Below, piece by piece: positions 1 through 64,000 of a stretch of DNA of 64,000 nucleotides (position 1 is its first letter; each line of letters starts with the position of its first letter). Under the pieces are notes generated by a model that was not told the DNA's origin, made no database searches, and was given only the letters and a program-made list of their open reading frames with translations. The position numbers and the translations under genes were made by a program. The stretch comes from Phycisphaerae bacterium (GTDB lineage: Bacteria > Planctomycetota > Phycisphaerae > Sedimentisphaerales > Anaerobacaceae): the NCBI GenBank assembly GCA_012744475.1, contig JAAYBV010000051.1:1-64000 (forward strand). The letters are read 5' to 3'.

Positions 1-926
1 CCCTGGCTGAGCAGCACATCCATCGGATTGGCCCGTCCGGCGGTATTGACGTCCGCGAACGAGGTCCCGAAGTACACATCGTGCGAGGCCGCAAACTCCC
101 CCGCCGTCCAGCTCAGCGCCACATCCCATGGCACATCCACCTGCCCATCTTCGGGATACGGGCCGGCGGCTATCGGTTCACCGGGTTTGGATTTGAAGTT
201 GTTGGCGATCGCCGCCGGGCTCAAGACACCGTCATGGATGCGCACTTCCGCGATGGAGCCGGTGAAGTTGACTGACGCGTAGGCGCTCGTGCCGGCGTCA
301 TCCGACTGGGCGGCCACACGGATGATATTCGGTCCATGCGTGTTCAGCACCACCGCGCGCGTGGTGTTCTCCTCGGCATTGACATAGAGACGAACGGTGG
401 CGCCATCGTACGTGTACACCAGATACCACCAGTTGTTGGCCGCCGGAGCGGGCGAGTGCTCGCCCGACCAAGGCATGTCCGCGGTATCCCAGTGCCCCAC
501 GGCGCCCCACGTGGCATGGTTGCCATAGTTGAAACCGATGTTTGTTCCGGCCGGGCCGCCGCGATGGCTCCAGGAAACCATCGTCTCCTCGCCCACGAAA
601 TCGGGGCCGTTGTAGACCCAGACTTCGATGGAGCGGGTACCCGCCCCCTGGATGCCGGGGACCGACAGAGGACCCTCGAAGTAACTTGAACCGTCGAAGG
701 TCACCGCCTTGCGGCCGGCCACGTCTTCAACCACGGGAACGCCCTGGGGCTCGAAATCGTTCAGCGTCCCATGGTTGACCCACCTCTGCGTCACGGTTCC
801 ATACGACAGATCCTCAGCTCGCAGATCGACCAGCAATTCCTCGGCCACGATGATGCCGGCAACCGCCGGGCCGGACACACCAGAGACCAGACCGATCAGG
901 ATCAGGTACACCAAAGCCTTGCGCAT
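1..926 (-). CDS. Secreted LamG-domain protein, N-terminal part (cut by window edge)
   Basis: The reading frame opens at an ATG at 926, preceded by a clear GGAGG, and stays open to the edge; the C-terminus is outside the window. The first ~24 residues (MRKALVYLILIGLVSG...) form a Sec signal peptide. Residues ~30-235 look like a LamG/concanavalin-like lectin fold (motifs VTFDGSSYFEG, NNWWYLVYTYDGATVRLYVN, GSIAEVRIHDGVLS). This is followed by the start of the module DVYFGTSFADVNTAGR, which also occurs in the three large proteins at 35546-44223. It is probably an exported or cell-surface carbohydrate-binding protein. No catalytic residues were identified and the ligand is unknown. Confidence 0.85.
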   Translation of the reverse strand, partial: MRKALVYLILIGLVSGVSGPAVAGIIVAEELLVDLRAEDLSYGTVTQRWVNHGTLNDFEPQGVPVVEDVAGRKAVTFDGSSYFEGPLSVPGIQGAGTRSIEVWVYNGPDFVGEETMVSWSHRGGPAGTNIGFNYGNHATWGAVGHWDTADMPWSGEHSPAPAANNWWYLVYTYDGATVRLYVNAEENTTRAVVLNTHGPNIIRVAAQSDDAGTSAYASVNFTGSIAEVRIHDGVLSPAAIANNFKSKPGEPIAAGPYPEDGQVDVPWDVALSWTAGEFAASHDVYFGTSFADVNTAGRANPMDVLLSQ

Positions 927-1329
927 CGTCATCCTCCTTTCAAAGACACTCATCTGTGATATTTCGGCAGAACGGCATGACCATACCCCCTCCCAGCCAG
1001 CCATGCGACGTGAACTGCGCACCCTACTCCTCGTCCTGGCACACACACACCGGAACTTGCCGCTTCGGGACCCTTGTCTCCAATTCTCTCGATCTAGGAG
1101 GTCTGCCTCCACAGCCGATGACGAGACATTGCCCACGTGACGATCCTGCCGAAACATATGGAGGAAACCGTCCAAGCCATGCTATCTTATACCAAATGGC
1201 ACATCGTTCGGCAACAGAATTCCACCCGGTTACGGCTCTGGGTGGGCGGCTTGCTTTCGGCATCTGGTCGAGTAAACTGAATCCGTGCCGGAAATGCCGG
1301 CGGAAACAGGCATCGTCTATGAGGCGAAT
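927..1329. other. Intergenic region between divergent genes
   Basis: About 400 bases lie between the divergent LamG-type gene and the ferritin-like gene. Promoters for both must lie here, but I see no convincing -35/-10 pair. It contains a short CA-rich run (near 1041-1051) and small overlapping reading frames with no protein-like composition. No RNA gene was recognised. Confidence 0.5.
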
Positions 1330-1773
1330 ATGCCGAGGTTCCGGTCTGTACAGGACATACTGGATTTCGCGATCGGCCAGGAGATCGAGGCCCATGACTT
1401 CTACATGAGCCTGGCCGAGACCGTCATCGATGTTGACCTCCGTGAGACCATCAAGGGTTTCGCGATCGACGAGGTGCAGCACCGGATCCACCTCGAGGCC
1501 ATCAGGGCCGGCGAAATCGGCTTCATTGATGATGCGGTCGGCAGCCTGGACGTGGCCGAGACGGCGCCTGAGGCAGAACCGAGCGTCGAGATGAGCTACG
1601 TCGACCTGCTCGCACTCGCCATGAAAAAGGAGAAAACAGCATTCCGCATCTACACGAATCTGGCCTCCATTACGACGAACGAGCGGTTCCGAGACACACT
1701 GCTGGGACTGGCGAGGGAGGAGGCTCAGCACAAGTTGAGGCTGGAAATTGAGTACGATTGGGAGACGGCGTAG
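1330..1773 (+). CDS. Rubrerythrin/ferritin-like diiron protein
   Basis: A protein of about 147 residues with two tandem helix-pair halves, each carrying an E...Y plus E/DxxH pattern: EIEAHDFY with DEVQHRIHLE, then KEKTAFRIY with REEAQHKLRLE. That is the four-helix diiron carboxylate layout of the rubrerythrin/ferritin-like family, without a rubredoxin tail. The likely role is peroxide or iron handling in the cytoplasm. The start at 1330 (MPRFRSVQDILDFAIGQE) fits the family's usual N-terminus; an in-frame ATG at 1285 would add 15 unlikely residues. No strong ribosome-binding site precedes either start. The mannosyltransferase-like gene follows 34 bases downstream, so the two may be co-transcribed. 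Confidence 0.82.
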   Translation: MPRFRSVQDILDFAIGQEIEAHDFYMSLAETVIDVDLRETIKGFAIDEVQHRIHLEAIRAGEIGFIDDAVGSLDVAETAPEAEPSVEMSYVDLLALAMKKEKTAFRIYTNLASITTNERFRDTLLGLAREEAQHKLRLEIEYDWETA

Positions 1774-1807
1774 CGTGCTTCATCGCAGCGTCGCAGAAGG
1801 ACGTGAC

Positions 1808-2938
1808 ATGCATATCCTGGCACTGGAACCTTACTACGGAGGCAGTCACAGAGCCTTTCTGGACGGCTGGTCGGCTTTGAGCCGGCACGCCTGGACCGTT
1901 CTGACGTTGCCGCCATACAAGTGGAAGTGGCGGATGCGGCACGCGGCGATAACGTTCGCGCAGGAGGTTCACGAGCATTCGTCCGCCAACCTCTCATGGG
2001 ACTTGCTGTTCTGCTCGGATATGCTGAACCTGGCGGAGTTTCGCGGCCTGGCGTGCCGCGAGATCGGCGAGCTTCCCGCTCTGATCTACTTTCACGAGAA
2101 TCAACTGACCTATCCGGTGCGCGTCGAAAGCGAACGAGACTACCAGTTCGCGATGACCAACATGACCAGCGCGCTGGCGGCCGATGCGGTATGGTTCAAC
2201 TCCTCATTTCATCGGGACGAGTTCCTCGGTGCGCTCGATGCCTTTCTGGGGCGTATGCCCGACTATCAGCCCATCGATGCGGTGCAGACCATCCGAAGCA
2301 AGACGTGCATCCATCCACCCGGTGTCACGAGGATGCTGATGCGTGACATAAGGAAGGCTGGACCGCTGCGGATTCTCTGGGCGGCCCGATGGGAGCATGA
2401 CAAGAACCCGGAGAACTTCTTTCGGGCGCTCGAAATCCTGCGACGGCGCGGCGTCGCGTTCCGCCTGAGCGTCATCGGAGAGCAGTTCCGCGAGACGCCG
2501 GAGATCTTCGTGCGGGCCCAGCGGGAGTTCGTCGACCGCATCGACCGATGGGGCTATCAGGACAGCCGGGCGGAGTATGAGGCGGCGCTGGCGGAGGCGG
2601 ACGTCTTCGTCTCGACAGCGCGACACGAGTTCTTCGGTCTGTGCGCGGTCGAGGCGGCGTTGGCGGGCGCGATCCCGCTGCTGCCGAACCGCCTGGCCTA
2701 TCCGGAGATCTTCGGACTGGGCCAGAACGAGGATGCCGATCGGTTCTTCTACGATGGGAGCCCCGAGGCCCTGGCCGAGAGACTGGCGGACCTGGCGGCT
2801 CTCGTGGCGCAAGGCCGGTCATTGGTCGATCAAACCGGAGAACTGGGAGAGCGGCTCCGACGATTCGAGTGGCCCAATCTCGTCCCCGCGCTCGATGAGG
2901 CCGTAGAGAAAGTCGTCGGGAACCAGATGAGGCCTTGA
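1808..2938 (+). CDS. tRNA-queuosine alpha-mannosyltransferase-like glycosyltransferase (DUF3524)
   Basis: The protein has 376 residues, starting at the ATG at 1808 behind AGAAGGA. Residues 1-170 match the DUF3524 N-terminal domain (MHILALEPYYGGSHRAFLDG, LIYFHENQLTYPV, WFNSSFHRDEFL). Residues ~190-370 are a GT-B glycosyltransferase half (ILWAARWEHDKNPENFF, then HEFFGLCAVEAALAG with the EX7E-like segment, then IPLLPNRLAYPEIFG). The same architecture occurs in vertebrate GTDC1/QTMAN, which mannosylates queuosine in tRNA-Asp. A sugar-transferase role on tRNA or another acceptor in the cytoplasm is inferred. No queuosine biosynthesis gene is visible nearby. Confidence 0.8.
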   Translation: MHILALEPYYGGSHRAFLDGWSALSRHAWTVLTLPPYKWKWRMRHAAITFAQEVHEHSSANLSWDLLFCSDMLNLAEFRGLACREIGELPALIYFHENQLTYPVRVESERDYQFAMTNMTSALAADAVWFNSSFHRDEFLGALDAFLGRMPDYQPIDAVQTIRSKTCIHPPGVTRMLMRDIRKAGPLRILWAARWEHDKNPENFFRALEILRRRGVAFRLSVIGEQFRETPEIFVRAQREFVDRIDRWGYQDSRAEYEAALAEADVFVSTARHEFFGLCAVEAALAGAIPLLPNRLAYPEIFGLGQNEDADRFFYDGSPEALAERLADLAALVAQGRSLVDQTGELGERLRRFEWPNLVPALDEAVEKVVGNQMRP

Positions 2939-2947
2939 CCGGCGCGT

Positions 2948-4141
2948 CTACCTCGGGACGTGTTTCTTGCGGTACTCTCGCAGACTGGTTCCTGTCTCTT
3001 TGCGGAAGTAGCGGCTGATGTGCTCGACGCCGTCAAAGCCCGACTTGACGGCGATCTCCGTGATGCTCATGTCGGTCCCCACGAGGAGGCCGATGATATA
3101 GTTGACGCGAACGCGCCGGATCTCCTGGTAGACGGAGCGTCGCAGAATGCCCTTGAACCGTTTCTCGAGAACGCGCCGCGAGACGTTGGTGGCCTCGACG
3201 ACGTCGTCGACCTGGATCATACGATTGGGATTCCGGCGGATGAAGCGTACCGCGGCGGCCACCTCCGAGTCGGTCACAGCCAGCATGTCGGTCGACATTC
3301 GCGTCACGATGTGCGTCGGACGCACGGGGATCTGCTGGCCGGTCATCGGCTCGCCTTTCATGAGCCCGTCGAGCAGTCGGGCCGCCTCGTGGCCGGCGGT
3401 CTCTGTGTCCAGCGCAATGCTGGAGATCGGCGGATCGGCCAGATCGCAGAGCAGCACGTCGTTGTCGACCCCGAGCACCGCCACCTGGTCGGGCACGTAG
3501 AGATCCGCCAGCTTGCAGGCCTCGATCACCTGCAAGGCGCGATCGTCGTTGCAGCACATCAGCGCTACCGGCTTGGGCAATGACTCCAACCACTCCGCGA
3601 TCAGGTTCTGCTCGCTCTTCCAGGCGCGTTTGGCCCGAGCCTTGGGCTGGCGGTACACGTTCGTATGGAACCCTGCGCGCTGGAGCCGCGCGGTGAAATG
3701 GCGGGCGCGCAATCGAGACCAGATGAACTCATCGAGGCCGCAGTAGGCGAAGTTCTGGAAACCGCGATCGAGAAAGTGCTCGGCCGCCATGGAGCCGATG
3801 GCGGCGCTGTCGGTGATGATCGCCGGGAACGGGGTGTAACTCTCCCTGTTGTGCTGGGCAAAAATGACGGGGAATTTCCACCCGGAGAGATTCTCCGCAA
3901 TCTGGACATCGCGCATGATGGCCCCGTCGATCTTCAGGTCCCGCCACTCGGGCAGCGAGGAGTCCAGACCGGCAGACCACCGATAGACGCGCCACGGCCC
4001 GTGCAGCCGCGAGTAGCGCGCGATTCCGTAGAGCAGACCGCGCCCGAACTCGCGAGAGGTTTCGACGAACAGAAGAACCGAGGGCGCCGTGTCTGCTCCC
4101 GGCCTTGCCAACTTTCGTGCACTGGTTCGCTCGGTCTTCAT
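2948..4141 (-). CDS. XylR-type sugar-responsive AraC-family regulator
   Basis: About 397 residues. Residues ~20-275 form a LacI/periplasmic-binding-like sensor (VLLFVETSREFGRGLLYGIA, GVDNDVLLCDLADPPISSI). Residues ~290-390 form an AraC two-helix DNA-binding domain (MSITEIAVKSGFDGVEHISR, FRKETGTSLREYRK). This is the architecture of E. coli XylR, but the gene sits at the end of an L-arabinose block, so L-arabinose or a related pentose is the likely inducer. The frame is open back to 4255, overlapping the isomerase stop. I chose the ATG at 4141 because homologues begin about 20 residues before VLLFVET; 4183 is an alternative. It presumably controls the adjoining operon. Confidence 0.85.
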   Translation of the reverse strand: MKTERTSARKLARPGADTAPSVLLFVETSREFGRGLLYGIARYSRLHGPWRVYRWSAGLDSSLPEWRDLKIDGAIMRDVQIAENLSGWKFPVIFAQHNRESYTPFPAIITDSAAIGSMAAEHFLDRGFQNFAYCGLDEFIWSRLRARHFTARLQRAGFHTNVYRQPKARAKRAWKSEQNLIAEWLESLPKPVALMCCNDDRALQVIEACKLADLYVPDQVAVLGVDNDVLLCDLADPPISSIALDTETAGHEAARLLDGLMKGEPMTGQQIPVRPTHIVTRMSTDMLAVTDSEVAAAVRFIRRNPNRMIQVDDVVEATNVSRRVLEKRFKGILRRSVYQEIRRVRVNYIIGLLVGTDMSITEIAVKSGFDGVEHISRYFRKETGTSLREYRKKHVPR

Positions 4142-4230
4142 CAGATCATGGACATCCAGTTTCGTGCGCCTTGGCGAGGGCATCACCCGGTGCGAGGCTC
4201 GATTCCGACGAGCGCTCGTATCCGAACGGA

Positions 4231-5637
4231 TCAGACGTGTCGGTAGACGTCCCAACCCAGGTAGTTGCCCAGCGCCTCCGTGATGGCGCCGGCCCTCTGG
4301 CAGAGGTTGACCGCCACGTGGTGTTCGAATCCCATCTGGCAGATGTAATTCAGGAGCATCTGCAGGTTGTCAATCTTGATGACGCCGTAGCCGCCGAACG
4401 TGTCGAGCTTGTCGTTTGTGAACGTGCCCTGACCGACATAGGCGCGAAGCAGACCTTCCACATCGTCGGTGCTGGTGCGACAGAAGGTCGCCGGCGAGGG
4501 CTTGATTCGCCCGACGATAGTCCCAAAGGTGTTGTCCTTGCCCACCGATCCGGCGATGATCTCCTGGAAATCCATCCGGTCGGCCTTGAAGAACGACTTG
4601 GGCAGATTGCTGCAATGGAAGAGCACGCACTTGTTCGGATCGCCCTCGAAGTTGTTGTTCCAGTCCAGCAGCGCGCTGGGCGACTCGCCGGCCAACTGAA
4701 GGATGTGCATCGCCAGCAGTCCGGTGATGTCCACCTCGCAGGCGCTGGGCCGCAGCGATTCGCTCATCATGCTCATCAGGGCGCAGGGCACGATCCCGAA
4801 ATACTCCTCCAGCGCCGTCCAGCACTGGATGGCGGTGCCCGCCAGTTCCTTCTCCTTGACCCAGGCATCGATCACGGCCCCGAACTTGGCCATCTTCAGC
4901 AAGCTGTCGGGTGGGATGGTCCGCACGTTTGTGTACCTGCGGATTGCGTTGAGCTTGGCCCGGACCGCGGGGGCCTTGTCGGCCAGATGATCTACCTTGG
5001 CGAGAATCTCGTACAGATCGACCGGCTCGATGGCGATGTCGGCGAACTCGAGAATCTTCTCGCTGTAGCGAACCGTGTTGAAGGCAGCCGGCCGACTGCC
5101 AATGGCGCCGAACCGGACGTTTTTGAGGCCTTTGACCACACGACAGATAGCGGCAAACTCGTCCAGATCGTGCTTGAATTCGTCCGACACGACCTTTACG
5201 GTGTGCGAGGTCGTGAGCGTGAAGGGGATCCCCGCCTGTCGGAGATTGTTGCACACGCTGATCTTGCCGCAGAAGGAGTCCCGGCGACCGCCCATCGCCA
5301 TCTGCCCGGCCGCATCCTCTTCCGCCTGGATCAGGATCGGGACATTCAGTCCACTGCGTCTGACCGCTTCGGCAACCCCCCGCTCTTCTCCGAAGTTGGG
5401 CAGCGTCACGATGATCCCGTCGATCTTGTCGGCCTTGGAGGCGAACAGGGCCGCACATTTCTTGGCGTCTTCGAACGTCTCGACCGCTCCGAACTTCGTC
5501 TCGGTCATCGACAGCGCGACGCTGTCGTAGCCGCTCTCTTTGAGAACCTTCAGGATGTCCCTGCGACCTTCTTTCGCCAGCGCATCGGGAAAGAAGCCGC
5601 GGTTGCCCACGATGACTCCGAACGTAACCCTGGCCAT
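4231..5637 (-). CDS. L-fucose/L-arabinose isomerase family protein (likely pentose isomerase)
   Basis: The protein has 468 residues and resembles the FucI/AraA superfamily but not classical AraA. The N-terminal part is Rossmann-like (FGVIVGNRGFFPDALAKEG, IIVTLPNFGEE). Candidate metal or catalytic residues are the Glu in SACEVDITG, the Asp in LLDWNNNFEG, and the His residues in VLFHCSNLP and FEHHVAVN. Its stop is followed closely by the regulator, and araD lies 12 bases upstream. With ribulokinase and araD as neighbours, the most economical role is L-arabinose to L-ribulose isomerisation in the cytoplasm. L-fucose or D-arabinose as substrate cannot be excluded from sequence alone. Confidence 0.82.
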   Translation of the reverse strand: MARVTFGVIVGNRGFFPDALAKEGRRDILKVLKESGYDSVALSMTETKFGAVETFEDAKKCAALFASKADKIDGIIVTLPNFGEERGVAEAVRRSGLNVPILIQAEEDAAGQMAMGGRRDSFCGKISVCNNLRQAGIPFTLTTSHTVKVVSDEFKHDLDEFAAICRVVKGLKNVRFGAIGSRPAAFNTVRYSEKILEFADIAIEPVDLYEILAKVDHLADKAPAVRAKLNAIRRYTNVRTIPPDSLLKMAKFGAVIDAWVKEKELAGTAIQCWTALEEYFGIVPCALMSMMSESLRPSACEVDITGLLAMHILQLAGESPSALLDWNNNFEGDPNKCVLFHCSNLPKSFFKADRMDFQEIIAGSVGKDNTFGTIVGRIKPSPATFCRTSTDDVEGLLRAYVGQGTFTNDKLDTFGGYGVIKIDNLQMLLNYICQMGFEHHVAVNLCQRAGAITEALGNYLGWDVYRHV

Positions 5638-5649
5638 TTCGGTTCTCCT

Positions 5650-6339
5650 TTAGGTTTGCCCGTAGTAGGCGTTCTTGCCGTGCTTTCGCAGGTAGTGCTT
5701 GTCCAGAAGGTCCTGAGAAATGGGCTGCTGTTCGGGATGGATCGCAAGCACCCCGGAAGCCATCTTCGCCACCTCCTCCAGGACCACGGCGTTCTTGACG
5801 GATTCGGCAGGCCCCTTGCCCCAGGTGAACGGGCCGTGATTGGCCACGAGGACCGCCGGCATCTGCATCGGGTCGATCTGCTGGAAACGCCGGACGATCA
5901 CCAGGCCCGTATTGGCCTCATAGTTGTCGCGAATCTCCGCGGCCGTCATCGCGTCGGTTACCGGGACGGCGCCGTAGAAATGGTCGGCGTGCGTCGTCCC
6001 GAGACACGGGATGTCCCGCTGGGCCTGGGCCCACATCGTCGCATGGGGCGAGTGCGTGTGGCAGATGCCTCCGACGCCTTGGAAGCTGCGATACAACTCC
6101 AGGTGCGTCGGCGTGTCCGACGACGGACGCAGGTCCCCTTCTACGACGTGGCCCTGCAAGTCGAGCAGGACAATCTGCTCGGGCACCAGCTCGTCGTAAC
6201 TGACCCCGCTGGGTTTGATCGCGACGATGCCTGCCTCGCGGTCGATCCCGCTGACGTTGCCCCAGGTGAAGACGACGAGATGATGCCGCACAAGATCGAG
6301 GTTCGCTTGGCAGACCTGTTGTTTGAGCTTCTCGTGCAT
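5650..6339 (-). CDS. araD: L-ribulose-5-phosphate 4-epimerase
   Basis: A 229-residue class II aldolase-fold zinc enzyme. Visible family motifs are TWGNVSGIDREAG, KPSGVSYDEL, SSDTPTHLELYR and HTHSPHATMWAQA (zinc histidines), then TTHADHFYGAVPVT and VANHGPFTWGK with the third zinc histidine. It interconverts L-ribulose-5-phosphate and D-xylulose-5-phosphate, feeding the pentose phosphate pathway. It starts two bases after the ribulokinase stop and ends 12 bases before the isomerase start, so the three are very probably one transcript. The length is normal for AraD/UlaF/SgbE proteins; the context favours AraD. Confidence 0.93.
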   Translation of the reverse strand: MHEKLKQQVCQANLDLVRHHLVVFTWGNVSGIDREAGIVAIKPSGVSYDELVPEQIVLLDLQGHVVEGDLRPSSDTPTHLELYRSFQGVGGICHTHSPHATMWAQAQRDIPCLGTTHADHFYGAVPVTDAMTAAEIRDNYEANTGLVIVRRFQQIDPMQMPAVLVANHGPFTWGKGPAESVKNAVVLEEVAKMASGVLAIHPEQQPISQDLLDKHYLRKHGKNAYYGQT

Positions 6340-6341
6340 CG

Positions 6342-8015
6342 CTACGCGTTGGCCTTCTCTTTGATTTCCAGCAGTTCCTTCATCACATTGCCCATCGCCA
6401 GCGGTTGGCCTTGCAGACCGAAACCATCGTGGAGCTGCCGGTAAAGCCCGTAGAACCGGCGATAGACCGCATGGTTCTCCGGGATCGGTTTGAACGTGGT
6501 GCTCTTGATGCCGCACATGGCCGCCTGGGCCTCGGCAAAAGTCGCGAACGCGCCACCAACCACGGCCGCCGCGATGGCCGAGCCCAGCGCGCAGGTTTGG
6601 GCCGAGCGCGAGATCTTCATCTCGCGTCCGGTGACATCGGCGTAAATCTGCATGAGCATGGCATTCTTCTCGGAAATCCCGCCGCAGTTGACCACCTCGG
6701 AGATCTCGACGCCATACTCCTCGAACCGGTTGATGATGGTCAGGGCGCCGAACGCGGTCGCCTCCACCAGAGCGCGGTAAATCTCCTCGGGCCGGGTGTG
6801 AAGGGTCTGGCCCAGGAGCAATCCGGTCAGCCGCTGGTCGACCAAGATCGTTCGGTTGCCGTTGTTCCAATCGAGGGCCAGCAGTCCGGACTGGCCCGGC
6901 TTGAGCCTGGCGGCCTTCTCGGTCAGCGCCTGGTGCGAGCCGGCCTGCTTGCCACCGGGCTGGATGTAGTTGACGAACCAGTTGAAGATGTCCCCGACGG
7001 CGGACTGGCCCGCTTCGAGGCCATAGAAGCCCGGCAGGATAGAACCATCCACAATGCCGCAGATACCCGGGATGTCGGGCAGCTTGGCGCTGCATGGAGC
7101 CACCACCATGTCACACGTGCTGGTGCCGATGATCTTGACGAGCACGCCGGCCTTGATGCCGGAGCCGACACCGCCCAAGTGGGCGTCGAAGGCGCCCATC
7201 GCCACCGGGATGCCGGCCTTCAAGCCCAGCTTGCCCGCCCACGCATCGGTGAGTTTGCCCGCGATCTGATCGACGGCGTAGGTCTTGTTGCCCAGGGTCC
7301 GGCGGAGCTTGCCCAGCTTCGGGTCGAGCCTGGCGAGGAACGCTTCATCGGGATAGCCACCCCACTCGTCGCTGAACATGGCCTTGTGTCCGGCCGCACA
7401 GCGACATCGCCTGATCTTCGCCGGCGCATCAGTCCCGGTCAGCACGGCCGGCAGCCAGTCGGCGTGTTCGACCCATGTATACGCCGCGTCGAAGACGTTG
7501 GGCGCAGCGCGCAGGCAATGAAGGATCTTGCTGAAAAACCATTCCGAAGAATACGTCCCGCCGCACTTGGCCAGGTACTCCGGGTGCTCCTTCCTGGCCA
7601 GTTCGGTGATCTCGGCGGCCTCGGCGTATCCGGTGTGGTCCTTCCACAGCCACGCGTGAGCGTTCGGATTGTCCTTGAACGCGTCGAGCACCGCCAGCGG
7701 CGTCCCGTTCTTATCGACGGGCAGCGGCGTCGAGCCGGTCGTGTCCACACCGATGCCGATGATGTTCTTCGGGTCGAACTTCGAATCCGCCTTGCGGGCT
7801 TCGGCAATCGCTCCGGCGACGGAGACCTCCGCTCCCTTCAGGTAATCGGCGGGATTCTGTCGGGCGAGATTGTGATCGGACGCATCGAGCAGGATGCCCG
7901 CTTCGCCCGCCTCATACTCATACACGCACGTCCCCAGCTCGCGACCGTTCGATGTATCGACGATCAGGCATCGCACGGAATTCGTGCCGTAGTCCAAGCC
8001 AATCACATACGCCAT
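6342..8015 (-). CDS. araB: Ribulokinase
   Basis: A 557-residue FGGY-family sugar kinase. The N-terminal phosphate-binding strand is MAYVIGLDYGTNSVRCLIVD. VDTTGSTPLPVD and GGTYSSEWFFSKILH lie in the sugar-binding lobe. The C-terminal lobe has MGAFDAHLGGVGSGI, GTSTCDMVVAPC and NCGGISEKNAMLMQIYADV. These are the landmarks of AraB-type ribulokinase, and the length agrees. It phosphorylates L-ribulose with ATP. The gene lies 24 bases after the symporter and directly before araD, in the order expected of an arabinose catabolic operon. Confidence 0.93.
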   Translation of the reverse strand: MAYVIGLDYGTNSVRCLIVDTSNGRELGTCVYEYEAGEAGILLDASDHNLARQNPADYLKGAEVSVAGAIAEARKADSKFDPKNIIGIGVDTTGSTPLPVDKNGTPLAVLDAFKDNPNAHAWLWKDHTGYAEAAEITELARKEHPEYLAKCGGTYSSEWFFSKILHCLRAAPNVFDAAYTWVEHADWLPAVLTGTDAPAKIRRCRCAAGHKAMFSDEWGGYPDEAFLARLDPKLGKLRRTLGNKTYAVDQIAGKLTDAWAGKLGLKAGIPVAMGAFDAHLGGVGSGIKAGVLVKIIGTSTCDMVVAPCSAKLPDIPGICGIVDGSILPGFYGLEAGQSAVGDIFNWFVNYIQPGGKQAGSHQALTEKAARLKPGQSGLLALDWNNGNRTILVDQRLTGLLLGQTLHTRPEEIYRALVEATAFGALTIINRFEEYGVEISEVVNCGGISEKNAMLMQIYADVTGREMKISRSAQTCALGSAIAAAVVGGAFATFAEAQAAMCGIKSTTFKPIPENHAVYRRFYGLYRQLHDGFGLQGQPLAMGNVMKELLEIKEKANA

Positions 8016-8039
8016 CGTTCACCCCTCGAATGAAACCTT

Positions 8040-9809
8040 TCAACCTCGGAAGTACAAGTACGCCGCAATGATCGCCGCCAGAACCGCCGCAGACGCAAGC
8101 ACGTCCCAACCGTTCCAGGACGCCCGCGATGCTCTGCGGTCCTCGTCGGTGAGAGTCCCGTAGGTCAGGCCGCCGATCTTGCTGTACGCCGGCTCATTCG
8201 TCAGATGGCTGACCACAACCATGACCATGATGCAGACCAGGAAGATCAGGAGGCTGTAGTACTGGAAGTAGATGTTGTTCACGATCCACAGGAACGAGCC
8301 TTCCGTGTACGCGAAGTCGGGGAAGATGCTCTTCAATTTCACCGGCGTATCGACCGCCAGGCGGAACAGGCCGAGCACAAACCCGACGATCAGGGCCCAC
8401 AGGCAACCTTTGGCGTTCAGTCGTTTGCTGAAGACCCCCAGGAAGAAGACCACAAAGATCGGTGGAGCCAGGTAGGCCTGAACGCCTTGCAGATAGTCGT
8501 AGAGGCCCTTGCCGCCTTTGATGACCGGGATCCAGGCCAGGCCGATGAGCACCATGACCGCGGTGGCGACTCGGCCCACCCACACAACCTGTTTTTCCGG
8601 CGCCTTGGGGCGCAGCTTCGAATAGAAGTCGATGGTGAATAGCGCCGCGGAGGCGTTGAACGCCCCGGCCAGCGAGCTCATCAGGGCCGCGAGCAGACCG
8701 GCCACGACGACCCCGCGAATTCCGATCGGCAGGACCTTGGCAACCAACAGGGGGAACGCCTGCTGGGCGTTGTCGCGAATGACGTTGCCGTTGGCGTCGA
8801 GCATCGCCTGCTGCAAGGCCGCGTTCTGTCCGCTCTTGGCCAGAGCGAAGGCGATCATGCCCGGGATGATGAAGATGAAAACCGGCAGGAGCTTCAGGGC
8901 GGCCGAGCAGATGGAGCCTCGGCGGGCATCCGTCTCATTCTGCGCGCCGAGCACACGCTGTACGATATACTGGTCGGTACACCAATACCACAGTCCGACG
9001 ATCGGCGCGCAGAAAAGCATGCCGATCCAGGGATAGTTGTCGTTGAAATACCACGCCATGCGGCCCGATTCCTTGACCGGCGCCCACGTGCCGGCCACGC
9101 CATCCGGCACGAGCGGCTTCCACAGGTTGAACATCTCCGAGCCCGCCCACTCGCGTAGCGCCCCCCATCCGCCGAGCGCTTTGAGCCCGAAGACCATCAC
9201 GCAGGCGCTACCGATGACGAGGATCACCGTCTGGATCGCCGAGGTATAGGCGACGGCCCGCATCCCGCCCATGATCGTGTAGATGCCGGTCAGGACGATC
9301 ACCAGGATCGAGCCGATCCAGAAGCTGTCGAGCCCCATGAACTCGATGTTGGGAATCAACACGGCAAACACCACGCCGCCGGCGAAGATGCCGACCGCGA
9401 GCTTCGTCAGAATGTACGCGACCAGCGAGATAATCGAGAGCACCGTACGGTTGACCGGCGAGAACCGCCGTTCGAGGAACTCCGGCATGGTGAAGACCTT
9501 CGACCGCATGTAGAAAGGCACCATGATCCAGGCCAGGACCAGCAGGCACCAGGCGTGCAGCTCGTAGTGCGCCATGGCCACCCCGTCGGTGGCGCCGGAG
9601 CCGGCCAGGCCGACGAGATGCTCGGACCCGATGTTCGACGAGAAGACCGCCGCACCGATGATCCACCAGCCCAGATTGCGCCCGGCGAGGAAGTACTCCG
9701 TCGTCGTCTGCGACTGCCTCTCCTTTAGGTAGGCCCACCACGCGATGCCGAACACAATAGCAAAGTAAGCCGCGATCACGAGCCAGTCCACCGCATGTAA
9801 CGCCGTCAT
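8040..9809 (-). CDS. Sodium:solute symporter (SSS/SGLT family), probable pentose importer
   Basis: A 589-residue, highly hydrophobic protein with about 14 predicted membrane helices. Family signatures include TTTEYFLAGRNLGWWIIGAA, FSSNIGSEHLVGLAGSGA, YWCTDQYIVQRVLGA and the Ser-rich LLAALMSSLAGAFNASAALF near helix 8, which contributes to the Na+ site. It resembles bacterial SGLT-type sugar carriers. It is placed between galM and araB with short gaps (62 and 24 bases). That placement makes it the likely Na+-coupled importer of L-arabinose or an arabinose-containing product. The start at 9809 has a purine-rich AGGAGAAAG upstream. Confidence 0.9.
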   Translation of the reverse strand: MTALHAVDWLVIAAYFAIVFGIAWWAYLKERQSQTTTEYFLAGRNLGWWIIGAAVFSSNIGSEHLVGLAGSGATDGVAMAHYELHAWCLLVLAWIMVPFYMRSKVFTMPEFLERRFSPVNRTVLSIISLVAYILTKLAVGIFAGGVVFAVLIPNIEFMGLDSFWIGSILVIVLTGIYTIMGGMRAVAYTSAIQTVILVIGSACVMVFGLKALGGWGALREWAGSEMFNLWKPLVPDGVAGTWAPVKESGRMAWYFNDNYPWIGMLFCAPIVGLWYWCTDQYIVQRVLGAQNETDARRGSICSAALKLLPVFIFIIPGMIAFALAKSGQNAALQQAMLDANGNVIRDNAQQAFPLLVAKVLPIGIRGVVVAGLLAALMSSLAGAFNASAALFTIDFYSKLRPKAPEKQVVWVGRVATAVMVLIGLAWIPVIKGGKGLYDYLQGVQAYLAPPIFVVFFLGVFSKRLNAKGCLWALIVGFVLGLFRLAVDTPVKLKSIFPDFAYTEGSFLWIVNNIYFQYYSLLIFLVCIMVMVVVSHLTNEPAYSKIGGLTYGTLTDEDRRASRASWNGWDVLASAAVLAAIIAAYLYFRG

Positions 9810-9871
9810 GCTTTCTCCTTTGTCTTGAGTTCAGGAATTCTCTCACGCCACCATGCACCGATGTCTCGCGG

Positions 9872-11047
9872 CTACCGCGTGGAAAACGCGTAGGTCGTCG
9901 TGGTCTTGTAGACGCGACCCGGACGAAGGATCGTGGACGGGAAGTCCGGCTTGTTCGGAGAATCCGGATAATGCTGCGTCTCCAAACAGAAGCCATAGCG
10001 ATGCTTGTAGACCACCCCGTCCTTGCCGGTGATGGTCCCATCCAGGAAATTGCCCGCGTAGAACTGGATGCCCGGCTCGGTCGTCCGGACCGTCATCAGG
10101 CGTCCGGTCGTCGGTTCGTAGACCTCCGCGGCCAGCGTCATGCCGTCGCCCTTCTGGTTCAGGACCCAGTTGTGATCGTAACCGCCTCCGAATTTGAGCT
10201 GTTCGTAGTCGTTGTCGATCCTCGCTCCGATGACGGTGCGTTTGCGGAAGTCCATCGGCGTCCCCTCGACGGGTCGCAGTTCCCCTGTCGGGATCAGCCC
10301 GGCGTCAACCGGGGTGAACCGGTCCGCGTTGAGCATCAGCTCGTGATCCAGGATATTGCGCTGGGCGCCTGTCAGGTTGAAATAGCCGTGATGCGTGACG
10401 TTGACCGGCGTCGCCTTGTCCGTCGTGGCCTCATACTCGATCCGCAGCTCGTTCCGGTTGGTCAGCAGGTAGGTCACGCTGACTCTGAGATTGCCGGGAT
10501 ACCCTTCTTCGCCGTCCTGGCTCAGATAGCTGAGTTTGACGCCGACGGCGTCGGACCGGTCGACCGGCGCATCGTCCCAGACGACCTTGTCGAAGCCCTT
10601 GAGCCCGCCGTGGAGATGGTTCTCGCCGTCATTCGTTGCCAGCGTGTAGGCCGTGCCGTCGAGCGTGAACTTGCCCTTGCCGATGCGGTTGCCGTAGCGC
10701 CCGACTATGGCCCCGAAGTACGGGCTGACCTTGATGTAGTCGGCCAGATTGTCGTAGCCCAGAACGATGTCGTTGAAGTTCCCGTCCTTGTCAGGCGCCG
10801 TCAGGGAGACCACGATGGCGCCGTAGGTCATGATCTCGGCCGTCATGCCCTGGGTGTTGCGAAGCGTATAGAGGCGAACCGCCTGACCGTCGGGCGTTGT
10901 ACCGAACGGTTTGGCGCTGCGGCTCATCTCCGTCTTTGCCGGCCCAGACCTGATCCATTGTTTCGTCGTATCGCACGAGCACAGCGTTACTGCCACCATC
11001 GCCAGGAGCACCGTCAACCCGATCCGTCGCGCCTTGTCCCTAAGCAT
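9872..11047 (-). CDS. galM: Aldose 1-epimerase (mutarotase), predicted lipoprotein
   Basis: About 391 residues from the ATG at 11047, which has a GGAAAGGCGG upstream. The N-terminus carries a lipoprotein signal (LTVLLAMVAVTLCSCD) with a cysteine just after the hydrophobic stretch, so it is probably exported and lipid-anchored. The enzyme part shows GalM motifs: GRYGNRIGKGKFTLDG, NDGENHLHGGLKGFD, NVTHHGYFNLTG (active-site His) and GIQFYAGNFLDG (Glu region near the C-terminus). It would interconvert anomers of sugar released outside before uptake. The frame continues upstream to 11191, but that extension is not protein-like. Confidence 0.92.
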   Translation of the reverse strand: MLRDKARRIGLTVLLAMVAVTLCSCDTTKQWIRSGPAKTEMSRSAKPFGTTPDGQAVRLYTLRNTQGMTAEIMTYGAIVVSLTAPDKDGNFNDIVLGYDNLADYIKVSPYFGAIVGRYGNRIGKGKFTLDGTAYTLATNDGENHLHGGLKGFDKVVWDDAPVDRSDAVGVKLSYLSQDGEEGYPGNLRVSVTYLLTNRNELRIEYEATTDKATPVNVTHHGYFNLTGAQRNILDHELMLNADRFTPVDAGLIPTGELRPVEGTPMDFRKRTVIGARIDNDYEQLKFGGGYDHNWVLNQKGDGMTLAAEVYEPTTGRLMTVRTTEPGIQFYAGNFLDGTITGKDGVVYKHRYGFCLETQHYPDSPNKPDFPSTILRPGRVYKTTTTYAFSTR

Positions 11048-11252
11048 CTCTTGTCCGCCTTTCCAATACGTGTAGAGCTGATGAAATCGACACCCCGGCC
11101 GTTGTGGACCCGGCCGTGGTCCAATTATCCCTTTCCCTGTCCGAAAGCAAAGGTTATTTTGCGTTTTCTTTTCATCAAAATGCGAACGCAACCCCGCGCC
11201 GTTCCACCCAGAAAGCCAAAATGCAGAACGCGCCTCGCCGGCCTGCCTGAAC

Positions 11253-13271
11253 CTATTTCACCGGCGAAAGGACCGCAGCGAAGCCGCCATACGGCAGGAA
11301 ATCGATCTCTATGGAATCCCGGGAGGTCATGCCCGCGAAGCTGCTGTAGGGACCCGGCTGGTACTTGGAGAGCGTCGCGTTGAAGCTACGGGGCTCTTTG
11401 CCGTCGATGATCACCAGCGACGTGTACTTCGTATCGCCGTCCAGGAAGGACAGGGCCACCTTTTCCGTTCGCCCGGTGCCGCGGCCGTTGATCCCGCCGA
11501 TGTACCAGCCATCCCCATGTCGCCGCGCCAGCACCACGAATTGACCGGGCCGGCCGGCCAGGAACTTCGTCTGGTCCCACGTGACAGGAACCATGCTCAG
11601 AAACTGCTTCGGGAGCGGTTCCAGTTCGAGGTACGCGCTGACCCGGTCGGCGAAATGCAGCCAGCCGCTCTCGAATACGACCGACAGAGCCAGTTCGTGG
11701 GCGTTGGTCGTGATGTGCTTGTACACGTTGTCGTCGAACATCACGGGCGTATAGTCCATCGGCCCAATGGCGTTGCGCGTGAACGGCATCACCGTGTTGT
11801 GCATCGGCGCGTAGTTCGTGAAGGACCGGTCGAAGCTGTAACACTCGGCGCCACGGACCGCCTCCATGCTCATCAGGTGCGGATACGTGCGGCTCCATCC
11901 ACGCGGCAGCGTGCAGCCGTGGAAGTTGACCATGATCTGGAAATCCGCCGCATCCTTCAGGATGTCGTGGTACAACTGGATGATGTTCTGCTTGTCGCTC
12001 TGGAAGAAATCGACCTTCACGCCCTTGATGCCCCAGTCCCTCAGCCGCTGAAACTCATATCGGCGGACTTGACGAAGGTCCATCGTGCCGCGCGGCTGCT
12101 CCGTGACGTAGTTGTGCGGGCCGCCGGAGTTGTACCAGAGCAGCAGGCCGACGCCTTTGCTCCTGGCGTGCGCGATCAGGTCGTGAATGGTCCCGTTCTT
12201 CATGATGTTCCAATTCGCGTCAATCAGCGAGAACTCCCAACCCATCTCGGCCGCCAGGTCGATGAACGGCCGGAGTCTGTCGTGATCCTGTGGACTGTCA
12301 TGATCGCTCAGCCAGCTCCACGAAGCTCGCCCCGGCTTGATCCAACTCGTGTCCTTGACGATCGACGGCGGATTCAGGTTGGTGACGAGATCGGATTCCA
12401 CGATAGGAGCCAGCGTCTCGCCTACGATGACCACGCGCCACGGAGTCGCCCAGGGCAGCGTCCACGACGGCTCCGAGACCCCGGTGCCGTTGCCTTCACC
12501 CTCAGCCGGAAACTGCAATCGGTAAATGCCGTCGGACGTCGGCTGCCCCAGATGCGAGCCGCAGTACGAGCCGTCCACCGCCGCCTCAGTGAGCAATGCC
12601 CAGAAATCCTCCTCGGGCGTGCAGAACAACAGCGGAAACGCCCAGCCTTCCTCGTTCGACGAAGCGGTACCTGCCTCGACGCCGTCGACCCAGTAGGTCT
12701 CGTAGGCGGGCGTGTACTGACTGGCCTTGTCGTACGGATGGGCCCAGACCCTGCCACCCTCGGGCAGTCGGAAGCCGGTCGCCTCGCTCAACACGACATG
12801 CTTCTCGTCGCTGCTCTCGGGAAACCGGTATCGAAAGGCGACGCCGTCGTCATAGGCCCGGACGACCAGCTCCAGTTTCGCATTGTCGGGGCCGAAGAAG
12901 ACGAGCGTCTGCTCCTTGGCGTAGTTCCGGCACACCTTGCGCTTGCCGGTCAGCATCATGTACGTCTCATTGACGAAGATGACAGGCCTGGCCTCGACGA
13001 ACTTCAGACCGTCCACAAAAGCCCGGTCGTCGCGTGCAATGCCGAGGGGCGACAGCGGCAGCACGGTCCGGCCCTTGCATTGGACCTCGTAGTACAGTCT
13101 CGCCTTGCCCGCCGGATAGTCCGCCACACGTCCCGGATCGGCCAGCCGGACTTCCATCGCCACTTCCCCATCGGGCGAAGTCACCTTCCACGCCGCCTGC
13201 CCGTATGTGACCTGTGCCACCGCCAGACAGAGGATACTTCCAAGAACCGGAATGGTCGTCGTGCGCGCCAT
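11253..13271 (-). CDS. Secreted glycoside hydrolase family 97 enzyme
   Basis: 672 residues from the ATG at 13271, behind GAAGGAGG. A signal peptide (TTIPVLGSILCLAVAQVTYG) is followed by an N-terminal beta-sandwich (VTSPDGEVAMEVRL), a catalytic barrel around residues 270-560 and a C-terminal domain. Barrel landmarks are WSWLSDHDSPQDHDRL, WGIKGVKVDFFQSD and LMSMEAVRGAECY. The KVDF Asp with the downstream Glu is the retaining GH97 type rather than the inverting SusB type. Retaining GH97 members include alpha-galactosidases and a bifunctional beta-L-arabinopyranosidase/alpha-galactosidase. Placement at the head of an arabinose operon favours release of L-arabinose, but this is inference. Confidence 0.88.
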   Translation of the reverse strand: MARTTTIPVLGSILCLAVAQVTYGQAAWKVTSPDGEVAMEVRLADPGRVADYPAGKARLYYEVQCKGRTVLPLSPLGIARDDRAFVDGLKFVEARPVIFVNETYMMLTGKRKVCRNYAKEQTLVFFGPDNAKLELVVRAYDDGVAFRYRFPESSDEKHVVLSEATGFRLPEGGRVWAHPYDKASQYTPAYETYWVDGVEAGTASSNEEGWAFPLLFCTPEEDFWALLTEAAVDGSYCGSHLGQPTSDGIYRLQFPAEGEGNGTGVSEPSWTLPWATPWRVVIVGETLAPIVESDLVTNLNPPSIVKDTSWIKPGRASWSWLSDHDSPQDHDRLRPFIDLAAEMGWEFSLIDANWNIMKNGTIHDLIAHARSKGVGLLLWYNSGGPHNYVTEQPRGTMDLRQVRRYEFQRLRDWGIKGVKVDFFQSDKQNIIQLYHDILKDAADFQIMVNFHGCTLPRGWSRTYPHLMSMEAVRGAECYSFDRSFTNYAPMHNTVMPFTRNAIGPMDYTPVMFDDNVYKHITTNAHELALSVVFESGWLHFADRVSAYLELEPLPKQFLSMVPVTWDQTKFLAGRPGQFVVLARRHGDGWYIGGINGRGTGRTEKVALSFLDGDTKYTSLVIIDGKEPRSFNATLSKYQPGPYSSFAGMTSRDSIEIDFLPYGGFAAVLSPVK

Positions 13272-13472
13272 AGCATGGCCTCCTTCAGTCAATCTGTGCG
13301 AAGATTCACGCTTGTTCCGGCACGAAATCACGGACGACTCGCGCCGCCGGGTAGGATATGCGATGGGACCGCAAATGACAAGCCGCCCGACACCGCCATA
13401 GATCGAGCGGCACCACAGATTTCTTGCAGATGGACCGTTGACAGGCTCGGCCGCAATGCTATGTTGGAGGCC

Positions 13473-13745
13473 ATGAGCACGAGCGCAGACAACAAGGCCG
13501 GCGACAGATCCGATGCCGGCAGGCAGGAAACGATCGGCGGCATGTTGGCATCCGCACTGAACATGGAGGACGAGATCAGTTCGGGCGTCTACGAGGACTA
13601 CCTGAACCGCCGGCATTGGCCCAACGAGCTTGAAGAGGCCACCTTTCTCAACATCCAGCGGCGTCTGACCGTGCTGATTGACGATACCAGGAAGCACAAG
13701 AAGATCCTCCGGGCGCTGGTCAGAGAACATGGCGAAAACAAATAG
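13473..13745 (+). CDS. Half-size ferritin-like protein, first of a pair
   Basis: A 90-residue acidic/helical protein (an ATG at 13461 would add four residues; GGAGG sits very close to 13473). After a polar N-terminal stretch, two helices are predicted. The first contains MEDEISSGVYEDYL; the second contains RRLTVLIDDTRKHKKILR, giving an E...Y plus D..KH pattern like one half of a four-helix diiron protein. The last 17 bases overlap the next gene, which has a similar half-ferritin pattern. Two copies, or one of each, could build a complete diiron bundle. Iron binding is inferred; no family name is certain. Confidence 0.65.
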   Translation: MSTSADNKAGDRSDAGRQETIGGMLASALNMEDEISSGVYEDYLNRRHWPNELEEATFLNIQRRLTVLIDDTRKHKKILRALVREHGENK

Positions 13746-13950
13746 GCGAACGAAAGCCGACATCCTCCGCGAGTTCGAGACGATGAAGTCGTTCGAGCTG
13801 TCGGCCCGCGATCTGTACACGAAGATTGCCGCAGACCCCCATGCGGGCCCGCAGAAGATCAAGACCGCCTTCGCATCCCTGGCGGCCGACGAGCAACGTC
13901 ACGCCGACCTGGTCCAGGAAATCATCAACATCGTCACCGATGCTCTGTGA
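13729..13950 (+). CDS. Half-size ferritin-like protein, second of a pair
   Basis: 73 residues, starting at the ATG at 13729 inside the end of the previous gene (MAKTNRRTKADILREFE). Two helices are visible. The first has MKSFELSARDLYTKIA; the second has ASLAADEQRHADLVQEI, carrying the ExxH ligand motif typical of ferritin-like proteins. At this length it contains only half a bundle, so it must dimerise or pair with its neighbour, much as two-helix encapsulated ferritins do. It overlaps the following lipase-like gene by 11 bases, implying translational coupling through the trio. Confidence 0.7.
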   Translation: MAKTNRRTKADILREFETMKSFELSARDLYTKIAADPHAGPQKIKTAFASLAADEQRHADLVQEIINIVTDAL

Positions 13951-14854
13951 GCGCAGATATCCGCTGGGTCTGATCCTGATCCTGGTCCTTACCGCTGTCC
14001 CGCTATCGGGCCGTTCGCGCGCAGAGATGCTCATCTCAAGCGTCGATTCCCGCACCATACTGTACCTGGTCGACTCCGACGCCAACGCACCGGTATTCAC
14101 TGTCGCTTCAGAGAGTATGACCTGTGCCGAGCCCAATCTCGTGGTGGTCACGCATGGGTGGTATGAACGGCAGGCTTGGCCGAGTTGGATGGCGACGGCT
14201 ATCGGCAGACGCGTGGATCAACAGCAGTGGCAGTGCGGCTGGTATGACTGGCGGGTTCAGGCGAGGACGCTACGGCCGTCGCGCGCCGTGAAGGCAGGCC
14301 GCGACGTGGCCGGGCCATGGCTCGGGCGAAGGATCGTGACTCTTTCGAAGAACTGGCGACACGTGCACTTGATCGGTCACTCGGCGGGCGCCTGGGTCGT
14401 CAACGCCGCCGCCGAGACCATCGCGAGAGAGACTGCCGCCGAGATACACATCACCTTTCTCGACGCCTACGTCCCCGATGGCTGGGACGAGAAGGCCCTG
14501 GGCCGGCTGGCGCAAACCAATCCGAACCGTTTTTGGGCCGACCATTACTTCACACGAGACCCGCTCAACCTCACCGAAAACGTGCTGACCGGCGCGCACA
14601 ACGTGGATGTCACGGCCATCAACCCGGGTATCCGAGGGCATCTGTTTCCCTGGCACTGGTACCTGGCCACCGTCGCCGGACGCTACACCACGGACAAGCG
14701 TTTCATCGATGCACCCGTCTTCTGCAGGGCCGACGGCGTCACCTACGGCTTCCCGCGCTCCCTCGAAGCCAGCCCGTCCCAATGGCAGGTCAGCCTCACC
14801 CTCCCGGCGGTCGACGTCCCGGTCCGCATCCGGCGTCAGGATACGCATCCGTAG
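13940..14854 (+). CDS. Secreted lipase-like alpha/beta hydrolase
   Basis: 304 residues from the ATG at 13940, with a signal peptide (YPLGLILILVLTAVPLSG). An oxyanion-region motif LVVVTHGWYERQ is followed by the nucleophile elbow VHLIGHSAGAWVV (GxSxG). A likely acid lies in ITFLDAYVPDGW, and candidate histidines in LTGAHNVDV and GHLFPWHWYL. The layout recalls the pancreatic-lipase-like branch of esterases. The substrate is unknown. It overlaps the upstream ferritin-like gene by 11 bases, a surprising pairing of an intracellular iron-type protein with an exported hydrolase. A longer frame from 13826 exists but its start lies out of phase inside the ferritin gene. Confidence 0.8.
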   Translation: MLCERRYPLGLILILVLTAVPLSGRSRAEMLISSVDSRTILYLVDSDANAPVFTVASESMTCAEPNLVVVTHGWYERQAWPSWMATAIGRRVDQQQWQCGWYDWRVQARTLRPSRAVKAGRDVAGPWLGRRIVTLSKNWRHVHLIGHSAGAWVVNAAAETIARETAAEIHITFLDAYVPDGWDEKALGRLAQTNPNRFWADHYFTRDPLNLTENVLTGAHNVDVTAINPGIRGHLFPWHWYLATVAGRYTTDKRFIDAPVFCRADGVTYGFPRSLEASPSQWQVSLTLPAVDVPVRIRRQDTHP

Positions 14855-14905
14855 GTCGTCATCGGTTCGCTTGAACCCGGAGAGGAGATGTCCGGACGAG
14901 ATGCG

Positions 14906-15289
14906 CTATCTCAGCAGGGCGGCGACGCGTTCGGGGTCTATCCGGGCCAGCAGTTTCAGGATGGCGTTGACCTCACCAATGACTGTGTCGCCGAAGTGGC
15001 CTGCAATCTCGGCGGCCATGAGCGGATCGAGATCGGACTCAGGCTCTTCCTGCGGAGACGAGTAATGCTCCACGCAGGACTTCAACTGATCGATCATGCT
15101 GCTCTGGAGATCAACGAAGCCGGTCTCGGCGATGGCCTCGCCCAGGAATTCCCTGCACAGCGTCATGGCCCCTCGCATGCCGGGCTTGGTTTCCCTCTCG
15201 GCAGCCGGCATTTCAGTGCTCCCGCGGGTCGTTTTGTTCAACAACTGACACGAGAAGCCTGTACTCCCAGCACCTTCAATCCCGTTCAT
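14906..15289 (-). CDS. Hypothetical protein, 127 residues
   Basis: The frame begins at the ATG at 15289, behind GGAGAAAG, and ends convergently with the lipase-like gene. I do not recognise a family. The N-terminal ~40 residues are polar and probably disordered. The middle and C-terminal parts are helical (MTLCREFLGEAIAETGFVDL, IDQLKSCVEHY, VIGEVNAILKLLARIDPERV). No signal peptide or membrane segment is seen. The frame is open back to 15694, but that part is antisense to glyS and not convincing. Confidence 0.55.
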   Translation of the reverse strand: MNGIEGAGSTGFSCQLLNKTTRGSTEMPAAERETKPGMRGAMTLCREFLGEAIAETGFVDLQSSMIDQLKSCVEHYSSPQEEPESDLDPLMAAEIAGHFGDTVIGEVNAILKLLARIDPERVAALLR

Positions 15290-15635
15290 TTCACTTTCTC
15301 CGCGAATTCGTGTGATTGGTGGTGTTTCACAGAGGAAATGACCAGGGCACCCTTCGATATCAAAAGTATAGAAATGCCAAACCGTATTCCAAACGGATTT
15401 CCAAGCCTTTTCCCAGGTTGCCTCCGCCAACCGCTCGTGCCGCCGAGCCATTGGCCAGGGCGTCCTGGTGCCGGTCTCGGCAATCCGCGTGTCCCTCTGG
15501 GCGCTTGTAATTCGGGCGTGGGCTCCTATAATATATAGTTTTACCCGTTTCGCCGCGGCCGGTCCCGGAGGCACACGCCGGCTGCAAACAGACGCGATGG
15601 GCAACCGAACAGGAACACATGGAGAGTGTGAAGAC

Positions 15636-17114
15636 ATGGCAAAACTGGCGAAACTCGACGACATCGTGTCGCTGTGTAAGAGAAGGGGCTTCATCTTTCA
15701 GTCCAGCGAAATCTACGGCGGGCTGGCCAGTTGCTATGACTACGGGCCTCTGGGCGTCGAGCTGAAGAACAACGTCAAGCGGGCCTGGTGGAAACACGTC
15801 GTTCAGATGCGCGACGACGTCGTCGGCCTCGATTGCAGCATCCTGATGCACCCGCTGGTGTGGAAGGCCTCCGGGCACGCCGACAAGTTCGCCGATCTGA
15901 TCAGCGAGTGCAAGAAGTGCAACACGCGCACCCGCGTCGACCATCTGAAGGACAAAGACGGCGGCCACCCCGACGAGCACACCGAGCACGTCTCGATCGA
16001 CACCGCTGCCGCGGCCGAGCACGACCTGAGCCGCAAGGTCTGCCCAAACTGCGGCGCCGTCGGCCAGTTCACCCCGCCGATGCCGTTCAAGCTGATGTTC
16101 GAGACGCAGATGGGCGCCAACGCCGAGGATTCGATGACGATGTACCTGAGGCCGGAAACCGCCCAGGGCATCTTTGCCAACTTCCGCAACGTGCTGGACT
16201 CGACCCGCGTCAAGGTGCCCTTCGGGATCGCCCAGATCGGCAAGAGCTTCCGCAACGAAGTGACCACCAAGGCGTTCATCTTCCGCACCCGCGAATTCGA
16301 GCAGGCGGAGATCGAGTTCTTCTGCGAGCCGGGGACCGACGAGGAATGGTACGAGAAGTGGAAGGCGGCGCGCTTCGCGTGGTACACCGATCACGGCATC
16401 AAGAAGGAGAACTTGCGCTTCCGCGACCACGACCCCGATGAGCTGGCCCACTATGCCAAGGCCTGCGTCGACGTCGAGTACAGATTCCCCTTCGGCTCGG
16501 GCGACTGGCAGGAGCTCGAAGGCATCGCCAACCGCACGGACTACGACCTCCGCCAGCACCAGCGCGGCATGCGCAGCACCACAAGCTGGTTCGAGAACGG
16601 CCGCGACCTGACGAAGGTCAGGCTGGCCGACGAAGCCGAAGACTATCAGAAAGGCCCGCTGTCGTTCTTCGACGACCAGAAGCAGCAGCGCTACATCCCC
16701 TACGTGATCGAGCCCAGCGCCGGCATGGACCGCAGCACGCTGGCCTTCCTGGTCGACGCCTACGATGAAGAAGAAGTCAACGGCGAGACGCGCAACCTGC
16801 TGCGCTTCCATCCGAGCTTGGCGCCGACCAAAGCCGCCGTCTTCCCGCTGGTCAAGAAGGACGGGATGCCCGAGATCGCCCACAACATCGCCAACGATCT
16901 GAAGCGGTGCTTCACCTGCTTCTACGACGAGAAAGGCGCCGTCGGTCGTCGCTACCGCCGGCAGGATGAGGCGGGCACGCCCTTCTGCATCACCGTCGAC
17001 GGCCAGACCCTGGAGGACCAGACCGTCACCGTGCGCGAGCGCGACTCGATGGTCCAGACCCGCGTCGCCACCGACCAGCTCCGCACCTACCTCCGCGACA
17101 AACTGGACCTCTGA
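15636..17114 (+). CDS. glyS: Glycyl-tRNA synthetase, dimeric (alpha2) class II type
   Basis: 492 residues from the ATG at 15636 (MAKLAKLDDIVSLCKRRGF). Class II motifs are visible: QSSEIYGGLASCYDYGPLG near the N-terminus, LRPETAQGIFANFRNVLD (motif 2 region), IGKSFRNEVTTKAFIFRTRE (tRNA synthetase core) and EPSAGMDRSTLAFLVDAYDE (motif 3). Two CxxC pairs (ECKKCNT, CPNCGAVG) suggest a zinc-binding insert. The C-terminal anticodon-binding domain starts at about residue 395 (PTKAAVFPLVKKDG). It charges tRNA-Gly as a homodimer, unlike the alpha2beta2 bacterial GlyQS form. The next gene starts 83 bases downstream. Confidence 0.95.
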   Translation: MAKLAKLDDIVSLCKRRGFIFQSSEIYGGLASCYDYGPLGVELKNNVKRAWWKHVVQMRDDVVGLDCSILMHPLVWKASGHADKFADLISECKKCNTRTRVDHLKDKDGGHPDEHTEHVSIDTAAAAEHDLSRKVCPNCGAVGQFTPPMPFKLMFETQMGANAEDSMTMYLRPETAQGIFANFRNVLDSTRVKVPFGIAQIGKSFRNEVTTKAFIFRTREFEQAEIEFFCEPGTDEEWYEKWKAARFAWYTDHGIKKENLRFRDHDPDELAHYAKACVDVEYRFPFGSGDWQELEGIANRTDYDLRQHQRGMRSTTSWFENGRDLTKVRLADEAEDYQKGPLSFFDDQKQQRYIPYVIEPSAGMDRSTLAFLVDAYDEEEVNGETRNLLRFHPSLAPTKAAVFPLVKKDGMPEIAHNIANDLKRCFTCFYDEKGAVGRRYRRQDEAGTPFCITVDGQTLEDQTVTVRERDSMVQTRVATDQLRTYLRDKLDL

Positions 17115-17197
17115 CGGCGCTCCATCAAGAATTCGATTGAAGAAACCGGTCCGGCTGCGCATCTCTGTATAGGGGGACAACCCGGAGGGCCAGAGAG

Positions 17198-18904
17198 ATG
17201 TGTGCAGAGGATCAAGGGGCAAAGGACGACAAGAAGGCCAGGCGAAGACGAAAGTGGCATACCATCGGTCGCATCGCCTGCCTGCTTGGCGCGTGCATCT
17301 TCGTCCCGTTCTTCGTAACGGCGATCTGGATCGGCTATCTTTCGTGGATCGGCATTCTCGTCGGTATCGTCTACCTCGCGCCCGGGATCCTGTCACCGCT
17401 CGCCGGCCTGGCCGGCAGAAAACGACTTGAAGGCTTCCTCTCCTGGCTCAGTGCGGGCATGTTCGTCCTGCCGGCCCTGGCGGTGGCGCTGGCAACCATC
17501 TGGCCGACAGAAGACGATCCTGAGCGCTGGCGACCTTACCGGTTCGACGAAGAGTTCGCCGCCCTTGAAGCCGAACGAGCGATACCCGACCAAGAGAATG
17601 CGGCCATCCGCTGTGCCCCCCTGTTCGCCCGGCTGGATGCGAATGACCAGCTGACCGTCTTCTTCCATACAGGCCGCGAGAGCGATGTGTTGTACAAAGA
17701 CGCGTGGACCCGTGTCGAACAGCCGGAGGCGTCACAATGGCTCGACACCTACACTGGGGTGGTGGACGAAGTCGTTCGCGCGGCTGCAAACGGCTCATTC
17801 CGCTGGCCCTTGCAGCGATATACCTATGACGAGTCCACGGTTCCGTACAGACCCTTGAGGCGCGCCTTCCAGCTTCTCATCCTGTCGGCCAACCGCGACC
17901 TGGGCGAAGGACGATTCGAACGAGCCATCACCAGGTACTTCTGCGCCCTCGAAATGGCGCACGATCTGCGACGGCAGGTGCAACCCTTGGATTTTCGGAT
18001 CGGTCATGGCTATGAAACCCGGGTTCTCCGACTGATCCGCCGCGCCCTGGTCCAACACGCCCTCTCCAACCGGGACATCGCACTGATCGCGGAGCGTCTT
18101 CCCAAGACCGACGACGCTTGGCCCGCCGAAGCCACCGCTCTCTTTCGAGCGGAGAAGATTCGGTACATGAACCTCCTCGCGAGAATCTATGAGGTGAATC
18201 CGGAAGGAGAGGTGCGCTTTTCGAGCCAGATGCCACTATCGCCCGACGATCCGCCACAAGACATCCGTTGGTGTCGCCCGTACTGGCCAATGAATATGCC
18301 CCTCGATCCCAAGGGCCTGCACGACATCGCTGAGGATTACTTCTCCAGTCTGCACTACCTGCTTGAGCCGGATCGGCTGCCACCCGATGACCGGGAATCG
18401 GGCGCGAGTTGGACCGATTTCTGCCGGACACTCTCCAACTTCCACCGCTGGTTCGCCGAGATAACCATCTACCGCGCCGACGAATATGCCGAACTACACC
18501 GATTCCACGGCTCGCTCCTCGCCGAACGGCGCGGGACATGGCTGGTCCTGGCTCTGCGCCGTTACCGAGACGAGCACGGCTCGTGGCCCTCTTCCCTCAA
18601 CGAGGTCGCGGATCATATCGCCCCCGAAGCCTTCGTGGACCCCGCCAATGGAGGCGCGTTCGTGTATGCCCCCGTCGACGACAGCTTCAGTCTCTACAGC
18701 ACGGGTCTCAACCGCATCGATGAAGGCGGCCGGGAACGCTACGTCAAAGAGCGCAACCACCACGAGGACGATATCCTGATCTGGCCCCTTGCCAGGCCGG
18801 AGCCTCCCAAGCCTCGGTCCAAGGATGCGATCATGGAAGAACTCAAGGCCATCTATGGTGAAGAGTACATTAGACGCCTCCAGACGGACGCCAACGCTCC
18901 GTAA
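17198..18904 (+). CDS. Membrane-anchored tandem-family protein, copy 1 (568 aa)
   Basis: This is the first and longest of three neighbouring paralogues. A basic N-terminus is followed by three or four hydrophobic segments within residues 25-105, then a large soluble domain. Blocks shared with the next two genes are an entry block (ERAIPDQENAAI), a second block (SQWLDTYTGVVDEVV), a helical block (RDLGEGRFERAITRYFCALE) and a C-terminal block (LRRYRDEHGSWPSSLNEVAD, FSLYSTGLNRIDEGG). The last block resembles tails of planctomycete pseudopilin-like proteins. The start is the ATG at 17198 behind CCCGGAGGGC. The C-terminus ELKAIYGEEYIRRLQTDANA is also shared with copy 2. The function is unknown. Confidence 0.82.
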   Translation: MCAEDQGAKDDKKARRRRKWHTIGRIACLLGACIFVPFFVTAIWIGYLSWIGILVGIVYLAPGILSPLAGLAGRKRLEGFLSWLSAGMFVLPALAVALATIWPTEDDPERWRPYRFDEEFAALEAERAIPDQENAAIRCAPLFARLDANDQLTVFFHTGRESDVLYKDAWTRVEQPEASQWLDTYTGVVDEVVRAAANGSFRWPLQRYTYDESTVPYRPLRRAFQLLILSANRDLGEGRFERAITRYFCALEMAHDLRRQVQPLDFRIGHGYETRVLRLIRRALVQHALSNRDIALIAERLPKTDDAWPAEATALFRAEKIRYMNLLARIYEVNPEGEVRFSSQMPLSPDDPPQDIRWCRPYWPMNMPLDPKGLHDIAEDYFSSLHYLLEPDRLPPDDRESGASWTDFCRTLSNFHRWFAEITIYRADEYAELHRFHGSLLAERRGTWLVLALRRYRDEHGSWPSSLNEVADHIAPEAFVDPANGGAFVYAPVDDSFSLYSTGLNRIDEGGRERYVKERNHHEDDILIWPLARPEPPKPRSKDAIMEELKAIYGEEYIRRLQTDANAP

Positions 18905-18974
18905 GCCCGCTTGACAGAAGACTCGATTGAAGGAAGCACGCATGGTGAGGCGGACCACCCGGAGGGCAGAACAG

Positions 18975-20240
18975 ATGCAGACAGAGGACCCGCGACAGAA
19001 GACCGGTTGGCTCAAGCATGTCAGATTCGCGGCGGCGCTCGCCGCCCTGATAGGGGTGGCGATCTGCGGGCTCTGGCAGCTTGGGGATCGCCGCTCAGCC
19101 GACGCGCGGCTGGCCGATATCGAAGCAACCAGAAACGTCCCGGACGTTCAGGACGCCGCGATCATCTATCGCGAACTGTTTCGAGACACTCGCGCTACAT
19201 CGCTGTCGGATTCTCGTCCAGAGTCTCTGAATGGGTCGGTCTTCAATCAGCGGCTCTACGAACCCTGGCGCAGCGAAGAAGATCCCGAACTTGCCCGGTT
19301 CATCAAGAAGCATCGATACATCATCGACAAACTATTGGACGCATCTGCCCTCCACGAATGCCGATTTCCGTTGACCACGGATATTACGGCGGTGCTCTCA
19401 GAGGTGGATTATGCATCGATGCGCCAGTGGGCCTTCCTGTTAGGCTTTGCGGCCAACAACGACGTTGCAGAAAGACGACTCGACGATGCGACAGCCAAGT
19501 GGCGATGCCTTCTTCAAATGGGACATCACCTGCGCCAGCGTCCCGTACTCCTGGATTTTATTGTGGCCGATGGCATCCAGACCATCGGGCTCAAACGTCT
19601 GATTCATTTCGTGGCGGCCGAGGAACCAACTGAGGCCGACCTGAAGAGGATCGAAGCCATGCCCCTGTCAACTGCCGATGCGTGGACAGAGAACCTTCGC
19701 GACATCCGCACGGCTGACGATCTCCCGGTGCAGAAGATGATGGAGCAGTGGAGCCCCACGGAACGTCTTAAGTATCGGTTCTATGCGTACCGGTTCAACA
19801 AGGCCACAGGCGGACTGCTCAACAAATCCACATCGGAGGACAAGGCTGCCCAGAGCTACTTTCGAACCATGGCTCTGGCCCGTGGACTTCGCATCATCAT
19901 CGCCCTGAAACGGCATCGCACCGAAATCGGTCATTGGCCCGAGGGTCTGAACGAAGTTGCCACCTCTTTGCCTGAGCCAATCCTGACGGACCCACTGAAC
20001 GAAGGACCGTTCATCTATCGCCGAACGAACGGAGCCTTCGAGTTGTATTCCACAGGTGCGAACAAGATCGATGAGCAAGGCCGGGGTGAATCCGAAGGTA
20101 GTGACGACTGGCCCATCTGGATCCCTCCCGCACCGGCGCCACCCAGCCGCAACGGGCAGGACCCCATCATGAACGAACTCAAGGCCATCTACGGCGAGCG
20201 CTATATCACACGTCCACGAGCTGATGCCAACGCTCCGTAG
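18975..20240 (+). CDS. Membrane-anchored tandem-family protein, copy 2 (421 aa)
   Basis: I placed the start at the ATG at 18975 because its leader (CCCGGAGGGCAGAACAG) matches the leader of copy 1, and both then read MxxED. The in-frame ATG at 18942 and TTG at 18927 lie further upstream. One transmembrane helix (HVRFAAALAALIGVAICGLW) anchors a soluble domain. Conserved blocks are NVPDVQDAAIIYRELF, LARFIKKHRYIIDKLLDA with ECRFPL, RRLDDATAKWRCLLQMGHHL, and LKRHRTEIGHWPEGLNEVAT with FELYSTGANKIDEQG. The last 20 residues are nearly the same as in copy 1, pointing to fairly recent duplication. No enzyme motif is recognised. Confidence 0.83.
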   Translation: MQTEDPRQKTGWLKHVRFAAALAALIGVAICGLWQLGDRRSADARLADIEATRNVPDVQDAAIIYRELFRDTRATSLSDSRPESLNGSVFNQRLYEPWRSEEDPELARFIKKHRYIIDKLLDASALHECRFPLTTDITAVLSEVDYASMRQWAFLLGFAANNDVAERRLDDATAKWRCLLQMGHHLRQRPVLLDFIVADGIQTIGLKRLIHFVAAEEPTEADLKRIEAMPLSTADAWTENLRDIRTADDLPVQKMMEQWSPTERLKYRFYAYRFNKATGGLLNKSTSEDKAAQSYFRTMALARGLRIIIALKRHRTEIGHWPEGLNEVATSLPEPILTDPLNEGPFIYRRTNGAFELYSTGANKIDEQGRGESEGSDDWPIWIPPAPAPPSRNGQDPIMNELKAIYGERYITRPRADANAP

Positions 20241-20294
20241 ATTGGGCACTTCTGGCTGAAGAGATTCGCTTCCCACACGTCTGAGTTCGAGGAT

Positions 20295-21587
20295 ATGTCG
20301 GAGTTTGGAGCAATGGAACACGACAAGCCACCATCGGCCGACATCCGCCGACCATGGCGCAGGCGAATTGGCCTTGCGGTCATCGTCATCGCGACAGTGG
20401 CACTGGGGGTCAATGCATTGCTTCCCACATGGCAGAAGGAACTGGCGGCGATCGACGCGAAACGAGCAGTGGCGGATGAGGACAACGCGGCGTTGATCTA
20501 CGCCGAATTGCTGCAGGGCGAGGAGGTCCCGCCTACACCGAGCAAGCTGGATGCCGTGCTGGTGCCCATTATGGAGGCTACCACGGACCCGGTGTCGCTG
20601 CATGAGTATGGAATGAACGATAGAAGACTCGTCGAGTTGGAACTGCCCAAGGGATTGCTCGATCCGAACGACGAAGAGATCACCCTTTGGATGCCCTGGA
20701 CCTCCGCGAAACATCCCGAACTGAGGCAGTGGCTCGATACGCATCGGCATCGCATCGACCGACTCATGGATGCGACTGCGAAGTCCACCTGCTGTTTTCC
20801 CCTTGCACCTAAGGCAGGCCGCATGGGCCTGTTCGACGTACCCCTGGGCGCGATTCGCCAGTATGCGCATCTTCTGCGGCGTGACGCAAACAACGACATG
20901 GCCGAAGGCCGGATTGCCGACGGATTGGCGAAATACGAGGCGATCGTATCAACGGGGCGACATTTCCAGGCGCAGCCAGCAGCATACCTCGTCCTGACGG
21001 GCATCGGATGTGAGGCGATAGGATTGCATCACCTGATCGAATTCGTGGTAACCGGCCCGGCCACAGAGCAGGACTTGGACACGCTGATTATCGCAAACAA
21101 CGATCTGGCGGACCGTTGGAAATCTTTCCGCCGGGACATCAGCCGCGTGCGAGGGATCTTCGCTCGCGGCCTGGAAGACCGCAGGCGGCCCGATTTCCGC
21201 CTGTACCAGTGGTACAGATCGGTCCGCTATGGTGAGGATGGGTGGCACGCCGATCGCGTCGGCGAGTTGTATCATCGCGTGCTGTGCGAGAAGCGAGCAG
21301 TCGACATCCTTATTGAGCTGCGCCGATTCAAGAACCGGACCGGGCGATGGCCCGACCAGTTCGACGAGGTCGCATCGTGCGTCGATCCTTTGGTCCTGAT
21401 CGATCCGCAGAATGGCGGTCCCTATGTGTACCAACGGATCGAAGAAGGGTTTCGGCTATACAGCACCGGACCGAACGGCAAGGATGAGAACGGAGAGCAC
21501 ACCTGGAATGGGCCCGACGACTGGCCCATCTGGCCGCGACGGGGAGAGCCGAGATTGTCGAAACCCGAGGACGTCAACGACGTATAG
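20295..21587 (+). CDS. Membrane-anchored tandem-family protein, copy 3 (430 aa)
   Basis: Third paralogue, 54 bases after copy 2. An ATG at 20313 is an alternative start. One membrane helix (RRIGLAVIVIATVALGVNAL) is followed by the shared blocks: KRAVADEDNAALIYAELL, LRQWLDTHRHRIDRLMDA with CCFPLAP, GRIADGLAKYEAIVSTGRHF, and LRRFKNRTGRWPDQFDEVAS with FRLYSTGPNGKDENG. The end differs from copies 1 and 2. The protein is probably anchored in the inner membrane with its domain outside the cytoplasm. A PspC gene follows after 39 bases, so an envelope-related role is possible but unproven. Confidence 0.83.
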   Translation: MSEFGAMEHDKPPSADIRRPWRRRIGLAVIVIATVALGVNALLPTWQKELAAIDAKRAVADEDNAALIYAELLQGEEVPPTPSKLDAVLVPIMEATTDPVSLHEYGMNDRRLVELELPKGLLDPNDEEITLWMPWTSAKHPELRQWLDTHRHRIDRLMDATAKSTCCFPLAPKAGRMGLFDVPLGAIRQYAHLLRRDANNDMAEGRIADGLAKYEAIVSTGRHFQAQPAAYLVLTGIGCEAIGLHHLIEFVVTGPATEQDLDTLIIANNDLADRWKSFRRDISRVRGIFARGLEDRRRPDFRLYQWYRSVRYGEDGWHADRVGELYHRVLCEKRAVDILIELRRFKNRTGRWPDQFDEVASCVDPLVLIDPQNGGPYVYQRIEEGFRLYSTGPNGKDENGEHTWNGPDDWPIWPRRGEPRLSKPEDVNDV

Positions 21588-21626
21588 GTCTGTGGACAGG
21601 CAACCGACAGACGCGAAAGGGTACGG

Positions 21627-21815
21627 ATGAAACGACTGCATCTTTCCAGGACGGACAAGAAGATTTTTGGGGTCTGCGGCGGGATCGGCGAGACCTACGA
21701 CATCGACCCGACTCTGGTCCGGCTGATCGTCGTATTCCTCTGCTTCGCCACCGCCATCGTCCCGGTCGGCCTGACCTACCTGGTCGCCTGGGCCATCATG
21801 CCCAAAGACGCGTGA
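21627..21815 (+). CDS. PspC-domain membrane protein
   Basis: A 62-residue protein that is essentially one PspC domain. It has the amphipathic start KRLHLSRTDKKIFGVCGGIG, the conserved YDIDPTLVRLI, and a C-terminal membrane helix (VVFLCFATAIVPVGLTYLVA). PspC proteins act in phage-shock and envelope-stress responses or serve as small membrane regulators. There is no PspA gene in view. It sits 39 bases after the last tandem paralogue, so co-transcription is likely. Confidence 0.9.
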   Translation: MKRLHLSRTDKKIFGVCGGIGETYDIDPTLVRLIVVFLCFATAIVPVGLTYLVAWAIMPKDA

Positions 21816-21831
21816 CATCGCATACATTCAG

Positions 21832-21872
21832 GTGGCAGCCTCATCCCGATGTCCATCGGGATGGGGATGGTT
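21832..21872. repeat. Palindromic intergenic repeat, GTGGCAGCCTCA family (single arm)
   Basis: GTGGCAGCCTCA followed by the hairpin CATCCCGATG-TC-CATCGGGATG and then GGGATGG. The same 12-base head and GGGGATGG tail flank different hairpins at 25979-26093 and 28194-28304. Only one arm is present here, just after pspC. Confidence 0.7.
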
Positions 21873-21912
21873 TCGAGATGCGACGCCCTGCTCAGTTGCA
21901 GGCCGCACCCGT

Positions 21913-23100
21913 TCAGTCGGCGATGGACGCCTGGACCAGTTTCAGGAAGCGAGTGCCGAGTCGACCGGTGTGCTTGCCCGGACTTTGCGTGAAAGCCAGG
22001 ACGATGAGCTTCCGGTCGGGAACGACCCAGGCCGCCGTGCCGTCCGATCCACCGTGCGAGAATATCCCATCCCGCGAAACGTTCCAGCCGTATCCATAGT
22101 AACTGTCGCGGCGCTCGCGTTCTTCGGCTGTGTATATGGACGCGGTTTGCGGTGACGTCATCGCGGCAACGGTCTCCTCCTTCAGGATGCGCGTGTCGTT
22201 GTAGACGCCTCCGTTGAGGAACATCTGGCAGAAGATCGCGTAGTCCGTGGCGGTCGAGATCATGCCGCCGGAAGCCCGAACGAACGGATATTGCGGCGGC
22301 GCGCCCGGCCGCCAGCGCGCCTCCCACTGGCCATCCTCTTTCAGGTCATAAACCACCGACATGCGGTCGAGCTTGCCATCCAGCTTATCCGCAACCTCGT
22401 GGTGATAGCTGTCTATCATCCCAAGGGGTGCATAGATGCGCTCGCGCAGGAACACGTCCAGTGGCTGGCCGGAGGCCACTTCGGCAAGCGCGCCCAGCGT
22501 GTTGTAGCCGGGATTGCTGTACTCGTACGTCGTTCCGGGCAGCTCGGTGGCGCCCACCTCGCCGAAGCGGGCCACCTCAAGCTGAAGGCTGGGCGCATCG
22601 GGATGCTCGGGGGACTTCTGCATCAACGGACCGAAGAAGATCGGCTCGATGCGAAAGCCGCTGGTGTGCGTGAGCAGATGATGGATGGTGATCGCGCCGG
22701 AGCGGTAGTTGTCGAACGCCGCGATGTGCCGGCGAACGAGGTCGCGGTAGTTCAGCTTGCCCTCCTCGACCAGAATGCTGATGCCCGTCGCGATAACGGG
22801 CTTGGTGTTCGAGGCCATGCGAAACATCGCGTCTTTCGCGAGGGGGATGCCCTGCTCCTTGTCCTTCCAGCCCATCGCTTCGTGCAGGACCACCTTCCCA
22901 TCGCGGGCGACCAGGAGAACGATGTTGCGCACCTGGTCTTGCCGGACGGCCGTCTCGTACATGTGGACCGCCGCCGCCAGGATGGTTTCATCCATACCGG
23001 CCGCAGAAGGCGCGCCGACGGAGAGAACTACGTCCTGCGCTGACAGCGCGTTCGAGGTCAGAAGCAGAATCACAATCCACGGACGCAGAACTGATCTCAT
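21913..23100 (-). CDS. Secreted serine beta-lactamase-like hydrolase (class C / esterase family)
   Basis: 395 residues, with a GAGGAG site before the ATG at 23100 and a signal peptide (VLRPWIVILLLTSNALSA). The SxxK nucleophile motif is in MFRMASNTKPVIATG, the YxN motif in TYEYSNPGYNTLG, and an HGG-type third motif in GIFSHGGSDGT. HLLTHTSGF is also typical. This family covers class C beta-lactamases, D-aminopeptidases and carboxylesterases; without characterised neighbours an esterase or peptidase role is as likely as drug resistance. The gene lies 45 bases downstream of another secreted hydrolase in the same orientation. Confidence 0.9.
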   Translation of the reverse strand: MRSVLRPWIVILLLTSNALSAQDVVLSVGAPSAAGMDETILAAAVHMYETAVRQDQVRNIVLLVARDGKVVLHEAMGWKDKEQGIPLAKDAMFRMASNTKPVIATGISILVEEGKLNYRDLVRRHIAAFDNYRSGAITIHHLLTHTSGFRIEPIFFGPLMQKSPEHPDAPSLQLEVARFGEVGATELPGTTYEYSNPGYNTLGALAEVASGQPLDVFLRERIYAPLGMIDSYHHEVADKLDGKLDRMSVVYDLKEDGQWEARWRPGAPPQYPFVRASGGMISTATDYAIFCQMFLNGGVYNDTRILKEETVAAMTSPQTASIYTAEERERRDSYYGYGWNVSRDGIFSHGGSDGTAAWVVPDRKLIVLAFTQSPGKHTGRLGTRFLKLVQASIAD

Positions 23101-23124
23101 ATCGCATCTCCTCGAAACAGTCGT

Positions 23125-23148
23125 GGGGCGAATGATGATTCGCCCCTA
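23125..23148. repeat. Palindrome GGGGCGAAT/ATTCGCCCC headed by a TAG stop
   Basis: A perfect 9-base inverted repeat with a 4-base loop (23125-23146), immediately followed on the plus strand by CTACGGGG. Read on the minus strand, the TAG stop of the hydrolase at 23146 is the head of the element (CGTAGGGGCGAAT...). Similar TAG-headed palindromes end genes at 53984 and 63281. It could also act as a transcription terminator or mRNA-stabilising hairpin. Confidence 0.6.
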
Positions 23149-24354
23149 CGGGGATGCCGGTGCCATCTCCTCGTGCTCGCTGCTGACGAGCAGGTCCCGG
23201 TCGTCGATCAGGTTGAGGTAGTAGACGGTGACGCTCTCGGGCAAGGCGGCGGAGGCCTTGGCTGCGTCGGCATCGAGCGTCGCTTCGATGGTCTGCCAGT
23301 TGCGGTCCTGCCACTTGCCGGTATCGGTCGTGTAGTTCAGCTCCGCTTTGACGATGGGGACTTGGCTCTTGAAGGTCGCCCACACGTCGCGGCCGCGCCG
23401 GCCGGCGCTGGTGACCTGGGCCAGCGGCGCACCGCCTTTGAGGACGGCGTCAGCCATGGCACGAATCTCCTCGGGATTCTCGCCGGCGCCGCCATGTCCG
23501 TGCGGCATCCGAACGCGCAGGCACAGCGTCCTCGCCGATTGCGGCCGGCGATATGATTTCTGGAGCGAGTCCATCGGGTAGGCGAAATCGTTCGTGCCGG
23601 TGACCCATAGCATCGGCATCCGCGCCTCGGGCAGGTATTGCGACGGGTCCCATTGTTCGAGCCAGAGACCAGCCTTCTCGGGTCCGAGATTCTTGAACGT
23701 GTCGAGCCAGACCGAGTTATCGCCCAGGAAGCCGCAGCCATAGACCGGCGCCGCGAACTTGAACCGGCTGTCCACGCCCGCAATGATGCAGGTCAGGTAT
23801 CCGCCCCACGAAATCCCGGTAACGCCCGTCCGCTCGGGGTCCACCTCGCGCATCGAGCGGATCAGCGAGTGGGCCAGGATCGCGTCGGCGACCGCGTGGT
23901 ACGTCCACTGGTCCTCAATGGGCCGGTCGAGCTGATCGAACCCGCCCCAGCCGGGTGGCCCGCCGTGCTCGTGACGCGGATGGTCCCGGTATCCGCCGCT
24001 GCTGATGCAGCCACAGGTGTCCATCGCTATCGCGGCGTAGCCCCGCTCGACCCATAGCTTCACCCACGGAATGAACGCCGAGCCCCCGCCCCCGTGCACC
24101 AGCACCATCGCCGGGACCTTCTGCCCTTCCGCCACATCAGGCAGCCCATAGTACGCAAACACCCGCGTCGGCCGGCCCTTCCACGCCAATCCCTCATAGA
24201 AGATCGCCTTGACCCCCTCGACACTCCGATTCGGGTCCGCCCACACCCGCGGCGTCTCCGACAACGCCGCCATGTCCCACCGCACCGCACCGGCCGCCAG
24301 CGTACCGGCACCGATCATCACAACGAGCAGACAAACAAGACGAAGCTTTCTCAA
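23146..24354 (-). CDS. Secreted alpha/beta hydrolase (acetyl-xylan-esterase/dipeptidyl-peptidase-like)
   Basis: 402 residues from a TTG start at 24354, with GGAGG seven bases upstream. The signal peptide is RLVCLLVVMIGAGTLAAG. MVLVHGGGGSAFIPWVKLW gives the oxyanion motif, and GVTGISWGGYLTCIIAG carries the nucleophile elbow (GxSxG). WVTGTNDFAYPMDSLQ is the usual acid region, and RMPHGHGGAGENP holds the probable catalytic histidine. Such enzymes deacetylate polysaccharides or cleave peptides outside the cytoplasm; the substrate here is not known. It is followed by the beta-lactamase-like gene, with a palindrome between them. Confidence 0.85.
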   Translation of the reverse strand: MRKLRLVCLLVVMIGAGTLAAGAVRWDMAALSETPRVWADPNRSVEGVKAIFYEGLAWKGRPTRVFAYYGLPDVAEGQKVPAMVLVHGGGGSAFIPWVKLWVERGYAAIAMDTCGCISSGGYRDHPRHEHGGPPGWGGFDQLDRPIEDQWTYHAVADAILAHSLIRSMREVDPERTGVTGISWGGYLTCIIAGVDSRFKFAAPVYGCGFLGDNSVWLDTFKNLGPEKAGLWLEQWDPSQYLPEARMPMLWVTGTNDFAYPMDSLQKSYRRPQSARTLCLRVRMPHGHGGAGENPEEIRAMADAVLKGGAPLAQVTSAGRRGRDVWATFKSQVPIVKAELNYTTDTGKWQDRNWQTIEATLDADAAKASAALPESVTVYYLNLIDDRDLLVSSEHEEMAPASP

Positions 24355-24399
24355 AGGTATTTCCTCCCAGTTGTGCGGTAGAACCTTTCAATGCCTCCG

Positions 24400-25092
24400 T
24401 CACAGACAATCATAGTGACACACGTTCCCGCCGCCAACGCCCTGGAGAGAAGATGCGTCGATGAGCTGCAGAACCCTGTCGATTCGCTGGCCGTTGGGAA
24501 ATCGCTCACCATCGGTCAGAATGTCCCCACGATGCTCTTTCGCCCACAGATAGATCTGGTATGATGAGTAGCCGGTCCGTGTGAATTCGTCAAAACACTG
24601 GTCGTTCAACCAGCCCGCCTCGTGGGCGCTGGTGTAGGGAGTAATTCCGGTCAGTCGCACAAGTTCGGCCAGCATCACGTTCGCATCCAGTGGGAGTTCG
24701 CGCGAGAGGCGGGTATGCACAAGATACCCCAGGTGGACCCGCAGGCCGTATTCCAGCAGGAGCCCCAGATGATCGACCCGCCCTTCGGCCTTCCTTGCAG
24801 CCAGCAGGGCCGTCACCTCCGTAGGCGGCCGAAGCGGACAGGCCCTCTTGATCCGCCTCGTGACAAACGGAGCCTTCACGGCGAACGCCTCAATCGGACC
24901 AACGCCGTCTGAAACGATCGATTCAACGTCCATGTCCGAACTCGCCAGAACCGTGAGTTGCCGAACTGGAATCGAAGACAGTCGGGCATTGAGCGATCGC
25001 TCTTCGTTCTCATCTCGTTGCCAAAGGTGCCCTACACAAACGGCCGCCAGGACTCCATTTGCCAGAAGACTGATTGCCAGGACCTTCTTCAT
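24400..25092 (-). CDS. Hypothetical protein with N-terminal membrane anchor (230 aa)
   Basis: The start is taken at the ATG at 25092 (MKKVLAISLLANGVLAAVCVGH), which gives a clear signal/anchor helix; the frame is open to 25161. The rest is soluble, with no family that I recognise. Visible segments include RRIKRACPLRPPTEVTALLA, LLLEYGLRVHLGYLVHTRL and TGYSSYQIYLWAKEHRGDI. It lies between a secreted hydrolase and the nucleotidyltransferase pair, without an obvious functional link. Confidence 0.65.
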   Translation of the reverse strand: MKKVLAISLLANGVLAAVCVGHLWQRDENEERSLNARLSSIPVRQLTVLASSDMDVESIVSDGVGPIEAFAVKAPFVTRRIKRACPLRPPTEVTALLAARKAEGRVDHLGLLLEYGLRVHLGYLVHTRLSRELPLDANVMLAELVRLTGITPYTSAHEAGWLNDQCFDEFTRTGYSSYQIYLWAKEHRGDILTDGERFPNGQRIDRVLQLIDASSLQGVGGGNVCHYDCL

Positions 25093-25170
25093 CGCACTCG
25101 CCTCAAACAAGATGTGCGGTGGTCGGGCACAAGACGACGGCAACTTCTGCCCCCCCCACACACTACCTGG

Positions 25171-25728
25171 TTATGTCGCTGCTCCCTTCCAGACCGCCTC
25201 CAATCCAAGTTGGGAAACTCTGGCTTCCAGTTCACCTCGGTCGATGATGGAGGCCGACATATCGAGCATGCTGCGGATATCGCGAAGGTGTTTGTCACCG
25301 CCGCCTTCCTGGTAGAACTGGAGTTTTCGCAGAATCACGTATTCGGGTGGAGCCACCCAAACCCCCATCCCGCCCACCTCGGCAGTGCGCCGGCGCCCCA
25401 TCGCCCAGACATGCAGCGGATCGCACCCCACCGGATAGATATCCGCTTTGAAGCCGCTCGCGTGGTGGATCAGATTGAAATGCCCGCGCGTCTCTCTGCG
25501 AACCTCGGACCGGAGAACCGTTTCAGGCGGGCAGTAGAACTCGCCATCCGGGAACAACGAGATGAAGTCGTCGATTCGAGCGGCGTCCAACTCGACGACC
25601 AAGTCCACATCGTGGGTCAAGCGTGGTTCGCCATAGACGATGCTGGCTACCGAACCGGTGACCATATACGGAATCCCGGCACGGTTCAACGGTTCGACAA
25701 AGACGAGGAACAACTCAGGTTCGGGCAT
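25171..25728 (-). CDS. Nucleotidyltransferase-fold protein (AbiEii/MNT-like), pair 1
   Basis: 185 residues with the minimal nucleotidyltransferase signature: YMVTGSVASIVYGEPRLTHD followed by VDLVVELD (GS...DxD active-site acids). A later acidic strand is GFKADIYPVGCD, and the C-terminal helical part (YVILRKLQFYQEGGGDKHLR) fits the AbiEii-like group. Its first 14 bases overlap the small upstream gene, so the two are translated together. The arrangement resembles toxin-antitoxin operons built on nucleotidyltransferases, but no activity is demonstrated. Confidence 0.82.
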   Translation of the reverse strand: MPEPELFLVFVEPLNRAGIPYMVTGSVASIVYGEPRLTHDVDLVVELDAARIDDFISLFPDGEFYCPPETVLRSEVRRETRGHFNLIHHASGFKADIYPVGCDPLHVWAMGRRRTAEVGGMGVWVAPPEYVILRKLQFYQEGGGDKHLRDIRSMLDMSASIIDRGELEARVSQLGLEAVWKGAAT

Positions 25729-25906
25729 TCTTGAAGATCTCCGTGACTTTGTTCTGGACCTGCTCGTCGGTCCAGTCCGGGTGTTGTTGCCGCAGCCAGG
25801 AGGCCTTGAGCCGGCGGGCCGACCAGTATAGACTCATCGATAGCTTGAGCTTCTGCTCGGGTGTCATTTTCTTGAAGATCTCGATCTGGATTTCCCGCGC
25901 ATTCAC
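25715..25906 (-). CDS. Small partner of nucleotidyltransferase, pair 1 (63 aa)
   Basis: A 63-residue helical, charged protein (MNAREIQIEIFKKMTPEQKL, LYWSARRLKASWLRQQHPDW). It resembles the small proteins (YRMTPEERW...LW type) that precede nucleotidyltransferases in many bacteria. It overlaps its partner by 14 bases. Comparable small genes precede the nucleotidyltransferases at 50030 and 54280. A possible antidote or regulatory subunit; the role is inferred only from the arrangement. Confidence 0.75.
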   Translation of the reverse strand: MNAREIQIEIFKKMTPEQKLKLSMSLYWSARRLKASWLRQQHPDWTDEQVQNKVTEIFKNART

Positions 25907-25978
25907 GCACGCATCTCCGGATTCGTCATGATTCGCTGATTATAGCAACCAGCGAACACTACGCCAATCGTAAGCAGG

Positions 25979-26093
25979 GTGGCAGCCTCAAACGCCTTGG
26001 CGTTTGGGGATGGCGAACTTGGCGGTTGTTCCGATGGCAGAGCACGGGCTGATACCGGAGACCATCCCCAAGCTGCGCTTGAGGCTGCCACAC
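25979..26093. repeat. Palindromic intergenic repeat, GTGGCAGCCTCAA family (two arms)
   Basis: The left arm is GTGGCAGCCTCA + hairpin CAAACGC/GCGTTTG + GGGATGG. The right arm, in inverted orientation, is CCATCCC + CAAGC-TGC-GCTTG + AGGCTGCCACAC. About 48 bases separate the arms. This head-to-head pair of hairpins looks like a REP/BIME-like unit. It occupies the gap between the nucleotidyltransferase pair and aguA. Confidence 0.75.
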
Positions 26094-26122
26094 TGAGGGC
26101 CGACTGAATCCCACAGACCCTG

Positions 26123-27199
26123 TCAGACGGCCGGTTCCTGCTGGGTCAGGCAGTGGAGCGTGCCGAGACCCCAAACCAGATCGACCGCGTGGATGCCCAC
26201 GACCGGGCGGTCGCGGAACAGCTCGGCGAGAATGCCCAGGGCGATACGGTCATTTGGGTCGTTGAACGTGGGCACGAGGACCGCGCTGTTGGCGATGTAG
26301 AAATTCGCGTAACTGGCGGGCAGACGCTGGCCATCCTGATACAGCGGCTCGGGCATCGGCAGACGCACTATCTCGATTCGCGAGCCATCCCGGAGCCGAT
26401 AGCCTTCCAGACGCTCGCGGTTCTCTTCGAGAATCCGGTGGTTCTCATCGCCCGCGTTCGGCTCCTGGCACAACACGACCGTCCTGGGTGACACGAACCG
26501 GCACAGGTCGTCGACGTGGCCGTGTGTGTCGTCGCCGACGATTCCGCGCGCCAGCCAGAGCACCTGACCGGCGCCGAGATAGTCGCGGCAGACCCGCTCG
26601 ATATCGCCCCGGCTCAGCTTCGGGTTGCGGACCTGCACCTTGTCGTCGAGCAGACACTCCTCCGTAGTCAGCAGCGTGCCACAACCGTTGACGTCAATCG
26701 CCCCGCCTTCGAGCACGACGTCTTCGCCGCCGTGCCGCACGTAGAAGATTCGCCGGCCCATGGCCTTCGCCACCCGCTCGGCGATCCGGCAATCAAGATC
26801 CCAATCAGGATACTTGGCCCACGCGTTGAAGCGAAAACTCGCGATCGCGACCTCCCTGGGCGGCTCATTGCGACGAACGAAGACCGGGCCGAAGTCGCGC
26901 GTCCAGCCGCGATTGGTCGGGAAGCGGAAGAACTCGATGCGACTGAGGTCGACGCCCACTCGCGTCAGAATCCGGCGGACCTGCTTCTCGTGCTGCTCGG
27001 AGTTGACGAGGATGCGCACGATCTCGCCCGGGGCGATCTTGCGGACGATCTCGCCGTAGACCCAGTGGATCGGGGCAATCTTGCCGGGCCAGTCGGTGCG
27101 ATTGTGCGGCCAGCCAAGCCAAGTCGCTTCGTGCCTTTCCCATTCGGCGGGCATGGCGAACCCGCCGGCGGCCGGCGTGTCATGGTTCTGCGTCTTCAT
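26123..27199 (-). CDS. aguA: Agmatine deiminase
   Basis: 358 residues from the ATG at 27199. Guanidino-group-modifying enzyme motifs appear in order: EATWLGWPHNRTDWPGK, NRGWTRDFGPVFV, GGEDVVLEGGAIDVNG, GDDTHGHVDDLCRF (catalytic His/Asp) and the C-terminal GLGTLHCLTQQEP with the nucleophilic cysteine. It hydrolyses agmatine to N-carbamoylputrescine and ammonia. Its ATG overlaps the TGA of the upstream amidase (ATGA), so the two are translationally coupled as a putrescine pathway. The much longer open frame upstream of 27199 is a shadow of the amidase. Confidence 0.94.
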   Translation of the reverse strand: MKTQNHDTPAAGGFAMPAEWERHEATWLGWPHNRTDWPGKIAPIHWVYGEIVRKIAPGEIVRILVNSEQHEKQVRRILTRVGVDLSRIEFFRFPTNRGWTRDFGPVFVRRNEPPREVAIASFRFNAWAKYPDWDLDCRIAERVAKAMGRRIFYVRHGGEDVVLEGGAIDVNGCGTLLTTEECLLDDKVQVRNPKLSRGDIERVCRDYLGAGQVLWLARGIVGDDTHGHVDDLCRFVSPRTVVLCQEPNAGDENHRILEENRERLEGYRLRDGSRIEIVRLPMPEPLYQDGQRLPASYANFYIANSAVLVPTFNDPNDRIALGILAELFRDRPVVGIHAVDLVWGLGTLHCLTQQEPAV

Positions 27200-28092
27200 G
27201 CCTCGTCGGTGAACCTCTCGGTGATGCGGCCGTAGGCGTCGATCCGCCGGTCCCGCAGGAAGGGCCAGTTTCGCCGCACGTCCTCGATCCGGGCCCGGTT
27301 CACTTCCGCGATCAGCACGTCCTCGGACGCCGGACCCACCTGCGCGACCACCACGCCGAACGGATCGCAGAGGAACGTGCCGCCCCAGAACTCGATGCCG
27401 GCCGCATCCTCCGCCGACTTCTCCAGTCCAATACGATTGACCGCAGCAACGTACACGCCGTTGGCGATCGCGTGGGCCCGCTGAATCGTACGCCAAGCAT
27501 CGTGCTGGGACGCGCCGAAAACGTCCTTCTCGTGCGGGTGCCAGCCGATGGCCGTCGGGTAGAAGAGGATTTCGGCGCCCTGCAAGGCGGTGAGCCTGGC
27601 AGCCTCCGGATACCACTGGTCCCAGCAGATCAGCGTCCCGATGCGGCCGACGGGCGTGTCGAAGGCCTTGAACCCGAGGTCACCCGGCGTGAAGTAGAAC
27701 TTCTCGTAGTAACCCGGATCGTCGGGGATGTGCATCTTGCGGTAGAGCCCCGCGATCCGCCCCTCGACATCAAGCACGACGACGCTGTTGTGGCACAGCC
27801 CCGCCGCACGACGCTCGAACAGAGACGCAACGACCGTGACCTGCCGCGATTTGGCGATCTTGCCCAGCGCCTCGGTGGACGGTCCCGGGACCGGCTCGGC
27901 CAGGTCGAACAGGGCCACGTCCTCCCGCTGGCAGAAATACGGCGACCGGAACAGCTCGGGCAAACAGATGACCTTGGCGCCGTCGCGCGCCGCCCGCTCG
28001 ACCAGCCCGGCGGCCCGCGCCAGGTTGTCGTCCGGATCGGGCGTCATCGCCATCTGGATCAGACCTACTGCGAATCTATCCTGTGCCTGCAT
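27196..28092 (-). CDS. aguB: N-carbamoylputrescine amidase
   Basis: 298 residues, carbon-nitrogen hydrolase (nitrilase) fold. The catalytic triad is visible: Glu in VICLPELFRSPYF, Lys in YRKMHIPDDPGYYEKFY and Cys in IGTLICWDQWYPEAARL. The segment DDPGYYEKFYFTPGDLG is characteristic of AguB. It converts N-carbamoylputrescine to putrescine, CO2 and ammonia. It is the first gene of the two-gene aguBA unit; the adjacent deiminase supports the specific assignment among nitrilases. Confidence 0.94.
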   Translation of the reverse strand: MQAQDRFAVGLIQMAMTPDPDDNLARAAGLVERAARDGAKVICLPELFRSPYFCQREDVALFDLAEPVPGPSTEALGKIAKSRQVTVVASLFERRAAGLCHNSVVVLDVEGRIAGLYRKMHIPDDPGYYEKFYFTPGDLGFKAFDTPVGRIGTLICWDQWYPEAARLTALQGAEILFYPTAIGWHPHEKDVFGASQHDAWRTIQRAHAIANGVYVAAVNRIGLEKSAEDAAGIEFWGGTFLCDPFGVVVAQVGPASEDVLIAEVNRARIEDVRRNWPFLRDRRIDAYGRITERFTDEA

Positions 28093-28193
28093 GGCGGCCC
28101 ATCTTACCGCCTGTCGCTATACTCTTCAACGGCCGAGCGCTCAAGTTCGCCCTTTCCGCCGGACGGCCGGTGGTGTATAGTTCCCTGCACGAC

Positions 28194-28304
28194 GTGTGGC
28201 AGCCTCAAACGCGCAGCGTTTGGGGATGGTAGCCTTGACTGGCGTATTGGCTGCCAGTGCAAGAAACGATTCCCAAGTCCTGCGGACTTGAGGCTGCCAC
28301 ACAC
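28194..28304. repeat. Palindromic intergenic repeat, GTGTGGCAGCCTCAA family (two arms)
   Basis: The left arm is GTGTGGCAGCCTCA with the hairpin CAAACGC-GCA-GCGTTTG and GGGATGG. The right arm is inverted: ATTCCCAAGTCC-TGC-GGACTTG, ending AGGCTGCCACACAC. The heads are inverted copies of one another, while the loops and inner stems differ. It is the same class as 25979-26093 and lies between divergent aguB and asnS. Confidence 0.75.
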
Positions 28305-28349
28305 CAGCGGATCGGCCGATACAAACCAGCGGTGTGAGGAAACAGAATT

Positions 28350-29861
28350 ATGAGCAGTAAGCCCAGCGTGTACGTCAATGAGTTGAAACACCATGTCGGG
28401 CAGGAAGTCACCCTGCACGGCTGGGTCTACAATAGCCGGGCCAGCGGCAAGATCCAGTTCGTCATCCTGCGGGATGGAACCGGCCTGTGCCAGTGCACCG
28501 TTGAGAGGGCCAACGTGCCCGAAGAGCTGTTCGAACGGATCAAGCACCTGGGGCAGGAATCGTCGTTGAGCCTCACCGGCGCCGTCCGCGCCGACGAACG
28601 CAGCGTCGGCGGCTATGAGCTGGCGGTGACCGGCGCCCGGATCGTCGCCCCGGCCGAGGGCTACCCCATCACGCCCAAGGCCCACGGCGTCGATTTCCTG
28701 ATGCGCCACCGCCACCTGCACTTCCGCTCCCAGCGCCAGTGGTGCCTCGGCAAGGTCCGTCATACCGTGGTCGACGCGATCCGGCGATTCTTCAACGACC
28801 ACGGCTTCACTCTCGTCGACACGCCCATCTTCACCACCGTGGTCGGCGAAGACCAGACCTCGCTGTTCGAGGTGGACTACTTCGGCAGCCCGCTGCACCT
28901 GACGCAGACGGGCCAGCTCTATCTGGAGTCGGCCGCGATGAGCTTCGGCCGCGTCTACTGCTTCGGGCCGACCTTCCGTGCCGAGAAGAGCAAAACCCGC
29001 CGGCACCTGACCGAGTTCTGGATGGTCGAGCCGGAGGTGGCCTTCATCGAGCTTCCCGGACTGCTGGAGCTGGCGGAGAACTTCGTCTCTTACATCGTCC
29101 GCCGCGTGCTGGAGGACAACCGCAGCGAGCTCCAGACGCTCGGAGCCGATATCCCGATGCTGGAGCAGATCAAGCCGCCCTTCCACCGGCTGACGTACAG
29201 CGAAGCGGTCGAAATCCTCAAGGGCCCCAGGACCGTGGAGTTCATGGCGCAGGACCTGGCCGACCTTCAGGGCGAGAAGGCCCGGATGGAAACACGCATC
29301 GCGGAACTGGAGCAGCAGCAAAGCGGGCAGATCAAGCAGTGGCAGAAGGACAAGATCGCCGCCGAGCTGATCGACCTGCGAAGCGAACTGGCCGAAACGG
29401 AGACGAAGATCGAGAACAATCCCAAACACGCCCAACTGGCCGCCGAGTTCACCTGGGGAAAGGACCTGGGCGGCTCCGACGAGACGATCATCTCGCGCAT
29501 GCACGACAAGCCCGTCTTCGTGACGCACTATCCGCGAGAGGCTAAGGCCTTTTACATGAAGACCGACCGCGCCGACGAGCGGGTGGTGGAGAATTTCGAC
29601 ATGCTCGCTCCGGCGGGCTTCGGCGAGATCATCGGCGGCTCGGTGCGCGAAGACGACTACGACCGTCTGCTGGCGCGGATTCACGACCAGGGGCTCAACC
29701 CCGAGACCTACGGCTGGTACCTCGATCTGCGCAAGTACGGCTCGGTCCCCCACGGCGGCTTCGGCCTTGGCGTGGAACGCACCTTGGCCTGGATCGCGGG
29801 CGAACGGCACATCCGCCAGTGTATCCCCTTCCCCCGCATGATGGACAAAGTCTACATCTGA
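28350..29861 (+). CDS. asnS: Asparaginyl-tRNA synthetase with coiled-coil insertion
   Basis: 503 residues, longer than the usual ~430-470. The N-terminal OB fold (VTLHGWVYNSRASGKIQFV) binds the anticodon. Class II motifs follow: DTPIFTTVVGEDQTSLFEV, FGPTFRAEKSKTRRHLTEF (motif 2) and GFGLGVERTLAWIAG (motif 3). Between residues ~292 and ~366 there is a charged helical stretch (KARMETRIAELEQQQ, LRSELAETETKIEN) that splits EILK from TWGKDLGGSDE and reads as an antiparallel coiled coil absent from E. coli AsnRS. It charges tRNA-Asn. The start is the ATG at 28350 after GAGGAAAC. Confidence 0.95.
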   Translation: MSSKPSVYVNELKHHVGQEVTLHGWVYNSRASGKIQFVILRDGTGLCQCTVERANVPEELFERIKHLGQESSLSLTGAVRADERSVGGYELAVTGARIVAPAEGYPITPKAHGVDFLMRHRHLHFRSQRQWCLGKVRHTVVDAIRRFFNDHGFTLVDTPIFTTVVGEDQTSLFEVDYFGSPLHLTQTGQLYLESAAMSFGRVYCFGPTFRAEKSKTRRHLTEFWMVEPEVAFIELPGLLELAENFVSYIVRRVLEDNRSELQTLGADIPMLEQIKPPFHRLTYSEAVEILKGPRTVEFMAQDLADLQGEKARMETRIAELEQQQSGQIKQWQKDKIAAELIDLRSELAETETKIENNPKHAQLAAEFTWGKDLGGSDETIISRMHDKPVFVTHYPREAKAFYMKTDRADERVVENFDMLAPAGFGEIIGGSVREDDYDRLLARIHDQGLNPETYGWYLDLRKYGSVPHGGFGLGVERTLAWIAGERHIRQCIPFPRMMDKVYI

Positions 29862-29899
29862 GATCATTGAGAAGGGGCCTTGCCCTACGCATCGCCATG

Positions 29900-30337
29900 T
29901 CAGCGCCAGGTAAACGTGTGAAAGTGATGCGTGGTTCCGTCCCATTCGGCGAGAAGATACTCGTAGCCAAGGACGGCCGTATCGGGTTTAGCTGCTTGCT
30001 TCTGCAACCATCGACGCATCGCGGGCAATACGCGATCTCGGAATTCTTCTCGCGCCTCCAGCGGGTAGATTTCCTTACGCATGGCATACGCGGAAAACCA
30101 CCCCTCTCGCTGTGGACTGTACGCCGCTTCACACACGACAGCTCGCTCGACCAGGCACGGACGAGCTTGAGTGCGCCGGTCGAAACGAAAATGCCTTAGA
30201 GGATGACCCAGGCCAATCCATTTCAGACCGAGATCGCCAAATGCCGCTTTCGCCTGGCGTCTGGTGCAGGCATAGCATTCGGTCTTCTGCAAGAACTCCA
30301 CCCGCACATTCATTTCACTCTCGCCGTTCCGCTCCAT
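29900..30337 (-). CDS. Hypothetical protein (about 145 aa)
   Basis: Start at the ATG at 30337 behind GGGAG; an in-frame ATG at 30313 gives MNVRVEFLQKTECYACTRRQ. There is no known family that I recognise. The early CYAC motif could be a metal or redox site. Later segments are KWIGLGHPLRHFRFDRRTQ, SAYAMRKEIYPLEAREEFRD and YEYLLAEWDGTTHHFHTFTW. No membrane segment. The gene ends convergently with asnS, 38 bases apart. Confidence 0.6.
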   Translation of the reverse strand: MERNGESEMNVRVEFLQKTECYACTRRQAKAAFGDLGLKWIGLGHPLRHFRFDRRTQARPCLVERAVVCEAAYSPQREGWFSAYAMRKEIYPLEAREEFRDRVLPAMRRWLQKQAAKPDTAVLGYEYLLAEWDGTTHHFHTFTWR

Positions 30338-30428
30338 GCGAATTCTCCCGCTCCACCTCCGCAGCCTTCGACCCTTCAGAAGATAGACTGTAATCGAGAC
30401 CCCTTGCCAGAGGGGGGGCACCAGACGC

Positions 30429-30662
30429 TCACGCCGTCTTGCGAAGCGAGCGCACGGCGATAAGGTCGCTGTCGGCGACATGCCGAACGTCGCGTTCGTT
30501 CAGTGTGACCAGGGCTTCCGTCTTTCCCGCCGCCGTTACGAACTCAACTTCAAGTCCGTCAGGTTCGTAGACCTGCACCACGGCCCCAAGATCCCCCTTT
30601 TTGAGTCCGGCATCCGGCATATCCTTGTTCAGCACAACCGTGTCCAAGGCCTTGAATCTCAT
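30429..30662 (-). CDS. DUF4926-domain protein (77 aa)
   Basis: 77 residues that form a small beta-barrel-like domain: RFKALDTVVLNKDMPDAGLK, KGDLGAVVQVYEPDGLEVEF, ALVTLNERDVRHV. This is the pattern of DUF4926 proteins, which commonly accompany DUF6883 genes. Its ATG overlaps the TGA of the upstream DUF6883-like frame (ATGA), supporting a coupled pair. The molecular role is unknown. Confidence 0.82.
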   Translation of the reverse strand: MRFKALDTVVLNKDMPDAGLKKGDLGAVVQVYEPDGLEVEFVTAAGKTEALVTLNERDVRHVADSDLIAVRSLRKTA

Positions 30663-30922
30663 CGGCTCTCTCCAGGATACGCAGTGACAAATCGAGGAAC
30701 CTGCTCACCGACCAGTACTATCCTGACGCTGACGACTTCTCTTGTTTTTCCTGTCGGCCCCACCATTGTACCACGAATCTCATACTTTCTGCCATGCGGA
30801 GTCTCCTGCCGCAGAACAGCATCTTGAATAAGATGCTGCCGACGAAGATCGACCTCGAACCGCCTCCAAGTCGCCTGGGTGTAGCCAAGCGAAGCAAAGA
30901 AGGCAGCCTTGAAGCGGCCCAC
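30659..30922 (-). CDS. DUF6883-like protein, N-terminus apparently missing
   Basis: Recognisable DUF6883 core: VGRFKAAFFASLGYTQATWR, RKYEIRGTMVGPTGKT, VVSVRIVLVGEQVPRFVTAY. Full-length members carry about 25 more residues with a YLLNP-type motif before the VGRFKA segment. Here the frame continues upstream without a stop but without that motif or an ATG. I place a provisional GTG start at 30922 (87 residues); no ribosome-binding site is seen. The gene may be truncated or decayed, but it stays coupled by ATGA to the DUF4926 gene. Confidence 0.55.
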   Translation of the reverse strand: MGRFKAAFFASLGYTQATWRRFEVDLRRQHLIQDAVLRQETPHGRKYEIRGTMVGPTGKTREVVSVRIVLVGEQVPRFVTAYPGESR

Positions 30923-31018
30923 GGTGCTTTTTGCAGGCCGCTGGCGAGGATTTGTGGTAAGATGGCGCCGGCATCGGATCGGTCGATGCCGCAAACGCGT
31001 TGCTGATGGAGGTCGAAG

Positions 31019-31867
31019 ATGTCGAATGGGAGCATGCCAGCAGGCCGGATCGGTAATCTGACGATCGGTCGCCTGATCATGGGCGAGAACCAGTTCAGCG
31101 GCTGGTCGCACAGCCGGGACCTGAAGTACCTGCGGGACCTGTTCAAGGCATACGCCACCGAGGACCGCATCCTCGAAACCCTGGCTCTTGCCGAAGAAGC
31201 CGGCATCAACACCATCATCTGCAGCGGCTCGGGCTACATGAAGAAGCACTGGAACGAACGCGGCGGACACATGCAGTGGATCGCCCAGGTCCATCCGAAG
31301 GTCAACGACCTGACCACCAACATCAAACAAGCCATCGACAACGGCGCCGTCGGCGCCTACGTCCAGGGCGGCGTCGGCGACAGCTTCGTCAAGGGCGGAC
31401 GCGTCGATCTGCTGGGCGAGGCGGTCGCATTCATCAAGTCGCAGGGCGTCATCGCCGGCATCGGCGGCCATTCCATCCAAGTGCCTATCGCGGTCGAGAA
31501 GGCGGGCATCCGGCCCGACTTCTACATGAAGACGCTGCATCACGGCAACTACTGGTCCGCGACGCCCACCGAGCAGAGGGTCGACTTCAACGTCGACAGC
31601 GGCGGCGCCCAGGACCACGACAACATCTGGTCGATCACGCCAGAGAGGACCATCGACTTCATGCGAAACGTCACGCGGCCCTGGATCGCGTTCAAGGTGC
31701 TGGCCGCCGGAGCCATCCATCCGAGCGAAGGCTTCAAGTACGCCTTCGACAACGGCGCCGACTTCATCTGCGTCGGCATGTTCGACTTCCAGGTCCGCGA
31801 GAACGCCATCATCGCCAGAGACGCCATCGCCGGTGCCGCCACCCGCCCCCGCCCCTGGCGCGCCTGA
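31019..31867 (+). CDS. TIM-barrel-like protein of unknown function (282 aa)
   Basis: The start at 31019 follows GGAGGTCGAAG. The sequence alternates strands and helices as in a (beta/alpha)8 barrel: IGRLIMGENQFSGWSHSRDL, LALAEEAGINTIICSGSGYM, AIDNGAVGAYVQGGVGDSF, KSQGVIAGIGGHSIQVPIAV, RPWIAFKVLAAGAIHPSEGF, NGADFICVGMFDFQVRENA. No signal peptide. I do not recognise the enzyme class. The distribution of Gly/His/Asp at strand ends suggests catalysis, but no substrate can be named. Confidence 0.75.
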   Translation: MSNGSMPAGRIGNLTIGRLIMGENQFSGWSHSRDLKYLRDLFKAYATEDRILETLALAEEAGINTIICSGSGYMKKHWNERGGHMQWIAQVHPKVNDLTTNIKQAIDNGAVGAYVQGGVGDSFVKGGRVDLLGEAVAFIKSQGVIAGIGGHSIQVPIAVEKAGIRPDFYMKTLHHGNYWSATPTEQRVDFNVDSGGAQDHDNIWSITPERTIDFMRNVTRPWIAFKVLAAGAIHPSEGFKYAFDNGADFICVGMFDFQVRENAIIARDAIAGAATRPRPWRA

Positions 31868-32042
31868 TCCTTCGCGCGTTCCCTGTGTCGGTACTATCGC
31901 GCAGGGTGTGCCTCGCGCGCCGGTCCACGCAGGAGGAAGATCGCCGATCATGGAGGGGACACGCCAAGTAGCTGAATTCGCTTTGTTTGCGGGGCGGGTT
32001 ACGGTATGCTCTGGCCCGAGGTGGGGATCAAGACAGGGTTCT

Positions 32043-32729
32043 ATGGAAATCAGGATTGAGAGTCTGCTCGAAGGCGCGAGGCGGGCGCAGGGGACCGTGG
32101 TGATCGTGGACGTGTTTCGGGCGTTCACCACGGCGGCGGTCGCGTTCTCGCGCGGGGCGGCCAAGATCATCATGGTCGCCGAGCCTCCCGAGGCGCTGGC
32201 GCTGAAGGCTCGCGGCCTGGGCGATCTGTGCGTGGGCGAGGTCAACGGCATCAAGCCCAGGGAATTCGATTTCGGCAACTCCCCTTTCGAGATGGCGGGC
32301 GCGGACCTTGAAGGCAAGGTCATCATCCAATCGACGCGGGCGGGCACCACCGGCGTCGCGGCCGCAGCAGGCGCCTCCGCGGTCTACGCCGCGTCCTTCG
32401 TCGTCGCCAAGGGCACTGCCCGTGCAATCCTGCGGGACCGGCCGCCGCTGGTGACGATCGTCGCAATGGGCTGGAACGCGCGGATGCGGACCGACGAGGA
32501 TGAACTGTGTGCGTTATATCTGCGGAATCTGCTGGAGGGCCGCGAACCGAGCACCGACGCGCTGCGGCAGCTCGTGCAGGCCAGCGGCCAGGTCGGCAAG
32601 TTCTACGACCCCGGCCAGCCGCACTTCCACCCCGAAGACTGCGAGATGGCGCTCGACGTCAACCGGTACGACTTCGCCATCCGCGTGGCCCGCGAGGACA
32701 ACCTGCTGGTCGCGAGGCCGCACGCATGA
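32043..32729 (+). CDS. ComB-like 2-phosphosulfolactate phosphatase family protein
   Basis: 228 residues from the ATG at 32043. ComB-family motifs are VVIVDVFRAFTTAAVAFSRG, FDFGNSPFEMAG, VIIQSTRAGTTGVAAAAGA and MGWNARMRTDEDELCALYL. In methanogens ComB dephosphorylates 2-phosphosulfolactate in coenzyme M synthesis; many bacteria carry homologues with no ComA and an unknown substrate. Here it overlaps prmC by four bases (ATGA), which is not a coenzyme M context. The phosphatase fold is well supported; the substrate is not. Confidence 0.85.
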   Translation: MEIRIESLLEGARRAQGTVVIVDVFRAFTTAAVAFSRGAAKIIMVAEPPEALALKARGLGDLCVGEVNGIKPREFDFGNSPFEMAGADLEGKVIIQSTRAGTTGVAAAAGASAVYAASFVVAKGTARAILRDRPPLVTIVAMGWNARMRTDEDELCALYLRNLLEGREPSTDALRQLVQASGQVGKFYDPGQPHFHPEDCEMALDVNRYDFAIRVAREDNLLVARPHA

Positions 32730-33637
32730 CGCAGTGGACGATCCAGAAGCTGCTCACATGGATCACCGAGTACCTGACCAAGAACGAAGTCGATGCGCCG
32801 CGACTCAGCGCCGAGATGCTGCTGAGCCACGTGCTGGGACTCAAGCGCATCGAGCTGTACACACAGTTCGACCGGATCGTTGAGAAGGAATCCCTCGACC
32901 GGCTGCACGGCTTGGTCAAACGGGCCGGTCTGCACGAACCCGTCGCCTACCTGGTGGGGCGGACGGAGTTTTACTCGCTGGAGATGGAAGTCAGCGCCGA
33001 CTGTCTGATCCCGCGACCTGAGACGGAGTTGCTCGCGCAGCGGGCGATCGAGTTCCTGCGCACGCGCAAGGGCAAGCAGCACGTCTGCGACCTATGCACC
33101 GGCTGCGGCTGCATCGGCATCGCCATCGCCAAGAACCATGCAGACGCCCACGTCGTCGCGACGGACATCTCGGACAAGGCACTGGCCGTGGCGGCGCGGA
33201 ACGTGGAGAAGTACGGACTTCAGGATCGAGTGGAGCTGCTGTGCGGCGACCTCTTCGATCCGCTCGTGCCGCATCTGGACGTGACGCACTGGGACCTGAT
33301 CGTGTGCAACCCGCCATACGTCAGCGCCGCCGAATACGAGGCGCTCGACAAGAACGTGAAGGATTACGAGCCGAAGGCAGCGCTCCTGGCCGGTGAGGAC
33401 GGCCTGGACGTCTACCGGCGCATCGTCGAGAAGATCGACCGATTTCTTAAATCCGACGGAGTACTCCTGCTGGAGATCGGCTACGCCCAGGGCCCTGCCG
33501 TTCGCGAGCTGCTCGAACAGACTGCCCTGTTCTCCGCCATCACCATCGAGAAAGACAACCAGAGCAACGACCGCGTCGTCACCGCCCGACGGACCACCAT
33601 GTCGCAAGACAGTCCGCCCGCCGGCGGGTCAGTATGA
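32726..33637 (+). CDS. prmC: Peptide chain release factor N5-glutamine methyltransferase
   Basis: 303 residues. The N-terminal helical domain (RLSAEMLLSHVLGLKRIELY) is followed by the SAM-dependent methyltransferase fold. HEPVAYLVGRTEFYSLEMEV, CLIPRPETELLAQRA, DLCTGCGCIGIAIAKNH (SAM loop) and the signature VCNPPYVSAAEYEAL (NPPY) identify PrmC/HemK. It methylates the GGQ glutamine of release factors. Its start overlaps the ComB-like stop. Its 3' end overlaps the convergent apt gene by nine bases. Confidence 0.94.
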   Translation: MTQWTIQKLLTWITEYLTKNEVDAPRLSAEMLLSHVLGLKRIELYTQFDRIVEKESLDRLHGLVKRAGLHEPVAYLVGRTEFYSLEMEVSADCLIPRPETELLAQRAIEFLRTRKGKQHVCDLCTGCGCIGIAIAKNHADAHVVATDISDKALAVAARNVEKYGLQDRVELLCGDLFDPLVPHLDVTHWDLIVCNPPYVSAAEYEALDKNVKDYEPKAALLAGEDGLDVYRRIVEKIDRFLKSDGVLLLEIGYAQGPAVRELLEQTALFSAITIEKDNQSNDRVVTARRTTMSQDSPPAGGSV

Positions 33638-34156
33638 GATCACGGTGTGGATGTTGTGGGGAGCGAGGATCTTGCGGCCCGGCAGGTCGGTCAGTTCGAT
33701 CAGACAGGTGATGCCGACGATGTGGCCCTGGACCTTTTCGATAAGATCGCAGGCGGCTTTCATCGTTCCGCCGGTGGCGAGCAGATCGTCGACCATCAGG
33801 ACCTTGGCGCCGGCGGGCACCGCGTCGCGATGGATTTCCAGCGTATCCGTCCCGTATTCGAGATCGTAGGTGATGCTCTCGGTCTCAAAGGGCAGTTTGC
33901 CCTTCTTGCGAATCGGCACAAAGCCGGCGTTGAGCCGGGCAGCCACGGCGGTGCCGAAGATGAATCCTCGGGCCTCGACCGCCGCCACGTGGGCGATTCC
34001 CATGCCCCTGTACGGAGCGCACATGGCGTCGACGGCCTCGCGCAGCGCCTGCGGGTCGGCCAGCAACGGCGTGATGTCACGAAACAGGATTCCCGGCTTG
34101 GGCCAGTCCGAGATGTCACGGATGTACCGCGCCAATTCCATGCGTTCCCTCGCCAT
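33629..34156 (-). CDS. apt: Adenine phosphoribosyltransferase
   Basis: 175 residues, the usual length. RDISDWPKPGILFRDITPLL is the Apt N-terminal signature, AAVEARGFIFGTAVAARL is the adenine-binding side, and VLMVDDLLATGGTMKAACDL is the PRPP-binding loop. It salvages adenine to AMP in the cytoplasm. The gene is monocistronic as far as seen, ending convergently with prmC. An internal ATG five codons in is an alternative start. Confidence 0.95.
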   Translation of the reverse strand: MARERMELARYIRDISDWPKPGILFRDITPLLADPQALREAVDAMCAPYRGMGIAHVAAVEARGFIFGTAVAARLNAGFVPIRKKGKLPFETESITYDLEYGTDTLEIHRDAVPAGAKVLMVDDLLATGGTMKAACDLIEKVQGHIVGITCLIELTDLPGRKILAPHNIHTVISY

Positions 34157-34289
34157 CCAAAGGACAGATTCCGTTCGGCCCGCCGGCCCGATTCGTCACG
34201 GTCACGATCTCGCCACGGCAACGTCCGGCGGCGCCATGACCCGATGGTACATCACCTTCCCCGAGGAGTAAATCCAAATCCCACGGGTC

Positions 34290-35099
34290 TCACTCGGCTT
34301 CCATGCATTCGTAGAGCCGGGTCAGCGCATCGCGTCGAATCTGGCGAATCCGCTCGCGCGTCAGGCCCATCTTCTTGCCGATCTCTTTGAGGGTCAACGG
34401 TCGCCGTCCGCCCAGACCGTAGTGGAGTCGCAGCACATCGGCCTCGCGCGGATCGATCTCGTCGAGCAGTTGTATGGCCTTGATCCTCTCTTCGTGTTCC
34501 ACGAGCGGATCCTCCGGCCGGCCGGCATGCTCATCTTCGAGCGTTGATTCCAGAGCATGACTCTCGTCCTGATCATCGCCGCTCAGGCTGTCGCCCGCTA
34601 CACCCAACACCTCGACGATACGATGGATCACTTTGGCCTTGCGCAGCGGAAGATGCATCAGATTGGCCATCTCCTCGACGGTCAGCCTGCGTCCCATCCG
34701 GCTCTCCGCCTCCGAAGCCGTATAACGCCACTGATTGATCAGAGTGACCATGTACGTCGGGACGTGCACGGGCTGGATGTTCTCCAGCAGGGCGCGTTTG
34801 ATGCCCTGCTTGATCCACCACGCCGCGTATGTGCTGAACCGCGTGCCTCGTTCCGGATCGAAGTAATCCACCGCCTTGATCAGGCCGAGATTGCCCTCTT
34901 CGATCAGATCGCCCAGGCTCATGCCGCGACCGGCGTACTTCTTGGCGATGTTCACCACCAGCCTCAGGTTGCTGCGGACCAGCATCTCGCGGGCCCAGGG
35001 ATCGTTGTCCTGCACAACCTTCGTGCCGAGTTCGTACTCCTCTTCCCAGGTCAACAGCGATGCCTCGTCTATCTCCTTGAGATAGTCCTTCAGTGTCAC
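34290..35099 (-). CDS. Sigma-70 family RNA polymerase sigma factor (short primary/group-2 type)
   Basis: About 269 residues from a GTG at 35099 (TLKDYLKEIDEASLLTWEEE); GGAGGG lies too far upstream to fix the start. Region 2 is clear (NLRLVVNIAKKYAGRGMSLG, LIEEGNLGLIKAVDYFDPER, RGTRFSTYAAWWIKQGIKRA). Region 3 follows (YMVTLINQWRYTASEAESRM), then region 4 with its helix-turn-helix (LTLKEIGKKMGLTRERIRQI). The long region 1.1 of housekeeping RpoD is absent. It directs promoter recognition; whether it is the main or an alternative sigma factor cannot be told from this window. Confidence 0.88.
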   Translation of the reverse strand: MTLKDYLKEIDEASLLTWEEEYELGTKVVQDNDPWAREMLVRSNLRLVVNIAKKYAGRGMSLGDLIEEGNLGLIKAVDYFDPERGTRFSTYAAWWIKQGIKRALLENIQPVHVPTYMVTLINQWRYTASEAESRMGRRLTVEEMANLMHLPLRKAKVIHRIVEVLGVAGDSLSGDDQDESHALESTLEDEHAGRPEDPLVEHEERIKAIQLLDEIDPREADVLRLHYGLGGRRPLTLKEIGKKMGLTRERIRQIRRDALTRLYECMEAE

Positions 35100-35545
35100 A
35101 TCGAATACGATAGCACACCCTCCTGCCCGACTGGGAGTCTCTCGACTCCAGCCATCAAAGGCCAATTCGGTTAGGACCCATCCTCCATCCTGCGTGTCCT
35201 GCCGTCTCCGACCGGCATCATCGTATGGACTCCAACAACAGCCCGGGGAGCCAACTACACCGTCAGTATCGGCCTGCCGAGTCGCCGGGTTTAGCGAACC
35301 ACGGTTGGAACTCCGCGCATATTCTCCGCAACAGGCGTCCGGCGTCGGAATTCCCGACGCAGGGACCCATAAAGGCGATCCCACAAGAGATAGCCGCAAC
35401 AAATCCGGACGTTGCCGGCGAGAGACGGCTGTAGAGGATGCCCTGTCGGGCGGAGGGATGATTGCAGAAAGGGCCTGCCCCATCGCATGGGGCAGGCCCT
35501 GTGTGATGCCTTCGGAGCAGCAGGTGTGCTGCCGTTTTCCGAACG
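35100..35545. other. Intergenic region upstream of the sigma gene
   Basis: About 445 bases between the sigma factor start and the end of the large secreted protein. It contains the terminator-like hairpin at 35471-35499. The rest shows only short overlapping frames. A promoter for the sigma gene should lie here, but no convincing box was found. Confidence 0.5.
35471..35499 (-). terminator. GC-rich hairpin downstream of secreted protein 1
   Basis: Perfect stem GGGCCTGCCCCAT/ATGGGGCAGGCCC with a tiny loop. It lies 47 bases past the stop of the 960-residue protein and is followed on the minus strand by TTTCTGC, a short U run. A Rho-independent-like terminator is the simplest reading; the weak U tract leaves mRNA 3'-end protection possible. 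Confidence 0.65.
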
Positions 35546-38428
35546 CTACTGCGCTGCGGGTCGGCCGTACCCGATGTCGTCGATGTAAACGGTGCCGGTT
35601 CCGCCAGCCTGCGGACTGGTGGCGCTGCCGACGCCGATGACCATCGTCTCGATCCGGCTCAGATTCACGCCGGACAGATCGCTGTACGGAATCGCCCATT
35701 CCTGCCACGTCGGACGGGCAGTGACGGCGGCATCGGGATTCACGACCGTCGCGGTCTTGCCGGCGCTGTCCTCAATCGTCACGTACATCGACTCGGACGA
35801 GTTGCCCTGCGGCTGCGCGACGCCGACTTCGCCCGTCTGCCAGGCGCCCGTGACGTCGCCGCTCGTGGCGACGTTCGAAAACTCCGCTGCCGTGGAGATC
35901 GCCGCGTCGTGGCTGGTCACCGCCAGACCGACGTACACGTTGCCGGCCATCGGAATCTGCACCGCCGGGCTCGCCACGAGGTCGGTCCACGTGCTGCCGT
36001 CGGCCGAATGCTGCGCGGTGAAGACGTTGCCTGTCCGGGTCAGCTTCACCCAGTACGGTGCGGCCACGCCGGCCGCGTCCGTGCTGACACTGGCCTGTTC
36101 GGCCGCCGGACGGCGCTGGAACGCCACGCCATGGTCCGGCGTCACCGCCACGAAGGCGTGCGCCGAACCGGCATCGAGCGTCTCACGGATCATCACACCT
36201 GCCTTGGCCCATTCATTGCTGCGAACCAGGCTGTCGACGCGGACTGTGATCGAGCCATCGCCGCTGAGGCTCTTGTACGCATAGCGGAACTGATCGGTTG
36301 TATTCCAGATGTCTGTGCCGATGGCATTCATGATGACCTGCCCGTCGGCGGTCTCCACGAGGCCGGCAGCAATGCCTCGCACGTACAGCACGAGCGTGTC
36401 GGCGCCGTTGCGCGTCCAGTCCTGGGCGGTCTCGAACTGGCGCTCTGCTTCGGAATAGAACGGCGAGGCGCTGTTGTCGTACTGGAGCGGCATCGACTGC
36501 ACGCCGCTGCGGACAATCGTCCGCTCCGCAAACGGGGCGTCGAGATAGCCGACGGTCGAGCCGGTATTGTTGACCCAGCCGTCCAGCCAGGTGTCGAAGA
36601 TCGTTGTCTTGGCATCGATGTCGTCGTTGTACGTTTCGAATCCGTCGATCCACGCGTACTCCAGCGTGGAGAAGCTCCAGACGTCGCCGGGCCACGCCGG
36701 AGTGGCATCGGCGTCGTTGACCTCCACGATCTGCCAGTAGTAGGTGCGGCCGAACTCCAGATCACCGGGAGTGTAGTCCGCCGCACCAACTGTATCGGCC
36801 AGTGGAAGATCGCCGGAGTCGGTTCCAAGATAGACTTCGTGGCTGGCGGCTTCGCGGCCCGCTCGCCAGCTCAGGCTCGTCGCCGGATCGATGTCCGTGG
36901 CGCCGTCGGCCGGCTGCGGCTCGCGGGGCTGGGCCGGGATGTACATGAAACGAACCTCGCTGAGGCCGTACTGCCCCAGCACACCCCAGCCGCTGTTGAT
37001 GGTCAGACGCACGTACCGGGCCGGAACGCCCCCCAGATCCACGACCGTGTTGGCAGTATACGTAGTCGACGCCGTACCTCTGGCGAGTTGAGCGTCGCCC
37101 AGCGGTGTCCAGTCCGTTCCGTTCTCCGAGTACGTCACAGTGACATCCTTGACGCCGAAACCGAGCACCAGCTCGAACTGGACGTTGTAGTTCCAGACGA
37201 GCATTTCGTGAAGCTTGTAGACGCGATCGAATTCGAACTGGATATAGAGGAGTTCGTCCGCCGGCGGATTAGCCAGCCACATGTCCGTGCTGTTGAGCGA
37301 CGCCTGATCGTCGGCATCAATACCCGATCCATCTACGGTCTTCTGCGGCGTAGCCACCGCGTCGGAGATGCCGTTGCTCGTGGCGACGATGTTCTCAATC
37401 GGGTAGGCAAGCGGCTCGGCGGTGAAACTCCAGACGTTGCCCGGGAACACCGTACGATCGGGAGCGCCGTTGACCTCGTCCACACGCCAGTAGTACGTTT
37501 GACCAAAGTCCAGGCGTTCGATCTCCACGCGTGTGACATCGCGGGCCAACCCCTCGGCCACCAACGTCGTCGGGGCCGCCGCGTCGACATCCTGTCGGGA
37601 TGAGCCGAAGTAGACGGTGTGCGTCGCCGCATATTCGCCGGACGACCATGCCAGATCGGTGGTGACAGGCACGTCCTCCGACCCGTCGGTCGGCAGCGGA
37701 TTCCAGGCCTGCTTCTGCGTGAAGAACTTGTCACCGGCCTGCCCCAGGGCGAAGATATCGCCGGCGCCCAGAGGCGTATCCCAGATGGCTACCGCGGACA
37801 CATTGATCGGAGCATCATCGCGGTCCTGGTTGTTGCCGGCGCAAAACAGTAGGATCACCTCGGCCAGACTGAACCGGCCGTCGACGCCCTGCTGGTTGCC
37901 CTTGAAGATTTCCACGCCGTCGACATAGAGATCCTGCCGAACGCCGTTTTCAACCACGAGCACCATTCGATACCACGTGTCACCCGAGGTGGTGTAGCCG
38001 AACGCGTTCGAGTAGCCGACGGCACCGATGCCGATCGCCCCGGCCGAGTTGATGGTCCAGTCGGAGTCATCGGCGTTGGTCGGATCGATTTGAAACAGAT
38101 CGTTGTACCCGTTGGGCGGATCGGACCGACTGCTAGGCGGGTAGCTGAAGTCGATCAGCAGCGTCCACTGGTTCACCTTAGCGCCGCCGCCGTTGGGACC
38201 GATGCCATGCGTACAAACGTAGTAGCTGCCCTCGCCAATCTGGATCGCGCCGTCGGCGGCGTCAATGCCCGCGACCTTCTGGACCGAGCCGACAAGTTCC
38301 AGGGGCGCTCCGATCGTCGCCCGATTGGGGTCGGGTGGATTGAACTCCCACGCGCCCTTCGGTTCGGGAACCGCCGCCTGCACCTGCAACGCCAGGACGG
38401 CCATCAACAACAACGTGAACCTTTTCAT
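35546..38428 (-). CDS. Large secreted LamG + discoidin multidomain protein, paralogue 1 (960 aa)
   Basis: Start at the ATG at 38428, behind AAGGAGAAAGG. A signal peptide (MKRFTLLLMAVLALQVQAA) is followed by a LamG-like region (~30-215) and a VYFGSSRQDVDAAAP Fn3-like module (~270). Next come an F5/8-type discoidin domain (~340-495; LHEMLVWNYNVQFELVLGFG), a second EVYLGTDSGDLPLAD module and a galactose-binding-like segment starting WIDGFETYNDDID (~590). A DUF1349-like beta-sandwich follows (~700-880; FRYAYKSLSGDGSITVRVDS), and the end is VYIDDIGYGRP. No catalytic site is evident. It probably binds polysaccharide at the cell surface or outside. The C-terminal third is very close to that of the protein at 41353. 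Confidence 0.88.
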   Translation of the reverse strand: MKRFTLLLMAVLALQVQAAVPEPKGAWEFNPPDPNRATIGAPLELVGSVQKVAGIDAADGAIQIGEGSYYVCTHGIGPNGGGAKVNQWTLLIDFSYPPSSRSDPPNGYNDLFQIDPTNADDSDWTINSAGAIGIGAVGYSNAFGYTTSGDTWYRMVLVVENGVRQDLYVDGVEIFKGNQQGVDGRFSLAEVILLFCAGNNQDRDDAPINVSAVAIWDTPLGAGDIFALGQAGDKFFTQKQAWNPLPTDGSEDVPVTTDLAWSSGEYAATHTVYFGSSRQDVDAAAPTTLVAEGLARDVTRVEIERLDFGQTYYWRVDEVNGAPDRTVFPGNVWSFTAEPLAYPIENIVATSNGISDAVATPQKTVDGSGIDADDQASLNSTDMWLANPPADELLYIQFEFDRVYKLHEMLVWNYNVQFELVLGFGVKDVTVTYSENGTDWTPLGDAQLARGTASTTYTANTVVDLGGVPARYVRLTINSGWGVLGQYGLSEVRFMYIPAQPREPQPADGATDIDPATSLSWRAGREAASHEVYLGTDSGDLPLADTVGAADYTPGDLEFGRTYYWQIVEVNDADATPAWPGDVWSFSTLEYAWIDGFETYNDDIDAKTTIFDTWLDGWVNNTGSTVGYLDAPFAERTIVRSGVQSMPLQYDNSASPFYSEAERQFETAQDWTRNGADTLVLYVRGIAAGLVETADGQVIMNAIGTDIWNTTDQFRYAYKSLSGDGSITVRVDSLVRSNEWAKAGVMIRETLDAGSAHAFVAVTPDHGVAFQRRPAAEQASVSTDAAGVAAPYWVKLTRTGNVFTAQHSADGSTWTDLVASPAVQIPMAGNVYVGLAVTSHDAAISTAAEFSNVATSGDVTGAWQTGEVGVAQPQGNSSESMYVTIEDSAGKTATVVNPDAAVTARPTWQEWAIPYSDLSGVNLSRIETMVIGVGSATSPQAGGTGTVYIDDIGYGRPAAQ

Positions 38429-38814
38429 GCCTTTCTCCTTTGCCTTCTGCTGGAATAAGACAACACCCGCTTCAGAATCCGTGTTCCTCCTGAGGCAACC
38501 CGTGCGGACCGTCCCGCGCGCAGTGACAGCCGCCCATACAGCAGGACGCGTCTCGCTGTGTGGTGGTATTGCCAGCCATGTCCGCACCTCCTCAGTGGAC
38601 TCAGGACTTCCCATCTCCGTGGCCCCGCGTGAATGCCCTGGCAGGACCTTTCAGCTACCGTTGTATCATACTTGGCGTCCCGAATTCAAGCATGATTTGC
38701 AGACCGTATTCGCACAACTCTCGCGGCGAGGGCCTGTCCCGAGGTCCATCGGGACAGGCCCCCTTGCACTATCTCCAAGTCCGGCGCGTGCCCTGTCACG
38801 CCGGCGGATGGGTG
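38429..38814. other. Intergenic region between secreted paralogues 1 and 2
   Basis: 386 bases without a gene. It holds the hairpin at 38730-38761 that follows paralogue 2, then the leader of paralogue 1. No other structure was recognised. Confidence 0.5.
38730..38761 (-). terminator. GC-rich hairpin downstream of secreted protein 2
   Basis: Stem GGGCCTGTCCCG/CGGGACAGGCCC with an 8-base loop, about 54 bases beyond the stop of the gene at 38815. It has the same stem core as the hairpin at 41273-41304 and a related one at 35471-35499. No U tract follows on the minus strand, so termination is only probable. Confidence 0.6.
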
Positions 38815-41181
38815 CTATGGAGCGACGGGTCGTCCGTATCCGATGTCGTCGATGTAGACCGTACCGGCACCGCCGGCCGTCGGGCTGGTCTTGCTCCCGA
38901 CACCGATAACCATCTTCTCGATCCGGCTGAGATTTACGCCGCCAAACTCACCCAGCGCGATCTGCCACGCCTGCCACTCGGTCGAGAGGATGGCGTCCGG
39001 GTCCGTCCGGCTGACAGTCGCGGCGTGTCCGCTGCTATCCTCCAGCGTGACGTAAAGCGTCTGCGGCGAGTTCGCCGCAGCGCCCTGGAAATACAACCTC
39101 AGGCTGTCGGCGCCGCGGGCCGTCCAATCCTGCAACGGGTCGAACGTCCGCTCCGCCTCGGAATAGAACGGCGAGGCGCTGTTGTCGTACGCCAGCGGCA
39201 TCGACTGCCGACCGCTGTGTACGATCGTCTGCTCGGCAAACGGCGCATTGAGGTACCCGACCGTCGAACCGGTGTTGTTGACCCAGCCGTCCAGCCACGT
39301 GTCGAAGATCGTCGTCTTGGCGTCGATGTCATCGTTGTACGTTTCAAATCCGTCGATCAACGCGTACTCCTGCGTCGAGAAGCTCCAGATGCCGCCCGCC
39401 CAGGCCGGGATGGTGTCGGCCTCGTTGACCTCCACGATTTGCCAGTAATAGGTGCTTCCGAACACAAGACTTCCCGGCGAGAAACTCGCTTCTTCGGCCG
39501 TACCGGCCAGATCGAGGGACTGGGGGTCGGTCCCTAGGTAGATCTCGTGCGCAACGGCATTTCGGCCGGCGCGCCAGCTCAGGATCGTGTCCGGCGTGAC
39601 CTCCACGGCGCCGTCGGCCGGGTTAGGCTCACGAGCCTGGACCGGAATGGACAGGAAGCGAACCTCACTGAGACCAAACTGACTCAGCATACCCCATCCG
39701 CTGTTGACATTCAGGCGGACGTACCTGGCGGGAACGCCACCGAAGCTGACAATCGTGTTGGCCTTGTAGGTGGTGGTCGCCGTAGCCTTGGCAAACTCGA
39801 CGTCGCCGAGGGTCGCCCAGTCGGTCCCGTTCTCGGAGTACTCGACGCTGACACTCTTGAGTCCAAACCCGAGGATCGGCTCGAACTGGACGTTGTAGTT
39901 CCAGACGAGCATCTCGTGAAGCTTGTACACGCCGTCGAACTCGTACTGGATGTAGAGGGTGGTCCCATCGGCAGGCGGGTCGGCGAGCCACATGTCGGTG
40001 GCCTTGATGGAGGCTTCGTCGTTGTCGCTGATACCGGAGCCGTCCACGGTCCGTTGCGGCGTGGAGATCTCGTCCGACGTTCCGTTGCTGGTGGCGATGA
40101 CGTTCGCGATCGCGTAGCCGACCGGCTCGGTGGCAAAGCTCCAGATCATGCCCTTGTGAATCGCGAAGTCGGGAGCCCCATTGACCTCATCGACGCGCCA
40201 GTAGTAGGTCTGGCCATACGCCAGCGCGCCGGGCGGATCGTAACTGGTCGTCGTCTGTCCCTCGCTGACCAGCACGCCCCGGGGATCGGCTCGCGAGGCA
40301 TCGTTGACGTCGTCGAACACCATGCCGAAATAGACATCATGGTTGACCGCAAACGCGCCTTGCGTCCATGACAGCATCGCGTCGATCGGCACATCCACGG
40401 CGCCGTTTGCCGGACTCGGGTCACGGCTGAGTTCCTTGGCGATGGCGCGCTTGTCCGAGAGAATCAGATATCCGAATCCCAGACTCTGGTCATGTGCTTC
40501 CCGCCCGGTCCAGGTGATCTGGAGTTCCCGGTCCGTGGCTTCGGTGTCGTCGATACAGGGATGGAAACTGATGATGTTCCCCACGGTAAAGTCCAGAGCG
40601 GCGATTCGCGCGTGTTCGAACGCGACTTCGCAGATGTATCCATCCACGGTTCGGGACGAGGCACACTGGACGTAGTCCACCGCGCTCTGGCCGGCGCTGT
40701 CCATGTTGCACCAGTTCCAGGTCTGGTTGTTGGCGTTGAAGCCATACTGGTAATGCTGGGCATGGTCTGACGCGGAGGTGCCCCACTCGGTCGTGCCGAA
40801 GAACACTTCCGCGCAGTCGGCATTCCAAATGTCGCCGTTGGTTTTGCTCATGGACAAGCTGTCGTCCTTGGCCACCAGGGCGACGTAGATATACGTATCA
40901 TCCCAGAGCACATAGAACTTTCCGCTACAGTCCGCCGGGCCGCTCCAACTGGTCTGTCCGGTGTAGACCTGGGTCGACACGTCGAGGACGGCGGGCGTCA
41001 TCGCCGCCAGATTCCAGTCGCTCAGATCTCCGTCGATAGCCTCCGGCGTGCCCCAGAGACAATCGATCACCAGTTCTTCTCCCGTCTCAGGGTGGACCGC
41101 CGGCGGGGCTCCAATCGCCACGCTCATACTCAGCAGAGCCAGTACCCCTACAAAACACCATTTCTTGGCTGACATCTTCAT
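38815..41181 (-). CDS. Large secreted CBM9-like + discoidin multidomain protein, paralogue 2 (788 aa)
   Basis: Start at the ATG at 41181, behind GGGAGGA, with a signal peptide (KWCFVGVLALLSMSVAIG). In place of LamG, residues ~30-245 form a CBM9/DOMON-like carbohydrate-binding domain (PEAIDGDLSDWNLAAM, FYVLWDDTYIYVALVAKDD, GYICEVAFEHARIAALDF). Then come VYFGMVFDDVNDASR (~287), discoidin (~357-510), EIYLGTDPQSLDLAG, and LIDGFETYNDDID (~607). The C-terminus VYIDDIGYGRP is shared with paralogue 1, but the DUF1349-like block is missing. The swap of N-terminal binding modules on a common scaffold suggests different glycan targets. Confidence 0.88.
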   Translation of the reverse strand: MKMSAKKWCFVGVLALLSMSVAIGAPPAVHPETGEELVIDCLWGTPEAIDGDLSDWNLAAMTPAVLDVSTQVYTGQTSWSGPADCSGKFYVLWDDTYIYVALVAKDDSLSMSKTNGDIWNADCAEVFFGTTEWGTSASDHAQHYQYGFNANNQTWNWCNMDSAGQSAVDYVQCASSRTVDGYICEVAFEHARIAALDFTVGNIISFHPCIDDTEATDRELQITWTGREAHDQSLGFGYLILSDKRAIAKELSRDPSPANGAVDVPIDAMLSWTQGAFAVNHDVYFGMVFDDVNDASRADPRGVLVSEGQTTTSYDPPGALAYGQTYYWRVDEVNGAPDFAIHKGMIWSFATEPVGYAIANVIATSNGTSDEISTPQRTVDGSGISDNDEASIKATDMWLADPPADGTTLYIQYEFDGVYKLHEMLVWNYNVQFEPILGFGLKSVSVEYSENGTDWATLGDVEFAKATATTTYKANTIVSFGGVPARYVRLNVNSGWGMLSQFGLSEVRFLSIPVQAREPNPADGAVEVTPDTILSWRAGRNAVAHEIYLGTDPQSLDLAGTAEEASFSPGSLVFGSTYYWQIVEVNEADTIPAWAGGIWSFSTQEYALIDGFETYNDDIDAKTTIFDTWLDGWVNNTGSTVGYLNAPFAEQTIVHSGRQSMPLAYDNSASPFYSEAERTFDPLQDWTARGADSLRLYFQGAAANSPQTLYVTLEDSSGHAATVSRTDPDAILSTEWQAWQIALGEFGGVNLSRIEKMVIGVGSKTSPTAGGAGTVYIDDIGYGRPVAP

Positions 41182-41272
41182 TCCTCCCTCAAGAAAAACA
41201 ATGTTCGTATGAATCGATCACGCAGATGGAATTCATCTATATGTCTCGTTGACAGCGTTGTGGTCGCAACGA

Positions 41273-41304
41273 GGGCCTGTCCCGATGTCCCTCGGGACAG
41301 GCCC
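41273..41304 (-). terminator. GC-rich hairpin downstream of secreted protein 3
   Basis: Stem GGGCCTGTCCCGA/TCGGGACAGGCCC with a short loop, about 50 bases after the stop of the gene at 41353. Its stem sequence is nearly that of the hairpin at 38730. On the minus strand there is no U tract. Confidence 0.6.
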
Positions 41305-41352
41305 CCCTGTAATGCTCCCAAACACGGCACGTCTTCTGCCGTTTCTGAATTG

Positions 41353-44223
41353 CTACTGAGCCGGGCGTCCGAAGCCAATGTCGTCGATATAGACGGTGCC
41401 GGCGCCGCCGGCCTTCGGAGCGGTCGCGCTGCCGACGCCGATGACCATCTTCTCGATCCGGCCCAAGTTCACGCCAGACAGATCGCTGTACGGAATCGCC
41501 CATTCCTGCCACGTCGCACGCAGCGTGATCGACGCATCGGCGTTGACCACCGTCGCGCTCTTGCCCGCGGCGTCCTCGAGCCGCACGTACATCGGCTCGG
41601 CCGTGTCGTTGCCCACCGGCTGAGTCACGCCGATGTCGGCCGTCTGCCAGGCGCCCGTCACACCGCCGGTCGTCGAGAGATTCGAGAACTCGGCCACCGT
41701 CGAAATCGACGCGTCGTGACTGGTCACCGCCAGGCCGATGTACACGCTGCTGGCCATCTGGACCGTCACCGCCGGACTGACGGCGATGTCGACCCAAGCG
41801 ACACCGTCGGCCGACTGCTGGGCGGTGAAGGTGTTGCCCGTGCGAGTCAGCTTCACCCAATAGGGGATCGGAACATCGGCCACGTCCGTGTTGGCGCTGT
41901 CCCCGCCTGCAACCGGACGACGCTGGAACGAAGCGCCATGGGAGGCTGTCGGCGTCAGAGCCACGAACGCGTGCTGCGAGCCGGGCTCCAGCGTCTCGCG
42001 GATCATCACGCCCGCCTTGGCCCACTCGTTGCTGCGGACCAGGCTGTCGACGCGAACCGTCACCGAGCCGTCGCCGCTGAGGCTCTTGTACGCGTAGCGG
42101 AACTGATCCGTCGTGTTCCAGATGTCCGTGCCGATGGCGCTCATGATGATGCTCCCGTCGGCATTCTCCTGAAAGGCCGGGGCATTGCCGCGCACGTACA
42201 GCACCAGCGTGTCGGCGCCGTTGCCGGTCCAGTTCTGCGCGGTCTCGAACTCGCGCCAGGCCTCCGAGTAGAACGGCGAACCGCTGTTGTCGTACGCCAG
42301 AGGCATCGACTGCACGCCGCCGCGAATGATCACCTTCTCCGCGAACGGCGCCTCGAGGTAGCCCACGGTCGAACCGGTTTCGTTGACCCAGCCGTCCAGC
42401 CAGGTGTCGAAGATCGTCGTGCCGGCCTCGAGGTCGTCGTTGTACGTCTCGAACCCGTCGATCAGCGCGTATTCCTGTGTCGAGAAGCTCCACAGATCGC
42501 CCGCCCAGGCGGTTGTGACATCGGCCTCGTTCACCTCCACGATCTGCCAGTAGTAGGTGCTGCCGAACTCCAGCGCCGCCGCGAAGGCGGGCGAGTCGAC
42601 CGTGGCCGCCAGGGCCAGGGCGTTCGGGTCCGTGCTCAGATACACTTCGTGCGAGGCCGCCTCGCGACCGCTGCGCCAGGCCAGCGTGGTTGCCGGGCTC
42701 ACGCCGATCGTGCCGTCGGCCGGCTGCGGCTCGCGGGCCTGGGCCGGAATGTACATGAACCTGACTTCGCTGAGGCCATACTGGCCCATCATCCCATAGC
42801 CGCTGTTGACGCTGATCCGGACGAACTTGACCGGCAGGCCGTCGAAGTCGACGGTCGTGTTGGCCGTGTACGTGCTCGCGGCCGTCGCCCGCGCGAACTC
42901 GAAATCGCCGAGAGCGGTCCAGTCGGCTCCATTCTCGGAGTACTCGACCGTCACGCTCTTGAGCCCGAAGCCCAGCAGCAGCTCGAACTGCACGTTGTAG
43001 TTCCACACGAGCATCTCGTGGAGTTTGTAGACGCGATCGAACTCATACTGGATATAGAGGGTCTCACCGGCCGGGATCGTGGTCAGCCACATGTCGGTGC
43101 TGTCGGTCGAGGCCTGGCCGGCGGCGTTGATGCCCGAGCCGTCCACGGTCCGCTGCGGCGTGGCCACCGCGTCCATTGGCCCGTTGCTCGTGGCGATGAT
43201 GTTGGCAATCGCGTAGGCGAATGGCTCGCTGGTGAAGCTCCAGACCTCGCCTTTGTAGATCGTGTTGTCGGACGCGGCATTGACTTCATCGATGCGCCAA
43301 TAGTACATCGTCTCGAAATCGAGCACGCCCGGCGGATCGTAACTGGTCCCGGCCTGCCCCTGGCTGACGAGCACGCCCATCGGGTTGCTCCGGCTGGCGG
43401 CGTTGACGTCGTCGAACGAGGTCCCGAAGTACACGTCGTGCGTCGCCGCGAACTCCCCCGCCGTCCAACTTAGCACCACGTCCCTCGGGACATCCACCGC
43501 CTGATCGGCCGGGCTGGGCTCTTGCGCCAGCGACTGGTCCGCCAGACCGGACATGATCTTGACGACTTCGGAGTCGCCAAGCGGCTTGTGGTAGACCTGC
43601 ACGTCATCGATCATGCCGTTCCAGTACTCGCCACCGTTCCATTGGCCGATGTGGGTGTTTCCGCTAGCGCCTTTGTAAGGCGTGGCCGCTGCCTGGGCTA
43701 CCATCTCGCCGTTGAGGTAAATGCGTCGGTTCTGGTTCTCAAAATCGTACCAGAGCGCGACATGATACCAGTTGCCCACTTCCAGCGCCCCGGCGGGCGA
43801 ATCCAGGTCATTGTTGTAGAATCCCATGCGAATGATACCGCCGGCGCGACATCGAATGTGCAGACTCAGGTCCGTCGTACCGCTCTGGGTCTGCGAGAAG
43901 AAGATGTGGTCGCTGGTGGTTTGCCCCGGATTGATCCACATGGCGATCGTGAAGCTCTGATCATTGAACGCGATGTAGGGGGCGTCCACAAACGCATTGG
44001 AGCCGTTCAATTCCAGCGCCGTCCCGAGTACGCCGGCCACCCACGTGGCTCCCCCTTGAACGGTGCCATCGTTGCCGTTGCCCGAACCGTCCAGGGCTGT
44101 GGTGCCCTGGCCGTCGTCAAGGGCCCACCAGGCGACGAGAGTCGGGTCGAGGCCGGCGAAAGCCGACCACGGCGAGCCCAGAATCAGAATCGAAACAAGC
44201 ACGAAAATCGATCGTCTCAACAT
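41353..44223 (-). CDS. Large secreted LamG + discoidin multidomain protein, paralogue 3 (956 aa)
   Basis: Start at the ATG at 44223, behind GGAGG; the frame is open to 44286 without support. A signal peptide (SIFVLVSILILGSPWSAFAG) is followed by a canonical LamG domain (~30-208; LVAWWALDDGQGTTALDGSG, QSFTIAMWINPGQTTSD). Next come DVYFGTSFDDVNAAS (~262), discoidin (~336-491), EVYLSTDPNALALAA and LIDGFETYNDDLE (~586). The DUF1349-like block (~700-880; SNEWAKAGVMIRETLEPGSQ) and VYIDDIGFGRP close the protein. It differs little from paralogue 1 over the last ~370 residues, also at DNA level, which suggests recent duplication or gene conversion. The likely role is extracellular glycan binding. Confidence 0.9.
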   Translation of the reverse strand: MLRRSIFVLVSILILGSPWSAFAGLDPTLVAWWALDDGQGTTALDGSGNGNDGTVQGGATWVAGVLGTALELNGSNAFVDAPYIAFNDQSFTIAMWINPGQTTSDHIFFSQTQSGTTDLSLHIRCRAGGIIRMGFYNNDLDSPAGALEVGNWYHVALWYDFENQNRRIYLNGEMVAQAAATPYKGASGNTHIGQWNGGEYWNGMIDDVQVYHKPLGDSEVVKIMSGLADQSLAQEPSPADQAVDVPRDVVLSWTAGEFAATHDVYFGTSFDDVNAASRSNPMGVLVSQGQAGTSYDPPGVLDFETMYYWRIDEVNAASDNTIYKGEVWSFTSEPFAYAIANIIATSNGPMDAVATPQRTVDGSGINAAGQASTDSTDMWLTTIPAGETLYIQYEFDRVYKLHEMLVWNYNVQFELLLGFGLKSVTVEYSENGADWTALGDFEFARATAASTYTANTTVDFDGLPVKFVRISVNSGYGMMGQYGLSEVRFMYIPAQAREPQPADGTIGVSPATTLAWRSGREAASHEVYLSTDPNALALAATVDSPAFAAALEFGSTYYWQIVEVNEADVTTAWAGDLWSFSTQEYALIDGFETYNDDLEAGTTIFDTWLDGWVNETGSTVGYLEAPFAEKVIIRGGVQSMPLAYDNSGSPFYSEAWREFETAQNWTGNGADTLVLYVRGNAPAFQENADGSIIMSAIGTDIWNTTDQFRYAYKSLSGDGSVTVRVDSLVRSNEWAKAGVMIRETLEPGSQHAFVALTPTASHGASFQRRPVAGGDSANTDVADVPIPYWVKLTRTGNTFTAQQSADGVAWVDIAVSPAVTVQMASSVYIGLAVTSHDASISTVAEFSNLSTTGGVTGAWQTADIGVTQPVGNDTAEPMYVRLEDAAGKSATVVNADASITLRATWQEWAIPYSDLSGVNLGRIEKMVIGVGSATAPKAGGAGTVYIDDIGFGRPAQ

Positions 44224-44677
44224 CGTAGATCCTCCTTCAGATAGAGTGAATCCTGTGAATCGCTCTCGGCCACACACCAAGAACACTCTCTCTCCTCAAC
44301 GTGCCAGGGAATCCCCCTTCCCCGCACGCGGGCGCCGGCATGACCGGCTCAAGCATCTTCCCTCGCAGAGAAGACGGTTTGGAGTATCCTCCCGCTCACC
44401 TCCTTCCCGGAAAAAGTCTGTCAGAGCGCGCAGCGACGGCGCGGGACAATCAGCCGTATCGTGGATGCGCTTCGGCGTGCAGAAACACTCCCGGCCATAT
44501 CCGCTCCTCAGCAGACTCAAAACCTTGCGTTTCTAAGGCCAAATGTGAATGCCAACCAGAGTACCCTTCGCCTCTATTTATATCAGATCGGCAGGCCGCA
44601 ATTCAACAACAATCCGGCCGCAATCGACGGGCGGATAGCCCAAACGGCTGCCGGAGCAGGGTCGGCCGGGCAGCCCC
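44224..44677. other. Intergenic region between paralogue 3 and uvrC
   Basis: About 450 bases. A small plus-strand frame at 44301-44723 has a composition unlike the neighbouring genes and no domain, so I do not call it. A possible minus-strand promoter is listed at 44577-44606. Nothing else was recognised. Confidence 0.5.
44577..44606 (-). promoter_or_regulatory. Candidate sigma-70 promoter for secreted protein 3
   Basis: Minus-strand TTGAAT (44601-44606) and TATAAA (44577-44582) are separated by 18 bases, about 350 bases upstream of the ATG at 44223. The long leader is a weakness. The match is by eye only. Confidence 0.35.
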
Positions 44678-46054
44678 CTACCCCTCGTCGAACATCTTCT
44701 TGTCTCGCAGAATGTGGTGGTAGTACTGGGCGAAGCGGTGGGCCTCGTCGCGAACGTACTGGAGCAACTTGCGGACGGGCGAATGCGCCGCCAGCTTCAA
44801 GGGCTGCGACTGGCCCTGGATGTAGATATCCTCTTCACGCTTGGCGATCGAGGCCATCTTCGTATGGGGCGGCTCCACATCTGCCCGTCCTTCGGCCCGG
44901 CACTGGGCGAGCATCGCGTGGAAGGCCCCTTCCGCGGCGTGGAGGTGCCCCAGCCCCCCGTCGATGAGAATCAGGTCGGGCCAGAGCTCTTCGCCCCGCA
45001 GGGCGTACTTGTACCGCCGCCGGACCACCTCCCCGATCATCGCGTAGTCGTCGATCCCGGCCACGGTCTTGATCTTGAACCGTCGGTAGCCGCTCTTGAA
45101 CGGCCGGCCGTCGATGAACTTCACCAGCGAGCCGACCGCCTCCTGTCCGCTGAGGTTGGCGATATCGATCCCCTCGATGATGCGGACCTGGTTCGGGCTT
45201 TGGAGGATATCCCGCAATTTGACCAGAGCCTCGGTCGGATCGACGGCAAACACCTCGGGCTGCACGTGCTCGTCGGGCGTGCCCCGGTCGTCCAGGGCCT
45301 CGATCAGACGGATGCGGTCGCGGAACAGCGCCGCTTTTTCGTATTCGAGGTTGTTCGAGGCCTCCTCCATCCGCTCGCGTAGCCACCGCAGCACCGTGGA
45401 GCGCTTTGACCGCAGGAAGCGGATGAAATCCTGAACCACCTTTCGGTAGTCGGCCTTGTCGATCCGGGCGCCGCACGGCGCGGTGCACTGCTTGATGCTG
45501 TAGAGCAGACATGGACGAAAGAACCGCCGCTTCGGATCGTCCTGGCGGATTTCCAGGCTGCACGTGCGAAATCGGAAGATCTTCTGCAACTCCACGAGCA
45601 CGGCGCGCAGGTCCTTGACGTTGGCGAACGGGCCGAACAGCCGCGTTCCCCTTGCCTGGGGCTTCCGAGTGATGTAAACGCCGGGGAAGTCCTCTCGCGT
45701 GGTGATCTCCAGATAAGGAAACGTCTTGTCGTCGGTCAGATCGGTGTTGTACGGCGGGCGGACATCTTTGATCAGCCGAGCCTCTTTGAGCATGGCGTCG
45801 ACTTCGTTCTCGGTTTCGAGGAAGTCCACCGTGCAGACCTTGGCGGCCATCTCGACGATCTTCGGTCCGCGGGAAGCCGCCAGGTCGCTGCCCGGCTGAA
45901 AGTAACTGGCGACGCGCGACCGCAGGCTCTTGGCCTTGCCGATATAAAGGACGACGTCGTCGGCGCCTTTCAGGAAATACACCCCGGGCGCGGTGGGCAG
46001 TTCCCTGATCCGCGTGCGAATCCGTTCGAGCCTTTCCTTCTCAGCACTGCCCAT
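44678..46054 (-). CDS. uvrC: UvrABC excinuclease subunit C, short form
   Basis: 458 residues from the ATG at 46054 (a GTG at 46096 would add 14). The N-terminal GIY-YIG nuclease is clear (APGVYFLKGADDVVLYIGKA). The UvrB-contact helix pair (RERMEEASNNLEYEKAALFR) follows, then the RNase-H-like second nuclease domain (RIIEGIDIANLSGQEAVGSL, DLILIDGGLGHLHAAEG). The protein stops at YYHHILRDKKMFDEG, where longer UvrCs continue into tandem helix-hairpin-helix DNA-binding motifs; these are missing. It makes the dual incisions in nucleotide excision repair with UvrB. Confidence 0.93.
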   Translation of the reverse strand: MGSAEKERLERIRTRIRELPTAPGVYFLKGADDVVLYIGKAKSLRSRVASYFQPGSDLAASRGPKIVEMAAKVCTVDFLETENEVDAMLKEARLIKDVRPPYNTDLTDDKTFPYLEITTREDFPGVYITRKPQARGTRLFGPFANVKDLRAVLVELQKIFRFRTCSLEIRQDDPKRRFFRPCLLYSIKQCTAPCGARIDKADYRKVVQDFIRFLRSKRSTVLRWLRERMEEASNNLEYEKAALFRDRIRLIEALDDRGTPDEHVQPEVFAVDPTEALVKLRDILQSPNQVRIIEGIDIANLSGQEAVGSLVKFIDGRPFKSGYRRFKIKTVAGIDDYAMIGEVVRRRYKYALRGEELWPDLILIDGGLGHLHAAEGAFHAMLAQCRAEGRADVEPPHTKMASIAKREEDIYIQGQSQPLKLAAHSPVRKLLQYVRDEAHRFAQYYHHILRDKKMFDEG

Positions 46055-46691
46055 CGTCTGTTGCTCTTCCTTGCACAATTGGTCCTCCACCTGCACGCGA
46101 CGGCATCATTGTAACGCTACGGGCAGCAAGACAAAAGGGGCTGCCGAGCATGGACCGATGCAAACGATCAGCGAAACACATCTGGAAGACACGTCTTTAT
46201 CGGTCTATCGCAGAGCGTCGCCCTTGCCGTGCTGTGCGATGACGCGCAGCCGGTCACAGAGTCGCAGCAGGCATGTAACATGCGATCCGTTAGTTCTCAA
46301 GCTCACACGCAAAGCTGCATTTGCAGCCGTCCGGAAGGGTCTCGATGACGTGCTCGTGGATGATTGAAACGCACGGAAACAGCATTCTGACGGAGGATTT
46401 GTGCGTGCAGGAAGCCTGCCTTCATCGCGCAGAGCCACGCTTCTTGCAGGCAATGTCACTGTCCGAAAATTTTCCGGTCGAACCTCGTGCCGTAGATCAC
46501 GCAATCGCAAGGGTTAAGAGCAAACTCCGTCGCGCCGAGGCAAAAATTTCCGCGCTTTGCCCTTTACACTTAACACGATCCTCATTAAGTTGCCGATATC
46601 TGATTCATGGCTGTTCCAACAATACCTTGTTTAGATCCCGTCCACGCACGCTATATGTTGTGGTCGTTGTTTTTTCGCATGGAGGCGCTGA
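46055..46691. other. Intergenic region / leader upstream of nrdJ
   Basis: About 640 bases without a credible gene. Small frames on both strands have no protein-like features. The stretch contains several short inverted repeats (for example GCTGCATTTGCAGC at about 46313-46326, and GCAGGAAGCCTGC at about 46407-46419). Because nrdJ uses adenosylcobalamin, I looked for a cobalamin riboswitch but could not match its conserved core. It is AT-richer towards 46590-46680, where the nrdJ promoter probably lies. Confidence 0.45.
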
Positions 46692-49600
46692 ATGTCCTAC
46701 AGATTTGACCCGGAAAACCCTTTCAAAGACGAACGCAGGCGAGCCAGGAAAGGTTCTGCGCCTCAGGATGCGAAAGGCTTGAAGATAGAGACGCATTTCT
46801 CGACGCCCGAAGTACACCCGTTCGAAGAGATCACCTGGGAGACCCGCTCGGCCAAGATTTCCAGCGATAGCGGCCAAGCGATCTTCGAGCAGGACGACAT
46901 TGAGGTGCCCGCCTCATGGAGCCAGTTGGCGACGAAGGTGGTATCGAGTAAATACTTCTACGGCGATGCGGAAGCGGGCCAGCGGGAGAACTCCGTCAAG
47001 CAACTGGTTCACCGCGTCTGCCGTACTATTGCCGATCGCGGCCTGAAGGACGGCTATTTCACCACCGAACAGCAGGCGGACACCTACTACCACGAGTTGA
47101 CCTGGCTGTGCGTCAACCAGTACGGGGCCTTCAACTCGCCCGTCTGGTTCAACGTCGGCCTGTATGACGTCTATGGCATCGCCGGCAGCAAGCACAATTA
47201 CCACTGGGACCCCGGCAAGCAGGCCGCGGTGCCCTGCGAGAACAGCTACGAATACCCACAGGCCTCCGCCTGTTTCATCCAGTCCGTCAAGGATTCGATG
47301 GAAGACATCATGCGTCTGGCCACCAGCGAGGCGATGCTGTTCAAGCACGGATCGGGAACCGGAACCGACTTATCAACACTGAGAAGCAGCAAAGAGAAGC
47401 TCTCCGGCGGGGGCAAGCCGTCGGGCCCGCTGAGCTTTATGCGGGTCTATGACCAGATCGCGGCGGTGATCAAGTCCGGCGGCAAGACCCGCCGGGCCGC
47501 CAAGATGCAGTCGCTCAAGGTCGACCATCCCGACATCAAGGAGTTCATCACCTGCAAGACGATCGAAGAACAGAAGGCCTGGACGCTCATCGAGGCCGGC
47601 TACAGCGGCGAGTACAACAGTGAAGCCTATGACAGCGTCATGTTCCAGAACTCCAACCTGTCCGTCCGTGTGACCGACGAGTTTCTGCAGGCCGCAGAGA
47701 AGGATGACGTCTGGATCACCCACGCGGTCACTTCCGGCGAAAAGCTGGGCGAGCATTCCGCCCGCGAGCTGATGCAACTGATCGCCGAAGGCACCCGCAT
47801 CTGCGGCGACCCCGGCGTCCAGTACCACAGCACGATCAACCGCTGGCACACCTGTCCGAACTCCGGGGCCATCAACGCCTCCAACCCGTGCAGCGAGTAC
47901 ATGTTCGTCGACGACTCGGCCTGCAACCTCGCTTCGCTGAACCTGATGAAATTCCGCAAGGAAGACGGCACCTTTGACGTCGACGGGTTCAAAAAGGCGG
48001 TCCGCCTGTTCATCATCGCCCAGGAGATCCTGGTCGACAACGGCAGCTACCCGGACAAGGCGATTGCGATCAACAGCCATCGGTTCCGCCCGCTGGGCCT
48101 GGGGTTCGCGAATCTCGGCTCGCTGGTGATGAGCCTGGCGATGCCCTACGATTCGGACCAGGCCCGTTCGCTGGCCTCGGCGATCAGCGCGATCATGACG
48201 GGAACCGCCTACGCCGTCAGCGCCGAAATCGCCGAACTGAAGGGGGCGTTCGTCGAGTTCGAGAAGAACAAGGACCCCATGCTGAAGGTCATCAACATGC
48301 ACCGCCAGCATGCCTACGACATCCCTGAGACGCATTGCCCCGACTACCTGCGAAACGCCGCCAAAGACGCCTGGGACCAGGCGCTCGACGCCGGCAGCAA
48401 GGTGGGTTTCCGCAACGCCCAGACGACGGTCCTGGCGCCGACCGGGACGATCGGCTTCCTGATGGACTGCGACACGACGGGGATCGAGCCGGACATCGCC
48501 CTGGTCAAGTACAAGCTCCTGGCCGGCGGCGGCATGCTCAAGCTGGTCAACCGGACCGTTCCCATGGCCCTCGAACGGCTGGGCTACAACCCGGATGACA
48601 TCAAGACCATTTGCGACTATATCGACGAGCACGAGACCATCGAAAACGCGCCGAAGCTCATCGAGGACCATCTGCCCGTCTTCGACTGCGCGTTCAAGCC
48701 GAGAAACGGCAAGCGCTTCATCAAGTACCAGGCCCACCTGAAGATGATGGCCGCGGTGCAGCCGTTCATCTCCGGCGCGATCAGCAAGACCATCAACATG
48801 CCCAAGGAGAGCACGACCGAAGAGATCATGGCCGCGTACGTGGAGGGCTGGAAGCTGGGCCTCAAGGCGGTGGCGATCTATCGCGACGGCTCGAAGCGTC
48901 TCCAGCCGGTATCGACCGACAAACACAAGGAGGAGAAGGCCAAAGCCGTGGTCGAAGCCGCTCCGGCCCGCCCGTTCCGCAGGCGGCTGCCGGATACGCG
49001 CCAGAGCATCACGCACAAGTTCTCCGTTGCCGGACACGAAGGCTACCTGACGGTGGGGCTATACGAGGACGGTCAGCCTGGTGAAATGTTCATCACTATG
49101 GCCAAGGAGGGCAGCACCGTCGGTGGCCTTATGGACGTGATCGGCACCTGCACGTCGATGGCGTTGCAGTACGGCGTGCCTCTGATCACCCTGGTGGACA
49201 AGTTCCGCCACGCCCGGTTCGAGCCGTCGGGGATGACCTCGAACCGCGACATCCCGTTTGCCAAGAGCCTGATCGACTACATCTTCTGCTGGCTGGGCTG
49301 CCAGTTCATCCCGGGCTACGCGGACAAGAACCTGCCCAACCGCTCGGGCGCCGTCGGCGCCGAGAGCAAGACGACCACCACCGCCCGCGAGCTGGTGGAA
49401 AAGACCAAGGACCTGGCGCACAAGATCGCCGAGGCCAAGGCCGCCGGAAACGGCGCCAAGAAGAAGACCGGGCGGGACAACGGCTCCAAATCCGTGCCTG
49501 CGGGACGAGACGCCAAGGCCGGGCCTGCGATTCACACCGACCGCCTGACCGAGCCGGCCGCCGGGAGGATCAGCGCCCTCGTCGGCTCGACGCTGCCCCA

Positions 49601-49769
49601 GACCGAAGGCCCCCTGGAATCCGAAGCCGTTGTCATGCAACAGTTTAGCGCCCAGTTCGCCCACTTCGGCGACGACGCCCCCGCCTGCGACATCTGCGGC
49701 GCGATCACCGTACGCAACGGGACCTGCTACAAGTGCTTCAACTGCGGCAACTCCATGGGATGCTCGTAA
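46692..49769 (+). CDS. nrdJ: Adenosylcobalamin-dependent (class II) ribonucleotide reductase
   Basis: 1025 residues. There is no N-terminal ATP-cone. Catalytic-barrel landmarks are the first cysteine region ASACFIQSVKDSMEDIM, the GSGTGTDLSTLRSSKE loop, ASNPCSEYMFVDDSACNLAS (radical cysteine and glutamate), VLAPTGTIGFLMDCDTTGIE and FISGAISKTINMPKES. The final residues CDICGAITVRNGTCYKCFNC form a zinc-ribbon-like tail with further cysteines that probably re-reduce the active site. It makes deoxyribonucleotides with coenzyme B12 and without oxygen. A strong terminator follows at 49809. Confidence 0.96.
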   Translation: MSYRFDPENPFKDERRRARKGSAPQDAKGLKIETHFSTPEVHPFEEITWETRSAKISSDSGQAIFEQDDIEVPASWSQLATKVVSSKYFYGDAEAGQRENSVKQLVHRVCRTIADRGLKDGYFTTEQQADTYYHELTWLCVNQYGAFNSPVWFNVGLYDVYGIAGSKHNYHWDPGKQAAVPCENSYEYPQASACFIQSVKDSMEDIMRLATSEAMLFKHGSGTGTDLSTLRSSKEKLSGGGKPSGPLSFMRVYDQIAAVIKSGGKTRRAAKMQSLKVDHPDIKEFITCKTIEEQKAWTLIEAGYSGEYNSEAYDSVMFQNSNLSVRVTDEFLQAAEKDDVWITHAVTSGEKLGEHSARELMQLIAEGTRICGDPGVQYHSTINRWHTCPNSGAINASNPCSEYMFVDDSACNLASLNLMKFRKEDGTFDVDGFKKAVRLFIIAQEILVDNGSYPDKAIAINSHRFRPLGLGFANLGSLVMSLAMPYDSDQARSLASAISAIMTGTAYAVSAEIAELKGAFVEFEKNKDPMLKVINMHRQHAYDIPETHCPDYLRNAAKDAWDQALDAGSKVGFRNAQTTVLAPTGTIGFLMDCDTTGIEPDIALVKYKLLAGGGMLKLVNRTVPMALERLGYNPDDIKTICDYIDEHETIENAPKLIEDHLPVFDCAFKPRNGKRFIKYQAHLKMMAAVQPFISGAISKTINMPKESTTEEIMAAYVEGWKLGLKAVAIYRDGSKRLQPVSTDKHKEEKAKAVVEAAPARPFRRRLPDTRQSITHKFSVAGHEGYLTVGLYEDGQPGEMFITMAKEGSTVGGLMDVIGTCTSMALQYGVPLITLVDKFRHARFEPSGMTSNRDIPFAKSLIDYIFCWLGCQFIPGYADKNLPNRSGAVGAESKTTTTARELVEKTKDLAHKIAEAKAAGNGAKKKTGRDNGSKSVPAGRDAKAGPAIHTDRLTEPAAGRISALVGSTLPQTEGPLESEAVVMQQFSAQFAHFGDDAPACDICGAITVRNGTCYKCFNCGNSMGCS

Positions 49770-49802
49770 GCTGATAATTGGCAGTTGATTATTGGTGATT
49801 GA
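49770..49802. repeat. AT-rich low-complexity spacer (TTGATTATTGG-like)
   Basis: GCTGATAATTGGCAGTTGATTATTGG and a following TGATTGA form a degenerate tandem of TTGATTATTGG-type units directly after the nrdJ stop. A very similar string lies between rsfS and argS (59227-59256). It stands out against the GC-rich surroundings. Confidence 0.55.
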
Positions 49803-49808
49803 CCGGTC

Positions 49809-49844
49809 GGGCGGACGACTCATCCTCGTCCGCCCGCTTTTTTT
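49809..49844 (+). terminator. Rho-independent terminator after nrdJ
   Basis: A ten-base stem GGGCGGACGA/TCGTCCGCCC with a 7-base loop, followed by GC and seven T residues. It is located 40 bases after the nrdJ stop. Confidence 0.9.
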
Positions 49845-49908
49845 CTGCACCCGTCCGGAGCAGGCGAACGGCTTGCCAAGCCCTCCCGACTGCGGTAAGA
49901 TAAAGGGT

Positions 49909-50139
49909 ATGATCGACGCGGAAGACATTGTTGGGGGCGAATGGGCCCAGTGGTATCGGCTCACCCCTCTACAGCGATGGCATCTCAGCGGCCAGCTATG
50001 GGAGCACTTCTTGCAAATCGGAGGTTCGCTTGACCCCGAGCCGGATACGGAAAGTCCTTTCTACGATGGCCGACCACCGGGTCCGTGCCCTGCTGATGGG
50101 CGGCCAGGCATGCGTGTTCTACGGCGCAGCGGAGTTTAG
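49909..50139 (+). CDS. Small partner of nucleotidyltransferase, pair 2 (76 aa)
   Basis: A 76-residue protein with the conserved layout of small proteins that precede nucleotidyltransferases: WYRLTPLQRWHLSGQLWEHF, GGSLDPEPDTESPFYD, PGMRVLRRSGV. The C-terminal third is read in a different frame from the start of the following gene, which it overlaps by about 110 bases. It is possibly an antidote or regulatory subunit; the function is not established. Confidence 0.72.
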   Translation: MIDAEDIVGGEWAQWYRLTPLQRWHLSGQLWEHFLQIGGSLDPEPDTESPFYDGRPPGPCPADGRPGMRVLRRSGV

Positions 50140-50806
50140 CCGCGACACTGACCTGCTGATTCTGGCCGACCCCGCCAACCTGGCGCGACTGAAGGCGGCT
50201 CTTCAGGACCTGCAGGCAGAGCGCATCGCAGTTCCCCCTCTATCTCTCGACTGTCTCCAGCGGGGCCACGCCGTTCATTTCCGTTGTCATCATCCCGAGG
50301 CGGACGGTATGCGGGTGGACATCATGTCCTCTTTGCGCGGCGTGGACGGGTTTGACGCCCTCTGGGGCCGACGGACAACGTTGACTGATGCGGACGGAAC
50401 CGTGTATGAACTGCTCGCCTTGCCGGACCTGGTTCGAGCCAAGAAGACCCAGCGAAGCAAGGATTGGCCCATGCTCCAGCGCCTCCTGGAGGCTCACTAC
50501 CTACAACACCATGTAGACGCCACACCTGAGCAGCAGCGTTTCTGGCTGCTCGAATTGCGCACCCCTGAACTGCTGACCGAGGCGGCTCAGCAATGGCCGG
50601 AACTGGCTGGACAGCTTGCCGGGCAGAGGCCCCTGCTGCGCCTGGCCCAATCAGGCCGGGCGGAGGCGTTGCGAGAGGCCTTGTCGGCGGAGGAATGGGG
50701 CGAGCGGGAACAGGATCGCGCCTACTGGCGGCCACTGAAAGCTGAACTGGAGCACCTGCGTCACGCCATGCGCAGCGACAGCAAGACAACCGGGGAGTCC
50801 CAGTAG
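50030..50806 (+). CDS. Nucleotidyltransferase-fold protein, pair 2 (258 aa)
   Basis: I choose the TTG at 50030, six bases after GGAGG (TPSRIRKVLSTMADHRVRAL). The ATG at 50066 is the next choice, and the frame is open to 49928. The nucleotidyltransferase motif is LLMGGQACVFYGAAEFSRDT followed by DLLILAD, with a later acid in MRVDIMSSLRGV. After residue ~150 a helical C-terminal extension (LEAHYLQHHVDATPEQQRFW, REALSAEEWGEREQ) makes it longer than pairs 1 and 3. Its TAG stop lies inside a tRNA-D-arm-like sequence. Confidence 0.8.
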   Translation: MTPSRIRKVLSTMADHRVRALLMGGQACVFYGAAEFSRDTDLLILADPANLARLKAALQDLQAERIAVPPLSLDCLQRGHAVHFRCHHPEADGMRVDIMSSLRGVDGFDALWGRRTTLTDADGTVYELLALPDLVRAKKTQRSKDWPMLQRLLEAHYLQHHVDATPEQQRFWLLELRTPELLTEAAQQWPELAGQLAGQRPLLRLAQSGRAEALREALSAEEWGEREQDRAYWRPLKAELEHLRHAMRSDSKTTGESQ

Positions 50807-50947
50807 CTCAGCGGAAGAGCCTCAGACCCCCTGCCGCAACTTCAGGCCACGTGCCCCGACGCACCTGGAGACAGGAGCCGGCCAGTCCACGGCCGAGATC
50901 CGGTCAAAATCCGGAAAATTCGGTGCAAAATCGTTTGACAGGGGGTC
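50804..50947 (+). other. tRNA-like fragment and long-range inverted repeat upstream of rplM
   Basis: TAGCTCAGCGGAAGAGC (50804-50820) has the exact form of a tRNA position 8-25 D-arm, and CCGGTCAAAATCCGG (50900-50914) resembles a T-arm. The intervening ~80 bases do not fold as an anticodon arm, so this is not a functional tRNA. GACCCCCTG (50825-50833) is the perfect reverse complement of CAGGGGGTC (50939-50947), which overlaps the rplM promoter. It may be a tRNA remnant or a regulatory structure. Confidence 0.35.
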
Positions 50948-50962
50948 GGGGTTTGCTAAAAT
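50935..50962 (+). promoter_or_regulatory. Sigma-70-type promoter of rplM-rpsI
   Basis: TTGACA (50935-50940) and TAAAAT (50957-50962) are separated by 16 bases, about 40 bases upstream of the rplM ATG. The -35 is a perfect consensus, appropriate for a ribosomal protein operon. Confidence 0.7.
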
Positions 50963-51002
50963 GCGCAGTTTCTAATCCGGAAACAGCATAGAGAGTCCGA
51001 CT

Positions 51003-51434
51003 ATGAAGAGCTTCATGGCCAAGAAGAACGAAGTCGAGCAGAAATGGCTCCTGGTGGACGCCGAAGGTGCGGTTCTGGGGCGGATGGCCGCCAAAATCGC
51101 GCCGATTCTGATGGGCAAGACCAAACCGACCTACACGCCGCACGTGGACGTGGGCGACTACGTTATCGTCGTCAACGCCGACAAGGTGAAGGTCACCGGC
51201 AAGAAGGCCGAGCAGTTGAAGTACGACTGGTACACCTACTACCCCGGCGGTCACAAAGTCGCCACCTTTGCCGAGATGATGGCCAAGAAACCCGAGAAAG
51301 TGATCGAGTTGGCGGTCCGAAGGATGCTGCCGAAGAGCACGATGGGCCGCAACATGCTCAAGAAGCTGAAGATCTACCGCGGCCCGGACCACCAGCACCA
51401 GGCCCAACAACCTGAGAAGATCGAACTGTTCTAA
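51003..51434 (+). CDS. rplM: 50S ribosomal protein L13
   Basis: 143 residues. The L13 pattern is complete: KWLLVDAEGAVLGRMAAKIA, PTYTPHVDVGDYVIVVNADK, VKVTGKKAEQLKYDWYTYY, RRMLPKSTMGRNMLKKLKIY. It binds 23S rRNA early in assembly of the large subunit. It is followed after 15 bases by rpsI, the conserved bacterial pairing. An internal ATG four codons in is an alternative start. Confidence 0.97.
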   Translation: MKSFMAKKNEVEQKWLLVDAEGAVLGRMAAKIAPILMGKTKPTYTPHVDVGDYVIVVNADKVKVTGKKAEQLKYDWYTYYPGGHKVATFAEMMAKKPEKVIELAVRRMLPKSTMGRNMLKKLKIYRGPDHQHQAQQPEKIELF

Positions 51435-51449
51435 GCGGAACTTTGAACC

Positions 51450-51941
51450 ATGACCGAGAATCGACCCGAAAACGTGACCGTCGAAGCCAAGCCCGAGGCC
51501 AAACAGCCGGCCGCCAAACCCGTCCTGGGCCCCGGCAACAAGAGCAAAGAGAAGTACGGCTACTGGTGGGGCACCGGCCGAAGAAAGACCTCGATTGCTC
51601 GCGTTCGGATTCGGCCCGGCAGCGGCAAGCTCATCGTCAACAAGAAAGAGCTGGACAGTTTCTTCTCGCGGGAGCAGGACCGCAAGGCGGTGGTGGCGCC
51701 GCTGAAAAGCGTTCATGCCGAAAAGGCGTTCGACATCTTCATTAACGTCAAGGGTGGCGGCACGACCGGCCAGGCGGGCGCGGCCCTGCTGGGTGTGGCC
51801 CGGGCGCTAAGAAGCTACGACGAGAACTACGTTCAGGCCCTGCGCGACGGCGGGCACCTGACGCGTGATCCGCGAATGGTCGAGAGGAAGAAGCCCGGCC
51901 AATCCGGTGCACGGCGGAGGTTCCAGTTCTCCAAGCGTTAG
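51450..51941 (+). CDS. rpsI: 30S ribosomal protein S9
   Basis: 163 residues, longer than the usual ~130 because of a charged N-terminal extension of about 30 residues (ENVTVEAKPEAKQPAAKP). The core is standard: YWWGTGRRKTSIARVRIRPG, FDIFINVKGGGTTGQAGAAL, LRDGGHLTRDPRMVERKKPG, and the C-terminal SGARRRFQFSKR tail that reaches the P-site tRNA. It is the second gene of the rplM-rpsI operon, closed by a terminator at 51970. Confidence 0.97.
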   Translation: MTENRPENVTVEAKPEAKQPAAKPVLGPGNKSKEKYGYWWGTGRRKTSIARVRIRPGSGKLIVNKKELDSFFSREQDRKAVVAPLKSVHAEKAFDIFINVKGGGTTGQAGAALLGVARALRSYDENYVQALRDGGHLTRDPRMVERKKPGQSGARRRFQFSKR

Positions 51942-51969
51942 AAGCCACCATCGATCCATCGCTTACGAC

Positions 51970-52003
51970 AGCCGCCGAGAGACGATCTTGGCGGCTTTTT
52001 TTG
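51970..52003 (+). terminator. Rho-independent terminator after rpsI
   Basis: Stem AGCCGCC/GGCGGCT with a 13-base loop, followed by a run of seven Ts, 29 bases past the rpsI stop. Confidence 0.85.
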
Positions 52004-52005
52004 TA

Positions 52006-52024
52006 GGGCGAGCCGTCCTCGCCC
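52006..52024. repeat. Small palindrome GGGCGA/TCGCCC with TGTAG head
   Basis: TGTAGGGCGA...TCGCCC directly follows the rpsI terminator. It shares the (T)GTAG head and short GC palindrome with the elements at 23125, 53982 and 63279, though here the TAG does not end a gene. Confidence 0.5.
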
Positions 52025-52072
52025 GTCATCAGGACCGTCGTGCCAGAGGGCACGACTTGCAGGAGAAGACGT

Positions 52073-53080
52073 ATGATTCGAGTCGCCATCATCGGCGCCA
52101 GCGGATACACCGGCGCCGAGAGCATCCGCATCCTGTTCCGGCACAGCCAAGCCGAGCTGACCTACCTGACCGCCCTTCCCGAGGAGTGCGGACCGGTGGA
52201 AGAGGTTTTTCCGGAGTTTCGCGGCCGTTGCGGGCTGACCATCGAGCCGCTGGACCTCGACAAGCTGTCGCAACTGGCGGATGTGGCGTTGTGTTGCCTG
52301 CCGCACAAGGTCTCGATGGGGTTTGTGCCCAAGCTGCTCGACGCCGGCGTCAAGGTGATCGATTTCAGCGCCGACTACCGCATCAAGAACGTGAACGTCT
52401 ACGAGAAGTTCTACCAGAAGCACACCGACACCGCCAATCTCGCCAAGGCAGTATATGGTCTGCCGGAGCTGTTCCGCAAGCAGATCAAGGACACCAACTT
52501 GGTCGCCAACCCGGGCTGCTTCCCCACGGGCGCGATTCTGGCGATGGCCCCCCTGCTGAAGGAAGGGCTCATCCAAACCGATTCGGTGATCGTCAGCTCG
52601 GTCACAGGCGCCTCCGGGGCGGGCAAGAACCCGTCGAGCAAGTTCCACTTCCCGAACATGAACGAGAACCTTTTCCCGTATGGGGTCGGGACGCACCGGC
52701 ACATGCCGGAGATGGAGCAGATCGCCGGCGAAGTGGCCGGGACCGGCGTGCAGATCCTGTTCCAGCCGCACGTGGGACCGTTCGATCGCGGCATCCTGTC
52801 GAGCGTCTACGGCCGTCCGGCCAAGGGCCTCAAGAACGAGCAGTTGCTGCCGCTCTACCAGGATTTCTACAAGGCCGAGCCGTTCGTCCGCGTCTGCAAG
52901 ACCCCGCCGGCTGTCAAGGACGTCGCCGGCACAAACTATTGCCACGTGTTTCCCGTCCTGGTCAAAGGTCAGCTCGCGATGTTCTCGGCAATCGACAACC
53001 TCGTCAAGGGCGCCTCGGGCCAGGCGATCCAGAACATGAACATCCTGTTCGGTTTCGAGGAGGTCATGGGACTCAAGTAA
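52073..53080 (+). CDS. argC: N-acetyl-gamma-glutamyl-phosphate reductase
   Basis: 335 residues from the ATG at 52073, with AGGAG upstream. The NADP-binding loop is VAIIGASGYTGAESIRILF. The catalytic cysteine lies in VANPGCFPTGAILAMAP and the acid/base histidine in GVGTHRHMPEMEQ. GASGAGKNPSSKFHF is also family-typical. It reduces N-acetylglutamyl-phosphate to the semialdehyde in arginine biosynthesis. argJ lies 1.8 kb downstream on the same strand, separated by a nitrilase and a nucleotidyltransferase pair. Confidence 0.95.
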   Translation: MIRVAIIGASGYTGAESIRILFRHSQAELTYLTALPEECGPVEEVFPEFRGRCGLTIEPLDLDKLSQLADVALCCLPHKVSMGFVPKLLDAGVKVIDFSADYRIKNVNVYEKFYQKHTDTANLAKAVYGLPELFRKQIKDTNLVANPGCFPTGAILAMAPLLKEGLIQTDSVIVSSVTGASGAGKNPSSKFHFPNMNENLFPYGVGTHRHMPEMEQIAGEVAGTGVQILFQPHVGPFDRGILSSVYGRPAKGLKNEQLLPLYQDFYKAEPFVRVCKTPPAVKDVAGTNYCHVFPVLVKGQLAMFSAIDNLVKGASGQAIQNMNILFGFEEVMGLK

Positions 53081-53087
53081 TGACCGT

Positions 53088-53135
53088 GTGAAGGGTGCGA
53101 AGGGTCTGAAGGGTGCAAAGGGTGCCAAGAGCGTG
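53088..53135 (+). repeat. Short tandem repeat (GAAGGGTGC-like units)
   Basis: Consecutive units GTGAAGGGT, GCGAAGGGT, CTGAAGGGT, GCAAAGGGT, then GCCAAGAGC and GTGAAGAGT, form a degenerate 9-base tandem repeat at the junction of argC and the nitrilase. Because the period is a multiple of three it stays open and encodes K-G-x repeats. Confidence 0.7.
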
Positions 53136-53984
53136 AAGAGTGGAACGCTTACAGTCGCGACGTGTCAGTTTGCGGTCGGTGCGTCGATCGAGGAGAACGC
53201 CAAGAACATCTGCGGCTTTCTTCACCGGGCCAAGGAGGCTCGCGCCGAGATCGTCCACTTCTCCGAGTGCGCGCTGAGCGGTTACGCAGGCACCGACTTC
53301 GAGACGTTGGACGACTACGACTGGCCCCTTTTGCGGACCGAGACGCGGAAGATCATGGACTTGGCGGGGCGTCTGGGGCTCTGGGTCGTGCTGGGCAGCA
53401 CGCATCCGCTGACCGAGCCGCACAAGCCCCACAACTGCCTGTACCTGATCGACGCGAAGGGCCGGATCGCCGACCGCTACGACAAGCGATTCGGCACGCC
53501 GGGCGACCTGGAGCACTACACGCCGGGCGATCGGTTCGTCACGTTCACGCTCAACGGCGTCCACTGCGCGCTGCTGATCTGCTTCGACCTGCGTTTCCCC
53601 GAGCTGTATCGCGAGCTGTACAAGCGGGGTGTGCAGTGCGTCTTCCAGTCGTTCTACAACGCCCGCCAGGAGGGCCCGAGCGTGCACACGCACATCATGC
53701 GACAGACGATGCAGTGCCACGCCGCGACGAACTTCTGCTGGGTGAGCATGGCCAACTCCAGCGCGTATTACAGTCCCTACCCCTCGTGCCTCATCCAGCC
53801 CGACGGTGTGATCGCCGGCCAACTGACCGACAACGAGCCGGGAATGCTCGTCAGCGCCGTGGACCTGAGCCGGGAATTCTACGACCCGATGAAAGACTTC
53901 CGCGACCTGGCCGTCGCCGGCCGCCTCACCAACGGCCCCGGCCCGCTCGACGACCCCCGATCCAGAAACACAACCGACCTGTAG
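53088..53984 (+). CDS. Carbon-nitrogen hydrolase (nitrilase superfamily)
   Basis: 298 residues from a GTG at 53088, seven bases after argC. The nitrilase triad is visible: Glu in VHFSECALSGYAG, Lys in RYDKRFGTPGDLEHY and Cys in CALLICFDLRFPELYREL. The first ~18 residues (KGAKGLKGAKGAKS) are translated from a short DNA repeat, so the true start may be the GTG at 53133 (KSGTLTVATCQFAVG). The family covers amidases, N-carbamoyl hydrolases and deaminated-glutathione amidases; the specific substrate is unknown. The TAG stop belongs to a palindromic element. Confidence 0.85.
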   Translation: MKGAKGLKGAKGAKSVKSGTLTVATCQFAVGASIEENAKNICGFLHRAKEARAEIVHFSECALSGYAGTDFETLDDYDWPLLRTETRKIMDLAGRLGLWVVLGSTHPLTEPHKPHNCLYLIDAKGRIADRYDKRFGTPGDLEHYTPGDRFVTFTLNGVHCALLICFDLRFPELYRELYKRGVQCVFQSFYNARQEGPSVHTHIMRQTMQCHAATNFCWVSMANSSAYYSPYPSCLIQPDGVIAGQLTDNEPGMLVSAVDLSREFYDPMKDFRDLAVAGRLTNGPGPLDDPRSRNTTDL

Positions 53985-54008
53985 CGCCCCACGGCGCCGA
54001 TATGGGGC
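53982..54008. repeat. TAG-headed palindrome at the nitrilase stop
   Basis: TAG stop, then GCCCCA (53986-53991), the self-complementary CGGCGCCG, and TGGGGC (54003-54008). The stop codon is the head of the element, as at 23146 and 63281. Confidence 0.55.
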
Positions 54009-54076
54009 CTTTCATCGCAAGCTCGTGGCTGTTAGAATGAGTGGAACGCGATGTGCAGTGACTATCCCGGAACAGA

Positions 54077-54283
54077 ATGATGATCGTGAACACGCCCGAA
54101 TTCGAGGACTTCTGTAGAAGACAGATGGCCGACGACACACTCTCCTATGAGCAGGCGCGACGAATCTATGAGTCGCTGCACCAGGAGGCTCTGGCCCTGG
54201 GAGCTATCAGTTCGGCCAACATCTGGGACGATTTCGAAGTGGACTTACGCGTCGCCAAGGCAGTGAACGGAATGCGGCTGTGA
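54077..54283 (+). CDS. Small partner of nucleotidyltransferase, pair 3 (68 aa)
   Basis: 68 residues, helical and acidic (FEDFCRRQMADDTLSYEQAR, IYESLHQEALALGAISSANI, DDFEVDLRVAKAVNGMRL). It has no sequence motif in common with the partners of pairs 1 and 2 beyond size and position. It overlaps the next gene by four bases, so the two are coupled. The function is unknown. Confidence 0.72.
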   Translation: MMIVNTPEFEDFCRRQMADDTLSYEQARRIYESLHQEALALGAISSANIWDDFEVDLRVAKAVNGMRL

Positions 54284-54834
54284 TAACCTCCCTGATCAAG
54301 AGAATCGCCAGACAATTGGACGTCGGCCGCATTCCCTACATGATCATTGGTGGGCAGGCGGTTCTGCTCTACGGGCGTCCCCGCCTGACGCGGGATATCG
54401 ATATTACTCTCGGCGTGGATACCAATCAGTACGTCCGGATCGAGCAGTTGTGCAGAGACCTGAACTTGCGGCCTCTGCTGGAGGACTCGCGCGATTTCAC
54501 AATAAGGACCAAGGTACTCCCGGCGGAAGATCCAGAGTCCAGGATCAGGGTGGATTTCATCTTCTCCTTCACGCCGTACGAGACGCAGGCTATGGAGCGG
54601 ACCAACAAAGTGTTTCTGGACGATTGCGTCGTCAGATTCGCTTCGTGCGAGGACGTCATTATCCACAAGATGGTGGCCGCCAGGCCCATCGATGTGGAAG
54701 ACGTGCGACACATGATAGCCAGGAACAAGGAGGAACTCGACCTGTCCTATCTCAGGCACTGGCTCGCCGAGTTCGGCAGCCTGCCCGAACACACAACCGT
54801 CCTGGCCGATTTCGAGAAGCTGCTGGAGCAGTGA
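54280..54834 (+). CDS. Nucleotidyltransferase-fold protein, pair 3 (184 aa)
   Basis: 184 residues from a GTG at 54280 overlapping the previous stop. The signature is IPYMIIGGQAVLLYGRPRLT followed by RDIDITLGVD, giving the GG...DxD catalytic acids. A third acid is in SRIRVDFIFSFTPYE. VRFASCEDVIIHKMVAARPI and the following helices fit AbiEii/MNT-like proteins. It is closer to pair 1 than to pair 2 in length. A toxin-antitoxin-like or tRNA/NMP-modifying role is possible; neither is shown. Confidence 0.83.
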   Translation: MITSLIKRIARQLDVGRIPYMIIGGQAVLLYGRPRLTRDIDITLGVDTNQYVRIEQLCRDLNLRPLLEDSRDFTIRTKVLPAEDPESRIRVDFIFSFTPYETQAMERTNKVFLDDCVVRFASCEDVIIHKMVAARPIDVEDVRHMIARNKEELDLSYLRHWLAEFGSLPEHTTVLADFEKLLEQ

Positions 54835-54897
54835 CACGGTCGAGTCGAAGGCCTTTTCACCGTTTTTTGATTTCACAGTCGCATTGACGAGGTCAGC

Positions 54898-56100
54898 ATG
54901 AGGAACAACAGCATTACGGGCCCGAAGGGGTTTATGGCGGCGGGGGTCAAGTGCGGGATCAAGGTTTCGGGCAAGCCGGACATGGCGCTGCTGGTCTGTC
55001 CGACGGGAGCGACAGCCGCCGCGGTGTTCACGACGAACAAGATCACCTCGGCGGCGGTCGAGGTCTCCCGCGAGCACGCCCGCAGCGCGAAGGTCTACGC
55101 GGTCGTGGTCAACTCCGGCTGCGCCAACGCCTGCACAGGCAAGCTCGGCCTGGCCAACGCCCGCAGGATGTGCGCGATGACCGCGGCCGAAACGGGGGTC
55201 AGACCCGGCCAGGTGCTCGTCGCCTCGACGGGCGTGATCGGCCACCAGTTGCCCATGGCCAAGGTGACAGAAGGGATCACCCGCGCCGCCGCGGCCCTGT
55301 CGGACTCGCCAAGGGCGGGGCTGGCCTTTGCCCACGCGATCATGACCACGGACACGAAATGCAAACGGGCCTACCGCCAGATCATGCTGTCCCGCAAGCA
55401 GGTGCGGATCGCCGGGACGGTCAAAGGGGCCGGGATGATCGGGCCCAACATGGCCACCACTCTGTTGTTTGTCACGACGGACGTCTCCATCAGCAAGCCC
55501 TTGCTGGGCAAGGCTTTCGCAGAGGCTGTCGGCAGTTCGCTCAACCGGCTCACCGTGGATGGTCATCAGAGCACCAACGACACGGGAGTCCTTCTCGCCT
55601 CGGGCCAGGCGGGCAACCCGCGAATCGCGAGTCGCTCGCGTGACTGTGAGCGATTCTCCGCCGCCCTGACCGAACTGTGCACCGACCTGGTCCGGCAGAT
55701 GGCCCTGGACGCCGAAGGGGCCACGCGGATGTTCAAGGTGGTCATCAAGGGCGCTGCCACGCAGGCGGACGCCGTGAAGGCGGCCCGCGCGATCGCCGAT
55801 TACCCCCTCTTCAAGTGCGCCGTCCACGGCGGCGACCCGAACTGGGGTCGCATCATCTGCGCCGTCGGTTCCTCGGGTGTGGCTCTGGACCCTCGTCGGC
55901 TCTCCTGCAAGCTGGACGACCTCTACGTGTTCCGGAACGGGACGCCGACGGACTTCGACGTCAAGAAGGCGGCCCGAATCATCTCTCAGAGAGAGCACAC
56001 CATCACCGTGGACCTGGGCATCGGACGGGCCGGCGACTTCTACTACGGCTGCGACCTCAGCGCCGGATACGTCCACATCAACGCCGACTACCACACGTAG
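54898..56100 (+). CDS. argJ: Bifunctional ornithine acetyltransferase / N-acetylglutamate synthase
   Basis: 400 residues. The cleavage and nucleophile site is in GAGMIGPNMATTLLFVTTD, where autocleavage before the threonine makes the two subunits. GFMAAGVKCGIKVSGKPDMA at the N-terminus, SGCANACTGKLGLANARRM, NRLTVDGHQSTNDTGVLLAS and DPNWGRIICAVGSSGVALD are all family landmarks. It transfers the acetyl group from N-acetylornithine to glutamate, recycling acetyl in arginine synthesis. Together with argC it supplies two steps of the pathway here. Confidence 0.96.
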   Translation: MRNNSITGPKGFMAAGVKCGIKVSGKPDMALLVCPTGATAAAVFTTNKITSAAVEVSREHARSAKVYAVVVNSGCANACTGKLGLANARRMCAMTAAETGVRPGQVLVASTGVIGHQLPMAKVTEGITRAAAALSDSPRAGLAFAHAIMTTDTKCKRAYRQIMLSRKQVRIAGTVKGAGMIGPNMATTLLFVTTDVSISKPLLGKAFAEAVGSSLNRLTVDGHQSTNDTGVLLASGQAGNPRIASRSRDCERFSAALTELCTDLVRQMALDAEGATRMFKVVIKGAATQADAVKAARAIADYPLFKCAVHGGDPNWGRIICAVGSSGVALDPRRLSCKLDDLYVFRNGTPTDFDVKKAARIISQREHTITVDLGIGRAGDFYYGCDLSAGYVHINADYHT

Positions 56101-56230
56101 GATGTGAAGCAGCGTAAAGACGCGAACGCCCGCCGCTGAACAACTGGAGAAGAAACGACGCCTTCGGCAACCAATCCGCGTCTGTCGGCCCCAAAGCACG
56201 CGATTTCTACCGTCCTTGACCTAAAAAGGG

Positions 56231-56258
56231 TTGAAATGCAACTGCCTTTCTGTACACT
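56231..56258 (+). promoter_or_regulatory. Candidate promoter of hppA
   Basis: TTGAAA (56231-56236) and TACACT (56253-56258) with a 16-base spacer, 60 bases before the GTG start. Visual match only. Confidence 0.45.
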
Positions 56259-56318
56259 GTCTGGGATTTTGTGCCAGTCGTATGCGCCAAACGAGGTCTA
56301 TTCGAAAGGAGTTCAAAA

Positions 56319-58763
56319 GTGAGTGCGCTGAAGAGAATTGTGGGGTTGTCGGTGCCGGTCCTGGCCCTCAGTGCGGCGGCCAGCGCCGCCCAGGCCGCCG
56401 GGGGGCCCATCGATGCCGAGACGGCATCGGGTACGACGCTGTTCTGGTGGATTGCGCCCATTTCGGCGCTGTGCGCTCTGGGGTTTGCGTTCTACTTCTA
56501 CAAGAAGATGATCGAAGCTCCGGCGGGCACGGAGAAGATGGTCGAGATCGCCCAGTACGTGCGTGAAGGCGCCTATGCCTACCTCCGACGTCAGTACAGT
56601 GTGGTCGCCGTGGTTTTCGCGGTTCTCGTGGCGCTCTTCGCCTTTCTGGCGTACAAAGGCATCCAGAACCCATTCGTCCCCGTGGCCTTCCTCACCGGCG
56701 GCTTCTTCAGCGGCCTGTGCGGATTTCTGGGGATGAAGACGGCAACGGCCGCCTCCTCGCGCACCGCCCAGGGCGCCAGCAAAAGCCTCAACAGCGGTTT
56801 GCAGGTGGCCTTCCGGTCCGGCGCCGTCATGGGCCTGGTCGTGGTGGGCTTCGGTCTGCTCGACATCTCGCTGTGGTACCTGATCCTCGACAAGCTCGTC
56901 TACACGCCCGAACACATGGAGAACGGCTTGACCCTGTGGGGCCTGACCCTCGTTCACCCGGGCATGGACCCGCAGCGGATGCTCGTGGAAATCACGACGA
57001 CAATGATCACCTTCGGCATGGGCGCCTCGACGCAGGCCCTCTTCGCCCGCGTCGGTGGCGGTATCTACACGAAGTCCGCGGACGTCGGCGCTGACCTGGT
57101 CGGTAAGGTCGAAGCCGGCATTCCGGAAGACGACCCGCGCAATCCGGCAACCATCGCCGACAACGTCGGTGACAACGTCGGCGATGTCGCCGGCATGGGC
57201 GCCGACCTGTACGAGAGCTACTGCGGCTCGATCCTGGCGACCGCCGCCCTCGGCGCCGCCTTGCCGCTGTCGGCCGTCGCCGCCAGCGGCATGGACCCGC
57301 TGAAGGCCGTCCTGGCCCCCATGATCGTCGCAGGCATCGGTATTCTGCTGTCGATCGTCGGCGTGTTCATGGTCCGCTGCAAGGAAGACGCCAGCCAGAA
57401 GAATCTGCTTCGCGCCCTGCTGCTCGGAACGCTCGGCAGTTCCGTGCTGATTCTGGTCGTGCTCGCCGGTCTGGCGATGACGGACTGGATCAGTTGGGGC
57501 ATCTTCGGCTCGGTGGTTTCCGGTCTGGTCGCCGGCGTGCTGATTGGGCAGTTCACCGAATACTACACCTCCGATGAGTACAAGCCGACCAAAGGCATCG
57601 CGAATCAAGCGAGAATGGGGCCGGCGACGACCATCATCGACGGTTTCGCCAACGGCATGTACTCTGCGGGCCTGCCGGTCGTCACGATCGTGATCGGCAT
57701 CCTGTGCGCGTATGGTTTCGCCGGCGGCTTCTCCGACGTGGCGATGGGTCTGTACGGCATCGGCTTCGCTGCCGTCGGCATGCTCTCGACGCTGGGCATC
57801 ACCCTGGCCACCGACGCCTACGGGCCGATCGCCGACAACGCCGGCGGCAACGCGGAAATGGCCGGCCTCGATCCGGAAGTCCGCAAACGGACCGACGCGC
57901 TGGACGCTTTGGGCAACACCACCGCTGCAACCGGCAAAGGCTTTGCCATCGGCTCGGCCGCTCTGACCGCCATGGCCCTGCTGGCAGCGTATATCGAAGA
58001 GATTCGCATCTGGATCGGGCGTCTGGCCCAGGAAAGCGCGGACGGCATCTACCACGTGGGCAAGATCGCGTTTGCCGCCACCGACGGCGTGGCCGGCGCG
58101 ATCAACGCCAGGACGGCCACCATGACGGATTTCGTCAACGCCTACGATCTGACGATCATGAATCCGAAGCTGATCGGCGGCCTGTTCATCGGCGGGATGA
58201 TGGCCTTCGTGTTCTGCGCGATGACCATGAAAGCCGTCGGTCGTGCCGCAGGCGCCATGGTCGAGGAAGTCCGCCGGCAGTTCAAGGACATCCCGGGCAT
58301 CATGCAGGGCACCGGCAAGCCGGACTATGCCCGCTGCGTCTCGATTTCCACGAAGGGCGCGCAGCGGGAGATGATTCTGCCCTCGCTGCTGGCGATCATC
58401 GTGCCGGTGGTGACCGGTCTGCTCATGGGCGTCTCGGGCGTCATGGGGCTTCTGGTGGGCGGCCTCACCACCGGGTTCGTCCTGGCCATCACGCTCAACA
58501 ACGCCGGCGGCGCCTGGGACAATGCCAAGAAGTACATCGAGAAGGGCGCCCACGGCGGCAAGAAACTGCCCGACGGCACGAAGAACCCGGTGCACGGCGC
58601 CGCGGTCATCGGCGACACGGTCGGCGATCCGTTCAAGGACACCTCCGGTCCCAGCCTGAACATCCTGATCAAGCTGATGTCGATGGTCAGCGTGGTGTTC
58701 TCCGGCGTGATCGTGAAGTTCGCGCCGCAGGTCAGCGCCTGGCTGCACCTGGGCAGTCAGTAA
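56319..58763 (+). CDS. hppA: Membrane-bound pyrophosphatase, K+-dependent type
   Basis: 814 residues, about 16 membrane helices, GTG start at 56319 with AAGGAG upstream. Pyrophosphate-site motifs are [59 protein letters not shown] and [19 protein letters not shown]. The determinant segment reads [14 protein letters not shown]. Alanine at the position where K+-independent pumps have lysine marks the K+-dependent class, which contains the Na+ pumps. It couples pyrophosphate hydrolysis to cation export across the membrane. Na+ versus H+ is not decided by sequence reading alone. Confidence 0.95.
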
Positions 58764-58826
58764 TCTGTGACCCGTTGCGCCGGCCACGCGACGTGGTTGA
58801 CGCAACCAGGCATTCCAAGTAAGCTG

Positions 58827-58860
58827 AAAGGGTGGCCGCTTTGGCCACCCTTTTTGTTTT
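58827..58860 (+). terminator. Rho-independent terminator after hppA
   Basis: Stem AAAGGGTGGCC/GGCCACCCTTT with a 5-base loop, then TTGTTTT. It sits 63 bases past the hppA stop and just before rsfS. Confidence 0.9.
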
Positions 58861-58879
58861 GTGACCGGGAGTTCGAGGA

Positions 58880-59236
58880 TTGAAGAAGGCAAAAGACAGT
58901 AACGCCAGAGACTTTGCGCTGGCCGCCGCCAGGCTGGCCGACGCCAACCATTGCACCGATATCACGGTCCTGGACCTTCGGGGCGCTTCCCCGGCGACAG
59001 ACTACTTCGTGATCGCCACCGGGACCAGCGACCGGCAGATGCGCACCGTGGCCGACGAGATTTCCGAGGCCGGGCGGGGCTTGGGTTTTGCACGCTTCGG
59101 CCGGGCCGGATACGAACAGGGACGCTGGATCCTGCTCGACTTCATCAATGTGGTGGTCCACCTGTTCGACAGCGAGTATCGCGACTACTACGACCTCGAG
59201 CTGCTCTGGGGCGACGCCAAGAGAATTGACTATTGA
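58880..59236 (+). CDS. rsfS: Ribosome silencing factor
   Basis: 118 residues from a TTG start. The RsfS/Iojap core is visible: CTDITVLDLRGASPATDYFV, IATGTSDRQMRTVADEI, GRWILLDFINVVVHLFDSEY and RDYYDLELLWGDAKR. It binds L14 and blocks subunit joining when nutrients are short. It precedes argS by 20 bases. Confidence 0.93.
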   Translation: MKKAKDSNARDFALAAARLADANHCTDITVLDLRGASPATDYFVIATGTSDRQMRTVADEISEAGRGLGFARFGRAGYEQGRWILLDFINVVVHLFDSEYRDYYDLELLWGDAKRIDY

Positions 59237-59256
59237 TGATTGGCTATTGATTATTG
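59227..59256. repeat. AT-rich low-complexity spacer between rsfS and argS
   Basis: GACTATTGATGATTGGCTAT followed by TGATTATTGA is a string of ATTGAT-type units like the one at 49770-49802. It contains the rsfS stop and reaches the argS ATG; several in-frame stops keep the two genes apart. Confidence 0.55.
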
Positions 59257-61335
59257 ATGAAGACCGTCATTGATGTTCTGGAAGAGAGGATCGGCGCGGC
59301 GATGGCGGCCGTCGCCGGTACCGAAGACTGCGCCGCGATCGTACGCCCCACCGCCGATGCGCGGTTTGGAGACTACCAGGCCAACGGGGTCATGGCGCTG
59401 GCCAAGCGGCTCAAGACCAACCCGCGCAAGCTGGCCGAGCAGGTGGTCCAGCGGCTGGATGTCTCTGATGTATGCGAACCGCCCGAGATCGCCGGACCGG
59501 GCTTCATCAACCTGAGATTGAAGCCCGACTGCGTCGCGCGGCAACTGCTCCGCATCAACGCCGACGATTCCGAGCGTCTTGGCGTCGAGCCGACCGCCAC
59601 ACCCCTGAACACCGTCGTCGATTTCTCCAGTCCCAACATCGCCAAGGAGATGCACGTCGGACACCTGCGCAGCACGATCCTCGGGGACGCCATCTGCCGC
59701 GTACTCGAATTCCTCGGCCACCCCGTCATCCGCCCCGTCATCCGCCAAAACCACATCGGCGACTGGGGCACGGCCCTGGGGAAGGTGATTCTTGGATTGT
59801 GGCACATGTGCATGGACGAAAAGAAGCATAAATCCGAGCTGTACTATGTGCACGAGCTCAGGGAACTTAAGGCTCAGGCTGGGAATAGAGAGAGCTTGAC
59901 GGCTCTCTGTCAGAAGATACGCAACCGGCACGAAAGAGATTGGGAGGCAGACTTTCAATATACGCGAGGTGATGGGGAGAAGTACTTCAAACCCTTCCTT
60001 GATGACCTCAAGAACAACAAGAGGGACTTGAGGGAGTTCTGGGAGAGGATTACGGCTCTCTACCAATACGTCAACCTGCTGGAGGAGTCATCTTCTCAGT
60101 TCCGATTGATGATTACAACGCGAAGGAAGAAGCAACACTTCAGAGAGGACGAGGATCCCTTCGAGTATCCCAGCATACCATACGAGTCCCTTTCCCGGCA
60201 CATCACATCGATGATGCAGAAGATTGATGATAAGGATAACGAACAGGAGAAGTGGGCATGGGAGCTTGTCACAGAAATTTCGTTGGCGCATTGCGATGAG
60301 ATTTATCGGAAGCTGAATGTGACCTTGTCGATGAACGATGTGCGGGGCGAGAGTTTCTACAGACGACTTCTTGGACCTATCGTCAAGAGGTTACAGAAAG
60401 ATGGAGTAGCTGAGGAATCGGATGGGGCGGTGTGTATGTTCCCCGAAGGGTTCAAGAACAAGGAGGGCCAACCGCTACCATTCATCATTCAGAAATCCGA
60501 CGGAGCGCATCTCTATGGAACCACTGACTTGGCCGCACTCCGTTACCGTGTCCGCAGACTGCAGGCCGACCGGATCGTTTATGTGACTGACGCCCGGCAG
60601 ATTCAGCACTTCGATATGCTCTTCAAGGCGGCCGACATGGCTGGGTGGGATCGGCGGGATGGCGAGAAGGTCGAACTGGTTCACGTGACATTCGGCAGCG
60701 TCCTGGGGGAGGACGGCCGGCCGCTCAAGACGCGTTCCGGCGAGAACGTCAAACTCAAGGAACTGCTCGACGAGGCCGTCGAGCGGGCGAAATCGGTCGT
60801 CGAAGAGAAGAACCCCGACCTGCCGTCCAACAGGAAAGCCGAGATCGCCACGGCCGTCGGGATCGGTGCTGTCAAGTACGCCGACTACGCGAACAATCGG
60901 ACCAGCGACTATGTCTTCAGCTTCGACAAGATGCTGGCGATGGACGGCAACACCGCGCCATACATGCAGTACGCCTACGCCCGCATCAAGTCCATCGAGC
61001 GCAAGGCCGAGAGCAAGGGCGTCCATATCCAGGAGGAATTGCACAATACCGCCTCGCTCGACCTGAGCGAGCCGAGCGAACTGGACCTGGGCAAGCATTT
61101 GGCTCGTTACGGGGAGGCGATCGAGTCGGCGGCGGCGGACTTTCGGCCCAACTACCTGACCGCGTATTTGTACGAGCTGGCACAAAAATTCAGCGCCTTC
61201 TACACGAACTGCCCGGTGCTCGATGCGCCGCGTGAGAAGCGACCGACGAGGCTGCTGCTGTGCGATCTGACCGCCAAGACGATTCGCCACGGTCTCAGCA
61301 AGCTGCTGGGCATCGCGGTCGTCGACCAGATGTGA
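59257..61335 (+). CDS. argS: Arginyl-tRNA synthetase, with a compositionally distinct middle
   Basis: 692 residues from the ATG at 59257. The N-terminal Add1 domain precedes the class I core with HIGH as HVGH in NIAKEMHVGHLRSTILGD. IRQNHIGDWGTALGKV and VIQKSDGAHLYGTTDLAALR-type motifs are present (here FIIQKSDGAHLYGTTDLAAL), and LKTRSGENVKL stands in for KMSKS. The C-terminal anticodon domain ends LGIAVVDQM. Residues ~185-340 are longer than in common ArgRS. From about residue 180 to 435 the codons are AGA/AGG-rich and less GC-rich than the flanks. It charges tRNA-Arg. Confidence 0.95.
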   Translation: MKTVIDVLEERIGAAMAAVAGTEDCAAIVRPTADARFGDYQANGVMALAKRLKTNPRKLAEQVVQRLDVSDVCEPPEIAGPGFINLRLKPDCVARQLLRINADDSERLGVEPTATPLNTVVDFSSPNIAKEMHVGHLRSTILGDAICRVLEFLGHPVIRPVIRQNHIGDWGTALGKVILGLWHMCMDEKKHKSELYYVHELRELKAQAGNRESLTALCQKIRNRHERDWEADFQYTRGDGEKYFKPFLDDLKNNKRDLREFWERITALYQYVNLLEESSSQFRLMITTRRKKQHFREDEDPFEYPSIPYESLSRHITSMMQKIDDKDNEQEKWAWELVTEISLAHCDEIYRKLNVTLSMNDVRGESFYRRLLGPIVKRLQKDGVAEESDGAVCMFPEGFKNKEGQPLPFIIQKSDGAHLYGTTDLAALRYRVRRLQADRIVYVTDARQIQHFDMLFKAADMAGWDRRDGEKVELVHVTFGSVLGEDGRPLKTRSGENVKLKELLDEAVERAKSVVEEKNPDLPSNRKAEIATAVGIGAVKYADYANNRTSDYVFSFDKMLAMDGNTAPYMQYAYARIKSIERKAESKGVHIQEELHNTASLDLSEPSELDLGKHLARYGEAIESAAADFRPNYLTAYLYELAQKFSAFYTNCPVLDAPREKRPTRLLLCDLTAKTIRHGLSKLLGIAVVDQM

Positions 61336-61344
61336 GGAAACGCC

Positions 61345-61755
61345 ATGAGAGTTGTGCAGAAGGAATTCCGAGTCGGCACGCACAGCCGCAGCGAGATGAT
61401 CGATATCACCGCCCAGGTCCAATCCATCGTCCGCGACTCGGGGATTGCCAGCGGCCAGGTCGTCGTTTTCTGCCCACACACAACCGCCGCGATCACGATC
61501 AACGAGAACGCCGATCCGGCCGTCCCGCACGATATCCTCTTGACGCTCAATGAGTTGCTGCCGCACGATCGCAGCGGGTATCGCCACAGCGAGGGCAATT
61601 CAGACGCCCACTGCGCCAGTTCGCTCGTCGGAGCCAGCGAACAGGTGCTCCTGTACAACGGACGCCTGACGCTCGGGACCTGGCAAGGGATCTTCTTCTG
61701 CGAATTCGACGGCCCGCGCAACAGGAAGGTCGTCGTGCAGGTCTGTGGGGAGTGA
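61345..61755 (+). CDS. YjbQ family protein (secondary thiamine-phosphate synthase)
   Basis: 136 residues. UPF0047/YjbQ motifs are complete: SRSEMIDITAQVQSIV, VVVFCPHTTAAITINENAD, LLPHDRSGYRHSEGNSDAHC and the C-terminal GTWQGIFFCEFDGPRNRKVV. Histidine and Glu/Asp residues cluster as in the metal site of the trimer. E. coli YjbQ has weak thiamine-phosphate synthase activity; the physiological role is uncertain. It starts 9 bases after argS. Confidence 0.92.
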   Translation: MRVVQKEFRVGTHSRSEMIDITAQVQSIVRDSGIASGQVVVFCPHTTAAITINENADPAVPHDILLTLNELLPHDRSGYRHSEGNSDAHCASSLVGASEQVLLYNGRLTLGTWQGIFFCEFDGPRNRKVVVQVCGE

Positions 61756-62555
61756 TTTTCACGCCGGCGCCGAATGCGAAACGGGGCAATTCCCTGTCTG
61801 CCACGGGCTCGGAAGGCGCATAAAAATGGCGAGGTGGTGGTTCCGGCTGGGGGGGAGACCGGTGGACCACGCTGCCTCGCCGAGGTTTATTAGCTTTGGC
61901 ATACCGCCCAGTTGTACAACGTCAAAGAGCGAGTATAATGCTTCCAACCGACCTGTCAAACACTATTCGCGAAAACCACGCACCTATCAGGGCGATATAG
62001 CCACCCCATTTCACTCCATTGAATAAGACGATTATACCTCGTTTAACACCCCCTTGCAAGACAAAAAACCACGATTTTCACATTTTCCTGCACGCACGCC
62101 GGTATTTCGACATCGCGATAAGTCCCGATGCGACAATGTGTTGCGATCCTCGCTCGCAAGAGAGTCGATTCGGCGTGCATCCGTCGGGCCGGCCGGATGC
62201 CGAACCGGTGTTGAATACGCCAGAACACCGCTGTCAGACGCCCGCCGATGGTCCGATCCGGGATTTCCCCGATGGGACCGCCCACCGAGCCGGCCGATCC
62301 GACGCAAGCGACGCATCCGCCCGGCCCCCCCCCCCCGATTATAGCATTACTGTATCCAATATAACTGCAAAAGGATTCGTCGCGCCGGTCGCCCCGGCCC
62401 GCACGGTGCGAGCCGGGCCGGGCTTGGCAAAATGCGCCCCATTTTTCGGTTGACGACTTGTCGGGCACGCGAGGAATCCATAAACTAACATGCTCAGTGA
62501 ATGCCTTGTTCTGAACGAAGATGAAGATTTCTCCTTTCATCCGCAACTGCTGCAG
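61756..62555. other. Long intergenic region with a poly-C tract
   Basis: About 730-800 bases. Small plus-strand frames (61745-62026, 62019-62453) have no domain and uneven composition, so I do not call them. The stretch mixes AT-rich parts (61890-62060, 62340-62370) with a run of more than ten C residues near 62326-62337 and a GC-rich imperfect inverted repeat near 62390-62425. No RNA gene was recognised. Confidence 0.5.
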
Positions 62556-63281
62556 ATGACGAAACTCGCAGAGAGAATTGAGCGTGTCAAAGAGACGATC
62601 GCCTCGGCGTGCGCGCGGTCGCGCCGGGAGGTGGAGGACGTCCGACTGGTGATTGTGACCAAATCCGCCGGCATCGAGGAAATCGAAGAAGTCGTCCGGC
62701 TTGGCTTCAATCACCTGGGGGAGAACCGCGTGCTCCAACTGAAGAAGGTAGCGGGCCAGGTGGCCGAATTCCTTCAGCAACACGCCGATGACAGCACGAT
62801 GCCGAAGACCGTCCACTGGCACATGATCGGACACCTCCAGCGCAACAAAGTCCGGCAGGTGCTGCCCACAGCCTCCCTGATCCACTCGGTGGACACGCTG
62901 CGCCTGGCCGAAGAGATCAATGGCGCTGCCAACAAGCTCGGCTTGCGTCCGCGGGTGCTGCTCCAGGTCAACACGTCCAATGAGCCGCAGAAGTACGGCG
63001 TGCCCGTCGGGGCCGCCACGCACCTGGCCGAGCAGATCGAGACCCTGCCCAACCTCCAGCTCATCGGCCTGATGACCATGGCCCCGCTGACCCGCGACCA
63101 GGACGTCATCCGAACCTGCTTTGCCCGGGCCCATGAGCTGTTCTGCGAGATGCGCGGAGAGAAGATCGTCGGCCCGCAGTTCACCGAGCTGAGCATGGGC
63201 ATGAGTTCCGACTACGAGATCGCCGTCGAAGAGGGCGCGACCATCCTGCGCATCGGCTCGGCGATCTTCGCCGGCTCGTAG
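62556..63281 (+). CDS. YggS family pyridoxal-phosphate-binding protein
   Basis: 241 residues from the ATG at 62556 (TKLAERIERVKETIASACAR), where homologues normally start; the frame is open from an ATG at 62490 and neither start has a good ribosome-binding site. The PLP lysine is in VRLVIVTKSAG. Other family motifs are NHLGENRVLQL, HWHMIGHLQRNKV, SVDTLRLAEEI, VLLQVNTSNEPQKYGV, LIGLMTMAP, ELSMGMSSDYEIAVEEGAT and LRIGSAIFA. It buffers PLP and affects amino-acid balance rather than catalysing a known reaction. Confidence 0.92.
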   Translation: MTKLAERIERVKETIASACARSRREVEDVRLVIVTKSAGIEEIEEVVRLGFNHLGENRVLQLKKVAGQVAEFLQQHADDSTMPKTVHWHMIGHLQRNKVRQVLPTASLIHSVDTLRLAEEINGAANKLGLRPRVLLQVNTSNEPQKYGVPVGAATHLAEQIETLPNLQLIGLMTMAPLTRDQDVIRTCFARAHELFCEMRGEKIVGPQFTELSMGMSSDYEIAVEEGATILRIGSAIFAGS

Positions 63282-63324
63282 CGTGCCCGTGAGGGCATAC
63301 AGGGGGGTGACGCCTTACGGCGTC
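63279..63324. repeat. TAG-headed palindromes after yggS
   Basis: The yggS stop TAG begins TAGCG-TGCCC-GTGA-GGGCA (63284-63297). Soon after come GACGCC-TTAC-GGCGTC (63309-63324) and GCTACA, which on the opposite strand is again TGTAGC + palindrome. Two elements of the same class thus face each other. Confidence 0.55.
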
Positions 63325-63469
63325 GCTACAACCGGCCGCCTTCCCCGGAATCAAAAAAAGCGAGAAAATCCCCAAAGTCGCCCTCGCTTCGAGACGACAC
63401 TACGGTAGCGAACACAACCCGCACGGACGGGGTGTTGCGCTTTTCGCTGCATGACAGAAGGTGACCACT

Positions 63470-64000
63470 ATGGGCAAAACACAAGCAGGAAGCGTTGTCG
63501 AAGCACCCATCAGCTTCACCGACGTCATTTTTCTGTCCGATAAACCTCAGCTCCCCCTCGAAGTCAGGCGGTTATTTCGGCAGAAGAAGCTGTCCTTTCG
63601 CCTGCTGCCTATGGAAGGCTACCGCCAGGTCCACCTTCGTCCCGATCTCGTCGGCACGGTGATCATCGACGCCGAGGGCATCGATGCCTCGCAGGACCAG
63701 CGACTGGGCCGAATCATGGAGACCCTCGAACGGGACAACCTCGGCATCATCCTGCTGACCCAGCGCATTAAACGAGCGGTCCGCAGCTTCTCGCTGATGC
63801 CATCCGACAGCAGCTTTTCCATGACCGGCAAATTCGCGTCCATCTCGCTCGACGCCCTGTGGGCGCGGATCAGCGTCAACCTCGCGGACCGCAAGAAGCA
63901 GGAATCGGGAATCGCGGTCAAACCGGCGCCGAGTCTCAGCGCCGCCCAGCGGTTCGCGACGAACACATCCGACGACGCCTCGAGCGAAACGGAGCCTCAT
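63470..64000 (+). CDS. Unrecognised protein, N-terminal part (cut by window edge)
   Basis: The frame opens at the ATG at 63470, behind AGAAGG, and runs off the edge after 177 residues. The first ~130 residues look like a Rossmann/receiver-like alpha-beta domain (FTDVIFLSDKPQLPLEVRRL, VGTVIIDAEGIDASQDQRLG, NLGIILLTQRIKRAVRSF). A polar linker with Ser/Ala/Thr follows. No membrane segment or signal peptide is present. It could be the N-terminal sensing part of a longer signalling protein; the missing C-terminus would decide. Confidence 0.7.
   Translation, partial: MGKTQAGSVVEAPISFTDVIFLSDKPQLPLEVRRLFRQKKLSFRLLPMEGYRQVHLRPDLVGTVIIDAEGIDASQDQRLGRIMETLERDNLGIILLTQRIKRAVRSFSLMPSDSSFSMTGKFASISLDALWARISVNLADRKKQESGIAVKPAPSLSAAQRFATNTSDDASSETEPH

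Follow-up and report, generated by a model that had tools for sequence, protein, structure and literature searches.

Introduction

In membrane stress, HAAS-PadR dyads accompany sensor domains, PspC and Toastrack, as described in the main text of PMC11237479, where neither "planctomycet" nor "pilin" occurs as a word. The family reported here resembles those systems in one sister branch, whose members combine a HAAS-like N-terminus with a PadR gene directly upstream; it departs from them in its outer domain, which is none of the Toastrack, LiaI-LiaF-TM, FtsX/MacB, FtsW or pentapeptide-repeat domains given in that text. A different resemblance is to GspG (T2SSG; PF08334, TIGR01710), with which the C-terminal heads of the family have in common a long helix and a small beta sheet (fold match of copies 1 and 2, Z 6.8-8.8) and the pattern P..DP....Y....F.LYS.G.N..D.GG. 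Unlike GspG, the family has no prepilin motif, and its head is borne on an alpha-superhelix with a transmembrane (TM) anchor. The classical Psp system provides the third comparison: a gene downstream of the family encodes a 62-residue PspC domain (PF04024), but this pspC stands alone in a genome without a PspA match, and in this bacterial order the gene lies beside glyS. A literature search, with most subscription journals outside its coverage, found no paper on the family.

We analysed a stretch of 64,000 nucleotides (the window) from Phycisphaerae bacterium, assembly GCA_012744475.1, contig JAAYBV010000051.1, positions 1-64,000 of the forward strand.

Results

Gene order and repeated segments

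A sequence-only reading of the window had placed three tandem paralogues between glyS and a terminal pspC, with gaps of 70, 54 and 39 bases. All of these genes are present, the paralogues encoding 568, 421 and 430 aa, the gaps are exact, and the genes are co-directional, in keeping with the operon-like order proposed downstream of glyS (Table 1). A promoter and terminator scan gave no more than shuffles give. The gene names are our readings of protein similarity: glyS is named from its Pfam domains, and asnS from homology to the L042 protein, a tRNA-synt_2 protein with an OB-fold anticodon domain (Pfam). Of 61 genomes, 54 have a match to glyS (E 1e-60) and 53 a match to asnS.

Table 1. Positions of genes and sequence features at the glyS-asnS locus of the window
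Feature	Position	Strand	Description
glyS (glycyl-tRNA synthetase)	15636..17114	+	Pfam anticodon-binding and tRNA-synt_2b; left landmark of interval
Leader with GGAGG ribosome-binding site, common to copies 1 and 2	17171..17211	+	direct repeat D4, 76%
Copy 1, 568 aa	17198..18904	+	about three TM helices (residues 26-44, 51-69, 80-98)
Copy 1 GspG-type pseudopilin head	18491..18790	+	residues 432-531; VIA-align
Copy 1 3' tail, repeated in copy 2	18822..18903	+	direct repeat D1, 82 nt, 73%
Copy 2 leader, resembles copy 1 leader	18948..18988	+	direct repeat
Copy 2, 421 aa	18975..20240	+	one TM helix (residues 18-36); alpha-superhelix about 56-280
Copy 2 GspG-type pseudopilin head	19842..20126	+	residues 290-384
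Copy 2 3' tail, resembles copy 1 tail	20158..20239	+	direct repeat
Copy 3, 430 aa	20295..21587	+	one TM helix (residues 25-43), N-in by charge
Copy 3 pseudopilin-like head	21270..21539	+	placed by alignment A6
pspC, 62 aa	21627..21815	+	PF04024 E 8e-21
asnS (asparaginyl-tRNA synthetase)	28350..29861	+	right landmark; homologous to L042 protein

The leaders of copies 1 and 2 are alike over 41 nt, including the ribosome-binding site, as had been noted; the match is modest when taken alone, as 13 of 3000 random window stretches (leader-overlapping stretches included) score as high. Similar leaders precede the family genes of the congeneric genomes G002, G003, G004 and G005. Because of its leader's likeness to that of copy 1, we favoured 18975 over 18942 as the start of copy 2. 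For copy 3, a crude gene caller set the start later, at 20397. Beyond what had been reported, copies 1 and 2 end in a common 3' tail that is missing from copy 3. This tail recurs in the G004 relative and, in diverged form, in one G002 gene; neither the relative of copy 1 in G005 nor the nearest relative of copy 2 in G003 carries it.

Three old paralogues of a large family

Pairwise comparison upheld the proposed paralogy: the three proteins are homologous well above chance, with best two-sequence BLASTP E values of 1e-26 (copies 1 and 2), 6e-19 (copies 1 and 3) and 5e-59 (copies 2 and 3). The four blocks ascribed to all three copies are present, but they are loose and their motifs deviate between copies. 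The entry motif, given as DxxNAA, reads DVQDAA in copy 2; block 2 of copy 1 ends in WPL; block 3 reads GRFERAITRY, RRLDDATAKW and GRIADGLAKY in copies 1 to 3; and the tail of copy 3 reads TGRWPDQFDEV...LYSTGPNGKD. Across 27 aligned members (the three window copies and 24 from named loci), both Ala of NAA and the tail residues W-P, D, Y, Y and W are invariant.

The three proteins belong to a large family that has no Pfam or NCBIfam model. As the sequence-only reading anticipated in knowing of no named function, searches of both collections gave only chance-level rows for the whole window proteins and no named family. Single or double Pfam rows among 49 members (such as MFS_1, Fijivirus P9-2 and TctB) were likewise taken as chance. 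In a set of 61 genomes, a single genome has up to 22 matches to the family profile (two may come from one protein), and of 196 genomes sampled from the phylum at least 46 have the family.

In a quick tree of 73 rows (at most 14 HAAS rows and at most 18 other rows), the 38 rows linked to glyS or asnS and the window copies form one clade (SH-aLRT 99), from which we conclude that the glyS/asnS locus was inherited. Copy 1 is 77% identical to a G004 gene at the same locus, copy 2 has its nearest relative (52% identity) in G003, and copy 3 is 56-58% identical to a G002 gene; G003, G004 and G005 have one copy each at the locus. By these sequence relationships the three copies are old paralogues. A recent tandem triplication was ruled out, as the quick tree places every copy with a different congeneric genome.

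Membrane anchor, superhelix and pseudopilin-like head

Hydropathy bore out the N-terminal membrane anchor proposed for each copy: about three TM helices are predicted for copy 1 and a single one for copy 2 and for copy 3. The N-termini consist of a basic stretch and a TM segment, and the charge distribution (copies 1 and 3) suggests that the N-terminus lies inside and the large domain is extracytoplasmic, or periplasmic.

Modelled with AlphaFold2, copies 1 and 2 each show an N-terminal anchor followed by an alpha superhelix and then a head at the C-terminus (copy 2: pLDDT 87.6, pTM 0.80). With VIA-align, the copy 1 head matched the GspG structure 3gn9_A in the top row (Z 8.8, rmsd 2.5, 88 residues), a Z that is modest by the tool's own note. 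The copy 2 head matched the GspG structures 3gn9_A and 4lw9_I (Z 6.8, rmsd 2.6, 88 and 86 residues) in rows 10 and 11, below helical-repeat chains, again with a Z modest by the tool's note. Foldseek against PDB and BFVD returned nothing under E 0.001. For the superhelix, Z values of about 5-8 were obtained with TPR chains, Get4-like chains and designed repeats; the tool's note leads one to expect this for helical models, and nothing was concluded from these matches.

Sequence profiles agree weakly with a GspG-type head. Of 44 C-terminal segments, 11 matched T2SSG at E 0.05 (best 4.9e-5); of 49 proteins, 9 matched the NCBIfam GspG model (best 4.5e-4); and the tail profile matched PDB GspG 2kep at E 0.002. 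The full-length window proteins gave no T2SSG or GspG match at E 1 (Pfam, NCBIfam), and the copy 2 tail no T2SSG match at E 0.05. Fold match and profiles together sustain the earlier description of the tail as pseudopilin-like. Asp residues at tail positions 72 and 84, invariant in 44 rows, might correspond to the calcium-site aspartates of GspG. A prepilin cleavage/methylation motif was found in the first 120 residues of none of 126 distinct ORFs. Because no prepilin N-terminus was found, the family members are, by sequence, not pilins.

A sister branch linked to PadR

In a sister branch of the family, a HAAS-like domain stands N-terminally, in front of the TM helix. Pfam detected HAAS in 9 of 49 members (best 3.6e-4; below the gathering score in three members examined singly), and 10 of the 49 matched the NCBIfam model perm_prefix_1 (best 1.2e-4). 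A home-made HMM detected HAAS in 36 of 126 distinct ORFs, 15 of which were used to build it. A PadR gene lies just upstream at 26 of 30 HAAS loci, as against 0 of 90 distinct members without HAAS. The window copies have neither HAAS on the protein nor a PadR gene in the neighbourhood. At E 0.05, the 49 members together matched 15 Pfam families, and Toastrack (DUF4097) is not one of them. At four loci, an ECF-sigma-like ORF lies within 2.5 kb of a non-HAAS member.

pspC and the glyS-asnS interval

The pspC product scores well over the curated PspC cut-off (74 bits vs 25). At E 1e-5 the genome has no second PspC match, and no match to PspA (PF04012). In all 15 relatives that have pspC, with or without the family, the gene follows downstream of glyS at a distance of 21-4519 bp; PspA is missing from 14 of them and matched in one (E 1e-5).

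Absence of pspC linkage in all other genomes had been named as evidence against a family-pspC operon. Linkage was found in relatives, but it is tied to the glyS-asnS neighbourhood and not to the family. Both occur together in 6 of 37 intact intervals; pspC is present in 6 of 11 intervals with the family vs 7 of 26 without it, a difference that is not significant (Fisher p = 0.14), and this count led us to downgrade PspC as the family's partner. Four of the six joint cases come from one genus. Every genome of the window's genus with an intact interval (4/4) has both. The interval also holds, in one or more genomes, YhcH-type, HEPN, nucleotidyltransferase, HicA, D12 DNA methyltransferase and AsnA genes, and so appears to take up unrelated genes.

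Discussion

The sequence-only interpretation as a whole is partly supported. The envelope-related role that it suggested is plausible from topology, fold and the HAAS/PadR sister branch. Since that branch adjoins a gene regulator (PadR), the window proteins are, by analogy, probably envelope sensors or scaffolds; to the reading that they function as extracytoplasmic sensor or scaffold modules without a regulator of their own we assign a probability of about 0.45. The three proteins would be outward-facing modules of one old family, anchored in the inner membrane. In the HAAS branch the outer domain would sense the envelope state and HAAS would relay it to PadR; in the window copies the same domain may report on envelope status or act as a scaffold. 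Any output would then pass through a membrane partner, and the nearest candidate, as yet unproven, is the co-directional PspC. A pseudopilus or pilus part, another envelope protein and calcium are candidate binding partners of the head. We counted several observations against sensing: the lack of HAAS and PadR at the window copies, the family-pspC p of 0.14, the missing PspA, the empty Foldseek search and the sub-cut-off HAAS scores.

The head might instead dock to or cap a type II secretion pseudopilus or a type IV pilus, or form part of a static envelope scaffold, with no signalling. The head has a GspG fold. GspG (PF08334) has 4 strong matches in the genome, at E 2e-27 to 8e-35, and the secretion ATPase family T2SSE has 18. 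The HAAS-PadR locus L075 has PilM, PilN and PilO genes on the same strand, two genes further along, and a gene for an N-methylation (prepilin-type) protein lies beyond asnS at L049; pilus-type genes near some members favour this alternative over sensing. Yet they occur at two loci only (Pfam scan of 7 neighbour proteins at 5 loci chosen by eye) and not beside the window copies, the family has no prepilin motif, and one would hardly expect a purely structural protein to have a HAAS-PadR branch, so that we consider a secretion or structural role rather unlikely. It is also conceivable, at a little under even odds, that the family and pspC occupy the glyS-asnS interval independently of each other and have no common function, their order reflecting only shared inheritance. 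The uptake of unrelated genes fits such independence, as do the 7 of 13 cases of pspC without the family and the 5 of 11 of the family without pspC. What speaks for a closer tie is that both are co-directional with glyS, that pspC always lies downstream of it (15/15), and that the intact intervals of the window's genus all carry both. Decay of redundant duplicates could explain the strong divergence of the copies and the single copy at the locus in each of three congeneric genomes; with all three frames open, the conserved residues kept, and relatives at 77, 52 and 56% identity elsewhere, we regard it as very improbable.

The sensor or scaffold reading can be extended, tentatively and with the odds leaning somewhat against it, to a family spanning the planctomycete phylum, in which a GspG-type head on a TM-anchored alpha-superhelix would have turned into an envelope-sensing domain, with one branch wired to HAAS-PadR, some members beside ECF sigma factors, and one branch between glyS and asnS by a PspA-free PspC. 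If true, this would provide a widespread family with a name, a defined architecture and a role that can be tested, reveal a pseudopilin head at work in a protein that is not a pilin, and add a HAAS-PadR sensor domain that we did not find in the literature searched. The counts also document that PspC in this order sits at one housekeeping locus, mostly without PspA. One genome with the family and without pspC in the interval (G024) has a weak pspC-like ORF.

A paralogue array downstream of glyS and its family

Three co-directional paralogues of 568, 421 and 430 amino acids (copies 1, 2 and 3) follow glyS and are succeeded by pspC, with spacers of 70, 54 and 39 bases. This layout, proposed in the sequence-only reading, was borne out by the open reading frames and by pairwise two-sequence BLASTP among the copies (best E 1e-26, 6e-19 and 5e-59). 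The four blocks said to be shared by the three proteins were all found, but they are looser than the motifs first written for them. Hydropathy also upheld an N-terminal membrane anchor for each copy, with one transmembrane helix each in copies 2 and 3 and about three in copy 1. As basic residues precede the first helix in all three, the positive-inside rule would place the large domain outside. Upstream of glyS, window positions 13461-14854 hold three co-directional genes of 94, 73 and 304 amino acids; the middle ORF matches Rubrerythrin barely above the Pfam cut-off, and the same trio lies near glyS in two relatives (G003, G005).

Positions of the array genes and of sigma-factor-like neighbours of family members
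Feature	Position	Strand	Remark
glyS	15636-17114	+	
copy 1	17198-18904	+	
copy 2	18975-20240	+	
copy 3	20295-21587	+	
pspC	21627-21815	+	PF04024, 74 bits (cut-off 25)
ECF-sigma-like neighbours of members without HAAS	L062:7233-10164; L160; L149; L133		one in the window's genome

The window proteins were covered by no model in searches of Pfam and NCBIfam. Searching with a profile of these proteins and related sequences brought out a coherent family, with 53 called genes below E 1e-10 across the window plus the first 40 stretches read. Of 61 genomes, the window's own and those of 60 relatives, 57 had a match at E 1e-10. A single genome gave up to 22 matches and the window's own gave 17; one protein may account for two matches, and scoring was limited to 26 candidates in large genomes. 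Among 196 genomes at least 85% complete, drawn evenly across the phylum, no fewer than 46 matched at E 1e-30; with about eight candidates scored per genome, the true number may be higher. A scan with one short pattern gave 20 named loci, all under planctomycete names of various ranks except two titled 'uncultured bacterium'. In one member (last part of L065:2255-3853, on a contig shared with L086) the final residues are probably not biological; the translation at this contig end looks like what we take to be sequencing adapter.

A pseudopilin-like head

AlphaFold2 models of copy 2 (pLDDT 87.6, pTM 0.80) and copy 1 (pLDDT 81.1, pTM 0.73), made from an alignment of 27 sequences (three from the window, 24 from named loci), place an anchor in the N-terminal helices, then an alpha-superhelix, then a C-terminal unit of a single long helix and a small sheet; prediction supports this anatomy well. 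Foldseek alone returned nothing significant. In a second-look alignment the best structural match of copy 1 was the GspG pseudopilin 3gn9 (Z 8.8, rmsd 2.5, 88 residues), with GspG 4lw9 at Z 8.7 and type IV pilins lower, and copy 2 reached Z 6.8 with each GspG structure, ranked after nine helical-repeat rows; these Z values are modest on the tool's scale.

Sequence profiles agree, independently of the fold: T2SSG matched 11 of 44 tails (best E 4.9e-5), the GspG model matched 9 of 49 family proteins (best 4.5e-4), and PDB GspG 2kep matched at E 0.002. Copies 1-3 themselves match neither T2SSG nor the GspG model. A prepilin-type motif occurred within the first 120 residues in 0 of 126 distinct ORFs. 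The fold and profile matches thus support the pseudopilin-like tail described earlier and, together with the missing motif, make it a head carried by proteins that are not pseudopilins; they share the globular head fold with GspG but differ from it in lacking the prepilin-type motif. A passage of PMC10574481 states that secretion by GspG requires the aspartates coordinating its calcium site. Two aspartates are invariant in our tail alignment.

A sister branch linked to PadR

An N-terminal HAAS-like domain was detected in 36 of 126 distinct members, all outside the window, by a home-made profile built from 15 of these same proteins. Pfam HAAS matched 9 of 49 members and fell below its cut-off in three viewed individually; the NCBIfam 'permease prefix domain' matched 10 of 49. 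Directly upstream of the member at 26 of 30 HAAS loci stands a PadR gene (PF03551; the two genes scanned gave E 2.6e-23 and 7e-24). Two of the other four loci begin at a contig end. Among the 90 distinct members lacking HAAS, none has PadR in that place. L121-L140 supplied eighteen of the 30 loci; they were picked mostly for a profile match from its start, a choice that favours HAAS forms and in which PadR played no part. HAAS-PadR is proposed, in the PSP survey PMC11237479, as an alternative to two-component systems, reading membrane or intracellular signals via fused sensor domains; the words 'planctomycet' and 'pilin' are absent from its main text. Gene order supports a signalling role, and does so for this sister branch only. 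ECF-sigma-like ORFs lie less than 2.5 kb from members without HAAS at four loci.

The glyS-asnS interval and a proposed role of the family

Of the 61 genomes, 54 gave a glyS match and 53 an asnS match; both occur in 49, and in 37 of these they are co-directional and less than 15 kb apart. These 37 intervals hold the family in 11 cases, pspC in 13, both in 6 and neither in 19, a joint occurrence that is not significant (Fisher p = 0.14) and that excludes from the pspC count a weak pspC-like ORF at the G024 family locus, visible by home-made profile alone. Overall, 15 of the 61 genomes carry pspC, each as a single copy, and in every one the gene follows glyS on the same contig and strand at a distance of 21-4519 bp; it is therefore tied to glyS. 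The pspC linkage previously read as an envelope operon is thus real and conserved in other genomes, but its partner is glyS, not the family, and PspC as a family partner is unproven. The locus shares PspC with the classical Psp system but differs from it in that classical PspA had no match at E 1e-5 in the window's genome, nor in 14 of the 15 pspC genomes.

We tentatively read the family, at a probability of about 45%, as outward-facing envelope sensor or scaffold modules with a pseudopilin-type head. One of the two main rivals is that unrelated genes are merely co-resident in a housekeeping interval: in one or more genomes the interval also carries YhcH-type, HEPN, nucleotidyltransferase, HicA, D12 methyltransferase and AsnA genes, and it is therefore a site where unrelated genes settle. 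The other, docking of the head to secretion or pilus machinery, is less likely. In its favour are 4 GspG and 18 T2SSE matches in the window's genome, PilO, PilN and PilM genes near a HAAS-PadR member in G015 (L075:1006-3266), and an N-methylation (prepilin-type) gene beyond asnS, near a glyS-branch member, in G021 (L049:7750-8682); these pilus-type neighbours raised its weight slightly.

Toxin-antitoxin-like or mobile genes occupy the intervals of single genomes (L054:6747-7520, L053:10892-11598, L104:2488-3131, L113:2398-6782), as if at an insertion hot spot; HEPN, HicA, nucleotidyltransferase and D12 methyltransferase were assigned by Pfam, the L053 genes and the L113 transposase-like ORF by eye alone. 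Words of the glyS 3' end are repeated at L054:7170-7195 and, by eye, near 7840-7870 directly before the G004 family gene, and might be the trace of an insertion at the glyS end. In G053 the glyS-asnS interval contains the AsnA gene, for aspartate-ammonia ligase (L119:1866-2906). In G002, which gave no asnS match, three family genes stand together (L041:7191-11431, a locus that includes masked bases), distant from a partial glyS match.

History of the copies

A quick tree of 73 members put all 38 glyS/asnS-linked rows, the three window copies and four others in one clade (SH-aLRT 99), with the 14 HAAS-bearing rows on the opposite side. L076 is a HAAS locus with glyS nearby on the opposite strand; its member is labelled HAAS in the tree. 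The copies group with different congeneric genomes, G004 for copy 1, G003 for copy 2 and G002 for copy 3, which makes the array old, with copies lost or gained since.

Copy 2 has the look of a mosaic, with a body that groups with short one-TM members but a leader (76% alike) and last 82 nt (73%) that resemble those of copy 1. Its closest relative, in G003, has a similar leader and lacks the 82-nt tail. Exchange between array neighbours would be the simplest account.
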